Below, piece after piece: positions 1-63,990 of a DNA stretch of 63,990 nucleotides. Both the position numbers and the translations under genes were made by a program. The DNA lies in contig JAHECS010000018.1 of the NCBI GenBank assembly GCA_024641635.1, positions 1 to 63,990 on the forward strand. Reading direction: 5' to 3'. Under the pieces are notes generated by a model, which did no database searches, was not told the DNA's origin, and saw nothing but the letters and a program-made list of their open reading frames with translations. Every line of letters starts with the position of its first letter. Position 1 is the first letter of the stretch. Source of the DNA: Actinomycetes bacterium. Lineage in GTDB: Bacteria > Actinomycetota > Actinomycetes > S36-B12.

Positions 1-8
1 CCGCGGTC

Positions 9-84
9 GCGGGCGGCTGAGGAGCGAGCCTGCGAGCACCGGAGGCCGGACGCCGTGGATGCGCGGGCGGCTGAGGAGCGAGCC
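9..84. repeat. Direct repeat pair left of the IS element
   Basis: A 22-bp word (GCGGGCGGCTGAGGAGCGAG followed by CC) occurs at 9-30 and again, identically, at 63-84, with a 54-bp period. No open reading frame with coding character covers it. It lies just outside the left end of the IS element, so it may be the tail of a longer repetitive intergenic region cut by the window edge. A loosely similar GGAGTGAGCGCCAGCGAGC motif occurs in another intergenic repeat near 16.1 kb. Confidence 0.7.
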
Positions 85-121
85 CGCGCGTGCGGCAGGG
101 CGAACCCGAGGTTGGTGCGCC

Positions 122-1489
122 TGTGAGGGTTCGCCTGATGCTTGACGTTGTGGCTTCGGGTGATGCTTGACACTTCCTGGGTTGATTGTTGCCTGACTGT
201 CGCCTAGCTGGCGACGGATGCGCGCTTCTTCCTCACCTCCTTGGTGTTGTCCCGGAGGGCGGTCTTGAGGAGTTCGCCGCCGTCCCAGATGTGCAGCAGT
301 TCGGGGCCGACGTGGATGTCGACCGTGCGCCCGGCCCGGTGCCGGCCGACGGAGATCTGCTGCCAGGCCACGCAAACGACCCCGACGGCGGAGACGCGGC
401 GGGCGATCCAGTCGTCCCCGGACCGGTCCACCGGGTCGAGGGCAGACGCGTCGGCGGGACGGTCGGCGGGCCGGTTGGTGAAGAACCGGGACGCGGGGGT
501 AGCCATGTCGAGGGACTCGTGCGGTCGGTCGTTGTTGTATTCGTGGACCCATGCGTCCAGCTGCCGCTGCGCATCCGCGTGGCTGGTGAACACCTTCCCG
601 ACCAGGAACTGCTCCCGCAGCGTGCGATGCCAACGCTCGATCTTGCCCGTCGTCGTCGGCGACCGGGGCGCGGTCAGCAGGTGGTCGATGCCGTTCTCCC
701 GGCAGATCCGGTCGAACAGCACCTCGACCTTGCCCTTCCCGAACCGGCCGGTGAACACCTTCCCGTTGTCCGTCAACAGCTCCTGCGGAACCCCGTACGC
801 ACGCAACGCATCCGCGAAATGACTGCAGACGCTGCGGGAGTTGGCCCGGGCCATCAGCCCCGCGCAGACGATGAACCGCGAATGGTCATCGATCCCGGTC
901 AGCGCCTTCAGCTCGGTGCCGTCGGCCAGCAGGATCCCACCGACGACGTCCATCTGCCACAGCTCCATCGACGTGCCCCGCTCCCACCGCTTGAACTTGC
1001 GGTCCCGCTTGCGGCGCGCGTTCGGGTCGATCAGACCCTGCCGCTTCAGCAGCCGGTAGATCCCCGACCGGCTGGGCAGCGGATCGATGCCCTCCCTGGC
1101 CAGCTCGTGCAGCAGCCGACGCGGACCCCAGTCCGGATTGATCCGCCGCATCTCCAGCACGACCGCCTCGACCGCGGCCGGCATCTGATGCGCACAGCCC
1201 TTGGGCCGATGCGACCGATCCGCCAGCGCCGCCAGCCCGCCACGCTCGTAGCGGGCCAGCCACGCATGCACCGACTGACGCGACACGTTGAACCGGCGCG
1301 CCACCTCCACCACGGACTCCCCGTCATGGATCACCAACGACACCGCCTGATACCTCTGCTCCATCACACTCAGCTCCACCAACATGAGCGGAGTGTCAAG
1401 CATCAGCCGAAGCCGCCGTAAGGGCTCAGCCGAAGCCACGTCAAGGATCAGGCGAAGCCAATCCGTAAAGGATCAGCCGAAACAGCACA
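122..1489 (-). mobile_element. IS481-family insertion sequence with iterated ends
   Basis: The element runs from TGTG at 122 to CACA at 1486-1489, as expected for IS481-type TGT...ACA ends, and holds one intact transposase gene. Both ends carry a repeated ~19-bp unit, TTCGSCTGATSCTTKACG. Two copies lie on the plus strand at the left end (130-147, 155-173). Four lie on the minus strand at the right end (1394-1412, 1417-1435, 1439-1457, 1464-1482). These are probably transposase-binding sites. No target duplication is visible: the flanks are GTGCGCC on the left and TTATCGG on the right. The right end stops 9 bp short of a tRNA gene. Confidence 0.85.
204..1385 (-). CDS. IS481-family transposase (DDE)
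   Basis: Cuts and joins the ends of the surrounding insertion sequence. An N-terminal helix-turn-helix region (VVEVARRFNVSRQSVHAWLA) binds DNA. It is followed by an rve/integrase core with the DDE residues in WQMDVVGG, LLTDNGKVF and GKIERWHRTLREQF, then a C-terminal extension typical of ~400-residue actinobacterial members. The frame is open further upstream to 1439, but that part runs through the terminal repeats, so the ATG at 1385 (MLVELSVMEQ) is the better start. No frameshift or missing catalytic residue is seen, so the enzyme may be active. Confidence 0.9.
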   Translation of the reverse strand: MLVELSVMEQRYQAVSLVIHDGESVVEVARRFNVSRQSVHAWLARYERGGLAALADRSHRPKGCAHQMPAAVEAVVLEMRRINPDWGPRRLLHELAREGIDPLPSRSGIYRLLKRQGLIDPNARRKRDRKFKRWERGTSMELWQMDVVGGILLADGTELKALTGIDDHSRFIVCAGLMARANSRSVCSHFADALRAYGVPQELLTDNGKVFTGRFGKGKVEVLFDRICRENGIDHLLTAPRSPTTTGKIERWHRTLREQFLVGKVFTSHADAQRQLDAWVHEYNNDRPHESLDMATPASRFFTNRPADRPADASALDPVDRSGDDWIARRVSAVGVVCVAWQQISVGRHRAGRTVDIHVGPELLHIWDGGELLKTALRDNTKEVRKKRASVAS

Positions 1490-1498
1490 TTATCGGAG

Positions 1499-1572
1499 TG
1501 GGGCGGGTCGGGCTCGAACCGACGACGACCAGATTATGAGTCCGGGGCTCTAACCAGCTGAGCTACCGCCCC
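1499..1572 (-). tRNA. tRNA with CAT anticodon (elongator Met, or Ile2)
   Basis: A complete cloverleaf is visible. Acceptor GGGGCGG pairs with CCGCCCC over seven pairs; U8-A9 and the D arm GCTC...GAGC follow. The anticodon stem CCGGA/TCTGG encloses loop CTCATAA, and the T arm contains GGTTCGAGCC. The discriminator base is A (1499) and CCA is not encoded. A CAT anticodon fits elongator Met, or a tRNA-Ile2 whose C34 becomes lysidine; the sequence alone does not separate them. The IS element lies immediately beyond the 3' end. Confidence 0.93.
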
Positions 1573-1589
1573 CGTGGGGTCGTCCCACT

Positions 1590-2024
1590 CTAGACGCGCA
1601 CCGCCGGGAGGTGCGGCTCGACCTGCGCCACGAGCGCCGGCTCGGGCTGGGCGCCGACAACACGCCCCACCGGCTTGCCGTCGCGGATGAGCACCAGCGT
1701 CGGGATCGAGCTCGCGTCGTACGCCCGGGCGGTGGCCTGGTTGTCGTCGACGTTGACCTTCACGACTTTCAGCCGACCGGCATACCGCGTCGCCAGCCTC
1801 TCCAGCACCGGCGCGACCATCCTGCAGGGTCCGCACCAAGGCGCCCAGAGATCCAGCAGCACGAGGGACGTCGTGTCGAGTGCTTGCGACAGTGATGCGT
1901 CTGTGGCGTCGGCGATCCACGGCAGCTCGGCCTTGCAGGAGGCGCATCGCGGTCGACCAGTGGCAACGGCAGGAACTCGGTTCTTCGCGCCGCACGCTGG
2001 GCAGGCGGTGATGCGGGTGCTCAT
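1590..2024 (-). CDS. trxC: Thioredoxin 2 (zinc-ribbon thioredoxin)
   Basis: Cytoplasmic disulfide reductase of the TrxC type. An N-terminal zinc ribbon with two Cys pairs (C8/C11 and C27/C30) precedes a thioredoxin fold with the active site WCGPC at residues 63-67 and the cis-Pro loop SIPTLVLI. The length of 144 residues is normal for the family. TrxC-type proteins usually act in oxidative stress and take electrons from thioredoxin reductase; that role is inferred. It lies upstream of the tRNA on the same strand, with no close operon partner. Confidence 0.9.
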   Translation of the reverse strand: MSTRITACPACGAKNRVPAVATGRPRCASCKAELPWIADATDASLSQALDTTSLVLLDLWAPWCGPCRMVAPVLERLATRYAGRLKVVKVNVDDNQATARAYDASSIPTLVLIRDGKPVGRVVGAQPEPALVAQVEPHLPAVRV

Positions 2025-2063
2025 GTCAACGTCAACTCGGCTGGACTGCCGGATGTTCCCGGC

Positions 2064-2741
2064 TCACCCGAGCGCCTCCTTCACCGAGGCGTACGCCAGC
2101 AGGGCGGCGAAGAACAGGCAGATGGCCGCATTGATCTGACGGGAGTGCGTCGTCGTGAACCGGTTGGTTCGTGCCAGCAGCGCATCCGAACGGTGGCCCA
2201 CCACGCTGACTGCGAGGACTGGGAGAACGATGGGTGCGACCGCGACGAGGAACAGGACGACCGCAGCTGTCACCTTCGTCGCCTCAGAGTCACTCGAGTG
2301 AACGATGAGGTGGATGGCGGGCAGCACAAGCACGAGGGTCGAGAAGTTGACGAGCATGGCGACTGCGCCGGTTCCAACGAAGAAGGGAAGCGGAGCCGAG
2401 GCCATTCGCTTGGAAACGCGGCCGTGGTGTGCCTCGGCCGCCGTCCGGCGCGGACGCAGTTGGCGCACGCCCAGAGCAGCAAGACCGGCTGCCAGGACCG
2501 CCTTGATCGCCACCGACCACGGGTTCGGGGGTGCGCCGCTGGAATCGCCCATGTTGCGAAGGAGCGTGGCGGCCAGGAATCCGAAGGCGATGAGAGTGGC
2601 TGAGGCCCCGACGACGAACATCCAGGCACGCGCTTTCGGCCTGGTCTTGCCGGACAGGATGAGGAGCTCGAGCGTGAGCAGGGTCGGGCTGACTGCTGCG
2701 CCCAAGGCGAAGGGCAGGACGCTGAGCACGAGTCCCGACAT
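2064..2741 (-). CDS. GAP family membrane protein (Sap-like)
   Basis: About 225 residues with six hydrophobic segments and the pattern of the actinobacterial GAP/Sap family. Mycobacterial members have been linked to export of cell-surface glycolipids. The ATG at 2741 (MSGLVLSVLPFALGAAVSP) gives the usual N-terminus, with a transmembrane helix beginning directly after the start. A longer in-frame start at 2783 would add a hydrophilic leader and overlap the divergent DUF167 gene, so it is less likely. The substrate cannot be deduced. Confidence 0.75.
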   Translation of the reverse strand: MSGLVLSVLPFALGAAVSPTLLTLELLILSGKTRPKARAWMFVVGASATLIAFGFLAATLLRNMGDSSGAPPNPWSVAIKAVLAAGLAALGVRQLRPRRTAAEAHHGRVSKRMASAPLPFFVGTGAVAMLVNFSTLVLVLPAIHLIVHSSDSEATKVTAAVVLFLVAVAPIVLPVLAVSVVGHRSDALLARTNRFTTTHSRQINAAICLFFAALLAYASVKEALG

Positions 2742-2766
2742 GTTTGGAGTCTGACAGGATCGGCAC

Positions 2767-3060
2767 GTGGATGACGTACGCATCCGGGTCCGGGTGCGGC
2801 CGGGAAGTTCCCGGACTCGCGTGGGCGGCGCCTACGGCGACGAGCGAGCGCTCGTGGTGGCCGTGAACGCCCCGCCGGTCGACGGTGCTGCCAATGACGC
2901 GGTCGTCGCGGTTCTGGCGAGGGCGCTTGGAGTACGCCCACGTCAGGTCTCCGTGGTCTCGGGGCACACGGCACGAAACAAGGTCGTCGCCGTCGACGTC
3001 CACGGCGACGACGCGGCCCGCCTTCGCGAGCGGGTCGAGCTCCTGCTCCAGCAGCCTTGA
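2767..3060 (+). CDS. DUF167 / YggU family protein
   Basis: A 97-residue cytoplasmic protein with the family signature: RIRVRVRPGSSRTRVGG near the N-terminus, the APPVDGAANDAVVAVLA helix in the middle, and a late VVSGHTARNKVVAV strand. The family is widespread and small, and its biochemical role is unknown. It is divergent from the GAP-family gene with only 25 bp between the two starts, and it precedes the GYD gene by 52 bp on the same strand. Confidence 0.85.
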   Translation: MDDVRIRVRVRPGSSRTRVGGAYGDERALVVAVNAPPVDGAANDAVVAVLARALGVRPRQVSVVSGHTARNKVVAVDVHGDDAARLRERVELLLQQP

Positions 3061-3112
3061 CCCCGGAGCGCGACAGGTCTGTGATGGGGGTACCGACCGG
3101 GAGGAGAAGCTC

Positions 3113-3436
3113 ATGGCGAAGTACCTGATCAAGGTGTCGTACAGCGCGGAGGGACTGCGGGGAGTCCGCAAGGAGGGGGCCGCCGCACGTGCCGCCTTCA
3201 TCGGGCAGCTCCTGGAGACCGTCGGCGGGTCCATGGAGTCCTTCTACTTCGCCTTCGGCGGCGACGACGTCATCCTCATCGTCGACATGCCCGACAACAA
3301 GACCGCGATGGCGGTCTCCGCAACCGTCGGCGCGTCGGACGCCATCAGCGCCTACGAGACCGTCCCGCTGATGACCACCCAGGAGGTCGACGCGGCGATG
3401 AAGATCTCGGTCGGCTACCGGGCCCCGGGAACCTAG
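3113..3436 (+). CDS. GYD domain protein
   Basis: A 107-residue protein, nearly all of it one GYD domain (MAKYLIKVSYSAEGLRGV..., FYFAFGGDDVILIVDMPD). This is a ferredoxin-like fold seen in many bacteria; its function is unknown. The start at 3113 is set by a strong ribosome-binding site, GGGAGGAG at 3100-3107. A longer in-frame reading begins at 2885 but overlaps the DUF167 gene and has no comparable site. It may share a transcript with the DUF167 gene. Confidence 0.85.
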   Translation: MAKYLIKVSYSAEGLRGVRKEGAAARAAFIGQLLETVGGSMESFYFAFGGDDVILIVDMPDNKTAMAVSATVGASDAISAYETVPLMTTQEVDAAMKISVGYRAPGT

Positions 3437-3472
3437 CAGAGCTGGGCCACGCCGCTCGCCGGGGACGAACCT

Positions 3473-3508
3473 GCTCTCCCATCTGGGCTCGAACCAGAAA
3501 CCCTTCGA
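3473..3508 (-). repeat. Partial copy of tRNA-Asn 3' half (att-like scar)
   Basis: 36 bp match the 3' half of the tRNA-Asn gene (3993-4028) with only two mismatches, in the same orientation. The copy runs from the acceptor 3' strand through the T arm to the anticodon stem and stops there. This is the pattern left when an integrase uses a tRNA 3' end as attachment site: one copy restores the tRNA and the other marks the far end. About 485 bp lie between the copies and no integrase gene is present, so this would be a decayed or largely excised element. A truncated tRNA pseudogene is the alternative. Confidence 0.75.
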
Positions 3509-3658
3509 GTGGAGACAGTTATGGGTTGGCGGGCGCTGGCCGTCGTCAGTTGAGCCTGGAATGTCCGCAGGTGTGCCGTGTTGTGCACGTCGTGCGGTGC
3601 GCTGTCGCATGCCCGAGGGCCGGGCCGCTACGAGGGCGGTTGGGGTGACGGCTGGCGG

Positions 3659-3826
3659 TCAGGGACTGCCGTAGTCCAAGCGAAGCTCGAGGCCGAGGTA
3701 GGCGAGAGCCGCGATCAGCGCTAGCGCCGTGAGCGCCTTCCAGAGCCGGGAGTCGGTGGCGACCCACACGACGAGGGTCAGTCCGAACATCAGCGCAAGG
3801 ATTCCGATGGCCACCAGAAGTCGCAT
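3659..3826 (-). CDS. Small two-helix membrane protein
   Basis: A possible 55-residue protein starting MRLLVAIGILALMFG with two hydrophobic stretches (about residues 3-22 and 30-48) separated by a short polar turn (ATDSRLWK). It lies between the tRNA-Asn gene and the partial tRNA copy, so it would be cargo of the putative integrated segment. There is no recognisable family. Support is the membrane-like composition only. If it is not real, 3437-3993 holds no gene. Confidence 0.4.
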   Translation of the reverse strand: MRLLVAIGILALMFGLTLVVWVATDSRLWKALTALALIAALAYLGLELRLDYGSP

Positions 3827-3993
3827 GGGTCCAGTGAAGCACTTGGCGGGCCTCGTGGAGGCGACGTCGGCATCGTTGTGGCGGACCGCCCTCGACGCGG
3901 TTCGCCGGGCGAAGTCACGTGTCAGCAGTCCGCGTCGCGGGGGCATATCGGTGAATCGACATCGGCCGCCCATGCCGATCCACGAGGAGAAAG

Positions 3994-4066
3994 CTCCCCC
4001 ATCTGGACTCGAACCAGAAACCCTTCGATTAACAGTCGAATGCTCTGCCAATTGAGCTATGGGGGA
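3994..4066 (-). tRNA. tRNA-Asn (GTT)
   Basis: A complete cloverleaf. Acceptor TCCCCCA pairs with TGGGGGA; U8-A9; D arm GCTC...GAGC; anticodon stem TTCGA/TCGAA with loop CTGTTAA, so the anticodon is GTT (Asn). The T arm contains GGTTCGAGTCC. The discriminator is G, as expected for tRNA-Asn, and CCA is not encoded. Its 3' half is duplicated at 3473-3508. Confidence 0.95.
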
Positions 4067-4143
4067 CTGCGCCGCTTTCGCGACCGGCCCGCAGAGGATA
4101 GCAAGGGCCAACCCCTGCCCCCACACGCGGCACCACCGGAGGC

Positions 4144-4668
4144 CTAGATGCCGAGGGAGTCCCGCAGCCGTGCCAGGGCGGCGTCGGCATCCGCCCTGAG
4201 GTCGGGGTCGGCCGGATCGAGGCCGCTGTCGAACCGCACGCTCCACCGCACCTCGTCGGCGTCGCTCGACCGGCGCGCCACCGCCAGGGCGCCCCTCCCC
4301 TCCCCGAGGTCCAGACGCTCGCTCACGAGCACGCTGGCGGTCACGCGATCGTGCACCGCGGCGGGAAGGTCGCGCGCATCGTCCACCCGGACGCGGACGA
4401 GCCTGGCCCCCTGGCCGGCTTCGTCCACGACGACGAGCTCGAGCAGCGGCTCGTCCCACATCGCCTTGGTGATGCGGTCCCAGGGCAGGCGCTCGCCCGT
4501 GGCCTGGAGGTAGAGCGCCCGGTCCGTCGCGGCCGCGAAGTGGGCCTGCGTCACGTCCGCGCCGGGACCGGCCGCCCACGCGACGACCTTCTCCCCCGGC
4601 AGGATGCCGAGCATGGCGATGGCGGTGCCGGGCAGCCTGCCGCCCAGCTTGGGAATGATCCGTCTCAT
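4144..4668 (-). CDS. Conserved hypothetical protein coupled to dnaG
   Basis: A 174-residue cytoplasmic protein without a signal peptide or membrane segment. It begins MRRIIPKLGGRLPGTAIAML and has alternating strands with conserved-looking GEKVVAWA and LYLQATGERLPWDRI segments, then a C-terminal helix rich in Asp, Ala and Arg. I do not recognise a named family. Its ATG overlaps the dnaG stop by 4 bp (ATGA at 4665-4668), so it should be co-translated with primase. That suggests, but does not show, a link to replication. Confidence 0.75.
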   Translation of the reverse strand: MRRIIPKLGGRLPGTAIAMLGILPGEKVVAWAAGPGADVTQAHFAAATDRALYLQATGERLPWDRITKAMWDEPLLELVVVDEAGQGARLVRVRVDDARDLPAAVHDRVTASVLVSERLDLGEGRGALAVARRSSDADEVRWSVRFDSGLDPADPDLRADADAALARLRDSLGI

Positions 4669-6560
4669 GAGACCTCGCCCAGGGTTCCCTGCCGCAGGGA
4701 CCTGCGGTAGTCCTCGAGGGCGAGCAGGTCCGCGAACGCCCGCTGGTGCGCATCGGCGTCACTGGCGGGGTCGATGCGCTGCATCCTGCCCTTGAGGTCG
4801 TCGATCCGGCGCGAGGCGTCCAGCTCGAGCAGCCGCGAGATGACGCCGATCGCATAGCGGGCGTCCTGCCCGGCCTCAGCGGGCAGTGGCTCGACGGCGA
4901 GCTCGCGGACCATCCGTCGGATCTCGTCGTCCTCGGCAGCGGCGAGCACTGCGTCGATCCACGGCAGCCCCGACAACTCGGGGGACGGATATCCCGCGCC
5001 GGCGACGGCATGGTGGACCCGTCGCGCGGCGGGATGGGTGAACGCCGACTCCTCGACGCTCTCGTACCAGTCCGCGACCACCCCGGGCTCCTGGAGGGCG
5101 CACTTCAGTGCCTCACGCTCGACGACCAGCGCCGGATCGCGGTGGGCGCCGGCCTGCGCGCGGGGCATCGTCGGACGCTGGGGCGCCTGGTCGACGGGTG
5201 GCTCGTCGCGCCGGTTCGGCGCGGGCTGTCGGCCGGAGCGGGTGGCGGCCTGGACCGCCTCGGAGACCGTGGCGACGTCGATGCCCAGCCATCCCGCCAG
5301 CCGCCTCGCATACTCCGGGCGCAGGGCGGTGTCGCGGATCTTCGCCACGATCGGCGAGGCGTCGCGCAGTGCAGCCACCCGGCCCTCCGCGCTCTCGAGG
5401 TCGTAGGCGGCGAGGGTGGAGCGGATCGCAAACTCGAACAGCGGGACGCGCCGGTCGACGAGCGCCACGACCGCGGCGTCGCCGTGCTGCAGCCGCAGAT
5501 CGCACGGATCGAGGCCCGTCGGCTCGACGGCCACGAAGGTCTGGGTGACGAAGCGCTGGTCCTCCTCGAATGCCCTCAGCGCCGCCTTCTGGCCGGCCGC
5601 GTCGCCATCGAAGGTGAACACGACGCTGCCCTTCATCTGATCGTCGTCCATGAGCAGCCGGCGCAGCACCTTGATGTGCTCGGTCCCGAACGAGGTGCCG
5701 CACGTCGCCACCGCCGTCGTGATGCCGGCCAGGTGGCAGGCCATGACGTCGGTGTAGCCCTCGACGATGACGGCCTGCTGGTTCTTGGAGATGTCTCGCC
5801 GTGCGAGGTCGATCCCGTACAGCACCTGGCTCTTCTTGTAGATCGGGGTCTCGGGGGTGTTCAGGTACTTCGGGCCCTCGTCGTCATCGAACAGTCGCCG
5901 CGCGCCGAACCCGATGACGTCGCCGCCGAGGTCCCGGATCGGCCAGACGAGCCGGCCGCGGAATCGGTCGTAGGGGCCGCGATTGCCCTGGCTGACGAGG
6001 CCGGCGGCGAGCAGCTCTGCGTCGGTGAAGCCCTTGGACCGCAGGTGCCCTGTCAGGGCGTCCCACCCCTTGGGTGCGAAGCCGACGCCGAAGTGCGCAG
6101 CCGCGTCGGCGTCGAAGCCGCGCTCGTCGAGGAAGGTCCGTCCGATCGCCGCCTCGGGGGCCGCGAGCTTCTCGACGTAGAAGGCAGCCGCCACCTTGTG
6201 CGCCTCCACCAGTCGGGTGCGCTGGCCCTGCTGCCGGTTGACCGCGGCGCCGCCCTCGACGTAGCGCAGCTCCACGCCAGCCCTGCCGGCGAGCTTCTCG
6301 ACGACCTCGGCGAAGCTCAGGTGATCGATCTTCTGGACGAAGGAGATGACGTCGCCGCCCTCACCGCAGCCGAAGCAGTACCACATCCCACGACTCGGGG
6401 TGACGTGGAAGCTGGGCGACCGCTCGTCATGGAACGGGCACAGCCCCTTGAGGGATCCCCCGCCGGCGTTCTTCAGGGTGACGTACTCGCGGACGACCTC
6501 GTCGATGCGGGCGCGCTCGCGGACGAGGGCGATGTCCTCGTCTCGGATTCGGCCGGCCAC
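4665..6560 (-). CDS. dnaG: DNA primase
   Basis: Makes RNA primers for DNA replication. The CHC2-type zinc-binding domain has C41, H44, C62 and C65 (CPFH...CFGC). A primase catalytic core follows with Toprim motifs VIVEGYTDVMACHLAG (acidic EGYTD) and FTFDGDAAGQKA (DGDAAG). The C-terminal region should bind the DnaB helicase. The GTG at 6560 (VAGRIRDEDIALVRERA) gives the standard N-terminus and 631 residues; the frame is open upstream but that part is not primase-like. The next gene downstream starts inside the stop codon. Confidence 0.97.
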   Translation of the reverse strand: MAGRIRDEDIALVRERARIDEVVREYVTLKNAGGGSLKGLCPFHDERSPSFHVTPSRGMWYCFGCGEGGDVISFVQKIDHLSFAEVVEKLAGRAGVELRYVEGGAAVNRQQGQRTRLVEAHKVAAAFYVEKLAAPEAAIGRTFLDERGFDADAAAHFGVGFAPKGWDALTGHLRSKGFTDAELLAAGLVSQGNRGPYDRFRGRLVWPIRDLGGDVIGFGARRLFDDDEGPKYLNTPETPIYKKSQVLYGIDLARRDISKNQQAVIVEGYTDVMACHLAGITTAVATCGTSFGTEHIKVLRRLLMDDDQMKGSVVFTFDGDAAGQKAALRAFEEDQRFVTQTFVAVEPTGLDPCDLRLQHGDAAVVALVDRRVPLFEFAIRSTLAAYDLESAEGRVAALRDASPIVAKIRDTALRPEYARRLAGWLGIDVATVSEAVQAATRSGRQPAPNRRDEPPVDQAPQRPTMPRAQAGAHRDPALVVEREALKCALQEPGVVADWYESVEESAFTHPAARRVHHAVAGAGYPSPELSGLPWIDAVLAAAEDDEIRRMVRELAVEPLPAEAGQDARYAIGVISRLLELDASRRIDDLKGRMQRIDPASDADAHQRAFADLLALEDYRRSLRQGTLGEVS

Positions 6561-6614
6561 CCCCCGAGTGTAGGTCCGGCTGCGCGGCCGGTCTCGACCC
6601 GATTGAATGCGGGC

Positions 6615-7802
6615 ATGAGCGACCTCGACGTGGATCGCCTGAGGGCGGACACGCCCGGGTGCGCCCGGGTGGCGCACCTGAACAACGCCGGCTCGGCCCT
6701 TCCGCCCGCCGTCGTCACGGACACCGTGGTCGCGCACCTGCGTCGCGAGGAGGAGATCGGCGGCTACGAGGCCCAGACGGAGGCAGGCGAGCGGATCGAG
6801 GCGGTCCGTGCCTCCGCCGCAGCCCTGCTGGGAGCCCGGCCCGATCAGATCGCCCTCGTCGAGTCAGCCACGTCGGCCTGGACACGGGCGCTGCTCGCGA
6901 TCGCGCACACCCGGTCGATCAAGGCCGCCAACCGCATGCTCGTGTCCTCGGCCGAATACGCGTCCAACGTCCTGCCCCTCCTCCAGATCGCGCTCCGCAC
7001 GGGGGCGCACGTGGAGTTCATCCCTGATGACGCGTCCGGATGCGTCGACGTCGAGGCCTTCCGCAGCATGCTGGACGACGATGTCGCCATCGTCGCCATC
7101 ACGCACTGCCCCTCCCAGAACGGTCTCGTCAACGACGTGAACGGGATCGGGGCGATCCTCGACGGGACGGACGCCTGGTACCTCGTCGACGCGTGCCAGT
7201 CCGTCGGCCAGCTCCCCCTCGACGCCGTCGCCACCGGCGCGGACTTCATCTCGGCGACCGGCCGGAAGTACCTCCGCGGGCCACGCGGGACCGGCTTCCT
7301 GTGGGCGTCCGACACGGCGCTCGACGAGCTCGAGCCGTTCCCCCTGGATCTCCACTCGGCCACCTGGACGGCCGAGGGCTACGAGGTGCACGAGACGGCC
7401 CGGCGCTTCGAGTACTGGGAGAAGTCGTACGCGACGCTGCTGGGCATGGGCGCCGCCATCGACTACGCCCTCGACTGCGGGGTCGAGTCGCTGGCAGGGC
7501 GAATCGGCGAGCTCGCCCAGTACGCACGCGACGAGCTCACCCGCATCCCCGGCGTGCAGGTCCACGACCGGGGCGCGCAGCGCAGCGGCATCGTCACGCT
7601 CACCCGTGAGGGAGTGCCCGCCGCCTCGCTGGCTGCCCAGATCAAGGCGGCCGGTGTCAACGTGAGCCTGTCGACCCCCGACTACGCCCGCCACGACTTC
7701 GACGCCCACGGCCTCGACGGCCTCGTCCGGGTGAGTCCGCATGCGTACAACACCTCGGATGAGGTCGACCGGATGCTTGCGGCCGTCGCCGCGGCCGGCT
7801 GA
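6615..7802 (+). CDS. Class V aminotransferase / cysteine desulfurase-like PLP enzyme
   Basis: A 395-residue PLP-dependent enzyme of fold type I. Motifs include the N-terminal LNNAGSALPP, the cofactor-binding Asp in WYLVDACQSVGQ (D192) and the Schiff-base Lys in SATGRKYLRGPRGTGF (K218). This group includes cysteine desulfurases, selenocysteine lyases and hercynylcysteine sulfoxide lyase (EgtE). No other ergothioneine or Fe-S gene is adjacent, so the substrate stays open. The ATG at 6615 is preferred; the same frame is open far upstream opposite dnaG, which is not real coding. The gene stands alone, convergent with dgt. Confidence 0.85.
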   Translation: MSDLDVDRLRADTPGCARVAHLNNAGSALPPAVVTDTVVAHLRREEEIGGYEAQTEAGERIEAVRASAAALLGARPDQIALVESATSAWTRALLAIAHTRSIKAANRMLVSSAEYASNVLPLLQIALRTGAHVEFIPDDASGCVDVEAFRSMLDDDVAIVAITHCPSQNGLVNDVNGIGAILDGTDAWYLVDACQSVGQLPLDAVATGADFISATGRKYLRGPRGTGFLWASDTALDELEPFPLDLHSATWTAEGYEVHETARRFEYWEKSYATLLGMGAAIDYALDCGVESLAGRIGELAQYARDELTRIPGVQVHDRGAQRSGIVTLTREGVPAASLAAQIKAAGVNVSLSTPDYARHDFDAHGLDGLVRVSPHAYNTSDEVDRMLAAVAAAG

Positions 7803-7816
7803 ACCGGCCTTTCCCG

Positions 7817-9052
7817 TCAGCGCACGAGGCGGCGATGCCAGTCGAGGATGCTGACGTCGGTCAGGCTGGCGACCTGGTCGATGACGACTCGCAGCCGACC
7901 GGCGTCGTCCTCCGCCTCGTCGAATGACGGTCGCAGCCAGCGCTCGAGGGATCGCCCGGCGTCCAGGACGAGCGCGTTGACCAATTCCGCGATGACCTCA
8001 CGCTGACGTGCGTACTCGGCGTCTGCGCCGGGACGGTGCATCACGTAGAGCACCGCCACCGCCTTCATGACGGACACCTCCGCGCGCACCTCGTCCGGCA
8101 CCACGAGGTCGGCGGCGTACCGGGTGTGCGGGCCGGGGCCGTAGGCAACCTGGGTCGCGACCTGCGCCGTCGAGGAGAACCGGGCGATGAGGTAGCTCGT
8201 GAAGTGCTTGAGGGCCACGAGGTCCGTCATCGTCCCGTCGAAGCGCCGAGGCCAGTACTCCAGCGCCACCAGCCGGTCGAGGGCCGCCGCCAGCTCGGCC
8301 GGCTCCCCCTCGTCCGGGAACCGGCGGTGGGCCGTCTCCACCAGTGCGTGCCGTTCGCTCGGCGAGGCGAAGGCGTCCAGCGAGGCGATGCCGGAGTGGA
8401 TCGCATCCTCGAAGTCGTGCACCGAGTAGGCGACGTCGTCGGACCAGTCCATGACCTGCTCCTCGATGCACGTGCGCTCCTGCGGCGCGCCATCGCGCAG
8501 CCACGCGAACACCGGCAGGTCGTCCAGGTACGTGCCGAACTTCGGGGTTCCCTCCTTGCGCTCCCACGGGTACTTGCAGGAGGCGTCCAGCGAGGCCCGG
8601 CTCAGGTTGAGGCCGCGGCTGGCCCCCGTGACGGGGTCGACGACCTTGGCCTCGAGCCGCGTGAGGACCCGCAGCGACTGGGCGTTCCCCTCGAATCCGC
8701 CGATGCGGTCGGCGATCCTGTTCAGCTCCGATTCCCCGTTGTGGCCGTATGGCGGGTGCCCGAGGTCGTGCGCCAGACCGGCGACCTCGACGACGTCCGG
8801 ATCGCAGCCGAGGGCCTGCCCCAGCTCCCGGGCGATCTGCGCCACCTCGAGGGTGTGTGTCAGTCGAGTGCGGGGGAAGTCGGCCTCGCCAGCCACCATG
8901 ACCTGGGTCTTGGCCGCCAGCCGCCGCAGTGCCGCGGAGTGCAGCACCCGCGCCCGGTCGCGGGCGAAGGCCGTGCGCACGGACTCCTTGACCGGTTCGT
9001 CGACCTGCCGGGCGGTGTCGTGCTCGTCGTAGCCGGTGGGGATCGGGCTCAC
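7817..9052 (-). CDS. dgt: dGTP triphosphohydrolase-like HD protein
   Basis: Hydrolyses dNTPs to nucleosides and triphosphate, limiting the dNTP pool. HD-domain metal ligands are visible in RLTHTLEVAQIAR and AHDLGHPPYGHNGE, and the N-terminal FARDRARVLHSAALRRLAAKTQV is typical of dGTPase-like proteins. The GTG start at 9052 overlaps the stop of apbE (GTGA). Length is 411 residues. In Mycobacterium dgt and dnaG are also neighbours; here the aminotransferase gene lies between them. The actual nucleotide preference is not deducible. Confidence 0.92.
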   Translation of the reverse strand: MSPIPTGYDEHDTARQVDEPVKESVRTAFARDRARVLHSAALRRLAAKTQVMVAGEADFPRTRLTHTLEVAQIARELGQALGCDPDVVEVAGLAHDLGHPPYGHNGESELNRIADRIGGFEGNAQSLRVLTRLEAKVVDPVTGASRGLNLSRASLDASCKYPWERKEGTPKFGTYLDDLPVFAWLRDGAPQERTCIEEQVMDWSDDVAYSVHDFEDAIHSGIASLDAFASPSERHALVETAHRRFPDEGEPAELAAALDRLVALEYWPRRFDGTMTDLVALKHFTSYLIARFSSTAQVATQVAYGPGPHTRYAADLVVPDEVRAEVSVMKAVAVLYVMHRPGADAEYARQREVIAELVNALVLDAGRSLERWLRPSFDEAEDDAGRLRVVIDQVASLTDVSILDWHRRLVR

Positions 9053-9825
9053 GCAGCCGAGACTAGTGCGGCGTCGGACACCACCGATCCGTCGGTGCGG
9101 ACGACGACCGAGCGGTACCCCTCGTGTCCACGAACCCAGGCCATTCCCGGCTCGCCCATGGCGAACCCGATCGTCGCGTAGGCATCGGCCTCCGCGATGT
9201 CCGGACCGGTCACGGTGAAGGACGCGATATCCGGCTGCGTCGCGTCGGTGCCCCAGATGTGGTCGCCCCGCTCCCTGCGACCGGAGGTGGCGACGGCTCC
9301 GTCGACCATCGGGATCACGGCCGCGACCCGGTAGGCGCCGTGCGGATCCTGGACGGCCACCTGCCAGGGCCGGTCGCCGGTGGGAGAACCTGCCATGAAG
9401 GCATCGCCCCCCAGACCAAGGGCGAAGTTCTCCAGCCCGTGGCGACGCAGCTCGTCCGCGGCGCGACCGATCGCGTACCCCTTGACGTACCCAGCCGTGT
9501 CCAGGGCATGGGTCCGGGGATCGCGGGCCCGGAAGACACCGTCGGAGTCCCGGTGCAGGCGACCGCACTGGCGCAGGACGTGCTCGATGTCGGCGACGGC
9601 CGCAATGCTCACGTCCTCACCCGCGATCCACCGCGAGATGTCACTGTCGAGGCGATAGTGGCTGAACCGCTGCTCCAGCCGCTCGAGCAGGAGGCGGGCC
9701 TCGTGGAGCGCCTCATCGACGGCGTCCGAGCCGAGGCGATGCACGTCGCCGTCGGCCACCGCGATGCTGCCCACGGTGCCCATCACCGGGAACACGCGCC
9801 GGGCGCCGAGCCCCTGCGCGGTCAC
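9049..9825 (-). CDS. apbE: FAD:protein FMN transferase
   Basis: A 258-residue ApbE-family enzyme that moves FMN from FAD onto a Thr/Ser of target proteins. The fold is recognisable from FSHYRLDSDISRW, DTAGYVKGYAIGRAAD, FALGLGGDAFMAG, AVATSGRRERGDH and IAEADAYATIGFAMG, which include the FAD- and Mg-binding segments. It has no obvious lipobox, so it probably acts inside or through the membrane. The GTG at 9825 overlaps the stop of the FMN-binding protein gene (GTGA), which fits that protein being its substrate. Its own stop overlaps the dgt start. Confidence 0.93.
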   Translation of the reverse strand: MTAQGLGARRVFPVMGTVGSIAVADGDVHRLGSDAVDEALHEARLLLERLEQRFSHYRLDSDISRWIAGEDVSIAAVADIEHVLRQCGRLHRDSDGVFRARDPRTHALDTAGYVKGYAIGRAADELRRHGLENFALGLGGDAFMAGSPTGDRPWQVAVQDPHGAYRVAAVIPMVDGAVATSGRRERGDHIWGTDATQPDIASFTVTGPDIAEADAYATIGFAMGEPGMAWVRGHEGYRSVVVRTDGSVVSDAALVSAA

Positions 9826-10388
9826 AGCGAGTCCAGGATGGACTGCAGTGAGCGGGCGTACCCGTCGGACGTGTACGTCGCCCCGGACACGTAGTCGATC
9901 TGGGTGCCCTCCGAGGCGGTGGCTGACGAATCCAGACGCGGGATGGCGTAGGCGCTGATCATCTGCGATCGGCCGTCGCCCGTCGGCCAGTCCACCGCGT
10001 ACACCTCGCAGACCTGTGAGCCGGACACGGTCGCCGCCACCTGCACCGGCCCCCACCTGGTGGTGACGGAGTCGCCGGTGACGGTGTCGCCCGAGTCGCA
10101 CGACGCGGTGGTCGACTGACCCGTGGTCGACTGATCCGTGGTCGACTGATCCGCGGTCGACTGATCCGCGGTCGACTGACCCGCGGTCGACTGATCCGCG
10201 GTCGACTGATCCGCGGTCGACTGATCCGTGGTCGACGGGGCGGCCTGTGCCGCCGTCGCGTCGGCCGCCTGGCCGGTGGCCGTGGCCTCCGTGTGCCCGG
10301 CCAGGGCGGGGTCCGCGACGCCGACGATGACGATGGCGAGGCCGCCGAGTGCTGCAGCCGGTGCAAGACGTCGTGCCAGGCTTGCCAT
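9822..10388 (-). CDS. Secreted FMN-binding domain protein with repeat linker
   Basis: An exported electron carrier. It has a signal-like N-terminus (residues 1-30), a low-complexity linker of STADQ/STTDQ five-residue repeats (about 51-94), then an FMN-binding domain ending in DYVSGATYTSDGYARSLQSI. Thr171 in the SGAT motif is the expected site of covalent FMN attachment by the neighbouring ApbE. Two Cys (C97 and one in SGSQVCEVY) could form a disulfide. It lies just downstream of the ferric-reductase-like gene (1-bp gap) and overlaps apbE, giving a flavin-based electron-transfer unit. Confidence 0.9.
   Translation of the reverse strand: MASLARRLAPAAALGGLAIVIVGVADPALAGHTEATATGQAADATAAQAAPSTTDQSTADQSTADQSTAGQSTADQSTADQSTTDQSTTGQSTTASCDSGDTVTGDSVTTRWGPVQVAATVSGSQVCEVYAVDWPTGDGRSQMISAYAIPRLDSSATASEGTQIDYVSGATYTSDGYARSLQSILDSL
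10109..10237. repeat. 15-bp in-frame tandem repeat
   Basis: About 8.6 copies of a 15-bp unit (plus-strand form GGTCGACTGATCCGC with C/T and G/T variants), all inside the FMN-binding protein gene. They encode the STADQ/STTDQ linker. Copies are nearly identical, so length variation by slippage or recombination is likely between strains. Because the unit is five codons, gains or losses keep the frame. Confidence 0.95.
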
Positions 10389-10389
10389 C

Positions 10390-11814
10390 TCAGACTCCGA
10401 ATCTTTCGTGGTGGATGTGCCCGGTGGGCACGCCGGCCTTGCGCATGCCGGTCATGACGGCCGACTCCAGTGAGGCCGGGCCGCAGACGAACACGTGGCG
10501 GTCACGCAGGTCCGGGATCCACGCGCGCAGGGTCTCCGGGGCGAAGGGGTCAGGCCGGGTGAACCACTGCCGGGGTCCGGCCAGGACGTGCAGCGTGCCA
10601 CCGCGGGCGGCAACCATGCGCTCGAGCTCCGTTCGATGGGCCAGCTCCCGGTCGCTTCGGACGCGAACGATCACGACAGGCCGCTGCTCCGGCCGGCAGT
10701 CCTCGAGCAGCGCCCGGATCGGGGCGATGCCCACTCCTCCGGCTACGAGGACGACCGGGGCGCCGTTCGCACGATCGGCGGTGAACACGCCGTACGGCCC
10801 TTCGAGCACCAGGCGCGTGCCGGGTTCGAGGTCGAGCACGTTGGCCGAGTCCTCGCCGAGCTCCTTGATGGTGAACCGCAGACCTGCCGTCGTCGGGGCA
10901 GCCGAGACGGAGAACGGGTGCGCCTGCCACCACAGGTCCTTGGTCGCCGCCCGCACATTGAAGAACTGGCCGCCGGCCACCCGCAGCCGGCGCAGGCCCG
11001 GGCCGGACACGTGCAGCGAGCCGATCCCGTCCGCCTCCCGGGACACCGCCACCACGTAGAAGCGCCGCGACAGCGAACGGAGAAGGTCGCCGAGCCGTGC
11101 CTGCAGGATCAGGATGGCCGTGACCACGAACAGTGCGGTCCACCACCAGAAGGCCAGCGTGTCGGTAGCGAAGTCTGCACCGAGGGTTAGCTGGTGCCCG
11201 AACCCGAGCAGCACGGCCAGGTACCCGGTCAGGTGGACGAAGTACCAGGTCTCGTACGGGATCCGCTGTCGGAGGCGTCGCCACGACGACAGCCCGAGGA
11301 CGACCATGAGCGCGGTGGCGACCGTGGCGGCCACCATCCACGCCTGGTTGGCCAGCAGGTCGGTCAGCCCAGTGATGATCGTCCCCCCGGTGGCGGCACC
11401 CCACGCCCACGTGTCCGTCACGGCGTGCAGGAGGACCGTGACGACCGTGACGATGCCGAACCAGCGATGGGCGGCGAGGAGGCCGTCCTGCCCGTAGCGC
11501 CGCTCGAGCCAGCGGGGCCGCGAGGTCAGCACCAGGCCACCCAGGGCGGCGAGCGCGGCGACCAGCCCGGACAGCTGGCCGATGCCGGACAGCGTCCCGA
11601 CGCCGCCCTCCAGCAGCAGCGAGAGGCCACCGTGCTGCCACCACAGGCCGAGGGTCACGGCGGCGACGAACGACAGGACGGCGGTCAGGTCCCCCACCCT
11701 CAGACGGGAGGCCCGCGGACGGGGCAGGCGGCGAACCACCGGCTCCGAGCGCCAGGGCTCCTGGCTGATGGAGCGGCGCTGGCTGGTCGGGCGCCCTTGG
11801 CTGGTCAGGCTCAT
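10390..11814 (-). CDS. Ferric reductase-like transmembrane flavoprotein
   Basis: A membrane oxidoreductase that should pass electrons from NAD(P)H through FAD and heme across the membrane. The N-terminal half has about six helices with paired His that could bind heme (AHRWFGIV...LLHAV and YFVHLTGY...GFGHQ). The C-terminal half has the FAD-binding strand LHVSGPGLRRLRV, the NAD(P)-binding VAGGVGIAPIRALLED and the end motif HVFVCGPASLESAV. The ATG at 11814 is chosen; one at 11832 is also possible. The genes that follow encode the FMN-binding protein and ApbE, so the likely acceptor is the extracytoplasmic flavoprotein. Confidence 0.88.
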   Translation of the reverse strand: MSLTSQGRPTSQRRSISQEPWRSEPVVRRLPRPRASRLRVGDLTAVLSFVAAVTLGLWWQHGGLSLLLEGGVGTLSGIGQLSGLVAALAALGGLVLTSRPRWLERRYGQDGLLAAHRWFGIVTVVTVLLHAVTDTWAWGAATGGTIITGLTDLLANQAWMVAATVATALMVVLGLSSWRRLRQRIPYETWYFVHLTGYLAVLLGFGHQLTLGADFATDTLAFWWWTALFVVTAILILQARLGDLLRSLSRRFYVVAVSREADGIGSLHVSGPGLRRLRVAGGQFFNVRAATKDLWWQAHPFSVSAAPTTAGLRFTIKELGEDSANVLDLEPGTRLVLEGPYGVFTADRANGAPVVLVAGGVGIAPIRALLEDCRPEQRPVVIVRVRSDRELAHRTELERMVAARGGTLHVLAGPRQWFTRPDPFAPETLRAWIPDLRDRHVFVCGPASLESAVMTGMRKAGVPTGHIHHERFGV

Positions 11815-11899
11815 GCCCTCATGCTGGACCATCCGACGACCCCGATCGGCCGGTGACGGGCCTGCCTAACGGGACCCGAACACAAGCCCAACGAAGGGG

Positions 11900-12469
11900 T
11901 TACGCGGCGGGGTCGGAACGGGGCGACTCCTCCAGGATCCGAGCGATGAGAGTGGCCAGCTCGATGGCGTCCGTGCCGCCGATGACGCGGGCCGCGATGC
12001 GCCCCTCGCGGTCGAGGATGACCGTGCTCGGCAGCGACGCCGGTGGGATACCCGGGATGGTGGCAAGGATCGCGCCATCGGGGTCCTCGATGCTCGGATA
12101 GGGCACGCCCAGCTCCTCGACGAAGGCCCGGGCGGCGGCGGGGTCGTCGGTCGTGTTCAGACCGACCACGGCCACGTCGGCAGGATCGCTGTCCTCTGCC
12201 AGGGCCACGAACGCGGGCATCTCCGCCCGGCAGGGTGGGCACCAGGATGCCCAGGCATTAAGGACGACGACGCGGCCGCGCAGGTCGGCGAGGTCCAGCG
12301 GATCGCCATCGAGGGTCGTGCCAGCGACGTCCAGGACCGCGTCGCGCTCCGAAGAGGCCACCGTGTCGACGCCGACGAGCGCGGATGCCGGCTGCTCACG
12401 ACCGCAGGCTCCGAGCAGGGACGGTACGAGGAGCAGCACGACGACGGCTGCGATCGTCCGTCGGGTCAC
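11900..12469 (-). CDS. TlpA/ResA-like thiol-disulfide lipoprotein
   Basis: A lipoprotein signal with lipobox LLGAC (Cys about residue 22) precedes a redoxin domain with active site NAWASWCPPCRAEMP and a cis-Pro region near IPGIPPASLPSTVIL. It should sit on the outer face of the membrane and reduce or exchange disulfides. Length is 189 residues, normal for the family. It is 9 bp downstream of the YdcF-like gene and upstream of the electron-transfer cassette. Whether it receives electrons from that cassette is inference. Confidence 0.9.
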   Translation of the reverse strand: MTRRTIAAVVVLLLVPSLLGACGREQPASALVGVDTVASSERDAVLDVAGTTLDGDPLDLADLRGRVVVLNAWASWCPPCRAEMPAFVALAEDSDPADVAVVGLNTTDDPAAARAFVEELGVPYPSIEDPDGAILATIPGIPPASLPSTVILDREGRIAARVIGGTDAIELATLIARILEESPRSDPAA

Positions 12470-12478
12470 CCGAGAATG

Positions 12479-13153
12479 CTAACTCGCGTGCACGACCTCG
12501 CTGACCGACCACCTCGTGACCAGGTGGTAGCGCAGGAGGGCGAGTGTCTCCCGGCCGACGTACTCCGATGTCAGCGCGGTCCCAGGCCCGACATCAGTCG
12601 GTGAGAGGTGCGCGTCCACCCCCAGTGCCGAGGCGGTGGCCTGGGCGCGGGCGGCATGCGCAGGGTCCGTCACGATCGTGGCCGCCGACCATCCGAGGTC
12701 GCGCATGACCCCCGCGACGACCTTCAGCGAGCCGACGGTGTCGGTCCCGGTCGCGAAGGCCACGACGTCGCTCGCGGGGACACCGTTGGCCATCAGCACG
12801 AACCGCTCGGCCGCGGCCTGCCGTCGCGGCCCCGTGACGATCACCACGGGGGCCACTCCGTCTCGGTAGAGGTCGGCCGCGTGCTCGAGCCGGGCGCGCA
12901 GGACGGGGGTGGCGTCACCCCAGTAGTGGGCTGGGTCGAGCACGACGATCGCCTGGGTCTGGGTGCGGTCGTCGAGCTGGGCGCTGAGCACGACCTGGAG
13001 GACGGCGCCGATGGGCAGCAGGAGCAGCACTCCGACGACCGCGGTGACGCCGACCGTGGCCACGCCGCGGGCCGTGCGGGGGACAGTGGCGGCCGCCGAA
13101 GCAGTCCGCGCCCTGACCCGCGCACCCGAGGAGGCGTAGGTCGGGGCGGTCAC
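12479..13153 (-). CDS. YdcF/DUF218 family protein
   Basis: A 224-residue protein with one N-terminal transmembrane segment (about residues 33-58) and a DUF218 domain. Signature parts are AIVVLDPAHYWGDATPVLRA, APVVIVTGPRRQA and TIVTDPAHAARAQATASALG. Relatives (ElyC, SanA) act in envelope integrity; the exact reaction is unsettled. It heads the minus-strand run that continues with the TlpA-like lipoprotein and the flavin electron-transfer genes. Confidence 0.85.
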   Translation of the reverse strand: MTAPTYASSGARVRARTASAAATVPRTARGVATVGVTAVVGVLLLLPIGAVLQVVLSAQLDDRTQTQAIVVLDPAHYWGDATPVLRARLEHAADLYRDGVAPVVIVTGPRRQAAAERFVLMANGVPASDVVAFATGTDTVGSLKVVAGVMRDLGWSAATIVTDPAHAARAQATASALGVDAHLSPTDVGPGTALTSEYVGRETLALLRYHLVTRWSVSEVVHAS

Positions 13154-13207
13154 GCCCCAATAGTCACATGAACCACATCAGTAACAGGGCTCCGACACCG
13201 CCCCCGA

Positions 13208-13275
13208 TTCGTTGAGTGCGGACTTGTTGGGCGAAATCCCCGGCCAGGGTGCCCAACAACCCCGCACTCAACGAA
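13208..13275. terminator. Long palindrome, family A (ppdK terminator)
   Basis: Two 25-bp arms, 13208-13232 and 13251-13275, complementary at 23 positions, separated by 18 bp. The arm reads TTCGTTGAGTGCGGACTTGT followed by TGGGC. It begins 3 bp past the ppdK stop codon, so it should act as terminator for ppdK although no T-run follows. A closely related palindrome is found at 44035-44102, so this belongs to a dispersed family. Confidence 0.8.
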
Positions 13276-13278
13276 GGG

Positions 13279-16017
13279 CTAGCGGGTGTCGCTGCGCCCG
13301 ACGTGCCGTGACAGGGAAGCCCGACCGGCCTCGAGCCGGGCCACCGGCACCCGGAACGGCGAGCAGGACACGTAGTCCAGCCCGACCTCGTCGAAGAAGT
13401 GGATCGACTCCGGGTCGCCGCCGTGCTCGCCGCAGACGCCGCAGTGCAGGTTGTGCCGCTTGGCACGACCCTTCTTGACCGCGATGCGCACGAGTTCGCC
13501 GACGCCCTCCCGGTCGATCGACTCGAACGGCGAGACGCCGAACACGCCCTTGTCCAGGTAGGCGGAGAAGAACGCCGCCTCGACGTCGTCGCGGCTGAAG
13601 CCCCACGTCGTCTGGGTGAGGTCGTTCGTGCCGAAGGAGAAGAACTCCGCAGCCTCGGCGATCTGGCCGGCCGTGAGGGCCGCTCGCGGCAGCTCGATCA
13701 TCGTCCCGATCGGGAACTTCAGCGTGCAGCCGTGGGCGTCCGCCACCTCCTTGAGGACGCCGGCGGCCTCGTCGATCACCAGCTCGAGCTCCTGGATGGA
13801 GCCGACGAGCGGCACCATGATCTCTGCTCGCGGGTCGCCGCCCATGCGCTGGCGGAAGCACGCGGCCTCGGCGATGGCTCGCACCTGAAGGGCGAACAGG
13901 CCCGGGAGCACGAGGCCCAGCCGCACGCCGCGCAGGCCGAGCATCGGGTTCTGCTCGTGCAGCCGGTTGACCGCCTGCAGCAGCCTCAGGTCGGCCTCGG
14001 CGGACTCTCCTCGCGCCTCCGCCACGGCCACCCGGACGGCAAGCTCGGTGAGGTCCGGCAGGAACTCGTGCAGCGGCGGATCGATGAGCCGGATGGTCAC
14101 GGGCAGGCCGTCCATCGCCTCGAGGATGCGGATGAAGTCCTTGCGCTGCAGCGGCAGCAGCGCATCCAGCGCCGCCTTCCGGTCCGCCTCCGAGTCGGCG
14201 AGGATCAGGCGCTCGACGTGCGTCTTCCGCTCGCCGAGGAACATGTGCTCCGTCCGCAGCAGGCCGATGCCCTGCGCCCCCATGTGGCGGGCGCGGGTGG
14301 CGTCCTCCGGGGTGTCCGCGTTCGCGCGGACACGCAGGCGGCGGGCACTGTCGGCATGCTTCATCAGGCGGTCGACGGCCCGGATGAGCTCCTGGGTCGG
14401 CTCGTCCGCACCCTCGAGTCCGGCCTCGAGGCCCGCCTCGAAGTACGTGACGATGGCGCTGGGCACGACGGGAACCTCGCCGAGGAACACCTCGCCCGAC
14501 GTTCCGTCGATCGAGACGACCTCACCCTCGGAGATCGTCTCCCCGGCCGACGTGATCATGAAGCGGCCCTTGGTGTCCACGTCGAGCGACTCGGCTCCGC
14601 AGACCGCCGTCTTGCCCATGCCGCGAGCCACGACGGCCGCGTGCGACGTCTTGCCGCCCCGGCTGGTCAGGATGCCGGCCGCCGCGATCATGCCCTCGAG
14701 GTCGTCGGGGTTCGTCTCGCGCCGGACGAGGATGACCTTGTCCCCGGCCGCGCTCCACTTCACCGCGGTGGCCGAGTCGAAGACGACGCGGCCGACGGCA
14801 GCACCCGGAGACGCGTTCATGCCCTTGGCGACGAGTTCGTGCTCGGCTCCGGCCGCGAAGCGCGGGAACATCAGCTGGCTGAGCTGGTGACCGCTCACGC
14901 GCATGAGGGCCTCGTCCATCGAGATGACGCCCTGATCGACCAGCTGCACGGCGATACGGAAGGCCGCACCCGCGGTGCGCTTGCCGACCCGCGTCTGCAG
15001 CATCCACAGCTTGCCGCGCTCGACGGTGAACTCGATGTCGCACAGATCGCGGTAGTGCAGCTCGAGGGTCTGCATGATGTCCATGAGCTGCTTGTACGAG
15101 TCCGGATCGCTCTTCTCGAGCTCCTGCAGCGGGCTCGCGTTGCGGATGCCGGCAACGACGTCCTCTCCCTGGGCGTCGGCGAGGTAGTCGCCGTAGACGC
15201 CGGGATGCCCGGTCCCGGGATCGCGAGTGAAGGCGACGCCGGTGCCCGAGCCCGGGCCGGCGTTGCCGAACGCCATCACCTGCACGTTCACGGCCGTCCC
15301 GAGCGTGTGCGGGATGCGCTCCTGGCGCCGGTAGAGGCGCGCCCGCTCGGTGTTCCAGGAGTGGAAGACGGAGCGGATGGCCAGGTCGAGCTGCTGGTAG
15401 GGATCCTGCGGGAACTCATGACCCGTGCCCTCACGCACGATCGACTTGTAGACGTCGACAAGGCGCTTGAGCGCCTCGACCGGCAGCTCGACGTCGGTGA
15501 CGACGCCGACGCTCTCCTTCATCTGCTCGAGCGCCTGCTCGAAGTCGGCTCCGTCGAGGCCGAGCACGGTCTTCCCGAACATCTGGATGAGCCGACGGTA
15601 GGAGTCCCAGGCGAAGTGGTCGTTGTGGGCGTGGCTGGCGAGCCCCGCCACGCTGGCATCGTTGAGTCCGATGTTGAGGACGGTCTCCATCATGCCCGGC
15701 ATCGAGAACCGCGCGCCCGAGCGGACCGACACCAGCAGGGGGAACTCCGGGTCGCCGAGCCGGCGCCCCATCTCCTCCTCCATCACCGCGACGTGCTCGG
15801 CGATCTGCGTCCGAAGGCCCTCAGGACCGTGCCCGTGCTCGAGGAAGTAGCGGCAGGCCTCCGTGGTGATGGTGAAGCCGGGGGGCACTGGCAGCCCCAT
15901 CCGGGTCATCTCGGCCAGGTTGGCGCCCTTCCCGCCGAGGAGGTCGACCTTGGATCGGTCACCCTGGGTGAAGGCGTACACGTAGGACGTTGCGGTGGAA
16001 GTAGAGGTCATGGTCAT
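13279..16017 (-). CDS. ppdK: Pyruvate, phosphate dikinase
   Basis: Interconverts pyruvate + ATP + Pi with PEP + AMP + PPi in central metabolism. The N-terminal ATP-grasp domain has LLGGKGANLAEM and SVRSGARFSMPGMMETVLN. The swivelling domain carries the phosphorylated His in GGKTSHAAVVARGMG (H459). The C-terminal TIM-barrel has FGTNDLTQTTWGFSRDD and the catalytic Cys in CGVCGEHGG. At 912 residues it is full length. The ATG at 16017 or one two codons later gives the usual start. Its upstream region carries a DevR-like palindrome and a long direct repeat. Confidence 0.96.
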   Translation of the reverse strand: MTMTSTSTATSYVYAFTQGDRSKVDLLGGKGANLAEMTRMGLPVPPGFTITTEACRYFLEHGHGPEGLRTQIAEHVAVMEEEMGRRLGDPEFPLLVSVRSGARFSMPGMMETVLNIGLNDASVAGLASHAHNDHFAWDSYRRLIQMFGKTVLGLDGADFEQALEQMKESVGVVTDVELPVEALKRLVDVYKSIVREGTGHEFPQDPYQQLDLAIRSVFHSWNTERARLYRRQERIPHTLGTAVNVQVMAFGNAGPGSGTGVAFTRDPGTGHPGVYGDYLADAQGEDVVAGIRNASPLQELEKSDPDSYKQLMDIMQTLELHYRDLCDIEFTVERGKLWMLQTRVGKRTAGAAFRIAVQLVDQGVISMDEALMRVSGHQLSQLMFPRFAAGAEHELVAKGMNASPGAAVGRVVFDSATAVKWSAAGDKVILVRRETNPDDLEGMIAAAGILTSRGGKTSHAAVVARGMGKTAVCGAESLDVDTKGRFMITSAGETISEGEVVSIDGTSGEVFLGEVPVVPSAIVTYFEAGLEAGLEGADEPTQELIRAVDRLMKHADSARRLRVRANADTPEDATRARHMGAQGIGLLRTEHMFLGERKTHVERLILADSEADRKAALDALLPLQRKDFIRILEAMDGLPVTIRLIDPPLHEFLPDLTELAVRVAVAEARGESAEADLRLLQAVNRLHEQNPMLGLRGVRLGLVLPGLFALQVRAIAEAACFRQRMGGDPRAEIMVPLVGSIQELELVIDEAAGVLKEVADAHGCTLKFPIGTMIELPRAALTAGQIAEAAEFFSFGTNDLTQTTWGFSRDDVEAAFFSAYLDKGVFGVSPFESIDREGVGELVRIAVKKGRAKRHNLHCGVCGEHGGDPESIHFFDEVGLDYVSCSPFRVPVARLEAGRASLSRHVGRSDTR

Positions 16018-16060
16018 ACCCGACACCCCCGGGGGTACTCGTGGCAAGGGTCCAAGGACC

Positions 16061-16074
16061 GGGCACCTTGTCCC
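16061..16074 (-). promoter_or_regulatory. Possible DevR/DosR-type operator upstream of ppdK
   Basis: On the minus strand GGGACAAGGTGCCC lies 44 bp upstream of the ppdK start. It fits the DosR/DevR core GGGACNNNNGNCCC except for one base (T in place of the G). A perfect 12-bp palindrome, GGTCCAAGGACC, lies next to it (16049-16060). In Streptomyces a ppdK homologue is reported to belong to the DevR-type hypoxia regulon; whether that holds here is inference. No DevR gene is in this window. Confidence 0.25.
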
Positions 16075-16088
16075 TCGGCTGTGATCTC

Positions 16089-16197
16089 GGCCACGCGGGA
16101 GGAGTGAGCGCCAGCGAGCCCCGCACCCGCGCGGCCCATCCGCACGGCCACGCGGGAGGAGTGAGCGCCAGCGAGCCCCGCACCCGCGCGGCCCATC
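16089..16197. repeat. 52-bp perfect direct repeat between divergent genes
   Basis: A 52-bp sequence at 16089-16140 is repeated without mismatch at 16146-16197, with 5 bp between. It fills much of the space between the ppdK and VKOR starts, which are divergent, so it sits in the promoter region of both genes or of VKOR alone. No open frame in it looks like protein. Its GGAGTGAGCGCCAGCGAGC core recalls the repeat at the left edge of the window. Confidence 0.9.
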
Positions 16198-16248
16198 GAC
16201 GCGGCCGGGATGCGGCCGCCCAGGTGCGGACGTCGTAGGCTCCGTGCC

Positions 16249-16902
16249 ATGGCCACGACCGCCGAGGACCGGGACGTCGACGACGATCCACGCCCCGCCC
16301 CCTACGTGCCGGGGCCTGTCCGGTACCGGGGTGCCTACATCGAGATGCTCGTCTCCTCGCTGATCGGGCTCGTCGCGGCCCTGGTCCTCTCCGTCGAGGC
16401 ACTCGCGCTGGCCGAGAACCCCTTTGCCGATCTCGGCTGCAACATCAACTCCGTGCTCTCTTGCGGGACCGTGGGCGCCTCATGGCAGGCCAGCCTGCTG
16501 GGCTTCCCGAACGCCTACCTCGGCCTCATCGCCGAGCCGGTCGTGATCACGCTGTCGGTGGCCGCCCTCGGCGGGGTCCGATTCCCTCGGTGGTTCATGC
16601 TGTCGGCGCAGGTGGTCTACGCGATCGGCTTGGCGTTCGCGTTCTGGCTCTTCTACCAGTCCTACTTCGTGATCGGCGCCCTGTGCCCCTGGTGCCTCAC
16701 GATCACCGTGACGACCACGCTGGTCTTCATGAGCATGACCCGGATCAACATCCTGGAGAACAACTTCCGGCTGTCGGCCGACGCCTACCGGTCGATCGCC
16801 GGCTGGCTGCGCGTCGGAGCGGACACGCTCGGCGTCATCATCATCTTCGCGATCATGGCCGGCATGATCCTGATCAAGTACGGCAGCGCGCTGTTCGGCT
16901 GA
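16249..16902 (+). CDS. Vitamin K epoxide reductase (VKOR)-like membrane oxidase
   Basis: An integral membrane enzyme that re-oxidises a DsbA-type partner and passes electrons to menaquinone, supporting disulfide formation outside the cell. It has four to five helices, the loop Cys pair C64/C72 (LGCNINSVLSCG) and the active-site pair C146/C149 (CPWC). Length is 217 residues. It has no fused thioredoxin domain, so a separate partner is needed. The start codon at 16249 is clear. It is convergent with the RibD-like gene, with a shared terminator hairpin. Confidence 0.92.
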   Translation: MATTAEDRDVDDDPRPAPYVPGPVRYRGAYIEMLVSSLIGLVAALVLSVEALALAENPFADLGCNINSVLSCGTVGASWQASLLGFPNAYLGLIAEPVVITLSVAALGGVRFPRWFMLSAQVVYAIGLAFAFWLFYQSYFVIGALCPWCLTITVTTTLVFMSMTRINILENNFRLSADAYRSIAGWLRVGADTLGVIIIFAIMAGMILIKYGSALFG

Positions 16903-16916
16903 GGCGGGCTCAGCCG
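16896..16916. terminator. Convergent terminator hairpin over two stop codons
   Basis: Perfect 8-bp arms CGGCTGAG (16896-16903) and CTCAGCCG (16909-16916) around a 5-base loop. The arms include the stop codons of both the VKOR gene (plus) and the RibD-like gene (minus), so a single compact hairpin can end both transcripts. No T-run follows. Confidence 0.55.
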
Positions 16917-17434
16917 CCTCGCACATACGTGCGCTGCACCACGCCGTTCTCCCACGACTGCAGCCCGTCCAGCTGCCAGGTCGACACCGCCCCGGTGGCC
17001 GGGAAGAGCGGCAGCCCCTCGCCCAGCAGCACGGGCACTGTCGTGATCGTCATGTCGTCGATGAGGCCCTCCGCGAGGAAGGACGCGATGAGGCGCCCCC
17101 CGTCGACGTAGACCCGACGGAACCCGGCGCTCTCCCAGTTCTCCACCGCCTCGCGCGGCCCTGCCTGCCAGGCCGTGACCCCGGCGCGGGGCTCGACCGC
17201 ACGGTGGGTGAAGACGTAGACCGGCCGATCGCCGAATGGCAGCGGGTCGACGTGGGCGATGTAGTCGTAGGTGCCCCGACCCATCGCCAGCGCGTCCGTC
17301 GAGTGCAGGAATTCCTCGTAGCCGTAGTCCCCCTCGCCGGCCGCGGCCTCCTCCAGCCAGTCGAGGCGTCCGTCGGGCGTGGCGATGTAGCCGTCGAGGC
17401 TCGTCGCGATGAAGACCGACAGGCGCACGGGCAT
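16910..17434 (-). CDS. Dihydrofolate reductase / RibD C-terminal family protein
   Basis: A 174-residue NAD(P)H-dependent reductase fold. The N-terminal RLSVFIATSLDGYIATPDG, the middle DALAMGRGTYDYIA and the C-terminal RRVYVDGGRLIASFLAEGLIDD followed by TVPVLLGEGLPLF are diagnostic for the RibD_C/YwjB group. Members are distinct from true DHFR and their substrates are mostly unknown. The ATG at 17434 is chosen because an upstream start would overlap the dus gene. Its start lies 7 bp past the dus stop, so the two are probably co-transcribed. Confidence 0.85.
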   Translation of the reverse strand: MPVRLSVFIATSLDGYIATPDGRLDWLEEAAAGEGDYGYEEFLHSTDALAMGRGTYDYIAHVDPLPFGDRPVYVFTHRAVEPRAGVTAWQAGPREAVENWESAGFRRVYVDGGRLIASFLAEGLIDDMTITTVPVLLGEGLPLFPATGAVSTWQLDGLQSWENGVVQRTYVRGG

Positions 17435-17441
17435 CGCCGCC

Positions 17442-18584
17442 TCAGCCGCCGCTGACGGAGAGCTCGGCACGGGCGACTATCGAGGCGGCAGCGTCGTCCA
17501 GGTAGGGCGTGTCGAGCCAGCCGTCAGGCAGGGCAGGTCGACGGTTGCCCGAGGTCCGGCCGCGCGGGCCCTGCCCGACGATCGCGTTGAACTCCTGATC
17601 AGCGTCGATCTGCTCGATCAGCGTGTCGAGCTCGGTCAGCGACGCGACCGTGCCGAGGGCCTGCCGAATCGGCTGGCGCACGCTGAAGCCCTTGAGATAC
17701 CACGCCATGTGCTTGCGGATATCGCGGCAGCCCTTGAGCTCCCCGTAGTCGTCAACAAGGAGCTGTGCATGCCGGCGCAGGGTGGCGAGGACGTCGCCCA
17801 GCCCCGGCTCGCCGGGGACGGGGGCGCCGTGGAACGCCGCGGCCAGCTGCCCGAACAGCCAGGGCCGCCCGAGGCACCCACGGCCGACGACGACGCCGTC
17901 GGCTCCCGTGCGCTCCACCATCCGGATCGCGTCCGCCGCCGTCCAGATGTCGCCGTTGCCGAGGACCGGGGTCCCCAGCGGCGCCAACGCGTCCTTCAAC
18001 CGTGCGATGGCGTCCCAGTCGGCCGTCCCGGCATACATCTGGTCGGCGGTACGGCCGTGCAGGGCGACCCACGCCACGCCCTCCTCGGCGGCGGCCCGCC
18101 CCGCGTCGAGGTAGGTGAGATGGTCGTCGTCGATGCCCTTGCGCATCTTGACGGAGACCGGAACGCGCCCGTCGGCGGCGGAGATGGCCTCGTGGACGAT
18201 GCTGCGGAAGAGGTCGCGCTTCCACGGCAGCGCGCTGCCTCCGCCCTTGCGCGTGACCTTGGGCACGGGGCAGCCGAAGTTCAGGTCGATGTGGTCGGCG
18301 CGATCCTCGTCGACCAGCAGGCGCACTGCTGCGGCCACCGTGCCGGGCGCGACGCCGTACAGCTGCACTGCCCGGGGACTCTCGTCCGGCGCGAAGGTCA
18401 CGAGGTCGAGGGACTCGGCGCTGCGCTCCACGAGAGCGCGGGACGTGACCATCTCCGAGACGTACATCCCCGATCCCGCCGCACCCGACGCTCGCGCAGA
18501 TTCCCGGCACAGCCGACGGAATGCGCGGTTGGTGATCCCCGCCATCGGCGCGAGGACCACGGGCGGGTCGAAGGGCAGGGCCAC
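17442..18584 (-). CDS. dus: tRNA-dihydrouridine synthase
   Basis: Flavin enzyme that reduces uridine to dihydrouridine in the tRNA D loop. N-terminal VVLAPMAGITNRAFRRLC and the catalytic Cys in LNFGCPVPKVTRKGGGSAL are clear, as are the FMN-phosphate motifs PVLGNGDIWTAADA and GVVVGRGCLGRPWLF. A C-terminal helical tRNA-binding region follows. At 380 residues it matches the DusB-like actinobacterial type. It is divergent from the DHA2 exporter gene. Confidence 0.95.
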   Translation of the reverse strand: MALPFDPPVVLAPMAGITNRAFRRLCRESARASGAAGSGMYVSEMVTSRALVERSAESLDLVTFAPDESPRAVQLYGVAPGTVAAAVRLLVDEDRADHIDLNFGCPVPKVTRKGGGSALPWKRDLFRSIVHEAISAADGRVPVSVKMRKGIDDDHLTYLDAGRAAAEEGVAWVALHGRTADQMYAGTADWDAIARLKDALAPLGTPVLGNGDIWTAADAIRMVERTGADGVVVGRGCLGRPWLFGQLAAAFHGAPVPGEPGLGDVLATLRRHAQLLVDDYGELKGCRDIRKHMAWYLKGFSVRQPIRQALGTVASLTELDTLIEQIDADQEFNAIVGQGPRGRTSGNRRPALPDGWLDTPYLDDAAASIVARAELSVSGG

Positions 18585-18625
18585 TCCGCGATTCTCGCAC
18601 CCGGGCGATGCGGCAGACTGCGCGC

Positions 18626-20251
18626 ATGCTGACGGGGAAGAAGCGCTGGGCCGCCCTGATGTTCCTCGCTCTCGGGGTGGCGATGATCATCCTGGACGCG
18701 ACGGTCGTGAACGTCGCGATCCCCACGATGGTCAAGGACCTGGGGCTGACGACATCGGATGCCGAGTGGGTCAGCGCCGCGTACTCCCTCACCTTCGCGT
18801 CGCTGCTCATCCTGTCGGGCCGCATGGCCGATCGCTTCGGCCGACGGCTGCTGTTCGCCATCGGCGTCGTCGTCTTCGTCGGCGCCAGCATCCTCGTCGC
18901 GGCGTCCGACTCCCCCAACAGCCTCATCGCCGCACGCGCGCTGCAGGGCATCGGCGGCTCGATGATCCTGCCGAGCTCGCTGTCCGTCATCAACGCGGTG
19001 TTCGTCGGTCGCGACCGCGCCGTCGCGTTCGCCGTGTGGGGAGGGACGATCGGCGGTATGGCGGCCCTGGGGCCGCTCGTGGGCGGCTGGCTGACCACCT
19101 ACGCGTCCTGGCACTGGGCCTTCCTCATCAACGTGCCCATCGGGATCATCGTGCTGGTCGGGGTCCTGATGATCGTCCCGGAGACCAAGGAGCTCGGCGG
19201 GCCGCGCGGCGTCGACATCAAGGGGACCCTGCTCATCACTCTCGGCCTCCTCGGCGTCGTCTTCGCCCTGATCGAGGGCCAGCGGTACGGCTGGTACCGA
19301 CCGACCGCGCAGTTCTCCGCGGCCGGGTGGGAGTGGCCGTCGGACTCCATCTCGATCGTGTTCGTGTCGGCCGTTGTCGGAGTGCTGGCCCTGGCGACCT
19401 TCGTGCTCGTGGAGATGCGACGGGTCAAGCGGGCGAAGGTGGTCGTCGTCGACCTGCGCCTGTTCCGGATCCGCAGCTTCGGGGCCGGCAACATCGTCGC
19501 CCTCGTCGTCAGCCTCGGTGAGTTCGGCCTGCTGTTCGCCCTGCCCCTGTTCCTGCAGGCCGTGCGCGGCTACGACGCCCTCCAGACCGGAGTGATCCTG
19601 CTCGCCCTCGCGATCGGCTCGTTCGTCGCATCCGGCGTCGGCGCACCCCTGTCGCAGCGATTCGGGCCTGTCCGGGTACTCCAGATGGGCATGGCGTTCG
19701 AGGCCGTCGGCATCATCGTGCTCGGCTTCGTGCTCTCCACGGAGGTCACGGGCTGGCAGATGGCGCCGTGGCTGTTCCTCTACGGCATGGGCGTGGGATT
19801 CGCCACGGCCCAGCTCACCGGCGTCATCCTGAGCGAGGTGCCGGTCGCCGAATCCGGCCAGGCGAGCGCCGTCCAGTCGACCTCACGGCAGGTCGGGGCG
19901 GCCATCGGCACGGCCATCATCGGGGCCACGTTGATCCTCGGCCTCGGCGGCGTCGCCGGGCAGCTGGAGGATCGCGGAGTGCCGACCGCTCAGGCCGAGC
20001 AGGTGTCGAGCGCCGTCGCGTCGTCAGCCGGGCAGGCGATCCCCGCCCTCGCTCCCCTGCCGAACGGCGACGTGCTCGTCGAAGGCGCGTCAGCCGGCTT
20101 CGCCGAGGCCATCACGCTGGTGGCCTGGGTGGCCGGCGGCTTCGTCCTCTTCGGGCTCATCACGAGCCTGGCCCTGCCTCGGAACGCGGCCCGCGTCGAG
20201 TCCGAGGGGTACGAGCCACCGCGCGACCACCGTGCCCATGCGGAGGGCTGA
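18626..20251 (+). CDS. MFS transporter, DHA2 (14-TM) family
   Basis: A 541-residue proton-driven exporter. Motif A is seen in GRMADRFGRR after helix 2, and motif C-like glycine-rich segments in GGTIGGMAALGPLVGGWL. Hydrophobic segments fit 14 helices, the DHA2 drug-exporter layout. The ATG at 18626 (MLTGKKRWAALMFLALG) puts the first helix at the N-terminus. Its substrate is unknown. Its stop codon is 1 bp before the GTG of the TrkA-N gene, so the two should form one transcription unit. Confidence 0.9.
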   Translation: MLTGKKRWAALMFLALGVAMIILDATVVNVAIPTMVKDLGLTTSDAEWVSAAYSLTFASLLILSGRMADRFGRRLLFAIGVVVFVGASILVAASDSPNSLIAARALQGIGGSMILPSSLSVINAVFVGRDRAVAFAVWGGTIGGMAALGPLVGGWLTTYASWHWAFLINVPIGIIVLVGVLMIVPETKELGGPRGVDIKGTLLITLGLLGVVFALIEGQRYGWYRPTAQFSAAGWEWPSDSISIVFVSAVVGVLALATFVLVEMRRVKRAKVVVVDLRLFRIRSFGAGNIVALVVSLGEFGLLFALPLFLQAVRGYDALQTGVILLALAIGSFVASGVGAPLSQRFGPVRVLQMGMAFEAVGIIVLGFVLSTEVTGWQMAPWLFLYGMGVGFATAQLTGVILSEVPVAESGQASAVQSTSRQVGAAIGTAIIGATLILGLGGVAGQLEDRGVPTAQAEQVSSAVASSAGQAIPALAPLPNGDVLVEGASAGFAEAITLVAWVAGGFVLFGLITSLALPRNAARVESEGYEPPRDHRAHAEG

Positions 20252-20252
20252 C

Positions 20253-21599
20253 GTGGACGCTGGCCGGGTGGTGGTCATCGGGCACACCGACGTCGGTCGG
20301 CGCGCGTGCGCCCTGCTGCAGAACGAGGGCACCCGGACCGTCCACCTCGACGAGCCGTCCGACAGCGAGCTCCGCGCCGCTCTCACCGGTCAGGTCGACG
20401 GCGTCGCGGTGCTGCTGCACGACGACATCCGCGCCCTGAGGTACAGCCTGATGATCGAGCACCTGCGCCCCGGAGTGCGACTCTTCGTCGCCATCTTCGA
20501 CCGCACGGTGCGTCAGCAGCTCGAGCGGGCCGTGCCCAACTGCGTCGTGCTCTCCCCCGCCTCCGTCGCGGTACCGGCGATGGTCGCCGCGGCCATCGCG
20601 CCCGAGCACGCCGCCGTACGTCGGCGGGCGTCGTCGCAGGAGGCCTCCTGGGTGACGATCGACGTCCCGGCCGGGACGGACCAGCCCGAGGCCTCCCTAC
20701 GGCCCTTCGAGACGCCCGCGGGGCTCAAGGCGCGGGGCCTGCTCGGCCGACTGCGCGGTCAGCTGCACCCCTACGACTCAGGGTCGTCGGTGCTGCTCGG
20801 CGGTGCGTTGGGCCTGATCCTCGTCATTCTCGTCGACACCGTCATCGGACTGTTCCACGACCATGGCCTCGTGCGCGCCCTGTACGACGCCAGCCGCACC
20901 ACGGCCACCATCTCCGCACCCGAGCTGGGAGACACGACCGGCGAGCTGGTGTGGGCCACGGTCGCCGCGTTGCTCGTCATGGGTTTCACCGCGGCCTTCG
21001 CGGCCGGCATCGTCCACCACCTGCTCTCCGGCCGCCATGTCGCCCTCATCGGCCGGCGGGTCATCCCGCGCAGCGGTCATGTCGCGGTTGTCGGCATGGG
21101 CCAGGTGGGGCTGCGCCTCGCCCAGGAGCTGCGCGCTCTCGGCGTCGCGGTGCTCGGGATCGAGCGGTACCCGACCGCTTCCGGCCTCGGCCTCGCACGG
21201 GACCTCGGCATCCCGGTGATCATCGGCGACGCCACCTCGCGGCGCGTGCTGCGGCGAGCGGGTCTTGGCCGGGCCGTGGCTCTCGTCGCGGCCGGGAGCG
21301 AGGATCGCGACAGCATCGCCGTCGCACTGGCGGCGACCGCGGTAGCGCCCGGGCTGCAGGTGGTTCTGCGGGCCGGTGCTGACGATGCCATCGACGAGAC
21401 GCGTTCCCTCTTCCCGATCGGCCCCGTCATCGACGTGAACGGCCTGACGGCCGCGTTCGTCTCGCGGTCACTGCTGGGCACCGTGCCCTACGCCGTGATC
21501 CCCGAGGGGGAAGAGGTCGTGTGCCTGCCATCCGGGGAGCCCGGCAGCGCGGTGACCACGCGGCAGCCGTCGATGACCGCCTGGTGCGACTGCACCTAG
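20253..21599 (+). CDS. Two-TM protein with duplicated TrkA-N (RCK-like) domains
   Basis: A 448-residue protein. Residues 1-125 form one NAD-binding TrkA-N-like domain (VVVIGHTDVGRRACALLQ). Then come two membrane helices (about 178-205 and 225-255) and a second TrkA-N domain (HVAVVGMGQVGLRLAQEL, IIGDATSRRVLRRAGL). The layout recalls ligand-gated potassium channels, but the inter-helix segment lacks a TVGYG-type selectivity filter, so channel function is doubtful. The GTG at 20253 has a good ribosome site (GGAGGG at 20242-20247). Coupled to the DHA2 exporter. Confidence 0.8.
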   Translation: MDAGRVVVIGHTDVGRRACALLQNEGTRTVHLDEPSDSELRAALTGQVDGVAVLLHDDIRALRYSLMIEHLRPGVRLFVAIFDRTVRQQLERAVPNCVVLSPASVAVPAMVAAAIAPEHAAVRRRASSQEASWVTIDVPAGTDQPEASLRPFETPAGLKARGLLGRLRGQLHPYDSGSSVLLGGALGLILVILVDTVIGLFHDHGLVRALYDASRTTATISAPELGDTTGELVWATVAALLVMGFTAAFAAGIVHHLLSGRHVALIGRRVIPRSGHVAVVGMGQVGLRLAQELRALGVAVLGIERYPTASGLGLARDLGIPVIIGDATSRRVLRRAGLGRAVALVAAGSEDRDSIAVALAATAVAPGLQVVLRAGADDAIDETRSLFPIGPVIDVNGLTAAFVSRSLLGTVPYAVIPEGEEVVCLPSGEPGSAVTTRQPSMTAWCDCT

Positions 21600-21601
21600 C
21601 C

Positions 21602-21650
21602 AAACCCCGTTGACCCTGAGGTTCGGCGCCCGGCTTCGGCGCCGGGGTTG
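21602..21650. terminator. Convergent terminator
   Basis: Between two convergent genes. An inner hairpin CGGCGCC (21624-21630) / GGCGCCG (21638-21644) lies within outer AACCCCG...CGGGGTT complementarity. It falls 3 bp past the stop of the TrkA-N gene and just before the stop of the large secreted protein gene, so it can serve both. Confidence 0.55.
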
Positions 21651-21655
21651 ATCGG

Positions 21656-24600
21656 TCAGCTGATGTTGAAGGTCACTGAGGCCGCCCCGTTGTAGCCGTC
21701 GATGCCCTGGCATCGGACGATGACGGTCGTGGTGCCGGCCACGGTCGGGGTGCCGCTGAAGGTGCCGTCGGAGTTGGGCGCCGGGCTGGGCCCGGTGGGG
21801 CCGGTGATACCGGGCGGGTAGTCCGGGGTGCCCGGCCACTGCACGAAGACCGGTGCGGCCACCGGGATGGACAGCGGCGATGTCGGCGTGATCGCGTTGC
21901 CCACCGTCCCCGTCACGGTCTGGGTGGTCGGGAAACAGCCACCGAGATTCGTCGGCCCGAGGGGCGCGGGCGGCGGCGCCGGGTTCGCCACCGCGATGGA
22001 GACCGCAGCCGTGGCGCTCGCCGTCGAGGAGGCGTCGGTCGCCCTGATCGTGTAGTCGACGGTCGACTGCCTGACGGTCGGCGTCCCGGTGATCTCCCCG
22101 GTCCCCACGTCCAGGACCAAATCGGACGGCAGTGCCGGCGTGATCGCGTACGTCACCGGGCCGGCGAAGCCTGTCGCCGACAACGCGGCCGTGACGATCG
22201 GCGTGCCGGTGTTGACCTTCACGACCTGACTGGCCGGGGCCAGCGACGGCTTCGGCGCCACGGCCGTCAGCGGCTTCTTCACCGTCAACGTGAACGGCGC
22301 GATGGCATAGACGGACTGGTCGCCCGAGCCCACGGCCTTGATGAAGTACGTGGTGGCCGGTTGCGTTGCTGTGGGCATGCCAGACAAGGCACCCGTGGCG
22401 GCGTCGAGAACCAGCCCATTGACCACCTGGTGATCTTCTGCGTTGACCGGCACCGGCCGCTGCGAGCTGTCGAGCAGCGTGTAGGTGGCGCTGCCCGCCT
22501 TGGCCGGGAAGTTGACCGGCTGGTACTCCATCATCTGGTCTGCCGCAGGCGCTGCTCCCGCCGAGTAGTCGAGGGCAGTCAGGGCGGTACCGAGGGTCGC
22601 CCGCACGTCCTGGTTGGCGGGAAGCACGGCGCGCTCCTTCGCGCAGTAGGGCGGATCACCCAAGGTGATCGCCCAGTTGTCCGCCGTCGGTGTCGCGAAG
22701 TTCGGACTCAGCGCGGGCGGGAGCATGGTGTCGCCATAGGCCATGCCGTAGATCACGGGCTGGTTCGGCGCCTGTGCCGTGTTCCCGGGGAAGGCATCGA
22801 ATCCGAGGTTGGTGTTGTTGACGATTGCCTGCTGGTACACGTCCCAGGCCGGCTTGGCTGGGGGTCCCGACGTACCCCACGCGTTGCCGAACGAGCTCGT
22901 CCTCGGGTTGACGGTCATGTACGCGGTCTGGTCTCCGGTGCTCCAGCGGGGTGGGGTGCCGGCGAGGCTCGGGTTCGGGCTGCCCCAGAGCCCGTTCGCG
23001 AACGGGGTGATGAAGTCGCGGAAGATCGTCTTGAGCATGTTCGTGTACTTGTAGCAGGTCTTGCCTGCCGGGCAGGGGCCTCCGTTCATCAGCGGCCCGC
23101 CGTCGTTCGCCCAACCCGCTGCGGGTGAACCGTAGACGTCCTTGTAGGTCACGTTGCCCACCGTCCCACTGGCGACGAGAGCCTTGAAGGGGCCGTCCTG
23201 CCCGTAGATCGAATAGGCCGTTCCGCCGTGGGTGCCGGCTCCGGCCAGGCTGTCATGCTCAACCAGCAGCAACGGGCCGGGCACCGCTGGCCTGGACGAG
23301 GTCCCGCCGATCGTTCCCGTCAGCGCCCAGTACCCCTGGGGCACGCTCACACCGCCGACGGTGGTCGCCGTAGTGATGTAGGTAGCCGTGTAGTCGAAGG
23401 TCCCGTTCTGCCCGCTGCCCTTCGGCGAATTGCCCAGGATGTCGTTGATGTGCAATGCCTGGGTGGTGCCCGTCGTGCCGCCGCCGTAGTTCGCATGGCG
23501 CCGAACCCAGGTTGCATAGCTCGTCATCGCGCCATACCCCAAGCTCGGGTTGACGACTCCGGACCCGGTGGGATCGGTGACCTGGGCGGTCAGTTTCCCC
23601 GGCGAGACGACTCCCGTGACCGAGGTCAGCTTCGTCTTGGGGTCCTTGTGCGTCTTCGTGACGGCAGCCTTGCTCGACGCGACCTGCTGGACTGCCGCGG
23701 TGACGGTGTCGAAGCAGCCGGTGTCCTCGTATGAGTTCTGCAGGTAGTTGCCCTGGTAGGACAACGTGCTGGTCATCGAGATCCCGTATTGGTCGACGAG
23801 GCTCAGGTCCACGTCGAGGGCCGTGGTCGTGTAGCTGAACTCGGCCAGCGCGAAGCGGACGCTGGGATCCGAGGGGCCGGGGGCCGCCTGCGCGACGAAG
23901 GCAGCCTTGTTCGTCGGGGGTTTGGCCGTGCAATCACCTTGGTAGCACGTGCCCGGCTCGCCGTCGAGGTACTGCAGGAACAGCAGGTCGCCGCTGGTGT
24001 AGGCCGGCGTCATGCTCAATGTCGCACTGTGCCTCGTCGCGTCATATCCCGGTGCGTCTGTGAACAGCAACGTCTGGAAGGTGCCATCGTTGTAGGTCTT
24101 CCAGTTGCCGGTCACGCCCCCCTGTCCGCTCCCGCTCGCCGGTGGACCCGATGCGCCGACCAGGCCCAGGTGCAACTGGTCGTCCGCGATGTCGCTGTTG
24201 TTGGTGATCACCAGCGAGACGGGACCTTGATACGGCGGCACCCACGTGAAGCCACCGCTTCCTGCAGCGGGGGTCGGGTCGCTCACCCGTTGCAGGATGG
24301 CGGCCGGGAGCGAGCTCGCGTTGACGCTGGCGAGTACGTCGAAACCCTGGCCCGCAGCCCCGCCATCAGCCGCCGTGACAGGCAGCACCAGATCGCAGGT
24401 GGACGCTTGGACCCCGTTGGCCACGAATGTCCGTACCCGCTGGTCCTCGATTGCCGTGTAGCCCCCGTCCGCGTCGACCGGGGTTCCGTTGCCAGGCGCG
24501 TAGACCGAACTGGGGTTGATGGAGGCCTGCTGGCTGTTCCACTGGGCAGTGTCCCGCGGGAGGCAGTTCACCAGCGCGGAGGAGTTCTCCATGCCGCTGA

Positions 24601-25285
24601 CGGACGGAGCCGGCAGGTAGCCCGGAGCGACCTGCGTGGCGGTGTACGGGAAGAGCGTCGCCGCGCCGTTGAGTGCCACGGTCGCGCGCAGCGGCGACGT
24701 CGGAGCCTGGCCGTACGAGTGTGGCGTCATCGCACCGAGTGCCGGAGCGTCCGGTGCGTAGCGCAGTCGGAAGAGGGGGCTGCCCGGCGGGGTGAACGAC
24801 AATTGCTCCGTGCTTATCCGGGGCAGCATGCCCCCGTCGATCATCAGGTTGCAGTCGACCACCCCCGCCGCGCTCAGGTCGGCGGGGCGACTCAGCAGGA
24901 GGGTCAGCGTCGAGTTCGCGTAGTTCGCCGTGAACGACGATGCGGTCGTGGGCTGCGTGCCCTGCGCCAGCACCGTCGGTTGCGGTCCGCCTGCGGGGCA
25001 GACGAGGTCCACCGTCGTGGACGCGCCCCAGCCCGACTGCCCGTTGGTGACGATCTGGACGACGTCGTAACCGCCTTCGTTGGCCTGCGGGACCGTAGCG
25101 GCCGTCGTGCTCAGGATCGTGGGATAGATCAGCGTCGCCTGGGTGCTGTTGTCGTAGTAGTAGGTGGGCGGCAACGGCTGGGCATCGGCGGGCACGGCCG
25201 AAGCAGCCGGAAGGCCTGGTTGGAAGCCCACCCCGGTCAGCACGATTGCGACAACTGCCCCAGCACCCAATGACCCGGTTCGCAC
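21656..25285 (-). CDS. Large secreted protein, possible GH64/thaumatin-like core plus Ig-like repeats
   Basis: 1209 residues with a signal peptide (about 1-30). Residues about 355-880 recall the GH64 beta-1,3-glucanase/thaumatin-like fold: SLVITNNSD, the VRFALAEFSYTT and LSLVDQYGISM segments, and late YGMAYGDTML...WAITLGD. The catalytic acids cannot be assigned with certainty. Three He_PIG-type Ig-like modules follow (about 925-1003, 1015-1100, 1120-1209), each with an LVLDxxTGxxxGxPT-like signature. It is probably exported and binds or degrades polysaccharide; it could equally be a non-enzymatic surface protein. No anchor signal is seen. Monocistronic, between a terminator and a divergent VOC gene. 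Confidence 0.6.
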   Translation of the reverse strand: MRTGSLGAGAVVAIVLTGVGFQPGLPAASAVPADAQPLPPTYYYDNSTQATLIYPTILSTTAATVPQANEGGYDVVQIVTNGQSGWGASTTVDLVCPAGGPQPTVLAQGTQPTTASSFTANYANSTLTLLLSRPADLSAAGVVDCNLMIDGGMLPRISTEQLSFTPPGSPLFRLRYAPDAPALGAMTPHSYGQAPTSPLRATVALNGAATLFPYTATQVAPGYLPAPSVSGMENSSALVNCLPRDTAQWNSQQASINPSSVYAPGNGTPVDADGGYTAIEDQRVRTFVANGVQASTCDLVLPVTAADGGAAGQGFDVLASVNASSLPAAILQRVSDPTPAAGSGGFTWVPPYQGPVSLVITNNSDIADDQLHLGLVGASGPPASGSGQGGVTGNWKTYNDGTFQTLLFTDAPGYDATRHSATLSMTPAYTSGDLLFLQYLDGEPGTCYQGDCTAKPPTNKAAFVAQAAPGPSDPSVRFALAEFSYTTTALDVDLSLVDQYGISMTSTLSYQGNYLQNSYEDTGCFDTVTAAVQQVASSKAAVTKTHKDPKTKLTSVTGVVSPGKLTAQVTDPTGSGVVNPSLGYGAMTSYATWVRRHANYGGGTTGTTQALHINDILGNSPKGSGQNGTFDYTATYITTATTVGGVSVPQGYWALTGTIGGTSSRPAVPGPLLLVEHDSLAGAGTHGGTAYSIYGQDGPFKALVASGTVGNVTYKDVYGSPAAGWANDGGPLMNGGPCPAGKTCYKYTNMLKTIFRDFITPFANGLWGSPNPSLAGTPPRWSTGDQTAYMTVNPRTSSFGNAWGTSGPPAKPAWDVYQQAIVNNTNLGFDAFPGNTAQAPNQPVIYGMAYGDTMLPPALSPNFATPTADNWAITLGDPPYCAKERAVLPANQDVRATLGTALTALDYSAGAAPAADQMMEYQPVNFPAKAGSATYTLLDSSQRPVPVNAEDHQVVNGLVLDAATGALSGMPTATQPATTYFIKAVGSGDQSVYAIAPFTLTVKKPLTAVAPKPSLAPASQVVKVNTGTPIVTAALSATGFAGPVTYAITPALPSDLVLDVGTGEITGTPTVRQSTVDYTIRATDASSTASATAAVSIAVANPAPPPAPLGPTNLGGCFPTTQTVTGTVGNAITPTSPLSIPVAAPVFVQWPGTPDYPPGITGPTGPSPAPNSDGTFSGTPTVAGTTTVIVRCQGIDGYNGAASVTFNIS

Positions 25286-25412
25286 GTGGCCCCCTCCCGA
25301 GACTCGACTGTTGAGACTAGCCGCGTCGCAGACACGCCTCGTGAATTCTGGGATTCACCGCGCGTTGCGCTCTACTCCGAAGGCCCCTGCCACTGCCTGA
25401 CGGGATCAACGC

Positions 25413-25874
25413 ATGAGTCGCCACATCCAGGTCACGTTCGACGCCCGTGACCCACGAGCCCTCTCCATCTTCTGGAGCGAGGCCCTCGGGTACGTCCACC
25501 CGGGGGGGCCCGGCGTCGCCCTGTCCGAGGGGGTCCACCCGCTGGATGCCTGGGACGACTTCCTCAAGCGCCACGGCCTGCCGCCGGACCAGTGGAACAC
25601 CCCATCCGCCCTTGAGGATCCCGATGGAGTGGGAGCTCGACTGTTCTTCCAGCAGGTGCCGGAGGGCAAGACCGCCAAGAACCGCGTACATCTCGACGTG
25701 CGCGCAGCGCCCGGGGTTCAAGGGGAGGAGCGGATGGCTGCGCTCGAGGACGAGTGCGAGCGCCTCGTCGCACTGGGCGCCACCCGGCTGCAGCGCCACG
25801 AGCCTGCTCCACCGACGACCTTCGGTCATATCGTCATGGCCGACCCCGAGGGCAACGAGTTCTGCCTGGACTGA
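25413..25874 (+). CDS. VOC-fold (glyoxalase-like) protein
   Basis: A 153-residue protein with two paired beta-alpha-beta units of the vicinal-oxygen-chelate fold: MSRHIQVTFDARDPRALSIFW...LEDPDGVGARLFFQQVPE and KNRVHLDVRA...GHIVMADPEGNEFCLD. Candidate metal ligands are H4, a mid-chain His in RVHLDV and the late Glu in GNEFCLD. The family spans isomerases, dioxygenases and resistance proteins; no substrate can be inferred. It is divergent from the large secreted gene and convergent with glyS. Confidence 0.85.
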   Translation: MSRHIQVTFDARDPRALSIFWSEALGYVHPGGPGVALSEGVHPLDAWDDFLKRHGLPPDQWNTPSALEDPDGVGARLFFQQVPEGKTAKNRVHLDVRAAPGVQGEERMAALEDECERLVALGATRLQRHEPAPPTTFGHIVMADPEGNEFCLD

Positions 25875-25898
25875 CCGTCAGCCGTCAGGCGTGTGCGA

Positions 25899-27281
25899 TC
25901 AGCAGGCGGGGAGGCGCTGCGCGAGCCAGCCGACGAGCTCGTCGACCGCGATGCGCTCCTGCTGCATCGAGTCGCGCTCGCGCACGGTTACCGCGTTGTC
26001 GTCGAGCGAGTCGAAGTCGAAGGTGACGCAGAAGGGCGTGCCGATCTCGTCCTGCCGGCGGTAGCGGCGGCCGATGGCGCCAGCGTCGTCGAACTCGATG
26101 TTCCAGAGGCGACGCAGGGTCGCCGCGAGCTCCTTCGCCGCCGGCGTCAGCTTCTCGTTGCGCGAGAGCGGGAGCACGGCGACCTTCACCGGGGCGAGGC
26201 GCGGATCGAGGCGAAGGACAGTCCGCTTGTCGACTCCGCCCTTGGCATTCGGCGCCTCGTCCTCGTCGTAGGCGTCGAGCAGGAAGGCGAGGACCGCGCG
26301 GGTGAGGCCGGCTGCCGGCTCGATGACGTACGGCACCCAGCGCTCCTCCTTCTCCTGGTCGTAGTACGACAGGTCAACGCCCGACTTCTCGCTGTGCGAG
26401 GTCAGGTCGAAGTCCGTGCGGTTGGCGATGCCCTCGAGTTCCGCCCACTCGGACCCGGCGAACCGGAAGCGGTACTCGATGTCGACGGTGCGCTTGGCGT
26501 AGTGGCTGAGCTTCTCCTTCGGGTGCTCGAAGAAGCGCATGTTCTCCGGATCGATGCCGAGGTCGACGTACCAGTTCCAGCGCTCGTTGAGCCAGTACTC
26601 GTGCCAGTCCTCGTCCGTCCCGGGAACGACGAAGAACTCCATCTCCATCTGCTCGAACTCGCGGGTGCGGAAGATGAAGTTGCCCGGAGTGATCTCGTTG
26701 CGGAAGCTCTTGCCGGTCTGCCCGATGCCGAAGGGTGGCTTCTTGCGCGCGGAGTTCATCACGTTGAGGTAGTTGACGAAGATGCCCTGGGCCGTCTCGG
26801 GACGCAGGTAGTGGACCGCCGAGGCGTCCTCGACCGGCCCGACGGTGGTACGCAGCATGCCGTTGAAGTCGCGGGGCTCGGTGAACTGGCCCTTCGTGCC
26901 GCAGTTGCTGCAGCCGATGTCGGCAAGACCGTTGGCCGGCTCGTGGCCGTGCTTCTCGACGTACGCGTCGATGAGCTGGTCGGCGCGCCACCGCTTGTGG
27001 CACTGCTTGCACTCGGTCAGCGGGTCCGTGAACGTGTTGACGTGGCCCGAGGCCTCCCACACCTGCGGCGCGAGGATGACCGACGAGTCGATTCCGACGA
27101 CGTCATCCCGGCCACGAACGACCGCCTGCCACCACTGCCGCCGGACGTTCTCCTTGAGCTCGACGCCCAGCGGGCCGTAGTCCCACGCGGAGCGGGACCC
27201 GCCGTAGATCTCGGACGACTGGAAGACGAAGCCGCGGCGCTTGCACAGGTTGACGACGGACTCGACGCGATCGGTTGCCAT
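25899..27281 (-). CDS. glyS: Glycyl-tRNA synthetase (alpha2 type)
   Basis: Charges tRNA-Gly. A class II synthetase of the eukaryote/archaeal-like alpha2 form common in Actinomycetota. The N-terminal [21 protein letters not shown], a zinc-binding pair CKQC...CSNC, motif 2 [20 protein letters not shown], and a C-terminal anticodon-binding domain ([20 protein letters not shown]) are present. Length is 460 residues. No T-box leader is visible upstream. Its start lies 12 bp after the phosphoribosyltransferase stop. Confidence 0.97.
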
Positions 27282-27293
27282 AGTGGCGCAATC

Positions 27294-27794
27294 CTAGGCG
27301 GGCGGCATCGACAGCAGACGGCGCGCCTCGTCATCACCGATGACGTCGAAGTCGTCGTAGTGCCACGTCAGGCTCCGCCGGGCGAGCGGTCGCACGGCCG
27401 CGACGACGTCGTCATACCGGTGCTGGAGATCCGCGAGGGCCTCCCTCGGGCACACCGGCACCGCCAGCACCAGCCGTCCGACCTCGCTGCGCCGGAGGGC
27501 ATCGGCCACCGCGCGGGCCACCGTTCCGGTCTCGACGCCGTCGTCGACCACGACCACGTCACGCCCGGCGAGGTCGGGGTCCGGAGCCACCACGGCGCCG
27601 TCGTCGGAGCGGTGCACGGGCAGCCCCCTCACCTCGAGTGGCCACTGCGCGCGGATTCCGAGGGCGACCGGCGCCCCGTTCGGCAGCACGGCAAGAAGGA
27701 GCGGTTCTGCGCGCAGTGACCACTCGGCGGAGGCGGCCTGGAGGAGGGGGGCCAGTCGGGCACCACCATCGGCCAGGTTCGCGAAGTCGCTCAC
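27294..27794 (-). CDS. Phosphoribosyltransferase-type protein
   Basis: A 166-residue PRTase fold. The PRPP-binding motif is RDVVVVDDGVETGTVARAV; other fold segments are LLLAVLPNGAPVALGIR and RLVLAVPVCPREALADL. This class is found alone or fused to hydrolases and its base substrate is usually unknown. The GTG at 27794 overlaps the stop of the ABM-domain gene (GTGA). A 22-bp stretch at 27708-27729, encoding AEWSLRA, is identical to one arm of the palindrome at 34470-34521. Confidence 0.82.
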   Translation of the reverse strand: MSDFANLADGGARLAPLLQAASAEWSLRAEPLLLAVLPNGAPVALGIRAQWPLEVRGLPVHRSDDGAVVAPDPDLAGRDVVVVDDGVETGTVARAVADALRRSEVGRLVLAVPVCPREALADLQHRYDDVVAAVRPLARRSLTWHYDDFDVIGDDEARRLLSMPPA

Positions 27795-28210
27795 GACAGC
27801 ACGGGCGGCACATGCGCGGCCGCGGCGGCACCGAGGCCGACGTCGCCCGCGTCGGCCGCCAGTCCGCTCTGGGCCTGCTCGATGCCCGTTCCGTCCCACC
27901 TCCGCACGACCTCGAAGGCCGACGGCTCGTCGAGGGCAGTGGACAGCAGCGGGATCGCGCTCACCTTGACGTCGAACGCGGACAGCGCCCGCCGATAGGC
28001 GCCCACGCCCTCCCACTCGGTTCGCAGCAGCAGGAGTTCGGCGTCGTCCGTGGCCTGCCCCAGCGAGGCACCGAGGCAGCCGGGCTGAACCGCGAGGGCG
28101 GCCAGCGCTCGATCAGCCGCGTCCAGGAACGACCGTCGGCCTGCGGCATCGACGCGGAAGCGGCTCACGACGAGGAGGCCGGTAGGGCCGGGGTTAGGGT
28201 GGGACACCAC
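27791..28210 (-). CDS. ABM-domain (antibiotic biosynthesis monooxygenase-like) protein
   Basis: A 139-residue cytoplasmic protein with a dimeric alpha-beta barrel domain: LLVVSRFRVDAAGRRSFLDAAD, GCLGASLGQATDDAELLLLRTEWEG, then VGAYRRALSAFDVKVSAIPLLS. Members act as small cofactor-free monooxygenases or heme-degrading enzymes, but many have no known role. The C-terminal tail is alanine-rich. It heads a three-gene run with the phosphoribosyltransferase and glyS and is divergent from the DUF6703-like membrane gene across 36 bp. Confidence 0.75.
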   Translation of the reverse strand: MVSHPNPGPTGLLVVSRFRVDAAGRRSFLDAADRALAALAVQPGCLGASLGQATDDAELLLLRTEWEGVGAYRRALSAFDVKVSAIPLLSTALDEPSAFEVVRRWDGTGIEQAQSGLAADAGDVGLGAAAAAHVPPVLS

Positions 28211-28246
28211 CCGAACGGTAGTCCGTCGATCCGCCCCGGAGAGTCC

Positions 28247-28666
28247 ATGGCCAGCAGCAAGGACGAGCAGCCCCGCAAGAAGGGCGCGATGCCGAGTGGC
28301 GTGCGCGGCCCGGGAGGTCCCCCCTCCCCCGGAGGCGCCCGTCCCGCGCCCCGGCCGGGGGCAGCTGGGTCATCCGGCGCCCGACGCGCGTTCGAGGAGC
28401 GCAGCTATCCGTTCCTCCGCACGCTGCACGGCATGCCTCGGTGGCTCATCGTCGTGCTGCCGGCCATCCTCCTCTTCGGCGGGCTCGTGCTCACCGGCCC
28501 GCTCTCGTGGCTCGGCGGGATCCTGCTGCTGATCGTCTGGCTGTTCGTCGCCTGGCTGACGGCGCTGTCCTGGCCCGCCCTGTCGCCGGGATCCCGGATC
28601 TTCCGCGCCCTGGTCGTCCTCGCACTTCTCGGGGTCGTGATCCTCAAGCTGATCGGCCGCTTCTGA
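28247..28666 (+). CDS. DUF6703-like small membrane protein
   Basis: A 139-residue protein. A basic, Pro/Gly-rich N-terminal half (residues 1-50, PSGVRGPGGPPSPGG) is followed by three hydrophobic segments (about 66-85, 87-108, 118-136). This layout is seen in an actinobacterial family of unknown function. The ATG at 28247 follows a GGAGAG ribosome-binding site. It lies upstream of znuA on the same strand but the Zur box sits between, so it is probably transcribed separately. Confidence 0.7.
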   Translation: MASSKDEQPRKKGAMPSGVRGPGGPPSPGGARPAPRPGAAGSSGARRAFEERSYPFLRTLHGMPRWLIVVLPAILLFGGLVLTGPLSWLGGILLLIVWLFVAWLTALSWPALSPGSRIFRALVVLALLGVVILKLIGRF

Positions 28667-28692
28667 CCTCGAACCACCCGCTGCAGGTGGTT

Positions 28693-28709
28693 TTGACAAT
28701 CATTTTCAA
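28693..28709. promoter_or_regulatory. Zur box upstream of znuA
   Basis: The 17-bp near-palindrome TTGACAATCATTTTCAA lies 18 bp before the znuA start. Its reverse complement contains TGAAAATGATTNTCA, which matches the actinobacterial Zur operator. It stands out as AT-rich in a GC-rich neighbourhood. Zur, encoded at the end of the same operon, should bind here when zinc is plentiful and silence znuACB-zur. Confidence 0.85.
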
Positions 28710-28727
28710 CAAGCCTACGCTCGTGGA

Positions 28728-29648
28728 ATGCGGCAGCGTGCACGCCTCGTCCCGGCCGCCCTCCTCGTGGCCGGCACCCTCGCCCTGACGGGCTGCACCG
28801 GACCCACGACAGATGCCACGTCCGCTTCGGACGGGACGCTCGACATCGTGGCGGCCTTCTATCCCCTGGCCTACGCCGCAGAAGCCGTGGGCGGCGACGC
28901 CGTGAGCGTCACCTCGCTGACGCCCCCGGGCGCGGAACCACATGACATCGAGCTCAGCGCGGCGCAGGTCGCCGAGATCTCACAGGCCGACCTCGTGCTC
29001 TACATCCGTGGCTTCCAGCCGGCCGTCGACGAGGCAGTGGACCAGCAGGCGGCAGACCGGGCCATCGACGTCGCCGCCGGCCTGTCCCGCCGGGCGGCCT
29101 CCTCGGCAGACACCGCGGACGGGCAGTCGGCGGAGGATCCCCATGTCTGGCTCGACCCAGCCAACATGTCGTCCATCGGCGATGTCATCGCGACGCGCCT
29201 CACCGAGCTGTCCCCCGGGACCTCGTCGAGCATCGCGGCCGCGTCGACTGCCTTCGACGATTCCATGACCGCGCTCGACGCGGAGTTCGGGTCCGGACTG
29301 GCGTCGTGCGCGTCCACCGACCTCGTGGTCAGCCACGAGGCGTTCGGCTACCTCGCCGACGCGTACGGGCTCACGCAGGTCGGCATCTCCGGGCTCTCGC
29401 CAGAGGCGGAGCCCAGTCCGGCCCGACTCCGCGAGGTCGCCGACCTCATCGAGACGCGCGGCGTGACCACGATCTACTACGAGACCCTGGTGGACCCCAA
29501 GGTGGCGGAGACCATCGCCGCGGAGACCGGTGCTACGACGGCGGTCCTCGACCCGCTGGAGGGCCTGCCTCCCGGAGCCGAAGGCGACTACCTGTCGATC
29601 ATGCGCGAGAACCTCGCGACCCTCGTGACCGGGCAGGGCTGTCAATGA
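28728..29648 (+). CDS. znuA: Zinc ABC transporter substrate-binding lipoprotein
   Basis: Captures Zn(II) outside the cell. Lipobox LTGC (Cys23). Metal ligands are expected at H72 (EPHDIE), H139 (EDPHVWLDP), H203 (SHEAFGYLA) and a late acidic residue in the YYETLVDPK region. The His-rich loop often found between the first two ligands is missing here; the equivalent stretch is Ser/Ala/Asp-rich. Its stop overlaps the znuC start (ATGA). Repressed through the Zur box just upstream. Confidence 0.93.
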   Translation: MRQRARLVPAALLVAGTLALTGCTGPTTDATSASDGTLDIVAAFYPLAYAAEAVGGDAVSVTSLTPPGAEPHDIELSAAQVAEISQADLVLYIRGFQPAVDEAVDQQAADRAIDVAAGLSRRAASSADTADGQSAEDPHVWLDPANMSSIGDVIATRLTELSPGTSSSIAAASTAFDDSMTALDAEFGSGLASCASTDLVVSHEAFGYLADAYGLTQVGISGLSPEAEPSPARLREVADLIETRGVTTIYYETLVDPKVAETIAAETGATTAVLDPLEGLPPGAEGDYLSIMRENLATLVTGQGCQ

Positions 29649-30454
29649 CCCACGCCCACCCGCACGGGTCAGAGCACGCCGAGACCGTCGACGCCGTCAT
29701 CGAGGTCTCGCGGCTGTGCGTGGAGTTCGACGGCGAGCACGTGCTCGAGGACGTCGACCTCACGATCGGCCACGGCGAGTTCGTCGCGCTGCTCGGGCCG
29801 AACGGCAGCGGCAAGACCACCCTCATCCGGGCCATGCTCGGGCTTCAGCCCTACGCCCACGGGCGCGTCACCCTGTTCGGCACCCCGCTCGGCCGGTTCC
29901 GCTCCTGGCAGCGCATCGCGGTGGTGCCGCAGCGCCTGCCCGGAGCGTCGACGATCCCGGTCTCGGTCTGGGAGGCCGTCCTGAGCGGGCAGATCTCCCC
30001 GCGACATCGCTGGCGCCCCTTCGGGCGGGACCAGAAGGGGGCCGCGCAGCGGGCCCTCCAGGCCGTGGGGCTCTGGGAGCGGCGGCACGAACGACTCGAC
30101 GCGCTGTCCGGCGGGCAGCAGCGTCGGGCACTCATCGCCCGGGCGCTGGCCACCGGCGCCGACCTCCTCGTCATGGACGAGCCGACCGCCGGCGTCGATG
30201 CCCGCCACGTCGCCGCGCTGACCCTTCTCCTGTCCGACCTGCACCGGCGTGGCACGACGATCGTCGTCGTCACCCACGAGCTCACCGGGATCGCCCACCT
30301 GATCACGCGCGCCGTCGTCCTCGGCGCCCCTCGGGACGAGCCGTCGGTCGTGTTCGACGGACCTCCCCCCGTCCCGGGGTGGTACCTCCACGATCACGTG
30401 CACCATCACGACGGCGACGAGCAGCCGCCGAGCGTCGTCGGGCTGGAACCATGA
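29645..30454 (+). CDS. znuC: Zinc ABC transporter ATP-binding protein
   Basis: A 269-residue ATPase. Walker A is LGPNGSGKTTLI, the signature is LSGGQQRRALIARAL and Walker B is LLVMDEPTAGVD with a VVTHEL switch His. Both ends carry His-rich tails, MTHAHPHGSEH at the start and HDHVHHHDGDE near the C-terminus, which could bind zinc. The start codon overlaps the znuA stop and its stop overlaps the znuB start (ATGA in both cases), so the operon is tightly coupled. Confidence 0.94.
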   Translation: MTHAHPHGSEHAETVDAVIEVSRLCVEFDGEHVLEDVDLTIGHGEFVALLGPNGSGKTTLIRAMLGLQPYAHGRVTLFGTPLGRFRSWQRIAVVPQRLPGASTIPVSVWEAVLSGQISPRHRWRPFGRDQKGAAQRALQAVGLWERRHERLDALSGGQQRRALIARALATGADLLVMDEPTAGVDARHVAALTLLLSDLHRRGTTIVVVTHELTGIAHLITRAVVLGAPRDEPSVVFDGPPPVPGWYLHDHVHHHDGDEQPPSVVGLEP

Positions 30455-31275
30455 GCCTGCTCGACTTCGACTTCATGCGTCGCGCGCTCATCGCCGCGTC
30501 GCTCGTCGGCCTGATCGCGCCGCTCATCGGCGTCTTCCTCGTGCAGCGACGGCTGGCCCTGCTGGGCGACGGCATGGGACACGTCGCCCTCACCGGCGTC
30601 GGCCTCGCCTTCCTGCTGGGCACCGCGCCGGTGCCGACCGCCATGGTCGCGGCGGTGATCGGCGCCTTCCTCATCGAGTTCATCCGGTACCGCTCGCGCA
30701 CCGCGGGCGACGTCGCCCTCGCCCTGCTGTTCTACGGCGGCATCGCCGGCGGCGTCCTCTTCGCCTCGCTGGCCCCGGGCAAGGCGTCCTCGTCGCTGAA
30801 CGCCTACCTGTTCGGCTCGCTCTCCACCGTCGCCGAGGGAGACATCTGGGCGTTGGTGCTGCTGGCCCTCGGCGTGGTCGCCGTCATCGCCGTCCTCGGC
30901 CGCGAGCTCTTCGCCGTGAGCCTCGATCCCGATTTCGCTGCGGTGCAGGGCATCAAGGTCCGTGCCATGAGCACGCTCATGGCGATCCTGGCGGCCGTCG
31001 TGGTGGTCGTCGGCATGCGCGTCGTCGGGCTGCTGCTGGTGAGCGCCATCATGATCGTGCCGGTGGCCGGCGCACAGCAGGTCACCCGCTCCTTCCGTGC
31101 CACGGCGGCCCTGGCGATGGTGCTCGGTCTGGTCGCGAGCCTCGCCGGCCTCGTCGCCTCGTTCTACGTCGAGGTGCCCCCCGGACCGACCATCGTGCTC
31201 GTCGCCCTTCTGTCCTTCGCCGTGCTGGCCGTCATCGCCGTGCCCATCCGCCGACGACGCAGGGACACCGCGTGA
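30451..31275 (+). CDS. znuB: Zinc ABC transporter permease
   Basis: A 274-residue ABC-3 family permease with about eight membrane helices. Family segments include LVGLIAPLIGVFLVQRRLALLGDGMGHVALTGVGLAFLLG and GMRVVGLLLVSAIMIVPVAGAQ. It forms the zinc channel with ZnuC and receives zinc from ZnuA. The ATG overlaps the znuC stop and the stop overlaps the zur GTG start. Confidence 0.94.
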   Translation: MSLLDFDFMRRALIAASLVGLIAPLIGVFLVQRRLALLGDGMGHVALTGVGLAFLLGTAPVPTAMVAAVIGAFLIEFIRYRSRTAGDVALALLFYGGIAGGVLFASLAPGKASSSLNAYLFGSLSTVAEGDIWALVLLALGVVAVIAVLGRELFAVSLDPDFAAVQGIKVRAMSTLMAILAAVVVVVGMRVVGLLLVSAIMIVPVAGAQQVTRSFRATAALAMVLGLVASLAGLVASFYVEVPPGPTIVLVALLSFAVLAVIAVPIRRRRRDTA

Positions 31276-31682
31276 GCACGGGTCGGAACGAGCCGGCACC
31301 TGCCCGCCGCACCCGTCAGCGCAGCGCAGTGAAGGACGGCCTCGATCGGTGCGAGGGGTTCGTGTCAGCGCAGGAGCTGCATGACCGACTGCGCCGCGAC
31401 GGCCAGTCGGTCGGTCTCACGACGGTCTACCGCGCCCTGCAGGCGCTCGGCGAGGGCGGCGAGGTCGACTCGCTCGTGACTGACGATGGCGAGACGGTCT
31501 ACCGACGATGCAGCCCCGAGCACCATCACCACCTCGTCTGCCGATCGTGCGGCCGCACCATCGAGATCGCCGGGCCCGCGGTCGAGACCTGGGCTCACGC
31601 GGTCGCCAGCGAGAACGGATTCACCGACATCAGCCACACCCTCGAGCTGTTCGGGCAGTGCGGCTCCTGCACCTCAGCCTGA
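31272..31682 (+). CDS. zur: Fur-family zinc repressor
   Basis: A 136-residue Fur-family regulator. The N-terminal winged helix ([30 protein letters not shown]) binds DNA. The [11 protein letters not shown] segment and the C-terminal CGSC give structural zinc Cys pairs and sensor His. Its place at the end of the znu operon and the Zur box upstream of znuA support Zur over iron-Fur. Starts at GTG 31272, overlapping the znuB stop. Its 3' end overlaps the convergent uppS by 9 bp. Confidence 0.92.
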
Positions 31683-32480
31683 CGCCGACGGCGGCGGAAC
31701 GGGATTCGGAACCGCCCCGCCGTAGCGGCGGTCCCGCGAGGCGTAGAGCTCACACGCGTGCCACAGGTGCCGACGGTCGAAGTCGGGCCACAGGGTGTCC
31801 AGGAACACCATTTCGGCGTACGCGGACTGCCACAGCAGGAAGTTGCTCGTTCGCTGCTCGCCCGAGGAGCGGACGAAGAGGTCGACGTCGGGCATGTCCG
31901 GCTCGTCGAGGTACCGGTGGAACATCCGCTCGTCGATGCGGTCCGGATCCAGGCGGCCTCGCTGCACGTCGCGGGCCATGGCCGCCGCAGCATCGGCGAT
32001 CTCGGCCCGCCCGCCGTAGTTGACGCACATCGTCAGGGTGAGCACCCGGTTGCCGGACGTGAGGCGCTCGGCCTCCTCGAGCTCGTTGATCACGCTGCGC
32101 CAGAGCCGCGGTCGCCTTCCCGCCCAGCGCACGCGCACCCCGAGCTCATGCATCTCGTCGCGGCGACGTCGGATGACGTCGCGGTTGAAGCCCATGAGGA
32201 ACTTGACCTCGTCCGGCGAACGCTTCCAGTTCTCGGTGGAGAACGCGTAGGCGCTCAGCCACGTGACCCCGAGCTCGATGGCACCCTCGACGCAGTCGAA
32301 GAGGCTGGCCTCCCCGGCCTCGTGCCCGGCCGTTCGCGGCAGTCCACGATCCTTCGCCCACCGTCCGTTGCCGTCCATGACGATGGCGACATGACGCGGC
32401 ACCAGGTCCGCAGGGATCGGCGGTGGCGCCGCCCCAGACGGGTGCCGCGTCGGAGTTCGCGGAGGGGTGCGGCGCGCCAT
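31674..32480 (-). CDS. uppS: Polyprenyl (undecaprenyl/decaprenyl) diphosphate synthase, cis type
   Basis: Adds isopentenyl units in cis to make the lipid carrier for cell-wall synthesis. A 268-residue cis-prenyltransferase: [19 protein letters not shown] holds the catalytic Asp, followed by [26 protein letters not shown] and the late [26 protein letters not shown]. The ATG at 32480 is used; the open frame runs further upstream into recO coding. The product chain length is not deducible. Lies 19 bp after recO, probably the same transcript. Confidence 0.95.
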
Positions 32481-32499
32481 GCGCCCATCCTGACACCCG

Positions 32500-33240
32500 C
32501 TAGGCGTCTGAGGCGCGATCGACGAGCGGCAGCGAGCGAAGGCCCCGTTCGAGGTGCCACTGAAGGTACGCGGCGACGACGCCACTCGCCTCGCGTCGCT
32601 CGCGCGACTCGCTGGCATCGGCCACGGGCCAGTCACCGCTCAGCAGTGCGCCGAGCAGCAGGACCGTCGCAGCCGAGGGGGCCGCCGATCCAGGGGGACG
32701 GCAGGAGGGGCACACGACGCCCCCGCTCGGGATGGACACGGCACGATGGGGGCCCGGCGCACCGCAGCGGGCACAGTCGTCGAACGAGGGAGACCACCCG
32801 GCGATGGCCAGCGACCGGAGCAGGTAGGCGTCGAGGATGAGGCCGGGGTCGTGGTCCTTGGCCACCAGGGATCTCAGGCCCGCCACCAGCAGGGCGAACT
32901 GGGGCACCGACGGCTCGCGCTCCTCGGGGGTGAGCCGCTCGGCGGTCTCGAGCATCGCCGTCCCCGCGGTCCATCGCGGATAGTCCGACGAGAGCACCGC
33001 CCCGTGGGCGGCGATGGACTCGACCTGGGTCACGGTGTCGAGCGACCGACCCTCGTACAGCTGCACGTCGACGTGGCTGAACGGCTCGAGGCGGGCCCCG
33101 ATGCGGCTGGACGTCTTGCGCACCCCTCGGGCCACCCCACGCACGCGGCCATGGCCCCGCGTGAGGAGCGTGACGATGCGGTCCGACTCGCCCAGCTTCT
33201 GGGCGCGAAGCACGATCGCCTCGTCACGGTAAACCGGCAC
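32500..33240 (-). CDS. recO: DNA repair protein RecO
   Basis: Mediator that helps RecA load on gapped DNA within RecFOR. The N-terminal OB fold ([20 protein letters not shown]...[15 protein letters not shown]) and a central helical region are followed by a Cys4 zinc site (C156, C159, C177, C180). At 246 residues it is the normal size. Upstream of uppS, as in other Actinomycetota, and divergent from the PerM-like gene. Confidence 0.93.
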
Positions 33241-33255
33241 GCTACATTCTCTCGT

Positions 33256-34464
33256 ATGAGCGAGCCGGTGCCCGACAGCCCGGAGCCGAGCCCGCTCGCG
33301 CCGTCGACAGGAGCGGCGGGCGATGGGCCCGCCGTGGGTCCTCCCTCCGTACCGCCCGCCCCTGAGCCGGCGGCCCCTGAGCCGCCCGCCCCCGTCCTGG
33401 TCGCGGCCGACACCCGCTGGCTTCGCCGGGCCCTGTTCATGGTCGTCATCGCGATCCTCGGACTGCAGGTCATCAACTTCGCGTGGGACCGGTTGGGCGG
33501 CTTCCTCTTCAACCTCCTGCTCGCCTGGCTCGTCGCCATCTCCTTCGACCCGGTGGTCAGCTTCCTCGCCCGAAGGGGCCTGCGCCGCGGAGTGGCCACC
33601 ACGCTCGTCGCCGTGACCTCGCTCCTCCTCGTCGGCGCCTTCATCGCCGTCTTCGGCAGCCTCCTCGCGACCCAGGTGACCGACCTGGTCCTGGCGCTGC
33701 CGAACCTGGTCCTGGACATCACGGCGTGGATCAACAGCACCTTCAACACCGACCTCGACCCGACGCGACTCACGGAGAACCTCAACCTGACTCCGCAGCA
33801 GATCACGGACATCGCGTCCTACCTCGCCGGCGGAATCGTCGGGGTGTTCACGGGAATCGTCGGGGCGATCTTCGACTTCGTGACGATCATCGTCTTCTCC
33901 TTCTACTTCTCCGCCGACTCACCTCGGATCAAGAGATGGATCGCGTCGTGGCTGCGGCCCGCGCGCCAGGTGACCTTCATCAAGGTGTGGGACATCTCGG
34001 TCCAGAAGGCAGGCGGGTTCGTCATCTCGAAGCTGGCCCTCGCCACGCTGTCAGCGGCCTTCCACTGCCTGTTCTTCTACTTCATCGACATCCCCTTCTG
34101 GCTGCCGATGGGCATCTTCGCCGGCGTGGTGAGCCAGTTCATCCCGACCATCGGCACCTACATCGGCGTCGCCCTGCCGGCGTTGTTCGCGGCCTTCGCC
34201 GAGCCGATCGACGTGCTGTGGATCGTCGTGTTCGCCACGGTGTACCAGCAGATCGAGAACTACGTGTTCACGCCGCGCATCTCGACGAGAACGATGGACA
34301 TCAACTCGGGCGTCGCCCTCGCCTCGGTCTTCGTCGGCGCGGCCTTGTTCGGCCCCATCGGGGCGATCATCGGAATCCCGCTGGCCGCCATCGTCATCGC
34401 CATCTTCGAGGCATACGGCCAGCGCTACGAGGTCCATCCCTACGTGCAGCGCAACGCCGACTGA
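33256..34464 (+). CDS. AI-2E / PerM family membrane protein
   Basis: A 402-residue integral membrane protein with a Pro-rich cytoplasmic N-terminus (residues 5-48) and about seven to eight helices. Family signatures are [24 protein letters not shown] and the late [30 protein letters not shown]. Members transport sodium, AI-2 or small compounds; the substrate here is unknown. The ATG at 33256 is chosen. Divergent from recO, whose start is only 15 bp away. A perfect palindrome follows the stop. Confidence 0.85.
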
Positions 34465-34469
34465 CCCTT

Positions 34470-34521
34470 CTTCGCCGAGTGGTCACTGCGCGCAGGTGCG
34501 CGCAGTGACCACTCGGCGAAG
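34470..34521. terminator. Perfect 25-bp palindrome, family B (bidirectional terminator)
   Basis: Arms 34470-34494 and 34497-34521 are exact reverse complements (CTTCGCCGAGTGGTCACTGC followed by GCGCA) around two bases. It separates the PerM-like gene from era, which converge, so it should end both transcripts. 22 bp of one arm also occur inside the phosphoribosyltransferase gene at 27708-27729. Confidence 0.85.
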
Positions 34522-34536
34522 AGGGGGGTGGAGGGG

Positions 34537-35460
34537 TCAGAAGCCGAGGCGGCGGAGCTGCTTGGGGTCCTTCTGCCAGTCCTTGGCGACCTTGACCCGG
34601 ATGTCCAGGTAGATGGGAACGCCCAGCAGCTCCTCGATCTCCCTCCGCGCGCGGGTACCCACCTGCTTCAGCCTCGACCCGGCCTTGCCGATGACGATCG
34701 CCTTCTGGGTGTCGCGCTCGACGAAGAGGGACGCCCTCACATCCGTCAGGGGGCGGTCGACAGGGCGGTCCTCACGCGGCTCGATCTCGTCGACGACGAC
34801 CGCGATGGAGTGCGGGAGCTCGTCCTGGACGCCGTCGAGCGCAGCCTCACGGATCAGCTCGGCCACGGCGACCTCGAGCGTCGTGGCGTCGTCCTCTCCG
34901 TCGGGAAACAGCACCGGCCCCTCCGGAAGGTGCGCGATGAGCCGATCGGTCAGCAGGGCGACGTTGTCTCCGGCGGCCGCCGACACCGGCACGACCTCCG
35001 CCCACTCGATCCCGATGGCGTCTCCGAGCTCCGAGACCTCCGCGAGTCGCTCAGCGACGACTGCCTTCGGCACCGCGTCGGTCTTCGTCACCACGGCCAC
35101 GATGGGCTTGCGGCGCAGCTGCGACAGCTCGGTCGCGATGAAGCGGTCACCCGGGCCCACGGACTGATCTGCGGGGATGCACAGGCCCACCACGTCGACG
35201 CTGACCCAAGTCTCCCGGACCTGGTCGTTCAGTCGCTCGCCCAGCAGCGTCCGCGGCCGGTGCAGGCCCGGGGTGTCGACCATGACCAGCTGCCCCTGCG
35301 GGCGATTGACCACTCCCCGCAGGACCCGTCGGGTCGTCTGCGGACGGTCCGACGTGATCGCCACCTTGCGCCCGACCATGGCGTTCGTCAGCGTCGACTT
35401 CCCGGCATTGGGACGACCCACGAGACAGGCGAATCCGCTCCTGAACGACTCCGTCGTCAC
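34537..35460 (-). CDS. era: GTPase Era
   Basis: GTPase that binds the 3' end of 16S rRNA during 30S assembly. A 307-residue protein. G1 GRPNAGKSTL, G3 VDTPGLHRPR, G4 VVTKTDAVPK; the C-terminal KH domain has AIVIGKAGSRLKQVGTRARREIEELLG. The GTG start at 35460 overlaps the stop of the EamA gene (GTGA). Last gene of the hrcA-to-era operon. Confidence 0.96.
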   Translation of the reverse strand: MTTESFRSGFACLVGRPNAGKSTLTNAMVGRKVAITSDRPQTTRRVLRGVVNRPQGQLVMVDTPGLHRPRTLLGERLNDQVRETWVSVDVVGLCIPADQSVGPGDRFIATELSQLRRKPIVAVVTKTDAVPKAVVAERLAEVSELGDAIGIEWAEVVPVSAAAGDNVALLTDRLIAHLPEGPVLFPDGEDDATTLEVAVAELIREAALDGVQDELPHSIAVVVDEIEPREDRPVDRPLTDVRASLFVERDTQKAIVIGKAGSRLKQVGTRARREIEELLGVPIYLDIRVKVAKDWQKDPKQLRRLGF

Positions 35461-36347
35461 GCCACCGACCCCTGCCTCACCGGACGCCGGTTCTCGGCGA
35501 CCCCCAGCAACGCTATGGCACCGAGCACGAGGAGGCACCCGATCCATCCGACAACACCGAGTGACTCCCCCAGCACGAGCACGCCGAGAACAGTGGCGAC
35601 GGCGGGCTCGAAGAGGTTGAGCGTGGCGATGTGGCCGGGCTGGAGCACGGTCAACCCGATTCCGAACAGCAGGTACGCACCGGTGGTGGTGACGAGGCCC
35701 AGCCACAGCACGGCCACGACCCCCGATGCGGACAGCCACCACCCTGACGTGAGCGCCGCCGGCAGGAGCATGAGCGCCGCGATCGAGAATGAGGCCGCGA
35801 GTACCGCGCTGGCGGCCCGCCCCTCCCGGGCCAGCCGGACGCCGATGACCGTGTAGACCGCGTAGCAGGCGCCGGCCCCGGCCGCGTACGCCATCCCGAT
35901 CGGCTCCCCTGCCGAGAGGTTGCCCGAGACCAGCAGCCCGACGCCGACGACGGCGACGACGGTCGACAGCGCCCACACCCACCCCGGCGCACCCTCCCGC
36001 AGCAGCCAGCCGAGGACTCCGGCGAGGAACGGCGCCACCGCGAGCGAGATGAGCGTCCCGACAGCCACGCCGGCGCGCGCGGTGCCCATGAAGAACAGCG
36101 CCTGATAGCCCGCGACCGCGGCACCCATGACCCATACGGCGGGTCGTCGCCACAGCGGCGGGAGTTCGGCCCAACGACCCCGCCAGGCGATGAACGCGAC
36201 CAGTCCCGCCGCGCCCACGAGCAGGCGCATCGCAGCCACGCTCGGGCCCGGAGCGCCTGGCGCCAGCAGTTGGAGCGACGTGGCCGAGGTGCCGAAGAGG
36301 GCCGCCGCCGCGAGGACCGCGCCGGCGCCCCGCGCCTGCGGCGTCAC
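35457..36347 (-). CDS. EamA/DMT family transporter
   Basis: A 296-residue membrane protein with ten predicted helices in two EamA repeats (about 10-135 and 150-285). Typical segments are FFMGTARAGVAVGTLISLAVAPFLAG and LFEPAVATVLGVLVLGESLG. Exports amino acids or metabolites in known members; the substrate here is unknown. GTG start at 36347 overlaps the stop of the CDA-like gene; its own stop overlaps era. It lies between the CDA-like gene and era, which are adjacent in Mycobacterium. Confidence 0.9.
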   Translation of the reverse strand: MTPQARGAGAVLAAAALFGTSATSLQLLAPGAPGPSVAAMRLLVGAAGLVAFIAWRGRWAELPPLWRRPAVWVMGAAVAGYQALFFMGTARAGVAVGTLISLAVAPFLAGVLGWLLREGAPGWVWALSTVVAVVGVGLLVSGNLSAGEPIGMAYAAGAGACYAVYTVIGVRLAREGRAASAVLAASFSIAALMLLPAALTSGWWLSASGVVAVLWLGLVTTTGAYLLFGIGLTVLQPGHIATLNLFEPAVATVLGVLVLGESLGVVGWIGCLLVLGAIALLGVAENRRPVRQGSVA

Positions 36348-36688
36348 GTGGAGAGCTCGGCGACCACGCTGCCGTCCGGTGCACACGAGATGACCCGCAC
36401 CCCAGGACCGGCCAGCCCGCGCGCCACCTCGAGCTCGGCCGGGGTCGGCTCGCGGCCGACGACGACGGCCCGCTCGACGCCACGCGCACCCGAGGCCACC
36501 GCCTGGGCCACGGCCAGCTCCAGTGCGGTCAGGGACAAGGGCGGCACCGAGACGTCCGCCCCGGTGTACGTGCGTCCTGTCTCGTCACGCAGCGCCGCCC
36601 CCGCGACAGCCCCGACGCGCGCCCGTGCGCCGCGAGCGAGAGTGACGAGCTTCGCGTCCTCGACGTCGAGCTCGTCAGTCGTCGTCAT
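36344..36688 (-). CDS. Cytidine deaminase-like protein lacking catalytic residues
   Basis: A 114-residue protein with the cytidine-deaminase fold in the place where Mycobacterium has a similar gene (between CNNM and era). The segment TYTGADVSVPPLSLTALELAVAQAVASG aligns by eye with the active-site region of cytidine deaminase, but the catalytic C/H-A-E is TALE, and the downstream PCxxC pair is absent, so it should not bind catalytic zinc. Its role is unknown. The ATG at 36688 overlaps the preceding gene by 14 bp. Confidence 0.7.
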   Translation of the reverse strand: MTTTDELDVEDAKLVTLARGARARVGAVAGAALRDETGRTYTGADVSVPPLSLTALELAVAQAVASGARGVERAVVVGREPTPAELEVARGLAGPGVRVISCAPDGSVVAELST

Positions 36689-38003
36689 CGCCGCCGTCGT
36701 CATCGTCGGACTCGGAGGGGCCGCCCAGCCGCTGGGCCAGAACACTGCCGATGCGGTTGCGTCGGCCCTCCCCCTGCTCAGCGGTCAGCCGCCAGCCGTC
36801 CACGTCGACCGCGGCACCCGGGATCGGCACCCGCCCGAGCCGCTTGGCCACCAGCCCGAGCACGGAGTCGACTCCCTCATCCTCGGACTCGATCTCCAGG
36901 TCGATCAGCTCGGCGAAGTCGTCCAGGCTCATCCGGGCCATGACGCGGTAGCCACCGTCGGCGAGCTGCACCACCTCGGGATCCGCGGTGTCGTACTCGT
37001 CGGCGATCTCCCCGACGATCTCCTCGAGGATGTCCTCGATGGTCACGAGTCCGCCAGTACCGCCGTACTCGTCGACCACGACGGCCATGTGCACGCGAGC
37101 GGACTGCATGTCACGCAGGAGAACGTCGGCAGCCTTGCTGTCGGGGACGAAGTACGGTGCGCGCATGAGCGACTCGACCCTTTCGGACTGCTCGGCCTCG
37201 CGGTGCTCGAAGACCCGCTTGACGACGTCCTTGAGGTAGATGATGCCGACGATGTCGTCGGCGCTCTCCCCGATGACAGGGATCCGGGAGAATCCGGATC
37301 GCAGGCCGAGGGACAGGGCCTGCCGCAGGGTCTTCGACCGCTCGATGAGAACCATCTCGGTTCGCGGCACCATCACCTCGCGGGCGAAGGTGTCGCCCAG
37401 CTCGAACACCGAGTGGATCATGTCGCGCTCGTCGTGCTCGATCAGAGCGTCCGCCTCAGCCAGGTCGACCATCTCGCGAAGCTCGGCCTGCGACGCGAAC
37501 GGCCCCTCGCGGTAGCCCTTGCCGGGCGTGACGGCGTTGCCGATGAGGATGAGCAGGGTCGCCAGCGGTCCCAGGACGTCGGCCAGGAATCGTGCCGGGC
37601 GGGCGGCCGCCATGGCGATGCGCTCGGGGTGCTGCCGCCCGAGGGTGCCCGCGGCCACGCCGATGACGACGTACGACGCCATCACCATGATCACGACGGC
37701 GATCAGCAGGGCCAGGAAGGTGGACATGCCGCTTCGAACAGCCAGGGCGTCGACGCAGACGTAGCCGACGAGGACGGTCGCGGTGACGCGGGCGATCGTG
37801 GAGAGGAACAGCAGGACGTTGACGTGCCGGGGGCGGTCCTCGAGCACCGCGAGCAGCGCACGGGCGCGGCGATCGCCGTCTTTCCGGGCCTCCTCGACCT
37901 GGCTGCGTCGCACGCGACTGATGGCCGTCTCCGCCGCGGACAGCAGGCCGGCCACGGCGACGAGCACGACGGAAATGACAATCAACCAGCCGTCCGTCGT
38001 CAT
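36675..38003 (-). CDS. CNNM/CorC-like (hemolysin family) membrane protein with CBS domains
   Basis: A 442-residue membrane protein. N-terminal CNNM domain with about three to four helices (residues 1-150, starting MTTDGWLIVISVVLVA), two CBS repeats (about 200-320; VMVPRTEMVLIERSKTLRQAL, MAVVVDEYGGTGGLVTIEDILEEIVGEI), then a CorC_HlyC domain. Members take part in Mg/Co efflux. It ends in a run of Asp residues (SDDDDGGDDDD). The ATG overlaps the ybeY stop. Confidence 0.93.
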   Translation of the reverse strand: MTTDGWLIVISVVLVAVAGLLSAAETAISRVRRSQVEEARKDGDRRARALLAVLEDRPRHVNVLLFLSTIARVTATVLVGYVCVDALAVRSGMSTFLALLIAVVIMVMASYVVIGVAAGTLGRQHPERIAMAAARPARFLADVLGPLATLLILIGNAVTPGKGYREGPFASQAELREMVDLAEADALIEHDERDMIHSVFELGDTFAREVMVPRTEMVLIERSKTLRQALSLGLRSGFSRIPVIGESADDIVGIIYLKDVVKRVFEHREAEQSERVESLMRAPYFVPDSKAADVLLRDMQSARVHMAVVVDEYGGTGGLVTIEDILEEIVGEIADEYDTADPEVVQLADGGYRVMARMSLDDFAELIDLEIESEDEGVDSVLGLVAKRLGRVPIPGAAVDVDGWRLTAEQGEGRRNRIGSVLAQRLGGPSESDDDDGGDDDD

Positions 38004-38464
38004 GGGCCGACCTCCCCCCACGTCGCCAGCAGCTCGTCCTGGAGGGCGAACATCGCCTCGTACTCACCGGTGGTCGCATGGTCGTATCCGATGAGGTGCA
38101 GCATGCCGTGGGTCGTGAGGAACCTCAGCTCCTCGTCCATCGTGCGCCCGGCCTCACGAGCCTGGCCGCTGGCGAACGCCGGGCACAGCACGATGTCGCC
38201 GAGGACCCCCGGTTCCGGATCCACCCCTGCGGCCGCGGCGCGCACCTCGTCGATCGGGAAGGACAGCACGTCGGTCGGCCCCGGCTCCTGCATCCAGTCC
38301 TCGTGAAGGGTCGTCATCCGCTCCTCGTCCACGAGAGTGACCCCGAGCTCGCAGTCGCGGTGCAGCCGCAGCCGGTCGAACAGGTGCGCGAGGAGGTCCT
38401 CGAGCGCGGCCGTGTCGCAGGGGATGCCAGACTCGTTGAGGACCGTCACGTTCGGCAGGCTCAC
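38000..38464 (-). CDS. ybeY: Endoribonuclease YbeY
   Basis: A 154-residue metallo-RNase for 16S rRNA 3'-end maturation and ribosome quality control. The zinc motif THGMLHLIGYDH (HxxxHxxxxxH) is intact, as is the ELGVTLVDEERMTTLHEDWM and PTDVLSFPI region. Overlaps phoH upstream and the CNNM gene downstream by 4 bp each. Confidence 0.96.
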   Translation of the reverse strand: MSLPNVTVLNESGIPCDTAALEDLLAHLFDRLRLHRDCELGVTLVDEERMTTLHEDWMQEPGPTDVLSFPIDEVRAAAAGVDPEPGVLGDIVLCPAFASGQAREAGRTMDEELRFLTTHGMLHLIGYDHATTGEYEAMFALQDELLATWGEVGP

Positions 38465-39453
38465 GTGGCTCGCTTCGCGTCGAACTTCTCGTACGCGTCG
38501 ACGATTCGCCCCACGAGCTTGTGGCGCACGACGTCGTGCGAGGTCAGGCGGCAGAAGGCGACGTCGTCAAGGCCGTCGAGGATCTCGCTGACCACGCGCA
38601 GGCCGCTCGTGGTGCCGCCGGGCAGGTCCACCTGCGTGACGTCACCGGTGACCACCATCGTCGAGCCGAAGCCGAGGCGGGTGAGGAACATCTTCATCTG
38701 CTCGGCGGACGTGTTCTGCGCCTCGTCGAGGATGATGAAGGAGTCGTTGAGCGTGCGGCCGCGCATGTAGGCCAGGGGCGCGATCTCGATGGTGCCGCTC
38801 GTGATGAGTCGGGGGATCGAGTCCGGATCGATCATGTCGTGCAGCGCGTCGTACAGCGGGCGCAGGTAGGGGTCGATCTTCTCCGAGAGCGTCCCGGGCA
38901 GGAAGCCGAGCCGTTCGCCGGCTTCGACGGCCGGCCGCGTGAGCACGATGCGGTTGACCCGCTTGGCCTGCAGGGCCTGCACGGCCTTCGCGACGGCGAG
39001 GTAGGTCTTGCCCGTGCCCGCCGGGCCGATCCCGAAGACGATGGTGTTGTGGTCGATCGCGTCGACGTATCGCTTCTGGTTCAGCGTCTTGGCGCGGATC
39101 GTGCGGCCGCGGTTGCTGAGGATGTTGGCTGTCAGCACCTCGGTGGGCCGGGTCCCGCCTCGCAGGAGCGTGATGCTGCGCTCGACGGACTCCGCACTCA
39201 GGGCCTGCCCCGTACGCAGCACGGCGAGCATCTCGCCCACGAGGGTGTCCACCATGCCGACGTCCGCGGGCGATCCGGCGACCGTGATCTCGTTTCCCCG
39301 CGCCAGGATGTCGGCGTCCGGGAAGGCATTCTCCACGAGACGCAGGTACTCGTCCTGGCTGCCGAGGAGCGCGACCATGGGCTGCGAGCCGGGGACGACG
39401 ATCGTCGTCTGCGCACGGGGCGCGTCGGAGGCGGGCTGCGTCATCGGCATCAT
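38461..39453 (-). CDS. phoH: PhoH-family ATPase
   Basis: A 330-residue cytoplasmic P-loop protein. An N-terminal KH-like segment precedes Walker A FGIGPAGTGKTYLAVAKAV, RPAVEAGERLGFLPGTLSEKIDPY and Walker B FIILDEAQNT. PhoH partners with YbeY and other RNA factors in many bacteria; the role is probably RNA-related. ATG at 39453 overlaps the HIT-gene stop (ATGA); a second in-frame ATG is nearby. Confidence 0.94.
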   Translation of the reverse strand: MMPMTQPASDAPRAQTTIVVPGSQPMVALLGSQDEYLRLVENAFPDADILARGNEITVAGSPADVGMVDTLVGEMLAVLRTGQALSAESVERSITLLRGGTRPTEVLTANILSNRGRTIRAKTLNQKRYVDAIDHNTIVFGIGPAGTGKTYLAVAKAVQALQAKRVNRIVLTRPAVEAGERLGFLPGTLSEKIDPYLRPLYDALHDMIDPDSIPRLITSGTIEIAPLAYMRGRTLNDSFIILDEAQNTSAEQMKMFLTRLGFGSTMVVTGDVTQVDLPGGTTSGLRVVSEILDGLDDVAFCRLTSHDVVRHKLVGRIVDAYEKFDAKRAT

Positions 39454-39794
39454 CCTGGGGGCCAGGTCAGGTCCCGGCCGCCCAGGACGTGGAAGTGGAC
39501 ATGGTGGACGGACTGGCCCGCGCCCTCACCGGTGTTGGTCACCACCCGGTATCCGGTAGCGGCGACACCCTCCGCTTCGGCGATCCTGCCCGCGGCCTCG
39601 AGCAGGCGCCCCGCCAGCGCGGGGTCGGCGGCACCGAGCTCGGCGGCCGTGGCGTGGTGGGCCCTGGGGATGACCAGGACGTGCACCGGCGCCTGCGGGT
39701 TGATATCGCGGAAGGCGACCATGTCGTCGTCGGCGTGCACGACGTCGGCAGGGATGTCTCCCGACGCGATGGCGCAGAACAGGCAGTCGCTCAT
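39450..39794 (-). CDS. HIT-family nucleotide-binding protein
   Basis: A 114-residue histidine-triad protein. Active-site motif HHVHFHVLGG, early CLFCAIASGDIPADVV (Cys pair likely for zinc) and PVHVLVIPRAHH are family-typical of HinT-like phosphoramidases. Four bases separate its start from the rsmE stop. Same operon as rsmE and phoH. Confidence 0.93.
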   Translation of the reverse strand: MSDCLFCAIASGDIPADVVHADDDMVAFRDINPQAPVHVLVIPRAHHATAAELGAADPALAGRLLEAAGRIAEAEGVAATGYRVVTNTGEGAGQSVHHVHFHVLGGRDLTWPPG

Positions 39795-39798
39795 GGCG

Positions 39799-40575
39799 TC
39801 ATCCTCCCATCCCCTGCTCGTCGGCAAGCGCCCAACGCCGACTCGGGGCGAGGAGCGCGGCCACCGCTGCGATACCGGCCGACGAGGTGCGGAGCACCGT
39901 CGGACCCATCCGGACGATCTGCGCCCCCGCGGCGGACATGGCCTCGAGCTCGTCCTCGGTGAGCCCGCCCTCGGGGCCGACGATGACCGCCACCACGCCG
40001 TCGTCGGGCAGCGTCGACGCCGCGATGCGCTCGTGACCGTGCTCGTGCAGCACCAGCGAGGTGTCCGCGGAACCGATGATCCGGAGCACATCCGCGGTCG
40101 AGGCGAGCGGCGCGATCAGCGGGAACCATGAACGGCGGGCCTGCTTCGCCGCCGCGAGCGCAGCGTCACCCCAACGGCGGTGGCTGCGATCGACGCGATC
40201 CGGCCGCCAGCGGGTGACGCAGTTGGCCGCGGCCCACGGGACGATCTCGTCAACGCCGACCTCGGTGAGCAGCTCGACGGCCAGCTCGCCGCGATCCCCC
40301 TTGGGAAGGGCCTGCACGACGACGATGCGGGGTCGAGGCGGATCCTCCGCGTGCACGCTCTGCACCAGCACGACCGCGCTCGAACGGTCGACGACCTCCG
40401 CGATCACCCCGGTGGCGCGGCGCCCCTCGCCGTCGACCAGGTCCACCCGCTCGCCCGCGGTGAGTCTCCGCACGGACACCGCGTGCCGGCCCTCGGGACC
40501 GTCGAGGCGCACGCTCTCTCCCGCCGAGGCGTCCGACAGCGTGGCGGCGGGCACGACGAACACGGGGGCGCTCAC
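39799..40575 (-). CDS. rsmE: 16S rRNA (uracil-1498-N3)-methyltransferase
   Basis: SAM-dependent SPOUT methyltransferase that modifies U1498 of 16S rRNA. A PUA-like N-terminal part ([22 protein letters not shown]) and the SPOUT knot ([36 protein letters not shown]) are present. Length is 258 residues. Starts at GTG 40575, overlapping the dnaJ stop by 4 bp. Confidence 0.95.
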
Positions 40576-41705
40576 TTCGCGGAGAACGCGTCCTTCAGCC
40601 TCGAGAAGAGGCCACCGGTGTGCTCGGCGGAGGCGGTGCCGACCTGGACGGTGGACTCGTCACGGAGTGCCGCCAGACGGCGGAGCAGCTCCTCCTGCTC
40701 GGCATCGAGCGACGTCGGGGTCTGCACCCGCAGGTGGACGTACAGGTCCCCGCGCCCCGCCGAGCGAAGCCGGGCCGCGCCCTTGCCGCGCACGGTGAGC
40801 GACTCGCCGCCCTGCGTGCCTGGCCTGATGTCGATCTCCGTCGGCCCGTCGAGCGTGTCGAGGGTCATGCTGGTCCCGAGGGACGCCGCCGTCATGGGCA
40901 CGGTGACGACGCAGTGCAGCTCGTCGCCACGTCGCTCGAACAGCGCGTGCTGTGCCACGACGATCTCGACGAAGAGGTCGCCTGCGGGGCCACCGTTGGG
41001 CCCTACCTCGCCCTCGCCCGACAGCTGGATGCGCGTGCCGGTGTCGACTCCGGGCGGAATCTGCACGGTGAGCGTGCGCCGCGTGCGCACCCGCCCATCG
41101 CCCGAGCACTCCGGGCACGGATGCGGGATCGTCGTCCCGAACCCCTGGCACTGGGGGCACGGCCTGGCCGTCATGACCTGGCCGAGGAACGAGCGCTGCA
41201 CCTGCTGGATCTCGCCACGCCCCTTGCACATGACGCAGGTCTCGGTGGAGCTGCCGGGGGCGGTCCCGGCCGCGTCGCAGGCATCGCACCGCACCGCCGT
41301 GTCCACGGTGAGGTCGCGCGTGCTGCCGAACACGGCGTCCGAGAGGTCGATCTGGATGCGGATGAGGGCGTCCTGCCCGCGACGCGCCCGGGTGCGCGGG
41401 CCACGCTGGGCGCCGCCGCCGAAGAAGGCGTCCATGATGTCGCCGAAGTCGAACCCGGCCCCACCGAAGCCGGCGCCGCCACGAGCCGAGCTGAACGGGT
41501 CGCCGCCGAGGTCGTACATCTGCCGCTTCTCGGGATCGCTGAGCACCTCGTAGGCCGCCGTCACCAGCTTGAACCGCTCCTGGTGCTCGGGGTCCGGATT
41601 GACGTCCGGATGCAGCTCGCGGGCCAGCCGGCGGTAGGCCTTCTTGATGTCCTCGGGCGCCGCGTCGCGCGGGACGCCCAGCAGGGCGTAGTAGTCGGTG
41701 CTCAC
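40572..41705 (-). CDS. dnaJ: Chaperone DnaJ
   Basis: Hsp70 co-chaperone of 377 residues. J domain with HPD ([10 protein letters not shown], about residue 32), a G/F-rich linker ([14 protein letters not shown]), four CXXCXGXG-type zinc motifs ([32 protein letters not shown]) and C-terminal substrate-binding domains. The first zinc motif ends DAAG where CxxCxG is usual. It follows hrcA (9-bp gap) as in other Actinomycetota, hence the dnaJ2 paralogue controlled by HrcA. Confidence 0.95.
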
Positions 41706-41714
41706 TCGGTGTCC

Positions 41715-42734
41715 CTACTGCTCGTCCAGGATGCGGCTGACGTACCGTGCGACCGCGTGGACCGCGGACATGGTCCCGGGGTAGTCCATGTGGGTCGGAC
41801 CCACGATGCCCAGGGAGGCCACGGGGTGGTCCGACCGGGCGTACTGCGCCGTGATGACCGACGTGGACTCCAGCCCCTCGACCGGGTTCTCGTGCCCGAT
41901 CCGCACCGTGACGCCCTGCAGGTTGGTCGTCTCGCCGAGCAGCCGCAGGAGGACCACCTGCTCCTCCAACGCCTCCAGCACCGGCTGGATGGAGATCGGG
42001 AAGGCCTCCCCGTAGCGGGCCAGGTGTGCCGTGCCCCCGAGCACCACCCGCTCGTCGTGACGCTCCCGAGCCGTCTCGAGGACGGCCGACACGATCGCTC
42101 GGACGAGCGGGCGGTCGTCCGCAGCGAAGGCCTCCTCCAGGTCCTCGACCGCGTCGGGCACGTCCGCGAAGCCCTTTCCCGCGAGCGCGACGATGAGCCG
42201 CGACCGAAGGTCCGCCAGGGTCGCCTCCGGCAGCGCTGCCGGGCAGTCGATGATGCGCTGCTCGACGCGCCCGGTGTCGACGATGACAACGAGGATCACC
42301 CTCGTTGCACTCAACGACACGAGCTCGACGTGTCGGATCGTGCTGCGCGTGAAGGAGGGGTACTGGACGAGCGCGACCTGGCGCGTGATCTGGGCGAGCA
42401 GGCGGACGGTGCGTGACATGACGTCGTCGAGGTCGACGGCGTCGTCCAGGAACTGGTGGATGGCCCGGCGCTCCGGTGCGCTGAGCGGCTTCACCCCGGA
42501 CAGCCGATCGACGAACAGTCGGTAGCCGAGGTCGGTGGGCACTCGACCGGCGCTGGTGTGCGGCTGGGCGATGAAGCCCTCCTCCTCGAGCGCGGCCATG
42601 TCGTTGCGGATCGTGGCCGGGGAGACGCCGAGGTTGTGGCGCTCCACGAGGGCCTTGGAGCCCACCGGCTCGTGCGTCGCGACGTAGTCCTCCACGATGG
42701 CGCGCAGGACGGCCAGTCGGCGCTCCTCGAGCAT
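41715..42734 (-). CDS. hrcA: Heat-inducible transcription repressor HrcA
   Basis: A 339-residue repressor of chaperone genes. Winged-helix DNA-binding domain at the N-terminus ([22 protein letters not shown]...[19 protein letters not shown]), a GAF-like middle and a C-terminal dimerisation region. The ATG at 42734 has a GGGAGG ribosome site about 5 bp upstream; GTG at 42740 is a weaker alternative. A CIRCE operator lies 36 bp upstream, so it represses its own operon. Confidence 0.96.
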
Positions 42735-42769
42735 GCGCACCTCCCGGTCAGTCGTCGTACGGGCGGGTC

Positions 42770-42796
42770 TTGGCACTCCGCCTCCGTGAGTGCCAA
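42770..42796. promoter_or_regulatory. CIRCE operator of the hrcA operon
   Basis: TTGGCACTC, nine bases, GAGTGCCAA: an exact inverted repeat that fits CIRCE (TTAGCACTC-N9-GAGTGCTAA) with the usual A-to-G change in GC-rich Actinomycetota. It sits 36 bp upstream of the hrcA start. HrcA with GroE should keep the operon low until heat or misfolded protein relieves it. Confidence 0.93.
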
Positions 42797-42916
42797 GTGT
42801 ACGTCCTTCGGGACGTCCTCGTCGGGTGCCGCCGCGCATGGCCGCCGAGGCGCCGCGCTCCCCTGCATGCGTTCACGCGGGTCCCGCGCGGACCGGACCA
42901 GGGCCGAAACGCGAGG

Positions 42917-44023
42917 TCAGTCCACCAGCCGGCGGATGACGGCGTCCGCCAGGAGGCGCCCTCGGAAGGTGAGCACGACGCGGTCTCCCGTGAGTTCGAC
43001 CAGCCCGTCGCTCTCGAGCTCGCGCACCGTCTCGGTGTCGAGCCCCGAGGCTCCGAGGCCCTCGGCCAGCCGCATGCCCAGCATGATGCCCTCCATGCGG
43101 CGTTCCTCCGCGGAGAGCTGCTCGCCGTCCTGCTCGGGCGACTCCCCCACCGCGACCCGCTCCGCGTAGGTGCGGGGGTGCTTGACGTTCCACCATCGAC
43201 GACCGCCGACGTGGCTGTGTGCGCCCGGGCCGATGCCCCACCAGTCGTCGTCGTGCCAGTACCCGAGGTTGTGACGGCACTCGCCCCCCGGCCGCGCCCA
43301 GTTCGACACCTCGTACCAGGCCATTCCCGCCTCGGACAGCATCGAGTCAACGATGCCGTAGCGCTCGGCGGCGACGTCGTCGTCCGGTCGCGGCACCTCG
43401 CCGGAGCGCACGCGCCGGGCCAGCGGCGTGCCGTCCTCGACGATCAGGGCGTACGCGGACACGTGATCCACGCCTGACTCCATCACGTCGTCCAGGGACC
43501 TGCGAAGGTCGTCGTCGGTCTCCCCCGGAGTTCCGTAGATGAGGTCGAGGTTGACGTGATCGAAGCCCGCACGACGGGCGTCCTTGGCGGCGCGGACCGA
43601 CGCCCCCGGCGAGTGCGTGCGGTCCAGCACCCGCAGGACGGCGGGGGACGAGCTCTGCATGCCGAGGGAGATGCGGGTGTATCCGGCCGACCGCAGGTCC
43701 TCCAGCAGGGCTGGATCCACGCTGTCCGGGTTCGCCTCGGTGGTCACCTCGGCGTCGGCGGCGAGACCGAGCTCGTCGCGGATGGCGTCCAGGACGGCCG
43801 CGAGGCCCGTCGCGCCGAGCAGGGTCGGGGTGCCACCGCCCACGAAGACGGTGTCCACCGGGCGCGTTTCCTGGGGGCGGGACCTCGTCGCGTGGGCGAT
43901 CTCCGCTGCCAGCACCTCGTGGAAGCGGTCGCGTCGGACCGAATCGCCCAGCTCGGTCGCCGTGTACGTGTTGAAGTCGCAGTACCCGCACCTGCTGGCG
44001 CAGAACGGGACGTGGACATACAC
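42917..44023 (-). CDS. hemW: HemW-like radical SAM protein
   Basis: A 368-residue radical SAM protein related to coproporphyrinogen dehydrogenase; HemW members act as heme chaperones. The cluster-binding Cys are in VHVPFCASRCGYCDFN (CxxxCxxC). VFVGGGTPTLL and RISLGMQSSSPAVLRVLDR follow. The start is set at GTG 44023 (VYVHVPFCASRCG); no start codon lies in the frame between it and the family-A palindrome 11 bp further upstream. This is a shorter N-terminus than most actinobacterial homologues. Confidence 0.88.
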   Translation of the reverse strand: MYVHVPFCASRCGYCDFNTYTATELGDSVRRDRFHEVLAAEIAHATRSRPQETRPVDTVFVGGGTPTLLGATGLAAVLDAIRDELGLAADAEVTTEANPDSVDPALLEDLRSAGYTRISLGMQSSSPAVLRVLDRTHSPGASVRAAKDARRAGFDHVNLDLIYGTPGETDDDLRRSLDDVMESGVDHVSAYALIVEDGTPLARRVRSGEVPRPDDDVAAERYGIVDSMLSEAGMAWYEVSNWARPGGECRHNLGYWHDDDWWGIGPGAHSHVGGRRWWNVKHPRTYAERVAVGESPEQDGEQLSAEERRMEGIMLGMRLAEGLGASGLDTETVRELESDGLVELTGDRVVLTFRGRLLADAVIRRLVD

Positions 44024-44034
44024 CCCGAACCCGG

Positions 44035-44102
44035 TTCGTTGAGTGCGGAGTTGTTGGCCGTTCGGGGACCCCGAATCGGCCAACAACTCCGCACTCAACG
44101 AA
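44035..44102. terminator. Long palindrome, family A (lepA terminator)
   Basis: Arms 44035-44067 and 44069-44102 are nearly perfect reverse complements (one inserted base), beginning TTCGTTGAGTGCGGAGTTGT. Shares its arm with the palindrome at 13208-13275. It lies 7 bp after the lepA stop and 11 bp before the hemW start, filling nearly the whole gap, so it should terminate lepA and covers the place where a hemW ribosome-binding site would be. Confidence 0.8.
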
Positions 44103-44109
44103 GGGACCG

Positions 44110-45954
44110 CTACTTCTTGGGGGCGTCGGAGGTGGACAGCGCCGCGATGAAGGCCTCCTGGGGAACCTCGACGCGGCCGACCATCTTCATCCGCTTCTTC
44201 CCCTCCTTCTGCTTCTCCAGCAGCTTGCGCTTGCGCGTGATGTCTCCGCCGTAGCACTTGGCCAGCACGTCCTTGCGGATCGCCCGGATCGTCTCGCGGG
44301 TGATGACGCGGGAGCCGATCGCCGCCTGGATCGGCACCTCGAACTGCTGCCGCGGAATGAGCTCCTTCAGCTTCGCCGTCATCATCGTGCCGTAGGCCAT
44401 CGCCTTGTCGCGGTGCACGATCGCGCTGAACGCGTCGACCGGGTCGCCGTGCAGCAGGATGTCGACCTTCACCAGGTCGGCCTCGTGCTCGCCCGTGACG
44501 TCGTAGTCGAGCGAGGCGTAGCCCCGCGTGCGGGACTTCAGCTGGTCGAAGAAGTCGAACACGATCTCCGCCAGCGGGAGCGTGTACCGCATCTCCACGC
44601 GATCCTCGGACAGGTAGTCCATCCCGAGGAGCGTCCCGCGGCGCTGCTGGCACAGCTCCATGACCGTGCCGACGAACTCGCTCGGCAGGATGATCGTCGA
44701 CTTCACGATCGGCTCGAAGATGGACGACACCTTCTGCGTGGGGAACTCGCTCGGGTTCGTGACGACGATCTCCCCGCCGTCGTCGAGGACGACCCGGTAG
44801 ATGACGTTCGGAGCGGTCGAGATGAGGTCGAGGTCGGCCTCGCGTTCCAGTCGCTCGCGGACGATCTCCATGTGCAGCAGGCCCAGGAACCCGCAGCGGA
44901 AGCCGAACCCGAGCGCCAACGACGTCTCCGGCTCGTACACCAGCGCCGCGTCGTTGAGCTTGAGCTTGTCGAGCGCGTCGCGCAGCTCCGGGTAGTCCGA
45001 GCCGTCGATCGGGTACAGCCCGGAGAAGACCATCGGCTTGGGGTCGCGATAGCCGCCGAGCGCTTCCGTCGCGCCCTTGCGCTCCGACGTGATGGTGTCA
45101 CCGACCCGCGACTGCCGGACGTCCTTCACACCGGTGATGAGGTAGCCCACCTCGCCGACGCCGAGGCCCTTGCCGGGTACCGGTTCGGGAGAGATCACGC
45201 CGACCTCGAGAAGCTCATGGATCGCTCCGGTCGACATCATCTGGATGCGCTCGCGGGTCGAGATGTGCCCGTCGATGACTCGGATGTACGTGATGACGCC
45301 GCGGTAGGTGTCGTAGACGGAGTCGAAGATCATGGCGCGAGCCGGCTTGTCGGCATGGCCCACCGGAGGCGGGATCTCACGCACGATCGTCTCCAGCAGC
45401 TCGTGGACCCCGACCCCGGTCTTGGCCGAGACCTTCAGGACGTCGTCCGGCGAGCATCCGATGATGTGCGCGAGCTCCGCTGCGTACTTCTCCGGCTGGG
45501 CGGCCGGCAGGTCGATCTTGTTCAGCACGGGGATGATCGTGAGGTCGTTCTCGAGGGCGAGGTACAGGTTCGCCAGCGTCTGGGCCTCGATCCCCTGAGC
45601 GGCGTCGACCAGGAGGACCGCGCCCTCGCAGGCGGCCAGTGATCGAGACACCTCGTAGGTGAAGTCGACGTGGCCGGGGGTGTCGATCATGTTGAGGACG
45701 TAGTCCCCGCCGTCGTCGGCCGAGAAGGGCAGACGGACGGCCTGCGACTTGATCGTGATGCCGCGCTCGCGCTCGATGTCCATCCGGTCGAGGTACTGCG
45801 CCCGCATCGAACGGTCGTCGACCACCCCGGTCTGCTGCAGCATCCGGTCGGCCAGGGTGGACTTGCCGTGATCGATGTGGGCGATGATGCAGAAGTTCCG
45901 GATCACCGCGGGATCGGTGCTGCCGGGCTGCGGGACGGGCACGGGGTTCCTCAC
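44110..45954 (-). CDS. lepA: Elongation factor 4 (LepA)
   Basis: Ribosome back-translocating GTPase of 614 residues. G1 [14 protein letters not shown]3 [10 protein letters not shown] and G4 [10 protein letters not shown], then domains II-III and the LepA-specific C-terminal domain ([16 protein letters not shown]). The GTG at 45954 is the preferred start; the frame is open upstream but without homology. Divergent from rpsT across 113 bp that holds the promoters of both genes. Confidence 0.96.
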
Positions 45955-46067
45955 GAGGTCGGTTCCGGGGGGCCGATTTGGGCCGGAGGCCAGCCTACGG
46001 GTAACCTTGGGCGTCGCTTCACCACTGCATGCCCTGAACTCAGCACCCACCCAAGGAAGTTGTCCCC

Positions 46068-46328
46068 GTGGCGAACATCAAGTCGCAGATCAAGCGTAAC
46101 CGCACCAACGAGAAGGCCCGCCAGCGCAACAAGGCGGTCAAGTCCTCGCTGAAGACCGCGGTGCGCAAGTTCCACACGGCCGTCGAGGCCGGCGACAAGG
46201 AGCAGGCGACCGCGCTTGCCCGCGAGGCCACCAAGGCACTCGACAAGGCGGCCAGCAAGGGTGTCATCCACGACAACCAGGCTGCGAACCGCAAGTCGTC
46301 GATCGCGAAGCAGGCCGCGGCCCTCTAG
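46068..46328 (+). CDS. rpsT: 30S ribosomal protein S20
   Basis: An 86-residue, strongly basic primary 16S rRNA-binding protein: [20 protein letters not shown] and the late [26 protein letters not shown] are diagnostic. Starts at GTG 46068 with an AAGGAAG ribosome-binding site at 46051-46057. A strong terminator follows. Location beside lepA and not far from holA is standard in Actinomycetota. Confidence 0.97.
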
Positions 46329-46340
46329 CACCGACTCAAC

Positions 46341-46369
46341 CCGAAGGCGCCCCCATGGGGCGCCTTCGG
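46341..46369 (+). terminator. rpsT terminator
   Basis: A perfect 13-bp stem, CCGAAGGCGCCCC (46341-46353) and GGGGCGCCTTCGG (46357-46369), with a 3-base loop, followed by CGTTT. Begins 12 bp after the rpsT stop. Confidence 0.85.
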
Positions 46370-46412
46370 CGTTTCCGAGCACGGGCCCCGGGCGCCGCTG
46401 CCCCGGGTGATG

Positions 46413-46418
46413 CATACT
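46413..46418 (+). promoter_or_regulatory. Putative -10 element for leaderless TetR gene
   Basis: CATACT (46413-46418) lies 6 bp before the GTG at 46425, the distance expected if transcription starts at the first base of the start codon. Leaderless GTG/ATG transcripts are frequent in Actinomycetota. No ribosome-binding site is seen upstream. Confidence 0.4.
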
Positions 46419-46424
46419 CTCCCC

Positions 46425-47051
46425 GTGCCGAAGATCAACGCACCCACTGTCGCTGAGCACCGCGAGCAGCGACGCGCTGCCCTCCTGGAGGCGGCAGCGC
46501 AGCTCATCCTCCGCGACGGTGCCTTCACCGTGGCAGAGGTGGCCCAGGAGGTCGGCTTCTCCCGAAGTGCCGTCTACGAGTACTACAGCAGCGCGGCCGA
46601 CCTGATCGCCGACGTGCTCGTCGACGAACTGGCGGACTGGGCGGACGCCCTTGCCTGCGCCGTCGCGGACCAGGACGACCCGATGGAGCGGATCCATGCC
46701 TGGGTGCGCGCCGTGCTCGACTACGTCGGAGACGGCCGTCACGCCCTGCTCCGGGCCGCGGGCAGCATCGATCTCCCGCCGACGCGCCGAGCCGAGGTGC
46801 AGTCCCAGCACCGCGATCTCGTCGGCCCGCTCCATGCCGCCGTCAGTGACCTCGTCGGCCTGAGCCGCCAGGAGCTGGGCGGCGACGGCCACCAGGACCC
46901 GAGGGCCCTTGCGGCGCTCATCTGGGGTCTTGTCGACGCCTCGATCTCCCGCATCGAGGCCGGCGCCACCACGGCTGATGCCGAGGCGCCTCTCGTCCTG
47001 GACTTCATCCAGGGCGGACTCGACCGGATCGTCCCGGTCCGCGACGCGTGA
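46425..47051 (+). CDS. TetR-family transcriptional regulator
   Basis: A 208-residue regulator. The N-terminal helix-turn-helix is EQRRAALLEAAAQLILRDGAFTVAEVAQEVGFSRSAVYEYYSSAADLIADVL; the rest is a ligand-binding domain. Starts GTG 46425 (or GTG 46407/ATG 46410 with weaker support). Its target is not deducible; no divergent partner gene lies next to it, as rpsT precedes it on the same strand and a convergent secreted-protein gene follows. Confidence 0.88.
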   Translation: MPKINAPTVAEHREQRRAALLEAAAQLILRDGAFTVAEVAQEVGFSRSAVYEYYSSAADLIADVLVDELADWADALACAVADQDDPMERIHAWVRAVLDYVGDGRHALLRAAGSIDLPPTRRAEVQSQHRDLVGPLHAAVSDLVGLSRQELGGDGHQDPRALAALIWGLVDASISRIEAGATTADAEAPLVLDFIQGGLDRIVPVRDA

Positions 47052-47053
47052 GC

Positions 47054-47090
47054 GCCGTGGTCCAGGGCCGTCATGGCCCCGGACCACGGC
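47054..47090. terminator. Convergent terminator hairpin
   Basis: 16-bp arms with one mismatch, GCCGTGGTCCAGGGCC (47054-47069) and GGCCCCGGACCACGGC (47075-47090), loop of 5 bases. Lies between the TetR gene and the secreted-protein gene, which converge, and can end both transcripts. Confidence 0.8.
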
Positions 47091-47105
47091 GACGCCCTCG
47101 GCGGG

Positions 47106-47915
47106 CTACTTCCTGAGGCGGATCACCTGAGTGGCGACGATCGGCTTGTAGTTGGCCCCACCCGTCGAGGTGATGCGGATGACACACGTGCCGCGACTCT
47201 TGAGTGCCGTGATCTTGCCATCCTTGATCGCGCAGTTGTTGGCCGAGACGCTCGGGGCGAGCCCTGACTTCAGCGACACGGAGAAGCCCACCGGATCGTT
47301 CTTGGCCGACAGCGTGGGCTTCGCACCGCGCTTGACCGTGGCGCCGTCCAGCATGATGGTCACGACATCGTTCTTCCGCTGCGCCTTGACCGGGAGGAAG
47401 GTCGTCGGGAACACGCGGATGTACGCGGGGTTGGCACTCTCGCGCCCGGCCCCAAGGACGTAGAGCGCACACGTGGTCGTCCGCGGGTTGCCCGTCTCCG
47501 CTCGGCAGTCGACGCTCTCACCGGACGTCTGAGGACCCGCCGTCGGGTTCGGGTTCAGGCCGTAGAACTCGGCGTTGACCTTGATGGGCAGGGTGGCGGT
47601 CGCGCGCGCCGCATCTACTGCAGGAAGGTACCCGGCTGCGCCATCGGAGAGATCGCACACGGTCGGCGCATCCATCGGATTCGCAGGCACCTTGCAGTGC
47701 AGGGCGTACAGGCCCACCCCGGCGGGCAGGTTCACGGCGTCCACCGTCTGCGTCGACGACTGCGCCAGGTTGACCAGCGGGCCGTAGTTGCGCTGGCCTG
47801 CGACGCTCGCGTTGTACCCGTCCGCCGCGAACGCGGATGTCGCCATGCTGCCTGCGACGAGGGCAGTCGCCGCGGCGGCCGTCGCTGCGATGCCCAACAC
47901 TCGGAACTTGGTCAT
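47106..47915 (-). CDS. Secreted protein of unknown function
   Basis: A 269-residue protein with a clear signal peptide (MTKFRVLGIAATAAAATALVAGS...SAFA, cleavage about residue 30). The mature part is rich in beta-strands and holds several Cys (ALHCKVP, VCDLSD, VDCRAE, TTCALYVLG, NNCAIKD, RGTCVIRITS) that may form disulfides. The last ~70 residues look like an Ig-like domain ending in VIRLRK. An AAGGAGAG ribosome site precedes the start. It lies downstream of the neocarzinostatin-like gene beside hmuTUV; a heme-related role is only suggested by location. Confidence 0.7.
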   Translation of the reverse strand: MTKFRVLGIAATAAAATALVAGSMATSAFAADGYNASVAGQRNYGPLVNLAQSSTQTVDAVNLPAGVGLYALHCKVPANPMDAPTVCDLSDGAAGYLPAVDAARATATLPIKVNAEFYGLNPNPTAGPQTSGESVDCRAETGNPRTTTCALYVLGAGRESANPAYIRVFPTTFLPVKAQRKNDVVTIMLDGATVKRGAKPTLSAKNDPVGFSVSLKSGLAPSVSANNCAIKDGKITALKSRGTCVIRITSTGGANYKPIVATQVIRLRK

Positions 47916-47991
47916 TCATCTCTCCTTGGTTGTGTGGTGCTGAACCGTGCTGGAAGCCGTTCGTGTCCCGCCTTCGATCACCCGCCCGCGA

Positions 47992-48540
47992 CTAGCCCGC
48001 GAACCTCACCGGCACGGCGAGATCGGCTCGGCGATACCCCGGACGCGTGTGGTCGGCGCGGGTGACGATCGCGCACGACGTGACGCGGCAGTCGACGTCC
48101 CCGATGCGCGGCGAGACGGTCAGGGTCACGTCGAAGCGACCCCGGGGGCCGAAGGGGATGGCCAGGTCCTTCCCGTACGGCGGCGGATTCGACGAGATCC
48201 ATGCCGAGGCGGGGTTGGCGCCGGAGATGTTGACTCCCCCACCGCAGGGGGATGGCTGCCGACCCTTGCGAGGAGTGACGCACAGTGCCACGTAGATGCC
48301 CACGGTGGGGTCGAACCCGCGCCCGCGCACGCGCACGGTGGCCTGGCCACCGAGCCGACGGACCGGTGAGACGGTCAGGCTCATCGTCGTCTTCGCCTTG
48401 GTCACCGTCACGGTCCCCCCGGGCGCTGCCGTGGCCGGCGCCGACCCCGCGCCCGCGAGGACCAGCGCGGCCGACGTCAGCAGAATCCCGACGGAGCGCA
48501 CGGCCGCCTGGTCGCGACGACGACGAAGGAAGGAACGCAC
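47992..48540 (-). CDS. Secreted neocarzinostatin-like protein beside heme importer
   Basis: A 182-residue exported protein with a signal peptide (about 1-38). The mature domain TMSLTVSPVRRLGGQATVRVRGRGFDPTVGIYVALC...VDCRVTSCAIVTRADHTRPGYRRADLAVPVRF resembles the neocarzinostatin-like Ig fold found in secreted proteins of actinobacterial heme-uptake (HtaA) loci. Four Cys can make two disulfides. Divergent from hmuT across about 105 bp. Probably helps capture or relay heme at the cell surface, but HtaA itself is not seen. Confidence 0.7.
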   Translation of the reverse strand: MRSFLRRRRDQAAVRSVGILLTSAALVLAGAGSAPATAAPGGTVTVTKAKTTMSLTVSPVRRLGGQATVRVRGRGFDPTVGIYVALCVTPRKGRQPSPCGGGVNISGANPASAWISSNPPPYGKDLAIPFGPRGRFDVTLTVSPRIGDVDCRVTSCAIVTRADHTRPGYRRADLAVPVRFAG

Positions 48541-48633
48541 GGCGGCAGGATAGGAACCAAGGAGAACTGCGCGCCTGACACGATGTCGGGGTCATGCCGA
48601 CAAGGCATCGGTAACGGTCGCGGCCTCCCCGGC

Positions 48634-48639
48634 GATAAT
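48634..48639 (+). promoter_or_regulatory. Putative -10 element for leaderless hmuT
   Basis: GATAAT at 48634-48639, a near-consensus -10 box, lies 6 bp before the GTG of hmuT, so transcription probably starts at the start codon. No clear -35 box and no recognised iron-regulator box were found. A short inverted repeat TGTCGG...CCGACA (48584-48602) lies upstream and could be an operator. Confidence 0.5.
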
Positions 48640-48645
48640 CCTGCG

Positions 48646-49659
48646 GTGTCACGACGTTGGGTGGTCCTCGCCATGGTCACCGTGTCGGTGCTGACGGGCT
48701 GCGCATCCACCTCGTCGCAGCCAGGCGACTCGTCGAGCTCCGCCGCGGCCGGCTCGTCGAACCCGCCTGCCACCACTGCAAGCAGCATCGCCGAGGATGT
48801 CGGCCCGAGCTCGAACGTCATGTCGATCACGTCGTCGGACCTGCCGGCTCCCGCTCCGCTGGCCGTCGCACCCGCCGGCGGTTCACCTCAGCGGATCGTG
48901 AGCCTGGCGTCCGGAGTCGGTGAGACCCTGGCGGCGCTCGGTGTCGGGAGCAGGGTCGTCGGGCGGGACGAGACGAGCGACGCACCCGGTATCACCGCCG
49001 CGCCGATCGTCACCAAGGCCCACGCCGTCAGTGCCGAGCGAGTCCTCGCCCTTGACCCCGACATCGTGATCGTCGATGCGTCCACCTCACCGCCGGAGGC
49101 CCTCGACCAGATACGCGGTGCCGGAGTCCGCGTCGTCGAGGTACCCGAAGCGTGGACACTGGACGACATCGGTCCCCGGACGCAGGCGGTCGCCGCCGCC
49201 GTCGGGCTGCCCTCCGCTGCCGCGGATGCCGTCGCGGCCGAGGCGACCTCGGAGGTGTCCACCGCCGACACGTCGACCACTCCCCGTGTCGCCTTCCTGT
49301 ACCTGCGCGGCACGTCGGCGATCTACCTCCTGGGGGGCGAGGGCTCAGGGGCAGACGCCCTCATCAGCGCGGCAGGCGGCGTGGACGTCGGTGCCGAAGC
49401 CGGACTGGGCGCCTTCACGCCCCTGACGGCAGAGGCACTGGCCGCCGCGAACCCCGACATCATCCTCGTGATGACCAAGGGGCTGGAGTCCGTCGGAGGC
49501 GTCGACGGCCTGACGGACCTGCCCGGGGTGGCCCAGACGGTCGCCGGGCGCGATCGACGTGTCGTGCAGGTCGACGACACCCTGCTGCTCTCCTTCGGGC
49601 CGCGCACCGGCCGGCTGATCACCCGTCTCTCCGAGGCGTTCCAGAACGCGGCCCCATGA
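48646..49659 (+). CDS. hmuT: Heme ABC transporter substrate-binding lipoprotein
   Basis: A 337-residue type III periplasmic-binding-protein-like lipoprotein with lipobox LTGC (Cys about 18) and a long Ser/Ala linker. The binding domain begins RIVSLASGVGETLAALGVGSRVVGRD and continues ERVLALDPDIVIVDAST and AFLYLRGTSAIYLLGG. Typical of HmuT/BtuF; substrate assignment (heme, over siderophore or cobalamin) rests on the neighbouring secreted neocarzinostatin-like gene. GTG 48646 overlaps the putative leaderless transcription start. Stop overlaps hmuU start. Confidence 0.85.
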   Translation: MSRRWVVLAMVTVSVLTGCASTSSQPGDSSSSAAAGSSNPPATTASSIAEDVGPSSNVMSITSSDLPAPAPLAVAPAGGSPQRIVSLASGVGETLAALGVGSRVVGRDETSDAPGITAAPIVTKAHAVSAERVLALDPDIVIVDASTSPPEALDQIRGAGVRVVEVPEAWTLDDIGPRTQAVAAAVGLPSAAADAVAAEATSEVSTADTSTTPRVAFLYLRGTSAIYLLGGEGSGADALISAAGGVDVGAEAGLGAFTPLTAEALAAANPDIILVMTKGLESVGGVDGLTDLPGVAQTVAGRDRRVVQVDDTLLLSFGPRTGRLITRLSEAFQNAAP

Positions 49660-50615
49660 GGCGGCCGAGCACGCCTGTCATCGCCCTGGTGCTCGCCGCC
49701 GCCCTCGTCGTGACGGTCTGGCTGGCCCTGAACATCGGCCTTGCCGAGTCCACCCCGGAGATCGTGTGGGGGATCCGCGCTCCTCGCGTCGCGATGGCAC
49801 TGGTCATCGGGTGCGGCCTGGCCTCCGCAGGGGTCCTCCTGCAGGGGTCGCTCGGCAACCCCCTGGCCGATCCGGCCCTCATCGGCGTCTCGTCCGGCGC
49901 CGCCCTCGGATGCGTCGTCGGCGCCGCCCTCGGCCTGTCCTTCGGGTCTGCATACGCAGGACTCGCCGCAACCGTCGGCGCGTCGCTCGCCATCGCCCTC
50001 GTGGTGAGCGCCTCGATGCGCGATCGACGACCGGAGGTCGTGACACTCCTCCTGGCGGGCGTGGCCGTCGCGGCATTCGCGTCCGCAGCCGTCGCCGTCC
50101 TCGTCTCACTCAGCTCCTCCGCCGCAGTGCGCTCCCTGACCTTCTGGAACGGCGGCAGCCTCGCGCTGTCGACCTGGGAGGCAGTGGCCACGGTCACGGT
50201 CTTCACCGCGCTTGGCCTGCTGGTGGCGCTGACTGTCATCCGTCCCCTCGACGTGCTCTCCCTCGGTGATCGCGACGCGATCGCCGCCGGGGTCAACGTC
50301 ACGAACGTGCGCTACCGCGCCCTGGCAGCGGTCGTGCTGCTCGTCGGCGCCGGCGTCGGGGCCGTGGGCATCATCGCCTTCGTCGGCCTGGTCATCCCGC
50401 ATGCGGTGCGCGGCCTGATCGGCCCCCGTCACACCCCGCTGCTGGCCGTCAGCGGACTCCTGGGGGCACTCGTCCTCCTCGTGGCCGACACGGCCGCCCG
50501 CGTCGTGGCCAACCCGGTGGAAGTCCCCCTCGGAGCCGTCACCGCCCTCATCGGGGCACCCGTGTTCTTCATCCTCCTGCGACGGACTCGCGCTCGGCAG
50601 GGAGGCTGGGCGTGA
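49656..50615 (+). CDS. hmuU: Heme ABC transporter permease
   Basis: A 319-residue FecCD/BtuC-type permease with eight to ten helices. Signatures are GCGLASAGVLLQGSLGNPLADPALIGVSSGAALG, a conserved WNGGSLALSTWE loop and GVGAVGIIAFVGLVIPHAVRGLIGPRH. It starts at ATG 49656 within the hmuT stop and ends within the hmuV start (GTGA). Confidence 0.9.
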   Translation: MRRPSTPVIALVLAAALVVTVWLALNIGLAESTPEIVWGIRAPRVAMALVIGCGLASAGVLLQGSLGNPLADPALIGVSSGAALGCVVGAALGLSFGSAYAGLAATVGASLAIALVVSASMRDRRPEVVTLLLAGVAVAAFASAAVAVLVSLSSSAAVRSLTFWNGGSLALSTWEAVATVTVFTALGLLVALTVIRPLDVLSLGDRDAIAAGVNVTNVRYRALAAVVLLVGAGVGAVGIIAFVGLVIPHAVRGLIGPRHTPLLAVSGLLGALVLLVADTAARVVANPVEVPLGAVTALIGAPVFFILLRRTRARQGGWA

Positions 50616-51379
50616 ACGCACCGAGTCCGGCCGAGCTCCTCGAGGCAGCACTGACGACCGCAGGTCGCGAGCGCCTCCAACCCACGACCCTCTCGCTCAG
50701 GAGTGCGGCCGTGACGGCCGTCATCGGGCGCAACGGCTCGGGCAAGTCCTCGCTCCTCGGCCTGCTCTCGGGCCAGGACCGCCCGTCGCGCGGGAGCGTG
50801 CACATCTCCGGCCAGCCCATCGAGGACCTGAGCCACCGTGAGCTCGCGCGCCGTCGCGCCGTGCTCACGCAGGACACCCGGGTCGCCTTCGGATTCACGG
50901 TTCGCGAGGTCGTCTCCTGGGGCCGGCACCCGTGGCGAGGCAGCCCTGAGTCGGCTCGCGACGACGAGATCGTCGACGAGTCGCTCGCACTGCAGGACAT
51001 CGGGCATCTCGCACACAGGCGCGTGACCGAACTGTCCGGTGGCGAACGCAAGCGGGTCCACATCGCGAGGGTCCTCGCCCAGCGCGCTCCCCTCCTCCTC
51101 CTCGACGAGGCTGACTCGGACCTCGACCTTGTCGGACGGGCCGTGGTCGACGATCTCGTGCGCAACCATGTGCGGTCGGGCGGCACGGCCGTCGTGGTGA
51201 CGCACGACGCAAGCCGGATCAGCGCGGTCTGCGACGACGTCGTGCTCATGAGTCGCGGCAGTGTGCTTGCGCATGGTCCCCGCCAGAAGGTGCTGGTGCC
51301 GTCACTCCTCACTGAGGCGTTCGAGCAGCCCGTGACGGTCACCTCAGATGGCGAGTTCACCGCGATTCGCCTCATCTGA
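50612..51379 (+). CDS. hmuV: Heme ABC transporter ATP-binding protein
   Basis: A 255-residue ATPase. Walker A GRNGSGKSSLL, signature LSGGERKRVHIARVLAQ, Walker B LLLLDEADSDLD and switch His in VVVTHDASR. Walker B has DEADSDLD where importers usually have DEPTSALD, the Pro being Ala. GTG 50612 overlaps hmuU. It is convergent with holA; no terminator is visible in the 20-bp gap. Confidence 0.9.
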   Translation: MNAPSPAELLEAALTTAGRERLQPTTLSLRSAAVTAVIGRNGSGKSSLLGLLSGQDRPSRGSVHISGQPIEDLSHRELARRRAVLTQDTRVAFGFTVREVVSWGRHPWRGSPESARDDEIVDESLALQDIGHLAHRRVTELSGGERKRVHIARVLAQRAPLLLLDEADSDLDLVGRAVVDDLVRNHVRSGGTAVVVTHDASRISAVCDDVVLMSRGSVLAHGPRQKVLVPSLLTEAFEQPVTVTSDGEFTAIRLI

Positions 51380-51399
51380 CGGAACGCCCGCCTCCGGAC

Positions 51400-52404
51400 T
51401 CAGTCGCGCGCGGCGCTGCTCGCCGTCGCAGCGACGAGGATCTCCAGGGCGAGCAGCTTCTGCTCCGTGTCCAGGCTGGACCCCTCGAGCACGCCCCCCT
51501 TCATCGATCCGTCGGCGTCGGCCAGCGCGACGACCGAGGCGGCCAGCCGACGCTGGTCCCCGCTCCAGCGCGTCCACTGGCGACGCAGCTGCTTCACCTT
51601 CCATGGCGGGACTCCCGCCTCCTTGGCCACCTCCGACTCCGAGGCGCCCGGGGGCATCCCGCCCACTCGCACGAGCGTGCGCAGTCCGATGGCGAGGGAG
51701 GCCACCGTCGAGGGGCCTACCCGGGCGGCATCGGACGCGAGCATCGCCTGCCGGAGGGTCCTCAGGGCCTCGGCGTACCGGCGCTCCCACACCGCATCGG
51801 CGATCGTGAACCCTGAGACGTCGGCAACACCAGCGAAGTACGAGCGCACCGCATCCCCGTCGATCGGGCCGGCGTCGACGTCCGCCGAGAGCTGCGACAC
51901 CGCCGCGACGAGGAGCCCGAGATCGTGGCCGACGGCGTCGTACAGGGTCGAGACGGCGTCCGGCGTGGCCCGCCTCTTGTACGAGGAGAACTCCCGGGTG
52001 AGGAACTCGAGAGTGGCCTTGCCCTTCTTGAGCGCCTGGCAGTCCACCTGCTCCGCTCCGGCAGATCGCAGGTCATCCAGCAGAGCCTTGCCCTTGTTGC
52101 CCCCGGGGTGGGTGAGCACGAGGTACACGTTCTCGGGCAGATCGGCGACGACGTCCCGGATCGCGCGCCCGAGCGCATCGTCCGCGGAGTCGATGCCCTC
52201 GATCACGACGACTCCGCCGTCGCCGAAGAGGTTCGGTGCGGCCGCCTCGCGCAGTCGGTGCGGCGCGTCCTCGTCGTCACTGGCGATCACCGTGCGCTGC
52301 GCGGTCGGATCGGCCTGCCGGACGGCGATGGACACCCGTCGTACGGCCCGGTCCACGAGCACCGGCTCGCCGCCGATGGCCAGGGTGATGCGGGGCGTCG
52401 TCAT
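51400..52404 (-). CDS. holA: DNA polymerase III delta subunit
   Basis: Clamp-loader subunit of 334 residues. The N-terminal part has VVVIEGIDSADDALGRAI and NVYLVLTHPGGNKGKALLDDL; the C-terminal helical collar contains ALRTLRQAMLAS and VPPWKVKQLRRQ. The ATG at 52404 overlaps the comEC stop by 4 bp, the usual actinobacterial order comEA-comEC-holA. Confidence 0.92.
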   Translation of the reverse strand: MTTPRITLAIGGEPVLVDRAVRRVSIAVRQADPTAQRTVIASDDEDAPHRLREAAAPNLFGDGGVVVIEGIDSADDALGRAIRDVVADLPENVYLVLTHPGGNKGKALLDDLRSAGAEQVDCQALKKGKATLEFLTREFSSYKRRATPDAVSTLYDAVGHDLGLLVAAVSQLSADVDAGPIDGDAVRSYFAGVADVSGFTIADAVWERRYAEALRTLRQAMLASDAARVGPSTVASLAIGLRTLVRVGGMPPGASESEVAKEAGVPPWKVKQLRRQWTRWSGDQRRLAASVVALADADGSMKGGVLEGSSLDTEQKLLALEILVAATASSAARD

Positions 52405-54818
52405 GATGAGGGCAGCATGCCACCCCGGGTCACGACGCCGACCCCGGACCCGACGGCCACGACCGCCACGTCGCCGTCCCGGTCGGTGCGGGCGACAACG
52501 GCGCCAAGCGCCTCCCATGCAGCCACCGTCTCCGGGGCCGGGTGACCGTAGTCGTTCCCGGCCCCGACGCTGACGAGCGCGATCGGAGCCGGTGCCCAGC
52601 TGGTCAGCAGCGGGGACTGGAAGCGCGATCCGTGGTGAGGGACCTTGACCGCGTCGAACGAGGTGCCGACGAGATCCGGCGCTATGGCGGCCTGGGCCTC
52701 TGGCTCGATGTCCCCGGCAAGCAGCAGGGTTCGGTCGCGGACCCGGACCACGAGCACGACGCTCGCGTTGTTGGGAACCGAACCGGTCGAGATCCGCCTT
52801 CGTGGCCAGATGACCCGCCATGACACCTCGCCCGTCACGCGCTGATCCCCAGCGGACAGCGACTGCACGTCCAGGCCGACCGCGTCCACCGCCGTGTCGA
52901 CGCGGTCCGCCTCCTCCAAGGGTTCACGCACAGGGGTGGCGAGGACCGACGCCACGGTCCTGCCTCGCAGGACGCCGGCCACGCCTCCGACGTGGTCGGC
53001 GTGGAAGTGGGTGAGGACGAGAGCGGGCACAGCGCGGATCCCGGCGTCGGCGAGGCAGCGGTCGACCCGATCCGGGTCCGGCCCCGAGTCGACCACCACC
53101 GCGGACCCGTCTCCCGAGTGCACGAGCAGCGCGTCACCCTGTCCCACGTCGCACATGATGAGGAGCCAGTCGTCGGGCGGCCAGCCCTGACGGTCGGGCG
53201 GCAGCGCGACCCCGAGCGCGCCGATCAGGATCACGATCCCGGCGAAGAGCCACCGGGCGGCGACAGGCAGCCGCGCCCGCGGCAGGCGCCGACCGACGGC
53301 CCGGAGAACGACGACGACTGCGATCAGCGCGGCGACGACGCCCACCCCAGCCCAGCCGTCCGGCCAGGGTGCGCGCGAGACCGGGAGCTCGGCGGCGGTG
53401 TGCGCCGTGATCGCGATCCACCCGGCGGGCACCGCTGCGGCGTGCGCCGCCCACCCGGAGGCCCACGGGAGGACGGGGGCCAGCCCGGCTGCTGCGAGGC
53501 CGAGCACCGTGATCGGAGCGACCACCGGCATGGCCGCCAGGTTGGCCGGAACAGCCACCCATCCGACGGCCCCGCCCATGCCGACCAGGAGGGGCAGGGT
53601 GGCCAGCTGAGCGGCCGTCGTGAGGGACACGGCCTCCCTCACCGCCGGCGGCCACCGTCGGGTCAGAGCCCAGCGCGCCAGCCGGACCCTGATGGCGGGA
53701 GCCAGCAGGATGAGGCCCCCGGTCGCGAAGACGGACAGGCCGAAACCCCAGGACAACGCCAGCCATGGGCTGAAGGCCAGAAGGAGCATCACTCCCGCTG
53801 CGAGGACCGACGGGCCGCCACGCCGGCCGCCCACCAGGGTTCCGACCACCGCGACCGCGCCCATCACCGAGGCGCGCAGCACGCTGGCCTCGGGGCCGAC
53901 GAGGACGACGAAGTAGCCCAGGGCGGCCAGCCCCAGCAGAACGCGCTGCCACAGGCGCAGGCCCACGAGAGCCGCCAGCCCGAGCACGACACCCATGACG
54001 ATGGCCACGTTCCCGCCCGACACGGCAGTCAGGTGGGACAGTCCGCTTGCGCGCATCGCCGCCGTCAGGTCGGCCGGCTGCCCGGAGTCGTCACCCACCG
54101 CCAGCCCGGCCACGAGCGCCCCCGCCTCGCGATCGACCCCGTGGAGGGAGGCACGAAGGCCGGCGCGCATCGCGTGGGCGGCGCGATCGACAAGGCCGGG
54201 CCCGGCGACGACGGCGAGGACGGAGCCGGCTCTGGAGGCGCGCACGGTCACGCGTGCCGCCACGCCGCTGCGCGGCTGCGTCGGGGACAGCCGCCCCAGC
54301 ACCTCGACGACCGTTCCCGGTGGGGGTGTGTCCGCCCCCGCCGGAAGCCGGACGACGAGGGGGACATCCACCTCCACGTGCCCGCCGCGCGCCGCGATCC
54401 CCTCGCCCGCGACCGGCACATCCACCGCGTCGGGGCCAGACCACGCCGCCGTCGGGGCCGCCTGCCGGAGGGCCTCGCCACTCACCGTGCCCCGAACGGT
54501 GGCAGTGGCCCGGGCATCGACCCAGGACGCCACCGGCTCCGGGCTCAGGCGCACCACCCCGGCAGCCGCTGCCAGCACCCCCAGCGCGCCGAAGCTCACC
54601 GCCAGCAGCGGCAGGACCACCCATGACGGGGGCTGGCGCCGCGTCGCCACCGCGAACCCCGCGGCGCCAGCGGCCACGACGCCCGCGGACACGACTGCCG
54701 CGCTCGTCGCCGTCGCATGGCGAGCAGAGACGGATGCGAGAAGGGCCAGGGCCCACGTCGTGAGCGCGGCGCCCAGCCAGCCGGCCGCTGCCGGGATCAG
54801 CAGCCGACCGTCGATCAC
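52401..54818 (-). CDS. comEC: ComEC/Rec2-family DNA uptake channel protein
   Basis: An 805-residue membrane protein. A DUF4131-like N-terminal region and the Competence domain (about residues 210-500; SGLSHLTAVSGGNVAIVMG and GPEASVLRASVMGAVAVV) with many helices are followed by a metallo-beta-lactamase-like domain with THFHADHVGG and KVPHHGS. In competent bacteria it moves single-stranded DNA into the cell. The GTG 54818 overlaps the comEA stop. Only comEA and comEC are present here, so competence is not shown. Confidence 0.93.
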   Translation of the reverse strand: MIDGRLLIPAAAGWLGAALTTWALALLASVSARHATATSAAVVSAGVVAAGAAGFAVATRRQPPSWVVLPLLAVSFGALGVLAAAAGVVRLSPEPVASWVDARATATVRGTVSGEALRQAAPTAAWSGPDAVDVPVAGEGIAARGGHVEVDVPLVVRLPAGADTPPPGTVVEVLGRLSPTQPRSGVAARVTVRASRAGSVLAVVAGPGLVDRAAHAMRAGLRASLHGVDREAGALVAGLAVGDDSGQPADLTAAMRASGLSHLTAVSGGNVAIVMGVVLGLAALVGLRLWQRVLLGLAALGYFVVLVGPEASVLRASVMGAVAVVGTLVGGRRGGPSVLAAGVMLLLAFSPWLALSWGFGLSVFATGGLILLAPAIRVRLARWALTRRWPPAVREAVSLTTAAQLATLPLLVGMGGAVGWVAVPANLAAMPVVAPITVLGLAAAGLAPVLPWASGWAAHAAAVPAGWIAITAHTAAELPVSRAPWPDGWAGVGVVAALIAVVVVLRAVGRRLPRARLPVAARWLFAGIVILIGALGVALPPDRQGWPPDDWLLIMCDVGQGDALLVHSGDGSAVVVDSGPDPDRVDRCLADAGIRAVPALVLTHFHADHVGGVAGVLRGRTVASVLATPVREPLEEADRVDTAVDAVGLDVQSLSAGDQRVTGEVSWRVIWPRRRISTGSVPNNASVVLVVRVRDRTLLLAGDIEPEAQAAIAPDLVGTSFDAVKVPHHGSRFQSPLLTSWAPAPIALVSVGAGNDYGHPAPETVAAWEALGAVVARTDRDGDVAVVAVGSGVGVVTRGGMLPSS

Positions 54819-55657
54819 ACGCGGACCAGCGCCCGCACCTGGGCCAGGACGGCTTCCCCGATTCCCGAAACCTCCGCAAGCTCCTCCACCGATCGGAACG
54901 GGCCGTTCGACGCCCGCCACGCCACGATCCGCGCGGCCAGCACCGGACCCACCCCCGGCAACGCGTCGAGCGCGTCCGCCGTCGCGGCGTTGAGGTCGAG
55001 CACCGTTGGCCCGGACGGGGTCGGGGCACCGGTGCCCGGGGCCACCAAGTCAGGGTCCGCGACGACGATCTGCTCGCCGTCGACGAGGACGCGCGCGAGG
55101 TTGACGGTGTCCGCGGCCCTGCGGCGGGTCACTCCGCCGGCCGCCTCGATGGCATCTGCGACCCGGGAGCCGGGTGCCAGCCGCACGAGGCCGGGGTGCG
55201 CCACCAGCCCAGCGACGTGAACGACCACCTCGACGGGCGCACCCGCCGCGGACGCGGCGGGGCCTGCCGGGAGCGTGGCGGTCTGGTCCGGAGGGGCGCT
55301 CGACGGGACAGGATGGGAACCGGTCAGCGAGGCGCCCGCGGCGAGGACCGCGGGTGCCTCGACGATCACCCGCGGGCGGGAGTGCCACAGTGCGTACACG
55401 CCGACCGCGATGGCCAGGCCGACCAACAGGGCCAGGCCACGTGCGGCGGCTCGGGGCCAGGGGCCGAGCCGAAGCCGCCGATCAGGCACCTCGTCGACGT
55501 CCGACCAGCGAAGGTCGGCGCCGCCCGCCCGGGGTACCGACCCCATTCCCCCGGCGGACCGCGCAGGCGTCGGGCGCCACTGGCCGGCCAGGTCGTGCAG
55601 TCGGCGCTCCGCCGCGAGTCTGGCCGCCGGTGCCGGTCCGCTCCCTCTCCACCGCAT
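54815..55657 (-). CDS. comEA: ComEA-family helix-hairpin-helix DNA-binding protein
   Basis: A 280-residue protein. Cytoplasmic basic N-terminus, one membrane helix (about 72-91), a Ser/Ala/Pro linker, an SLBB domain (about 140-205; VVVHVAGLVAHPGLVRLAPGSRV) and a C-terminal HhH pair (VLDLNAATADALDALPGVGP...EVSGIGEAVLAQVRAL) that should bind DNA outside the membrane. Coupled to comEC. The 94-bp gap upstream to plsY holds no gene. Confidence 0.93.
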   Translation of the reverse strand: MRWRGSGPAPAARLAAERRLHDLAGQWRPTPARSAGGMGSVPRAGGADLRWSDVDEVPDRRLRLGPWPRAAARGLALLVGLAIAVGVYALWHSRPRVIVEAPAVLAAGASLTGSHPVPSSAPPDQTATLPAGPAASAAGAPVEVVVHVAGLVAHPGLVRLAPGSRVADAIEAAGGVTRRRAADTVNLARVLVDGEQIVVADPDLVAPGTGAPTPSGPTVLDLNAATADALDALPGVGPVLAARIVAWRASNGPFRSVEELAEVSGIGEAVLAQVRALVRV

Positions 55658-55751
55658 CCGAGCACGCTAGGAGGCGACAGGGCCACGAAATCGGGATGGC
55701 CGGCGCGCTGTGGATCGACCGTCGGCCGAGCTCATCCTGTGGACGAGTGGT

Positions 55752-56360
55752 TCACTCCCGGGCGCGGAAGGCGGACCACGCCTGCCTGATGTTCCTCTGG
55801 TGGCGTACGAGGACGAGCGACCCCAGAACGACGGCGAACCACATGTCGGCCTCGTCCGTCCACCCGGCCAGCCACCCCACGATGCCGCTGACCATGAGGA
55901 CGATCGCGGCAAGGACGGCGCCGAGTCCCACGCGGTGCCAGACGGCGACCCCGATCCCGAAGGCGACGAGGACCGGGACGGCGAGCAGCGGCTGCACGCC
56001 GAGGATCGCTCCGAGGGTCGTCGCCACCCCCTTGCCCCCGCGACCCTTCAGGTACGGCGAGGTGATGTGACCGAGGACTGCCGCAATGCCCGCGACCTGC
56101 CCCTCGGTCTGGCCCACCAGGGTGCCGAGCAGGTAGGCCGGGATGAAGCCCTTCAGCACGTCCAGGACCCCGACGAGCACCGCCCACCGGGGGCCGAGGG
56201 CGCGGCCCACGTTGGTCGCACCGGGGTTGCCGGAGCCGGTCTGCCGCAGGTCGACGCCGAAGATCCTGGCCACGATGGCGGCCGGGTTCACCGCCCCCAG
56301 CGCGTAGCCCAGGACGGCGGCGATGAGCCACCACACCGGAGTCGGGAGGTCCACGGTCAC
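55752..56360 (-). CDS. plsY: Acyl-phosphate:glycerol-3-phosphate acyltransferase
   Basis: A 202-residue membrane enzyme making lysophosphatidate from acyl phosphate. Its three conserved motifs are clear: GSGNPGATNVGR, KGFIPAYL and GHITSPYLKGRGGKGVAT. It starts at GTG 56360, overlapping the degV stop. No plsX is seen nearby. Confidence 0.94.
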   Translation of the reverse strand: MTVDLPTPVWWLIAAVLGYALGAVNPAAIVARIFGVDLRQTGSGNPGATNVGRALGPRWAVLVGVLDVLKGFIPAYLLGTLVGQTEGQVAGIAAVLGHITSPYLKGRGGKGVATTLGAILGVQPLLAVPVLVAFGIGVAVWHRVGLGAVLAAIVLMVSGIVGWLAGWTDEADMWFAVVLGSLVLVRHQRNIRQAWSAFRARE

Positions 56361-57232
56361 CCGCCCGGGGACTCGTCGACGCGGGGTGCCACGACCACGG
56401 CCACCATGCCCGGCCCGACATGCGCCCCCACCACTCCGCCGACGACCCCTTCGACCACGGTGGCGCCCGGCAGGCGGTCACGCAGGCGGGCGGCCAACGC
56501 CCCGGCCCGCTCCGCAGCGCCCAGGTGCTGCACGGCGATGTCGGCGCCCGCCTCGCTCGACTGCTCGGCCGCCGCGACCGCGAGATCCTCTAGGCGACCG
56601 AGAGCCCGGCCCGCAGTCCGGACCTGCTCCAGGCGGGCGACGCTGCCATCGTCCACCCTCAGGAGCGGCTTGACCTGCAGGGCGTGACCGACCGCAGCGC
56701 GGGCGGCACTCACCCGGCCACCGCGTCGCAGGTACTCGAGCGTGTCGACGTAGAAGAACACCGAGGAGGCGGTGGCCCGCCGCTCGATCACGTCGGCAAC
56801 TCGATCGATTCCCCCACCGGCGCGGGCCACTCGAGCCCCGCTGGCCGCCGCGAAGCCGAGACCCATGGCAATCGATCGGCTGTCGACGACGCGGACCGGG
56901 ATGTCGCACTCCTTCGCGGCCAGCAGGGCGGACTCGTACGTCGCCGACATGGACGCGGACAGCGTGGCGACGACGATCCCGACGGCGCCCGCGTCCTTCG
57001 CCGCCCGGTACGCCTCGAGGAAGCGCAGGGGGGACGGGCGCGAGGTGGTGACCGGCTGCCAGTCGGTCAGCGCCTCCGCCACCCTCTGCGCCTGCGCGTC
57101 CTCGGTCTCGTCGTATGCCTGGCCGCCGACGATGACCTGGACGGGCACGATAGAGATGCTCAGGTCGGCTGCCCATCCCGCGGGCAGGTAGCACGTCGAG
57201 TCTGCGACGACGGCGACATGCGGCTCGGCCAT
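56357..57232 (-). CDS. DegV-family fatty-acid-binding protein
   Basis: A 291-residue cytoplasmic protein that binds a fatty acid; in Gram-positives such FakB proteins present it to a FakA kinase. VAVVADSTCYLPAGWA, TTSRPSPLRFLEAY, ATLSASMSATYESA (ligand-binding Ser region), VVDSRSIAMGLGF and YVDTLEYLRRGGRVS are family-typical. The ATG 57232 is chosen. Coupled to plsY, consistent with a role in feeding acyl groups to phospholipid synthesis. Confidence 0.92.
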   Translation of the reverse strand: MAEPHVAVVADSTCYLPAGWAADLSISIVPVQVIVGGQAYDETEDAQAQRVAEALTDWQPVTTSRPSPLRFLEAYRAAKDAGAVGIVVATLSASMSATYESALLAAKECDIPVRVVDSRSIAMGLGFAAASGARVARAGGGIDRVADVIERRATASSVFFYVDTLEYLRRGGRVSAARAAVGHALQVKPLLRVDDGSVARLEQVRTAGRALGRLEDLAVAAAEQSSEAGADIAVQHLGAAERAGALAARLRDRLPGATVVEGVVGGVVGAHVGPGMVAVVVAPRVDESPGG

Positions 57233-57304
57233 GCACGGAACCCTAGCCGCCGGCACGACGCCAACCCGTGGACCTGACGGGTCGTGATGCGCGGTCTCTA
57301 CCGT

Positions 57305-57748
57305 TCAGTTGATGATCTCTCCGCGCTCGTCAGCGAGAAGCAGCGCGAGCCGGCCCCGCCACACCTGCAATGCCTCAGGGGTGAGCCGTGCCCAGTCGGC
57401 AACCTCGCGGACGACTCGAAGCGGCTCGGCGGAACGGTAGGAGCGGGTGGGGTTGCCGGGGAACTTCTTGTCCGTCACGTTGGGGTCGTCCTCGAACGGC
57501 CCAGTGGGTTCGACGACGTACACGTGCGGGCTCGCACCCGCACCAGTCAGTTCCACAGCGAGCTCAGCAGCGAGCCCCGCGCCATCCGCCAGCGCGGTGA
57601 AGTAGATGTGGTTCATGACGACCTCGGGGCGGTAGTTCGACTGGTACCCGGCCGTGAGCAGGTCCCCAGCGTCCAGGTGCGCGGTCGTGCCGTGGAAGAA
57701 CGGCCCTTCGTCCAGCGCCTCGCTCTCCGGCCCCAGACTGCCCATCAT
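57305..57748 (-). CDS. arr: Rifampin ADP-ribosyltransferase
   Basis: A 147-residue enzyme that transfers ADP-ribose from NAD to rifamycins. Clear Arr hallmarks: PFFHGTTAHLDAGDLLTAGYQSNYRPEV, VVMNHIYFTALADGAGLAAELA and the near-invariant GPFEDDPNVTDKKFPGNPTRSYRS. The ATG at 57748 gives the usual length; an in-frame ATG is 63 bp upstream. No mobility genes lie next to it; many environmental Actinomycetota carry a chromosomal arr. Divergent from an MFS exporter. Confidence 0.94.
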   Translation of the reverse strand: MMGSLGPESEALDEGPFFHGTTAHLDAGDLLTAGYQSNYRPEVVMNHIYFTALADGAGLAAELAVELTGAGASPHVYVVEPTGPFEDDPNVTDKKFPGNPTRSYRSAEPLRVVREVADWARLTPEALQVWRGRLALLLADERGEIIN

Positions 57749-57851
57749 GAGTCCCACGCTGTCATAGTCGAGTCGCCGGGGGCGAGGTCGCCCATGTCGC
57801 AGAACCGTCACAGCGCCGATCGCCGCCTCGGCATCCGTCTACGGTGCTGAG

Positions 57852-59228
57852 GTGGCGTCTCCACCCCGCGCAGATTCCCGCCTCCGCAGGGTCAGCCTTG
57901 CCATCACGCTCGGTGTCTTCGCCGTCGACCTCGACTTCTTCGCCATCCAGACCGCACTGCCGGTCGCCGCCCAGGAGCTGAACACCACCACCACCGACCT
58001 GCAGTGGGCGGTCAGCGGCTACCTGCTGTCCACCGCCTGCCTCCTCATCATCGCGGGCCGACTCGGGGACATCTTCGGTCGCCGGAAGGTACTTCTCGTC
58101 GGCATCACCATCTTCGGCGTGACGTCCCTGCTCGGCGGAGCAGCTACGACACCCGAGATGCTGATCGCCATGCGGGTCCTCCAGGGCGTGGGCGCGGCCG
58201 CACTGTTCCCCGTCGGCATCTCGATCATCACCAACGCCTACCCGCCCGAGCGGGTGAAGCGCGCCATCGCGACGGTCATCGGCACGGCGTCCGTCGGCAT
58301 CGCCTTCGGCCCCCTGTTCGCGGGGCTGCTGATCTACCTGCTCGGCTGGCGGTGGGTCCTCTGGGTGAATGTTCCGGTCAGCATCGCTGTCATCGTCCTC
58401 GTTCTCAGGGACGTGCTCGAGTCGCGCGACGAGAACGCGGATCGACGGATTGACTGGTGGGGCCTGGTCCTCGTGGCCGCATCCGTGGGCGCGTTCACCT
58501 ACGGCATCGACTCATCCGGTTCGCACGGGTGGCTGTCGCCCCGCACGATCGGCTTCGTCGCCGCCGGCGTCGTCGGATTCATGGTCCTCATCGTCGTCGA
58601 GCTCAGGGTCCGCAGCCCCCTGCTGGATCTCCAGCTCTTCCGGATCCGTGAGTTCTCGGTGACCGTTCTCGCCGGCGCCGCCGACAACATGACCGCACTG
58701 GCCGTCATCTTCGCATCGATGCTGTACCTCCAGGGCGTGCTGAACGAGAGCGCGCTGGTGGCCGCCATCGCCTTCCTGGCGTTCTCGGTCCCTTACTCGA
58801 TCGGCAACCAGCTGTCAGGACGCCTGTCCTCGTTCCCGTCCTGGCTGGTGCTCGCCCTCGCCCTGCTCATGGGGGGCGTGGGCACCCTCGTGATGGGACT
58901 GGCAAACGCGATGGGACTGTTCCTCGTCGCAGCGGCGCTGAGCGGGCTCGGATTGGGCATCGCATGGGCGCTGTCGAGCGTGGTGACGCAGGCCGTCGTG
59001 CCCTCGCGTGAGGCCGGCCTCGCGTCAGGGCTCGTGCTGACCATCCTCATCGGCCTGGGCGGCGTGGCCGTGGCCGTCGCCTCCAGCGTCATCGAGGCCC
59101 ATTCATCGACCACAGCGTCGACCGCCGCCGCGATCGACGCCGTCCTCGTGGGCTTCGGCGTGCTGTCCGTCGTCGCAGCCGCGGTCGTGACATTCCTCGG
59201 ACGACGGAAGGCTGACGCCACCACCTGA
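57852..59228 (+). CDS. MFS transporter (DHA2-like)
   Basis: A 458-residue exporter with 12 to 14 helices. Motif A is GRLGDIFGRRK; the first helix holds FAVDLDFFAIQTALPVAAQEL. Its substrate is unknown. Starts at GTG 57852 and faces away from arr across about 100 bp, which could carry a shared control region. Its 3' end includes a 13-bp tandem duplication with the stop codon inside the unit. Confidence 0.88.
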   Translation: MASPPRADSRLRRVSLAITLGVFAVDLDFFAIQTALPVAAQELNTTTTDLQWAVSGYLLSTACLLIIAGRLGDIFGRRKVLLVGITIFGVTSLLGGAATTPEMLIAMRVLQGVGAAALFPVGISIITNAYPPERVKRAIATVIGTASVGIAFGPLFAGLLIYLLGWRWVLWVNVPVSIAVIVLVLRDVLESRDENADRRIDWWGLVLVAASVGAFTYGIDSSGSHGWLSPRTIGFVAAGVVGFMVLIVVELRVRSPLLDLQLFRIREFSVTVLAGAADNMTALAVIFASMLYLQGVLNESALVAAIAFLAFSVPYSIGNQLSGRLSSFPSWLVLALALLMGGVGTLVMGLANAMGLFLVAAALSGLGLGIAWALSSVVTQAVVPSREAGLASGLVLTILIGLGGVAVAVASSVIEAHSSTTASTAAAIDAVLVGFGVLSVVAAAVVTFLGRRKADATT

Positions 59229-59245
59229 CGCCACCACCTGACGCC
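59212..59245. repeat. 13-bp tandem repeat over the MFS stop codon
   Basis: CTGACGCCACCAC at 59212-59224 and 59225-59237, with a third partial copy from 59238. The unit carries the stop codon of the MFS gene. A change in copy number would not keep the frame but would soon meet the next TGA, so only the last residues would vary. Confidence 0.8.
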
Positions 59246-59246
59246 G

Positions 59247-60440
59247 TCAGTCGGCGACGGCGGCCGAAAGAGCGGTCGCGGCACCCGCCGGCACGACGTC
59301 GTCCACGATGATCCGCTCGGCACCGACCCAGCTCGCAGCTTCACGCAGCGCATTCGCGGTTCCCTCGATAGCCGTCCGAGACGTGGACTCCAGCGTCACC
59401 CGACGCGCGTGCAGGGCGCCACGGTCACGCTTGGGGTCCACGCGGGCCACGAGGCGCCCACGATGCAGGACCGGCATGGCGAAGTAGCCGTGCACCCGCT
59501 TGTGCGCGGGGGTGTAGGCCTCGATGCGATGGCGCATGCCGAACAGGCGCTCGGCGCGGTCGCGGTACCAGACCAGGGGGTCGAAGGGCGAGAGCAGCGT
59601 GGTGCGGTGGCGGTCCCTCCCCTCAGCGGCCAGCCAGTCCAGCGCGTCGGGCGTCGCCCACGCTCGCGGCCAGCCCTGTACCGTCACGGGAACCAGCCCT
59701 GCCTCCTCGGCGTGCCGCACGACCGCCGCCTTGGGCAGCCGGTGCACGTCGGCGATGTCGCCCGCCGTGCCGATGCCCATCAGCCCTGCGCCGGCCCGCA
59801 CGAGGTGAGCCATGCACTGCTCGTCCGTCAGGTCGTCGTGCAGCAGCGCCGTCGGGACCACGCGCTCGACCAGGTCATAGGTGCGTCGCCAGCCGACCCG
59901 CCGGGTCACCGCCACCTCGCCGATATCGAGGAGCCATTCGAGTGCGATCTTGGAGTCCGACCAGTCCCACCATTCGCTACCTCGCTTAGCACCACCTACG
60001 TCGCTCGTCGTCACCGGACCGAGGTCCCGGATGGTGGCCTTCAGCACCTCTAGGTCCTTGGTGGGCACACCGTGCCAACGCTCCCCCTTGCGGCGGAAGT
60101 GGCGGCGGCGGAAGGCGAAGGCGGGCCACGAGGCCATCGGCAGGACGCATGCAGCATGCGACCAGTACTCGAAGCCCGAGGTGCCGTCCCAGTACGCCTC
60201 CTCGATGGCGGTCCGGCGAACTGCGCCGTAGCGCGCGTACGCGATCAGCTCGTGGGACCTGGCCAGCACGGAGATCGTGTCCAGCTGGACGGCGCCGAGC
60301 TCGTCCAGCATCGACCGGACGATGGCCGTCTGACGGGTCGCGGAGGACGTGCGTGCCGCTCCCGGGGTCGGCTGGGTGGAGAGCAGCCCGGCGAAGCGCA
60401 GGGCGACACGTCGGGCATCGTCCGGCTCGACCTCGATCAT
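59247..60440 (-). CDS. AlkX/YcaQ-family DNA glycosylase-like (winged-helix) protein
   Basis: A 397-residue protein of the HTH_42 family. YcaQ-type enzymes unhook interstrand cross-links and remove alkylated bases. The catalytic QxD motif is present at Q52-L53-D54 (GAVQLDTISVLARSHEL). Other family segments are RYGAVRRTAIEEAYWDG and the late RTTLLSPFDPLVWYRDRAERLFG. Lies 10 bp downstream of leuS, perhaps the same transcript. A role in DNA repair is inferred from family and motif. Confidence 0.88.
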   Translation of the reverse strand: MIEVEPDDARRVALRFAGLLSTQPTPGAARTSSATRQTAIVRSMLDELGAVQLDTISVLARSHELIAYARYGAVRRTAIEEAYWDGTSGFEYWSHAACVLPMASWPAFAFRRRHFRRKGERWHGVPTKDLEVLKATIRDLGPVTTSDVGGAKRGSEWWDWSDSKIALEWLLDIGEVAVTRRVGWRRTYDLVERVVPTALLHDDLTDEQCMAHLVRAGAGLMGIGTAGDIADVHRLPKAAVVRHAEEAGLVPVTVQGWPRAWATPDALDWLAAEGRDRHRTTLLSPFDPLVWYRDRAERLFGMRHRIEAYTPAHKRVHGYFAMPVLHRGRLVARVDPKRDRGALHARRVTLESTSRTAIEGTANALREAASWVGAERIIVDDVVPAGAATALSAAVAD

Positions 60441-60450
60441 GGTTCCGGCG

Positions 60451-62943
<2,493 letters not shown>

Positions 62944-63017
62944 TCCTTGCGATGGGTGGGGTCGAGCCAGCCAACCCTACCGAGCGCCGACAGTGACCCT
63001 GCCTTCGAGCCGGGTCG

Positions 63018-63990
63018 TCAGTCGGCGAAGACGGTGACCGTACTTCCTGAGCCGGTGCCCGAGCAGTTGGCCGCCTCGTAGGCGAACGTGATCCGTCCTG
63101 TCGCCTTCTGGCCTGCCGGCGGGCTCCAGACGATCCGGGGCGGCGAGGCCTTCCAGGTGACGCTCCCGGCGTTGCCGCCCGACGTGCCCTGGAACGCGAC
63201 GTCGGTCAGGCGCGGGCCCCGCACACTGGCCGGGAACAGGTCCGCGTCAGTCAGGAAGAGGTCGGTGCCGATCGCCGTGCCGATCGAGCCGACCGACAGC
63301 GCCCGGCACCGCGGCAGAGATGGGGCCGTCGGCGTAGGAGTCGGCGTCGGCGTCGTGGAGGGCTCCGGCTTGGGCTTCGGCTTCGCCTTGACGTAGGTGA
63401 CCGCCTTGGGCAACGTCGCCTTGGGCTGGCCGGGGTTGGTGACGACCAGGATCGCCGGTCCGACCTTCCCGGCCGGGGCCCTGGCGGTGATGCGGGTGGG
63501 ACTGACGACCTTGACCTGCGTGGCCGGGGCGCCGTCCAGCGTGACCGTGGCGCCCGTGAGGAAGCCGGTGCCGGTGATGACGATGGCCTTTTTGCCCGTG
63601 GTCGGCAGCGTGGCGGGCTTCATCCCGGTGATGGTCGGCGCCTCGACGTACGAGAAGCCGTTCCGGAGGATGGCGGCGGGGACTCCAGGGTTGCGAACAG
63701 CGACGCTGTACTGGCCAAGCGCGCCGGGCGGCGTGACCGCGCTGATCCGCGTTGAGCTGAGAACCTTGACCTGGCGGGCCTTCTTGCCGCCGATCGTCAC
63801 GACCGCCCCCGTCGCGAAGCCGCTGCCTCTCACCGCAACCTTCGTACCTCCCGCCTGGATTCCCTTGCTCGGTCGGATCGCGAAGACCCGACGGGGTGCC
63901 TGGTCGACGTAGGTGAAGCCGCCCGTGAGCGTGTAGGGGTCCTGGCCGGGATTGCGGACGTTCACGACGACCGGACCCAGCGGAGCGGCC
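63018..63990 (-). CDS. Secreted TIG/IPT-repeat protein (partial, cut by window end)
   Basis: Only the C-terminal part of the gene is in the window; the frame is open to the edge. Three TIG/IPT-type repeats are visible (each like VAVRGSGFATGAVVTIGGKKARQVKVLSSTRISAVTPPGA), then a KPKPKPEP and TPTPTPTPT linker and a C-terminal beta domain with two Cys (CRALSVGSIG, ANCSGTG). Most likely a surface-exposed or secreted adhesin-like protein. The signal peptide and start lie outside the window. Confidence 0.75.
   Translation of the reverse strand, partial: AAPLGPVVVNVRNPGQDPYTLTGGFTYVDQAPRRVFAIRPSKGIQAGGTKVAVRGSGFATGAVVTIGGKKARQVKVLSSTRISAVTPPGALGQYSVAVRNPGVPAAILRNGFSYVEAPTITGMKPATLPTTGKKAIVITGTGFLTGATVTLDGAPATQVKVVSPTRITARAPAGKVGPAILVVTNPGQPKATLPKAVTYVKAKPKPKPEPSTTPTPTPTPTAPSLPRCRALSVGSIGTAIGTDLFLTDADLFPASVRGPRLTDVAFQGTSGGNAGSVTWKASPPRIVWSPPAGQKATGRITFAYEAANCSGTGSGSTVTVFAD

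Follow-up and report, generated by a model that had tools for sequence, protein, structure and literature searches.

The DNA analysed here, referred to below as the window, is the whole 63,990-nucleotide stretch, one 64-kb contig of a 3.06-Mb genome in 82 contigs. It contains a trio of genes for a flavocytochrome, an FMN carrier and the FMN transferase ApbE, which is quite likely an actinobacterial MsrQ-like flavinylation system that would pass electrons from NAD(P)H to the FMN of an external carrier, with ApbE acting in the cytosol. The oddest feature of the locus, absent from an earlier note on this DNA, is that ApbE has no signal peptide. This creates a sharp and testable conflict: the carrier is predicted to lie outside the cell, whereas the transferase that should load it is predicted to lie inside.

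Organization of the locus

The genes are transcribed from the minus strand, starting with a DUF218 protein (12479-13153) and a TlpA/ResA-like thiol-disulfide lipoprotein with an LLGAC lipobox and a WCPPC motif (11900-12469; PF00578, 81.1 bits). Then come the MsrQ-like flavocytochrome (10390-11832; PF01794, 68.2 bits, with PF08022 and PF00175), the FMN carrier, composed of a hydrophobic N-terminal segment, a low-complexity linker and an FMN_bind domain with an SGAT site (9822-10388; PF04205), ApbE, which starts at a GTG (9049-9825; PF02424, 112.3 bits), and dgt, encoding a dGTP triphosphohydrolase (7817-9052; NF002829, 569.6 bits against a cut-off of 385). The flavocytochrome and carrier genes are 1 bp apart, the carrier gene and apbE overlap by GTGA, and so do apbE and dgt. 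Domains and spacing thus confirm that a ferric-reductase-like protein, an SGAT-bearing FMN protein and ApbE are contiguous and coupled, as the earlier note had claimed. That note also had a TlpA-like thiol lipoprotein preceding the trio; the gene, its lipobox and its WCPPC motif are indeed there, but 67 bp separate its end from the flavocytochrome start, so that the two are not tightly coupled. All four genes it listed exist, although the range given for them, 9835-12469, ends just before ApbE. A promoter and terminator scan upstream, with sigma-70 as the only consensus, returned no match.

Other elements occur nearby. Between dnaG and dgt, the opposite strand carries a gene for an EgtE/SufS-like PLP enzyme (6678-7802), and a disulfide-forming membrane protein of the VKOR type is encoded upstream (16225-16902). 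Between the genes for pyruvate phosphate dikinase and VKOR lies a perfect 57-bp tandem repeat of 1.9 copies (16088-16197). A long palindromic hairpin is present at 13211-13272, downstream of the pyruvate phosphate dikinase gene, and again at 44038-44099. The region around the first copy (13195-13290) folds as RNA at -62 kcal/mol (z -6.6), and the half-site has 22 forward and 21 reverse copies in the source genome, against 0 and 0 for the control; this is a dispersed palindromic element or a repeated terminator.

A conserved trio predicted to export electrons

At a threshold of E 1e-3, 34 of 59 relatives have a match to the flavocytochrome, the weak ones being partial and falling in the reductase domain; at E 1e-40, 68 of 148 genomes from the class have one. 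We assembled 102 loci, namely 100 stretches chosen from the match lists, the window and locus L056; G077:C64, G192 and an additional place in each of G163, G173 and G182 were left out. Flavocytochrome, FMN protein and ApbE are all present in 83 of these 102 loci, a count in which some genomes contribute two or three loci, kinship is ignored and some stretches stop at a contig end. ApbE is missing from 11 loci, seven have the flavocytochrome alone and one (L056) lacks the FMN protein. The trio is a real and well-conserved system of a known kind, predicted to export electrons, and the window provides one more example of a system common in actinobacteria.

The source genome has further related genes. 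On contig C18 (L044, 8904-12108) there is a second flavocytochrome and FMN carrier pair; an ApbE gene lies there on the other strand, and a gene for a DoxX-Rieske fusion follows closely downstream. On contig C35 (L056), a third ApbE, with a full-length Pfam match and also without a signal, neighbours a short ferric-reductase-like protein (27.9 bits, cut-off 28) and an apparent response regulator.

In the flavocytochrome, a four-histidine membrane domain (Ferric_reduct) is fused to an FAD/NAD(P)H domain (FAD_binding_8 and NAD_binding_1, the latter, PF00175, at 32.7 bits for a cut-off of 22). We aligned 102 homologues, each longer than 330 amino acids: H122 and H136 are invariant (101/101), as are H200 and H213 (102/102), and the FAD/NAD domain largely retains its motifs HPFSVS, GGVG and CGP. 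The two conserved-histidine heme sites of the MsrQ-like class are thus predicted in this protein. Its best sequence matches among solved structures are the 8qt6/8qq7 chains (FAD-binding FR-type, E 1.6e-9), presumably SpNOX, the matched stretch covering part of the membrane domain and the FAD/NAD domain. None of the ten neighbouring proteins scanned is an MsrP molybdopterin reductase.

From the gene order, the domains, the heme and FAD/NAD motifs, the SGAT site, the N-terminal segment and the signal-less ApbE, all read directly in the sequence, we infer a direction of electron flow, a covalent FMN, an anchored carrier, a cytosolic flavinylation step and a set of candidate acceptors. Electrons from NAD(P)H would enter the flavocytochrome through FAD on its cytosolic C-terminal domain and cross to the outer membrane face via two b hemes, held by His122/136/200/213. 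There the hemes would reduce the FMN bonded covalently to the carrier at Thr171. The carrier, with its N-terminal segment as membrane anchor, would swing on its low-complexity linker towards an external acceptor such as ferric iron, a quinone-like molecule, oxygen or an envelope protein. The FMN itself would be moved from FAD onto Thr171 by ApbE, most likely in the cytosol, ahead of the carrier's export or while it is under way; we place this step there because ApbE has no export signal. The earlier proposal of a flavinylated extracytosolic electron-transfer layout is supported, and it matches the published MsrQ-like class.

Could the system instead be an enzyme of the NADPH-oxidase or ferric-reductase kind, with superoxide, peroxide or ferrous iron as its product and the FMN carrier as the final catalyst? 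The sequence similarity to 8qt6/8qq7 would fit, oxygen can serve as electron acceptor for reduced SaFMN3 (PMC10339131), and some MsrQ-like clusters include VIT1 iron transporters (PMC8238504). However, no iron transporter was found among the ten neighbouring proteins scanned, and the path of electrons would be the same as in the scheme above, so that this alternative differs in the acceptor only. We regard it as a tentative possibility.

ApbE has no export signal

In the window ApbE, 14 residues precede the MGT motif; the N-terminal hydropathy (KD15) is 0.61, and the protein shows neither a signal peptide nor a lipobox. Throughout, signal peptides were judged by hydrophobicity, with a mean hydropathy of 1.6 or more as the cut-off, and not by a trained predictor. 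In the 76 cases where ApbE directly follows the FMN gene, the FMN stop codon and the ApbE core are separated by 10-262 nucleotides (median 44), and not one of these ApbEs has a hydrophobic N-terminus when read from its own start codon. A single region between FMN stop and ApbE (L037) reaches the cut-off, but upstream of the start codon. Eight further ApbEs are located elsewhere; none of the seven readable ones reaches the cut-off, the eighth (L044) being counted as unreadable for a run of N at its N-terminus. A weak ApbE fragment, the second piece in L159, was left out of the locus counts.

We looked for all ApbEs in 23 genomes and found at least one in 22 of them (none was found in G184). Among the 30 ApbE loci read, with ATG and GTG as the only starts considered, none has a hydrophobic segment after the start; in L180, a segment of 1.76 lies upstream of the only ATG or GTG. 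In 11 of the 23 genomes (G069, G082, G100, G117, G131, G146, G166, G168, G183, G185 and G195), the only ApbE gene found is the signal-less one at the flavocytochrome locus. The hydropathy measure can detect signals, since 22 of the 30 best-scoring ApbE loci from a phylum-wide search, all from other classes, score as having a hydrophobic N-terminal segment; this control was read from the most upstream ATG, whereas cluster ApbEs were bounded by the FMN stop, so the two readings are not identical, and a misreading of the motif shortened some control N-termini. Signal-less ApbEs also accompany the carriers of L142, L138 and L131, which show up to 86% identity with SaFMN3-D2. Among the cluster ApbEs, to which that at 9049-9825 belongs, most have a Pfam match that is split and skips roughly profile positions 75-124, and we therefore consider that they form a shorter type of ApbE.

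ApbE is usually described as a secreted lipoprotein, and characterised ApbEs are mostly secreted (PMC12052999); the transferase for SaFMN3 was likewise assumed to be extracellular (PMC10339131). Cytosolic ApbEs as such have a precedent in Klebsiella, where one that lacks a signal peptide has a soluble enzyme as its target (PMC12052999); the novelty would be a cytosolic ApbE that serves an exported carrier. We found no report of one in the literature on ApbE, flavinylation, Tat and MsrQ-like systems, a search whose coverage left out most subscription journals, and no discussion of where ApbE resides in MsrQ-like clusters in the portions of PMC8238504 and PMC10979944 available to us.

Given the lack of an export signal on ApbE, the carrier probably receives its FMN in the cytosol, either before it is exported or in the course of export. 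For the class as a whole, we lean slightly towards the same view, that a signal-less ApbE installs the flavin inside the cell and that a holo-carrier, or a flavinylated nascent chain, then crosses the membrane. Alternatively, ApbE may act outside after being exported without a recognisable signal, for instance carried along with its substrate, and flavinylation would then be extracytosolic, as it is in other bacteria. The mostly secreted nature of characterised ApbEs speaks for this. Against it stand the absence of a signal in all 76 adjoining and all seven further readable ApbEs, and the short spacing behind the FMN gene, which leaves little room for one; we hold external action to be unlikely. 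An extracytosolic ApbE needs a source of extracytosolic FAD, as described in Listeria (PMC9973259), and actinobacterial genomes with a signal-less ApbE may show how bacteria avoid this need.

The FMN carrier and its export

The carrier has a single PF04205 stretch (28.5 bits, cut-off 22), where multi-flavinylated proteins would have at least two FMN domains. Its SGAT occupies residues 168-171 in the context DYVSGATY, which fits DxxSGAT and makes Thr171 the predicted flavin site. The FMN domain matches PDB entry 8p2a at E 1.7e-20, with 52% identity over 86 amino acids. A structure predicted from four sequences had a mean pLDDT of 37.9 and was not used for fold search.

Judged by hydropathy, the window carrier has a hydrophobic N-terminal segment following RR (KD14 2.51). 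Such a segment is present in all 93 carriers directly behind a flavocytochrome (minimum 1.66), with starts chosen partly on hydrophobicity; no start was obtained for the FMN frames of L090 and L103. The pair [KR]R precedes the membrane segment in 77/93 carriers vs 11/29 control ORFs, and the strict RRx[FLIVM][LIVM] motif in 26/93 vs 2/29, the control being small and rough in both comparisons and kinship ignored. The hydrophobic segment may be either a cleaved signal or an uncleaved anchor: an AxA follows it in 27 of the 93 carriers; the window carrier has ALA-G, and several orthologues have no such site. The source genome encodes TatC, and Tat export of a holo-carrier is possible but weakly supported by the sequences; alternatively, an unfolded nascent chain might be flavinylated before export by Sec. 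Twin-arginine export is not established as a general rule, as only 26 carriers have the strict motif.

The linker is encoded by a 15-bp tandem repeat (10110-10236; 8.5 copies, 95% matches) giving about eight STADQ/STTDQ-like units. It had been singled out as unusually long, yet its length, about 72 amino acids, is ordinary: linkers of the 93 carriers range from 3 to 173 amino acids (median 53), and 61 are shorter. Their composition is dominated by S/T/A/G/P/Q (mean 0.81), with little charge (mean 0.10), and the sequence varies freely among orthologues: in the closest genomes, we found a QQGT-like repeat (L035), a Q/E-rich stretch (L034) or no repeat at all (L033, L036). We thus rejected the repeat as a special device; the linker is a variable low-complexity spacer, expanded in the window as a 15-bp repeat.

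In the 11 loci most similar to the window, where the flavocytochromes are 48-100% identical, the FMN proteins share a pair of cysteines, one just before the FMN domain and the other about 30 residues on (Cys97 and Cys127 in the window carrier). None of the 94 other FMN-protein frames has this pair, and 81 of them have no cysteine at all. The two cysteines could form a structural disulfide, and such a bond would speak for an FMN domain outside the cytosol.

An FMN domain facing the cytosol, with the whole system working on the inner side of the membrane, would explain a signal-less ApbE. The excess of [KR]R before the membrane segment favours the opposite orientation, N-terminus in and C-terminus out, even with its rough control, and the charge-poor linkers and the potential disulfide also argue against an inward domain, which we judge very improbable.

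TlpA and dgt as neighbours

The TlpA-like protein has a CxxC thioredoxin-like site (WCPPC) and, from the lipobox in its translation, a predicted membrane attachment; besides PF00578, the TlpA/ResA/DsbE models match below their curated NCBIfam cut-offs. A TlpA of this type occurs near the trio in only four of the 102 loci (the window, L033, L034 and L035), all from one genus. The four-gene order, which the earlier note had suggested searching for, was found in three of them, L033 having its TlpA inverted and about 7 kb from the trio, with a block of CtaG, COX2, COX1 and CopD in between. L035 has a similar block, here on the other side of TlpA (CtaG and COX2 by Pfam, the rest from the ORF list). 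These blocks are a caa3-like oxidase operon (L033 2721-9667, L035 9951-16994) of CtaG, a cupredoxin-like protein without a Pfam match, COX2, COX1 and CopD, which flanks TlpA on either side in two species and is absent at the corresponding place in the window. The best match of the L033 COX2 in the source genome is only 41% identical over 116 residues, so this oxidase copy seems absent there.

As TlpA of Bradyrhizobium reduces ScoI and COX II (PMC6696091), a role in oxidase maturation is the simpler reading, and TlpA is probably a neighbour in this genus rather than a part of the electron-export system. A four-gene thiol system, in which the FMN carrier would reduce TlpA and thereby disulfides outside the cell, fits the window, L034 and L035, where TlpA immediately precedes the trio in the same orientation, but is very improbable given this rarity, the oxidase genes beside TlpA in L033 and L035, the Bradyrhizobium precedent and three DsbD_TM matches in the source genome that could reduce TlpA instead. 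As for dgt, it adjoins apbE in seven of the 11 closest loci (the window and L033-L038). We set both aside as functional partners, and their company, presented earlier as part of an unusual system, appears incidental.

Comparison with known systems

The 8qt6/8qq7 chains and other NOX or ferric reductases differ from the window flavocytochrome, whose gene is coupled with those for an FMN carrier and ApbE. The locus also differs from MsrPQ methionine sulfoxide repair in having no MsrP among the ten window neighbours scanned. Its counterparts are the MsrQ-like flavinylation systems described by Meheust et al. in 2021, mostly in Actinobacteria (PMC8238504), for which Huang et al. modelled a complex in 2024 (PMC10979944). 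As in those systems, a PF01794 membrane protein with PF00175 is clustered in the window with an FMN-binding protein and apbE; the C-terminal PF00175 domain is present in 1437 of 1797 published MsrQ-like clusters (PMC8238504). Nothing differs in the core, the repeat linker and the TlpA and dgt neighbours being local to the window.

A relative of the carrier with a known structure is SaFMN3 from Streptomyces azureus, 8P2A being the crystal structure of its D2 domain with FMN bonded to a threonine (PMC10339131). The two proteins share the FMN domain, an N-terminal membrane segment and flexible linkers, but SaFMN3 has three FMN domains and the window protein one. If our reading is true, cytosolic loading would extend to SaFMN3-type proteins. 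In the Listeria FmnB/PplA system, an ApbE-type transferase similarly serves an extracytosolic flavoprotein, but FmnB works outside and needs exported flavin (PMC9973259), whereas the window ApbE has no export signal. Cytosolic flavinylation, if true, would be a second way to load extracytosolic flavoproteins which, unlike that of FmnB, needs no export of FAD.
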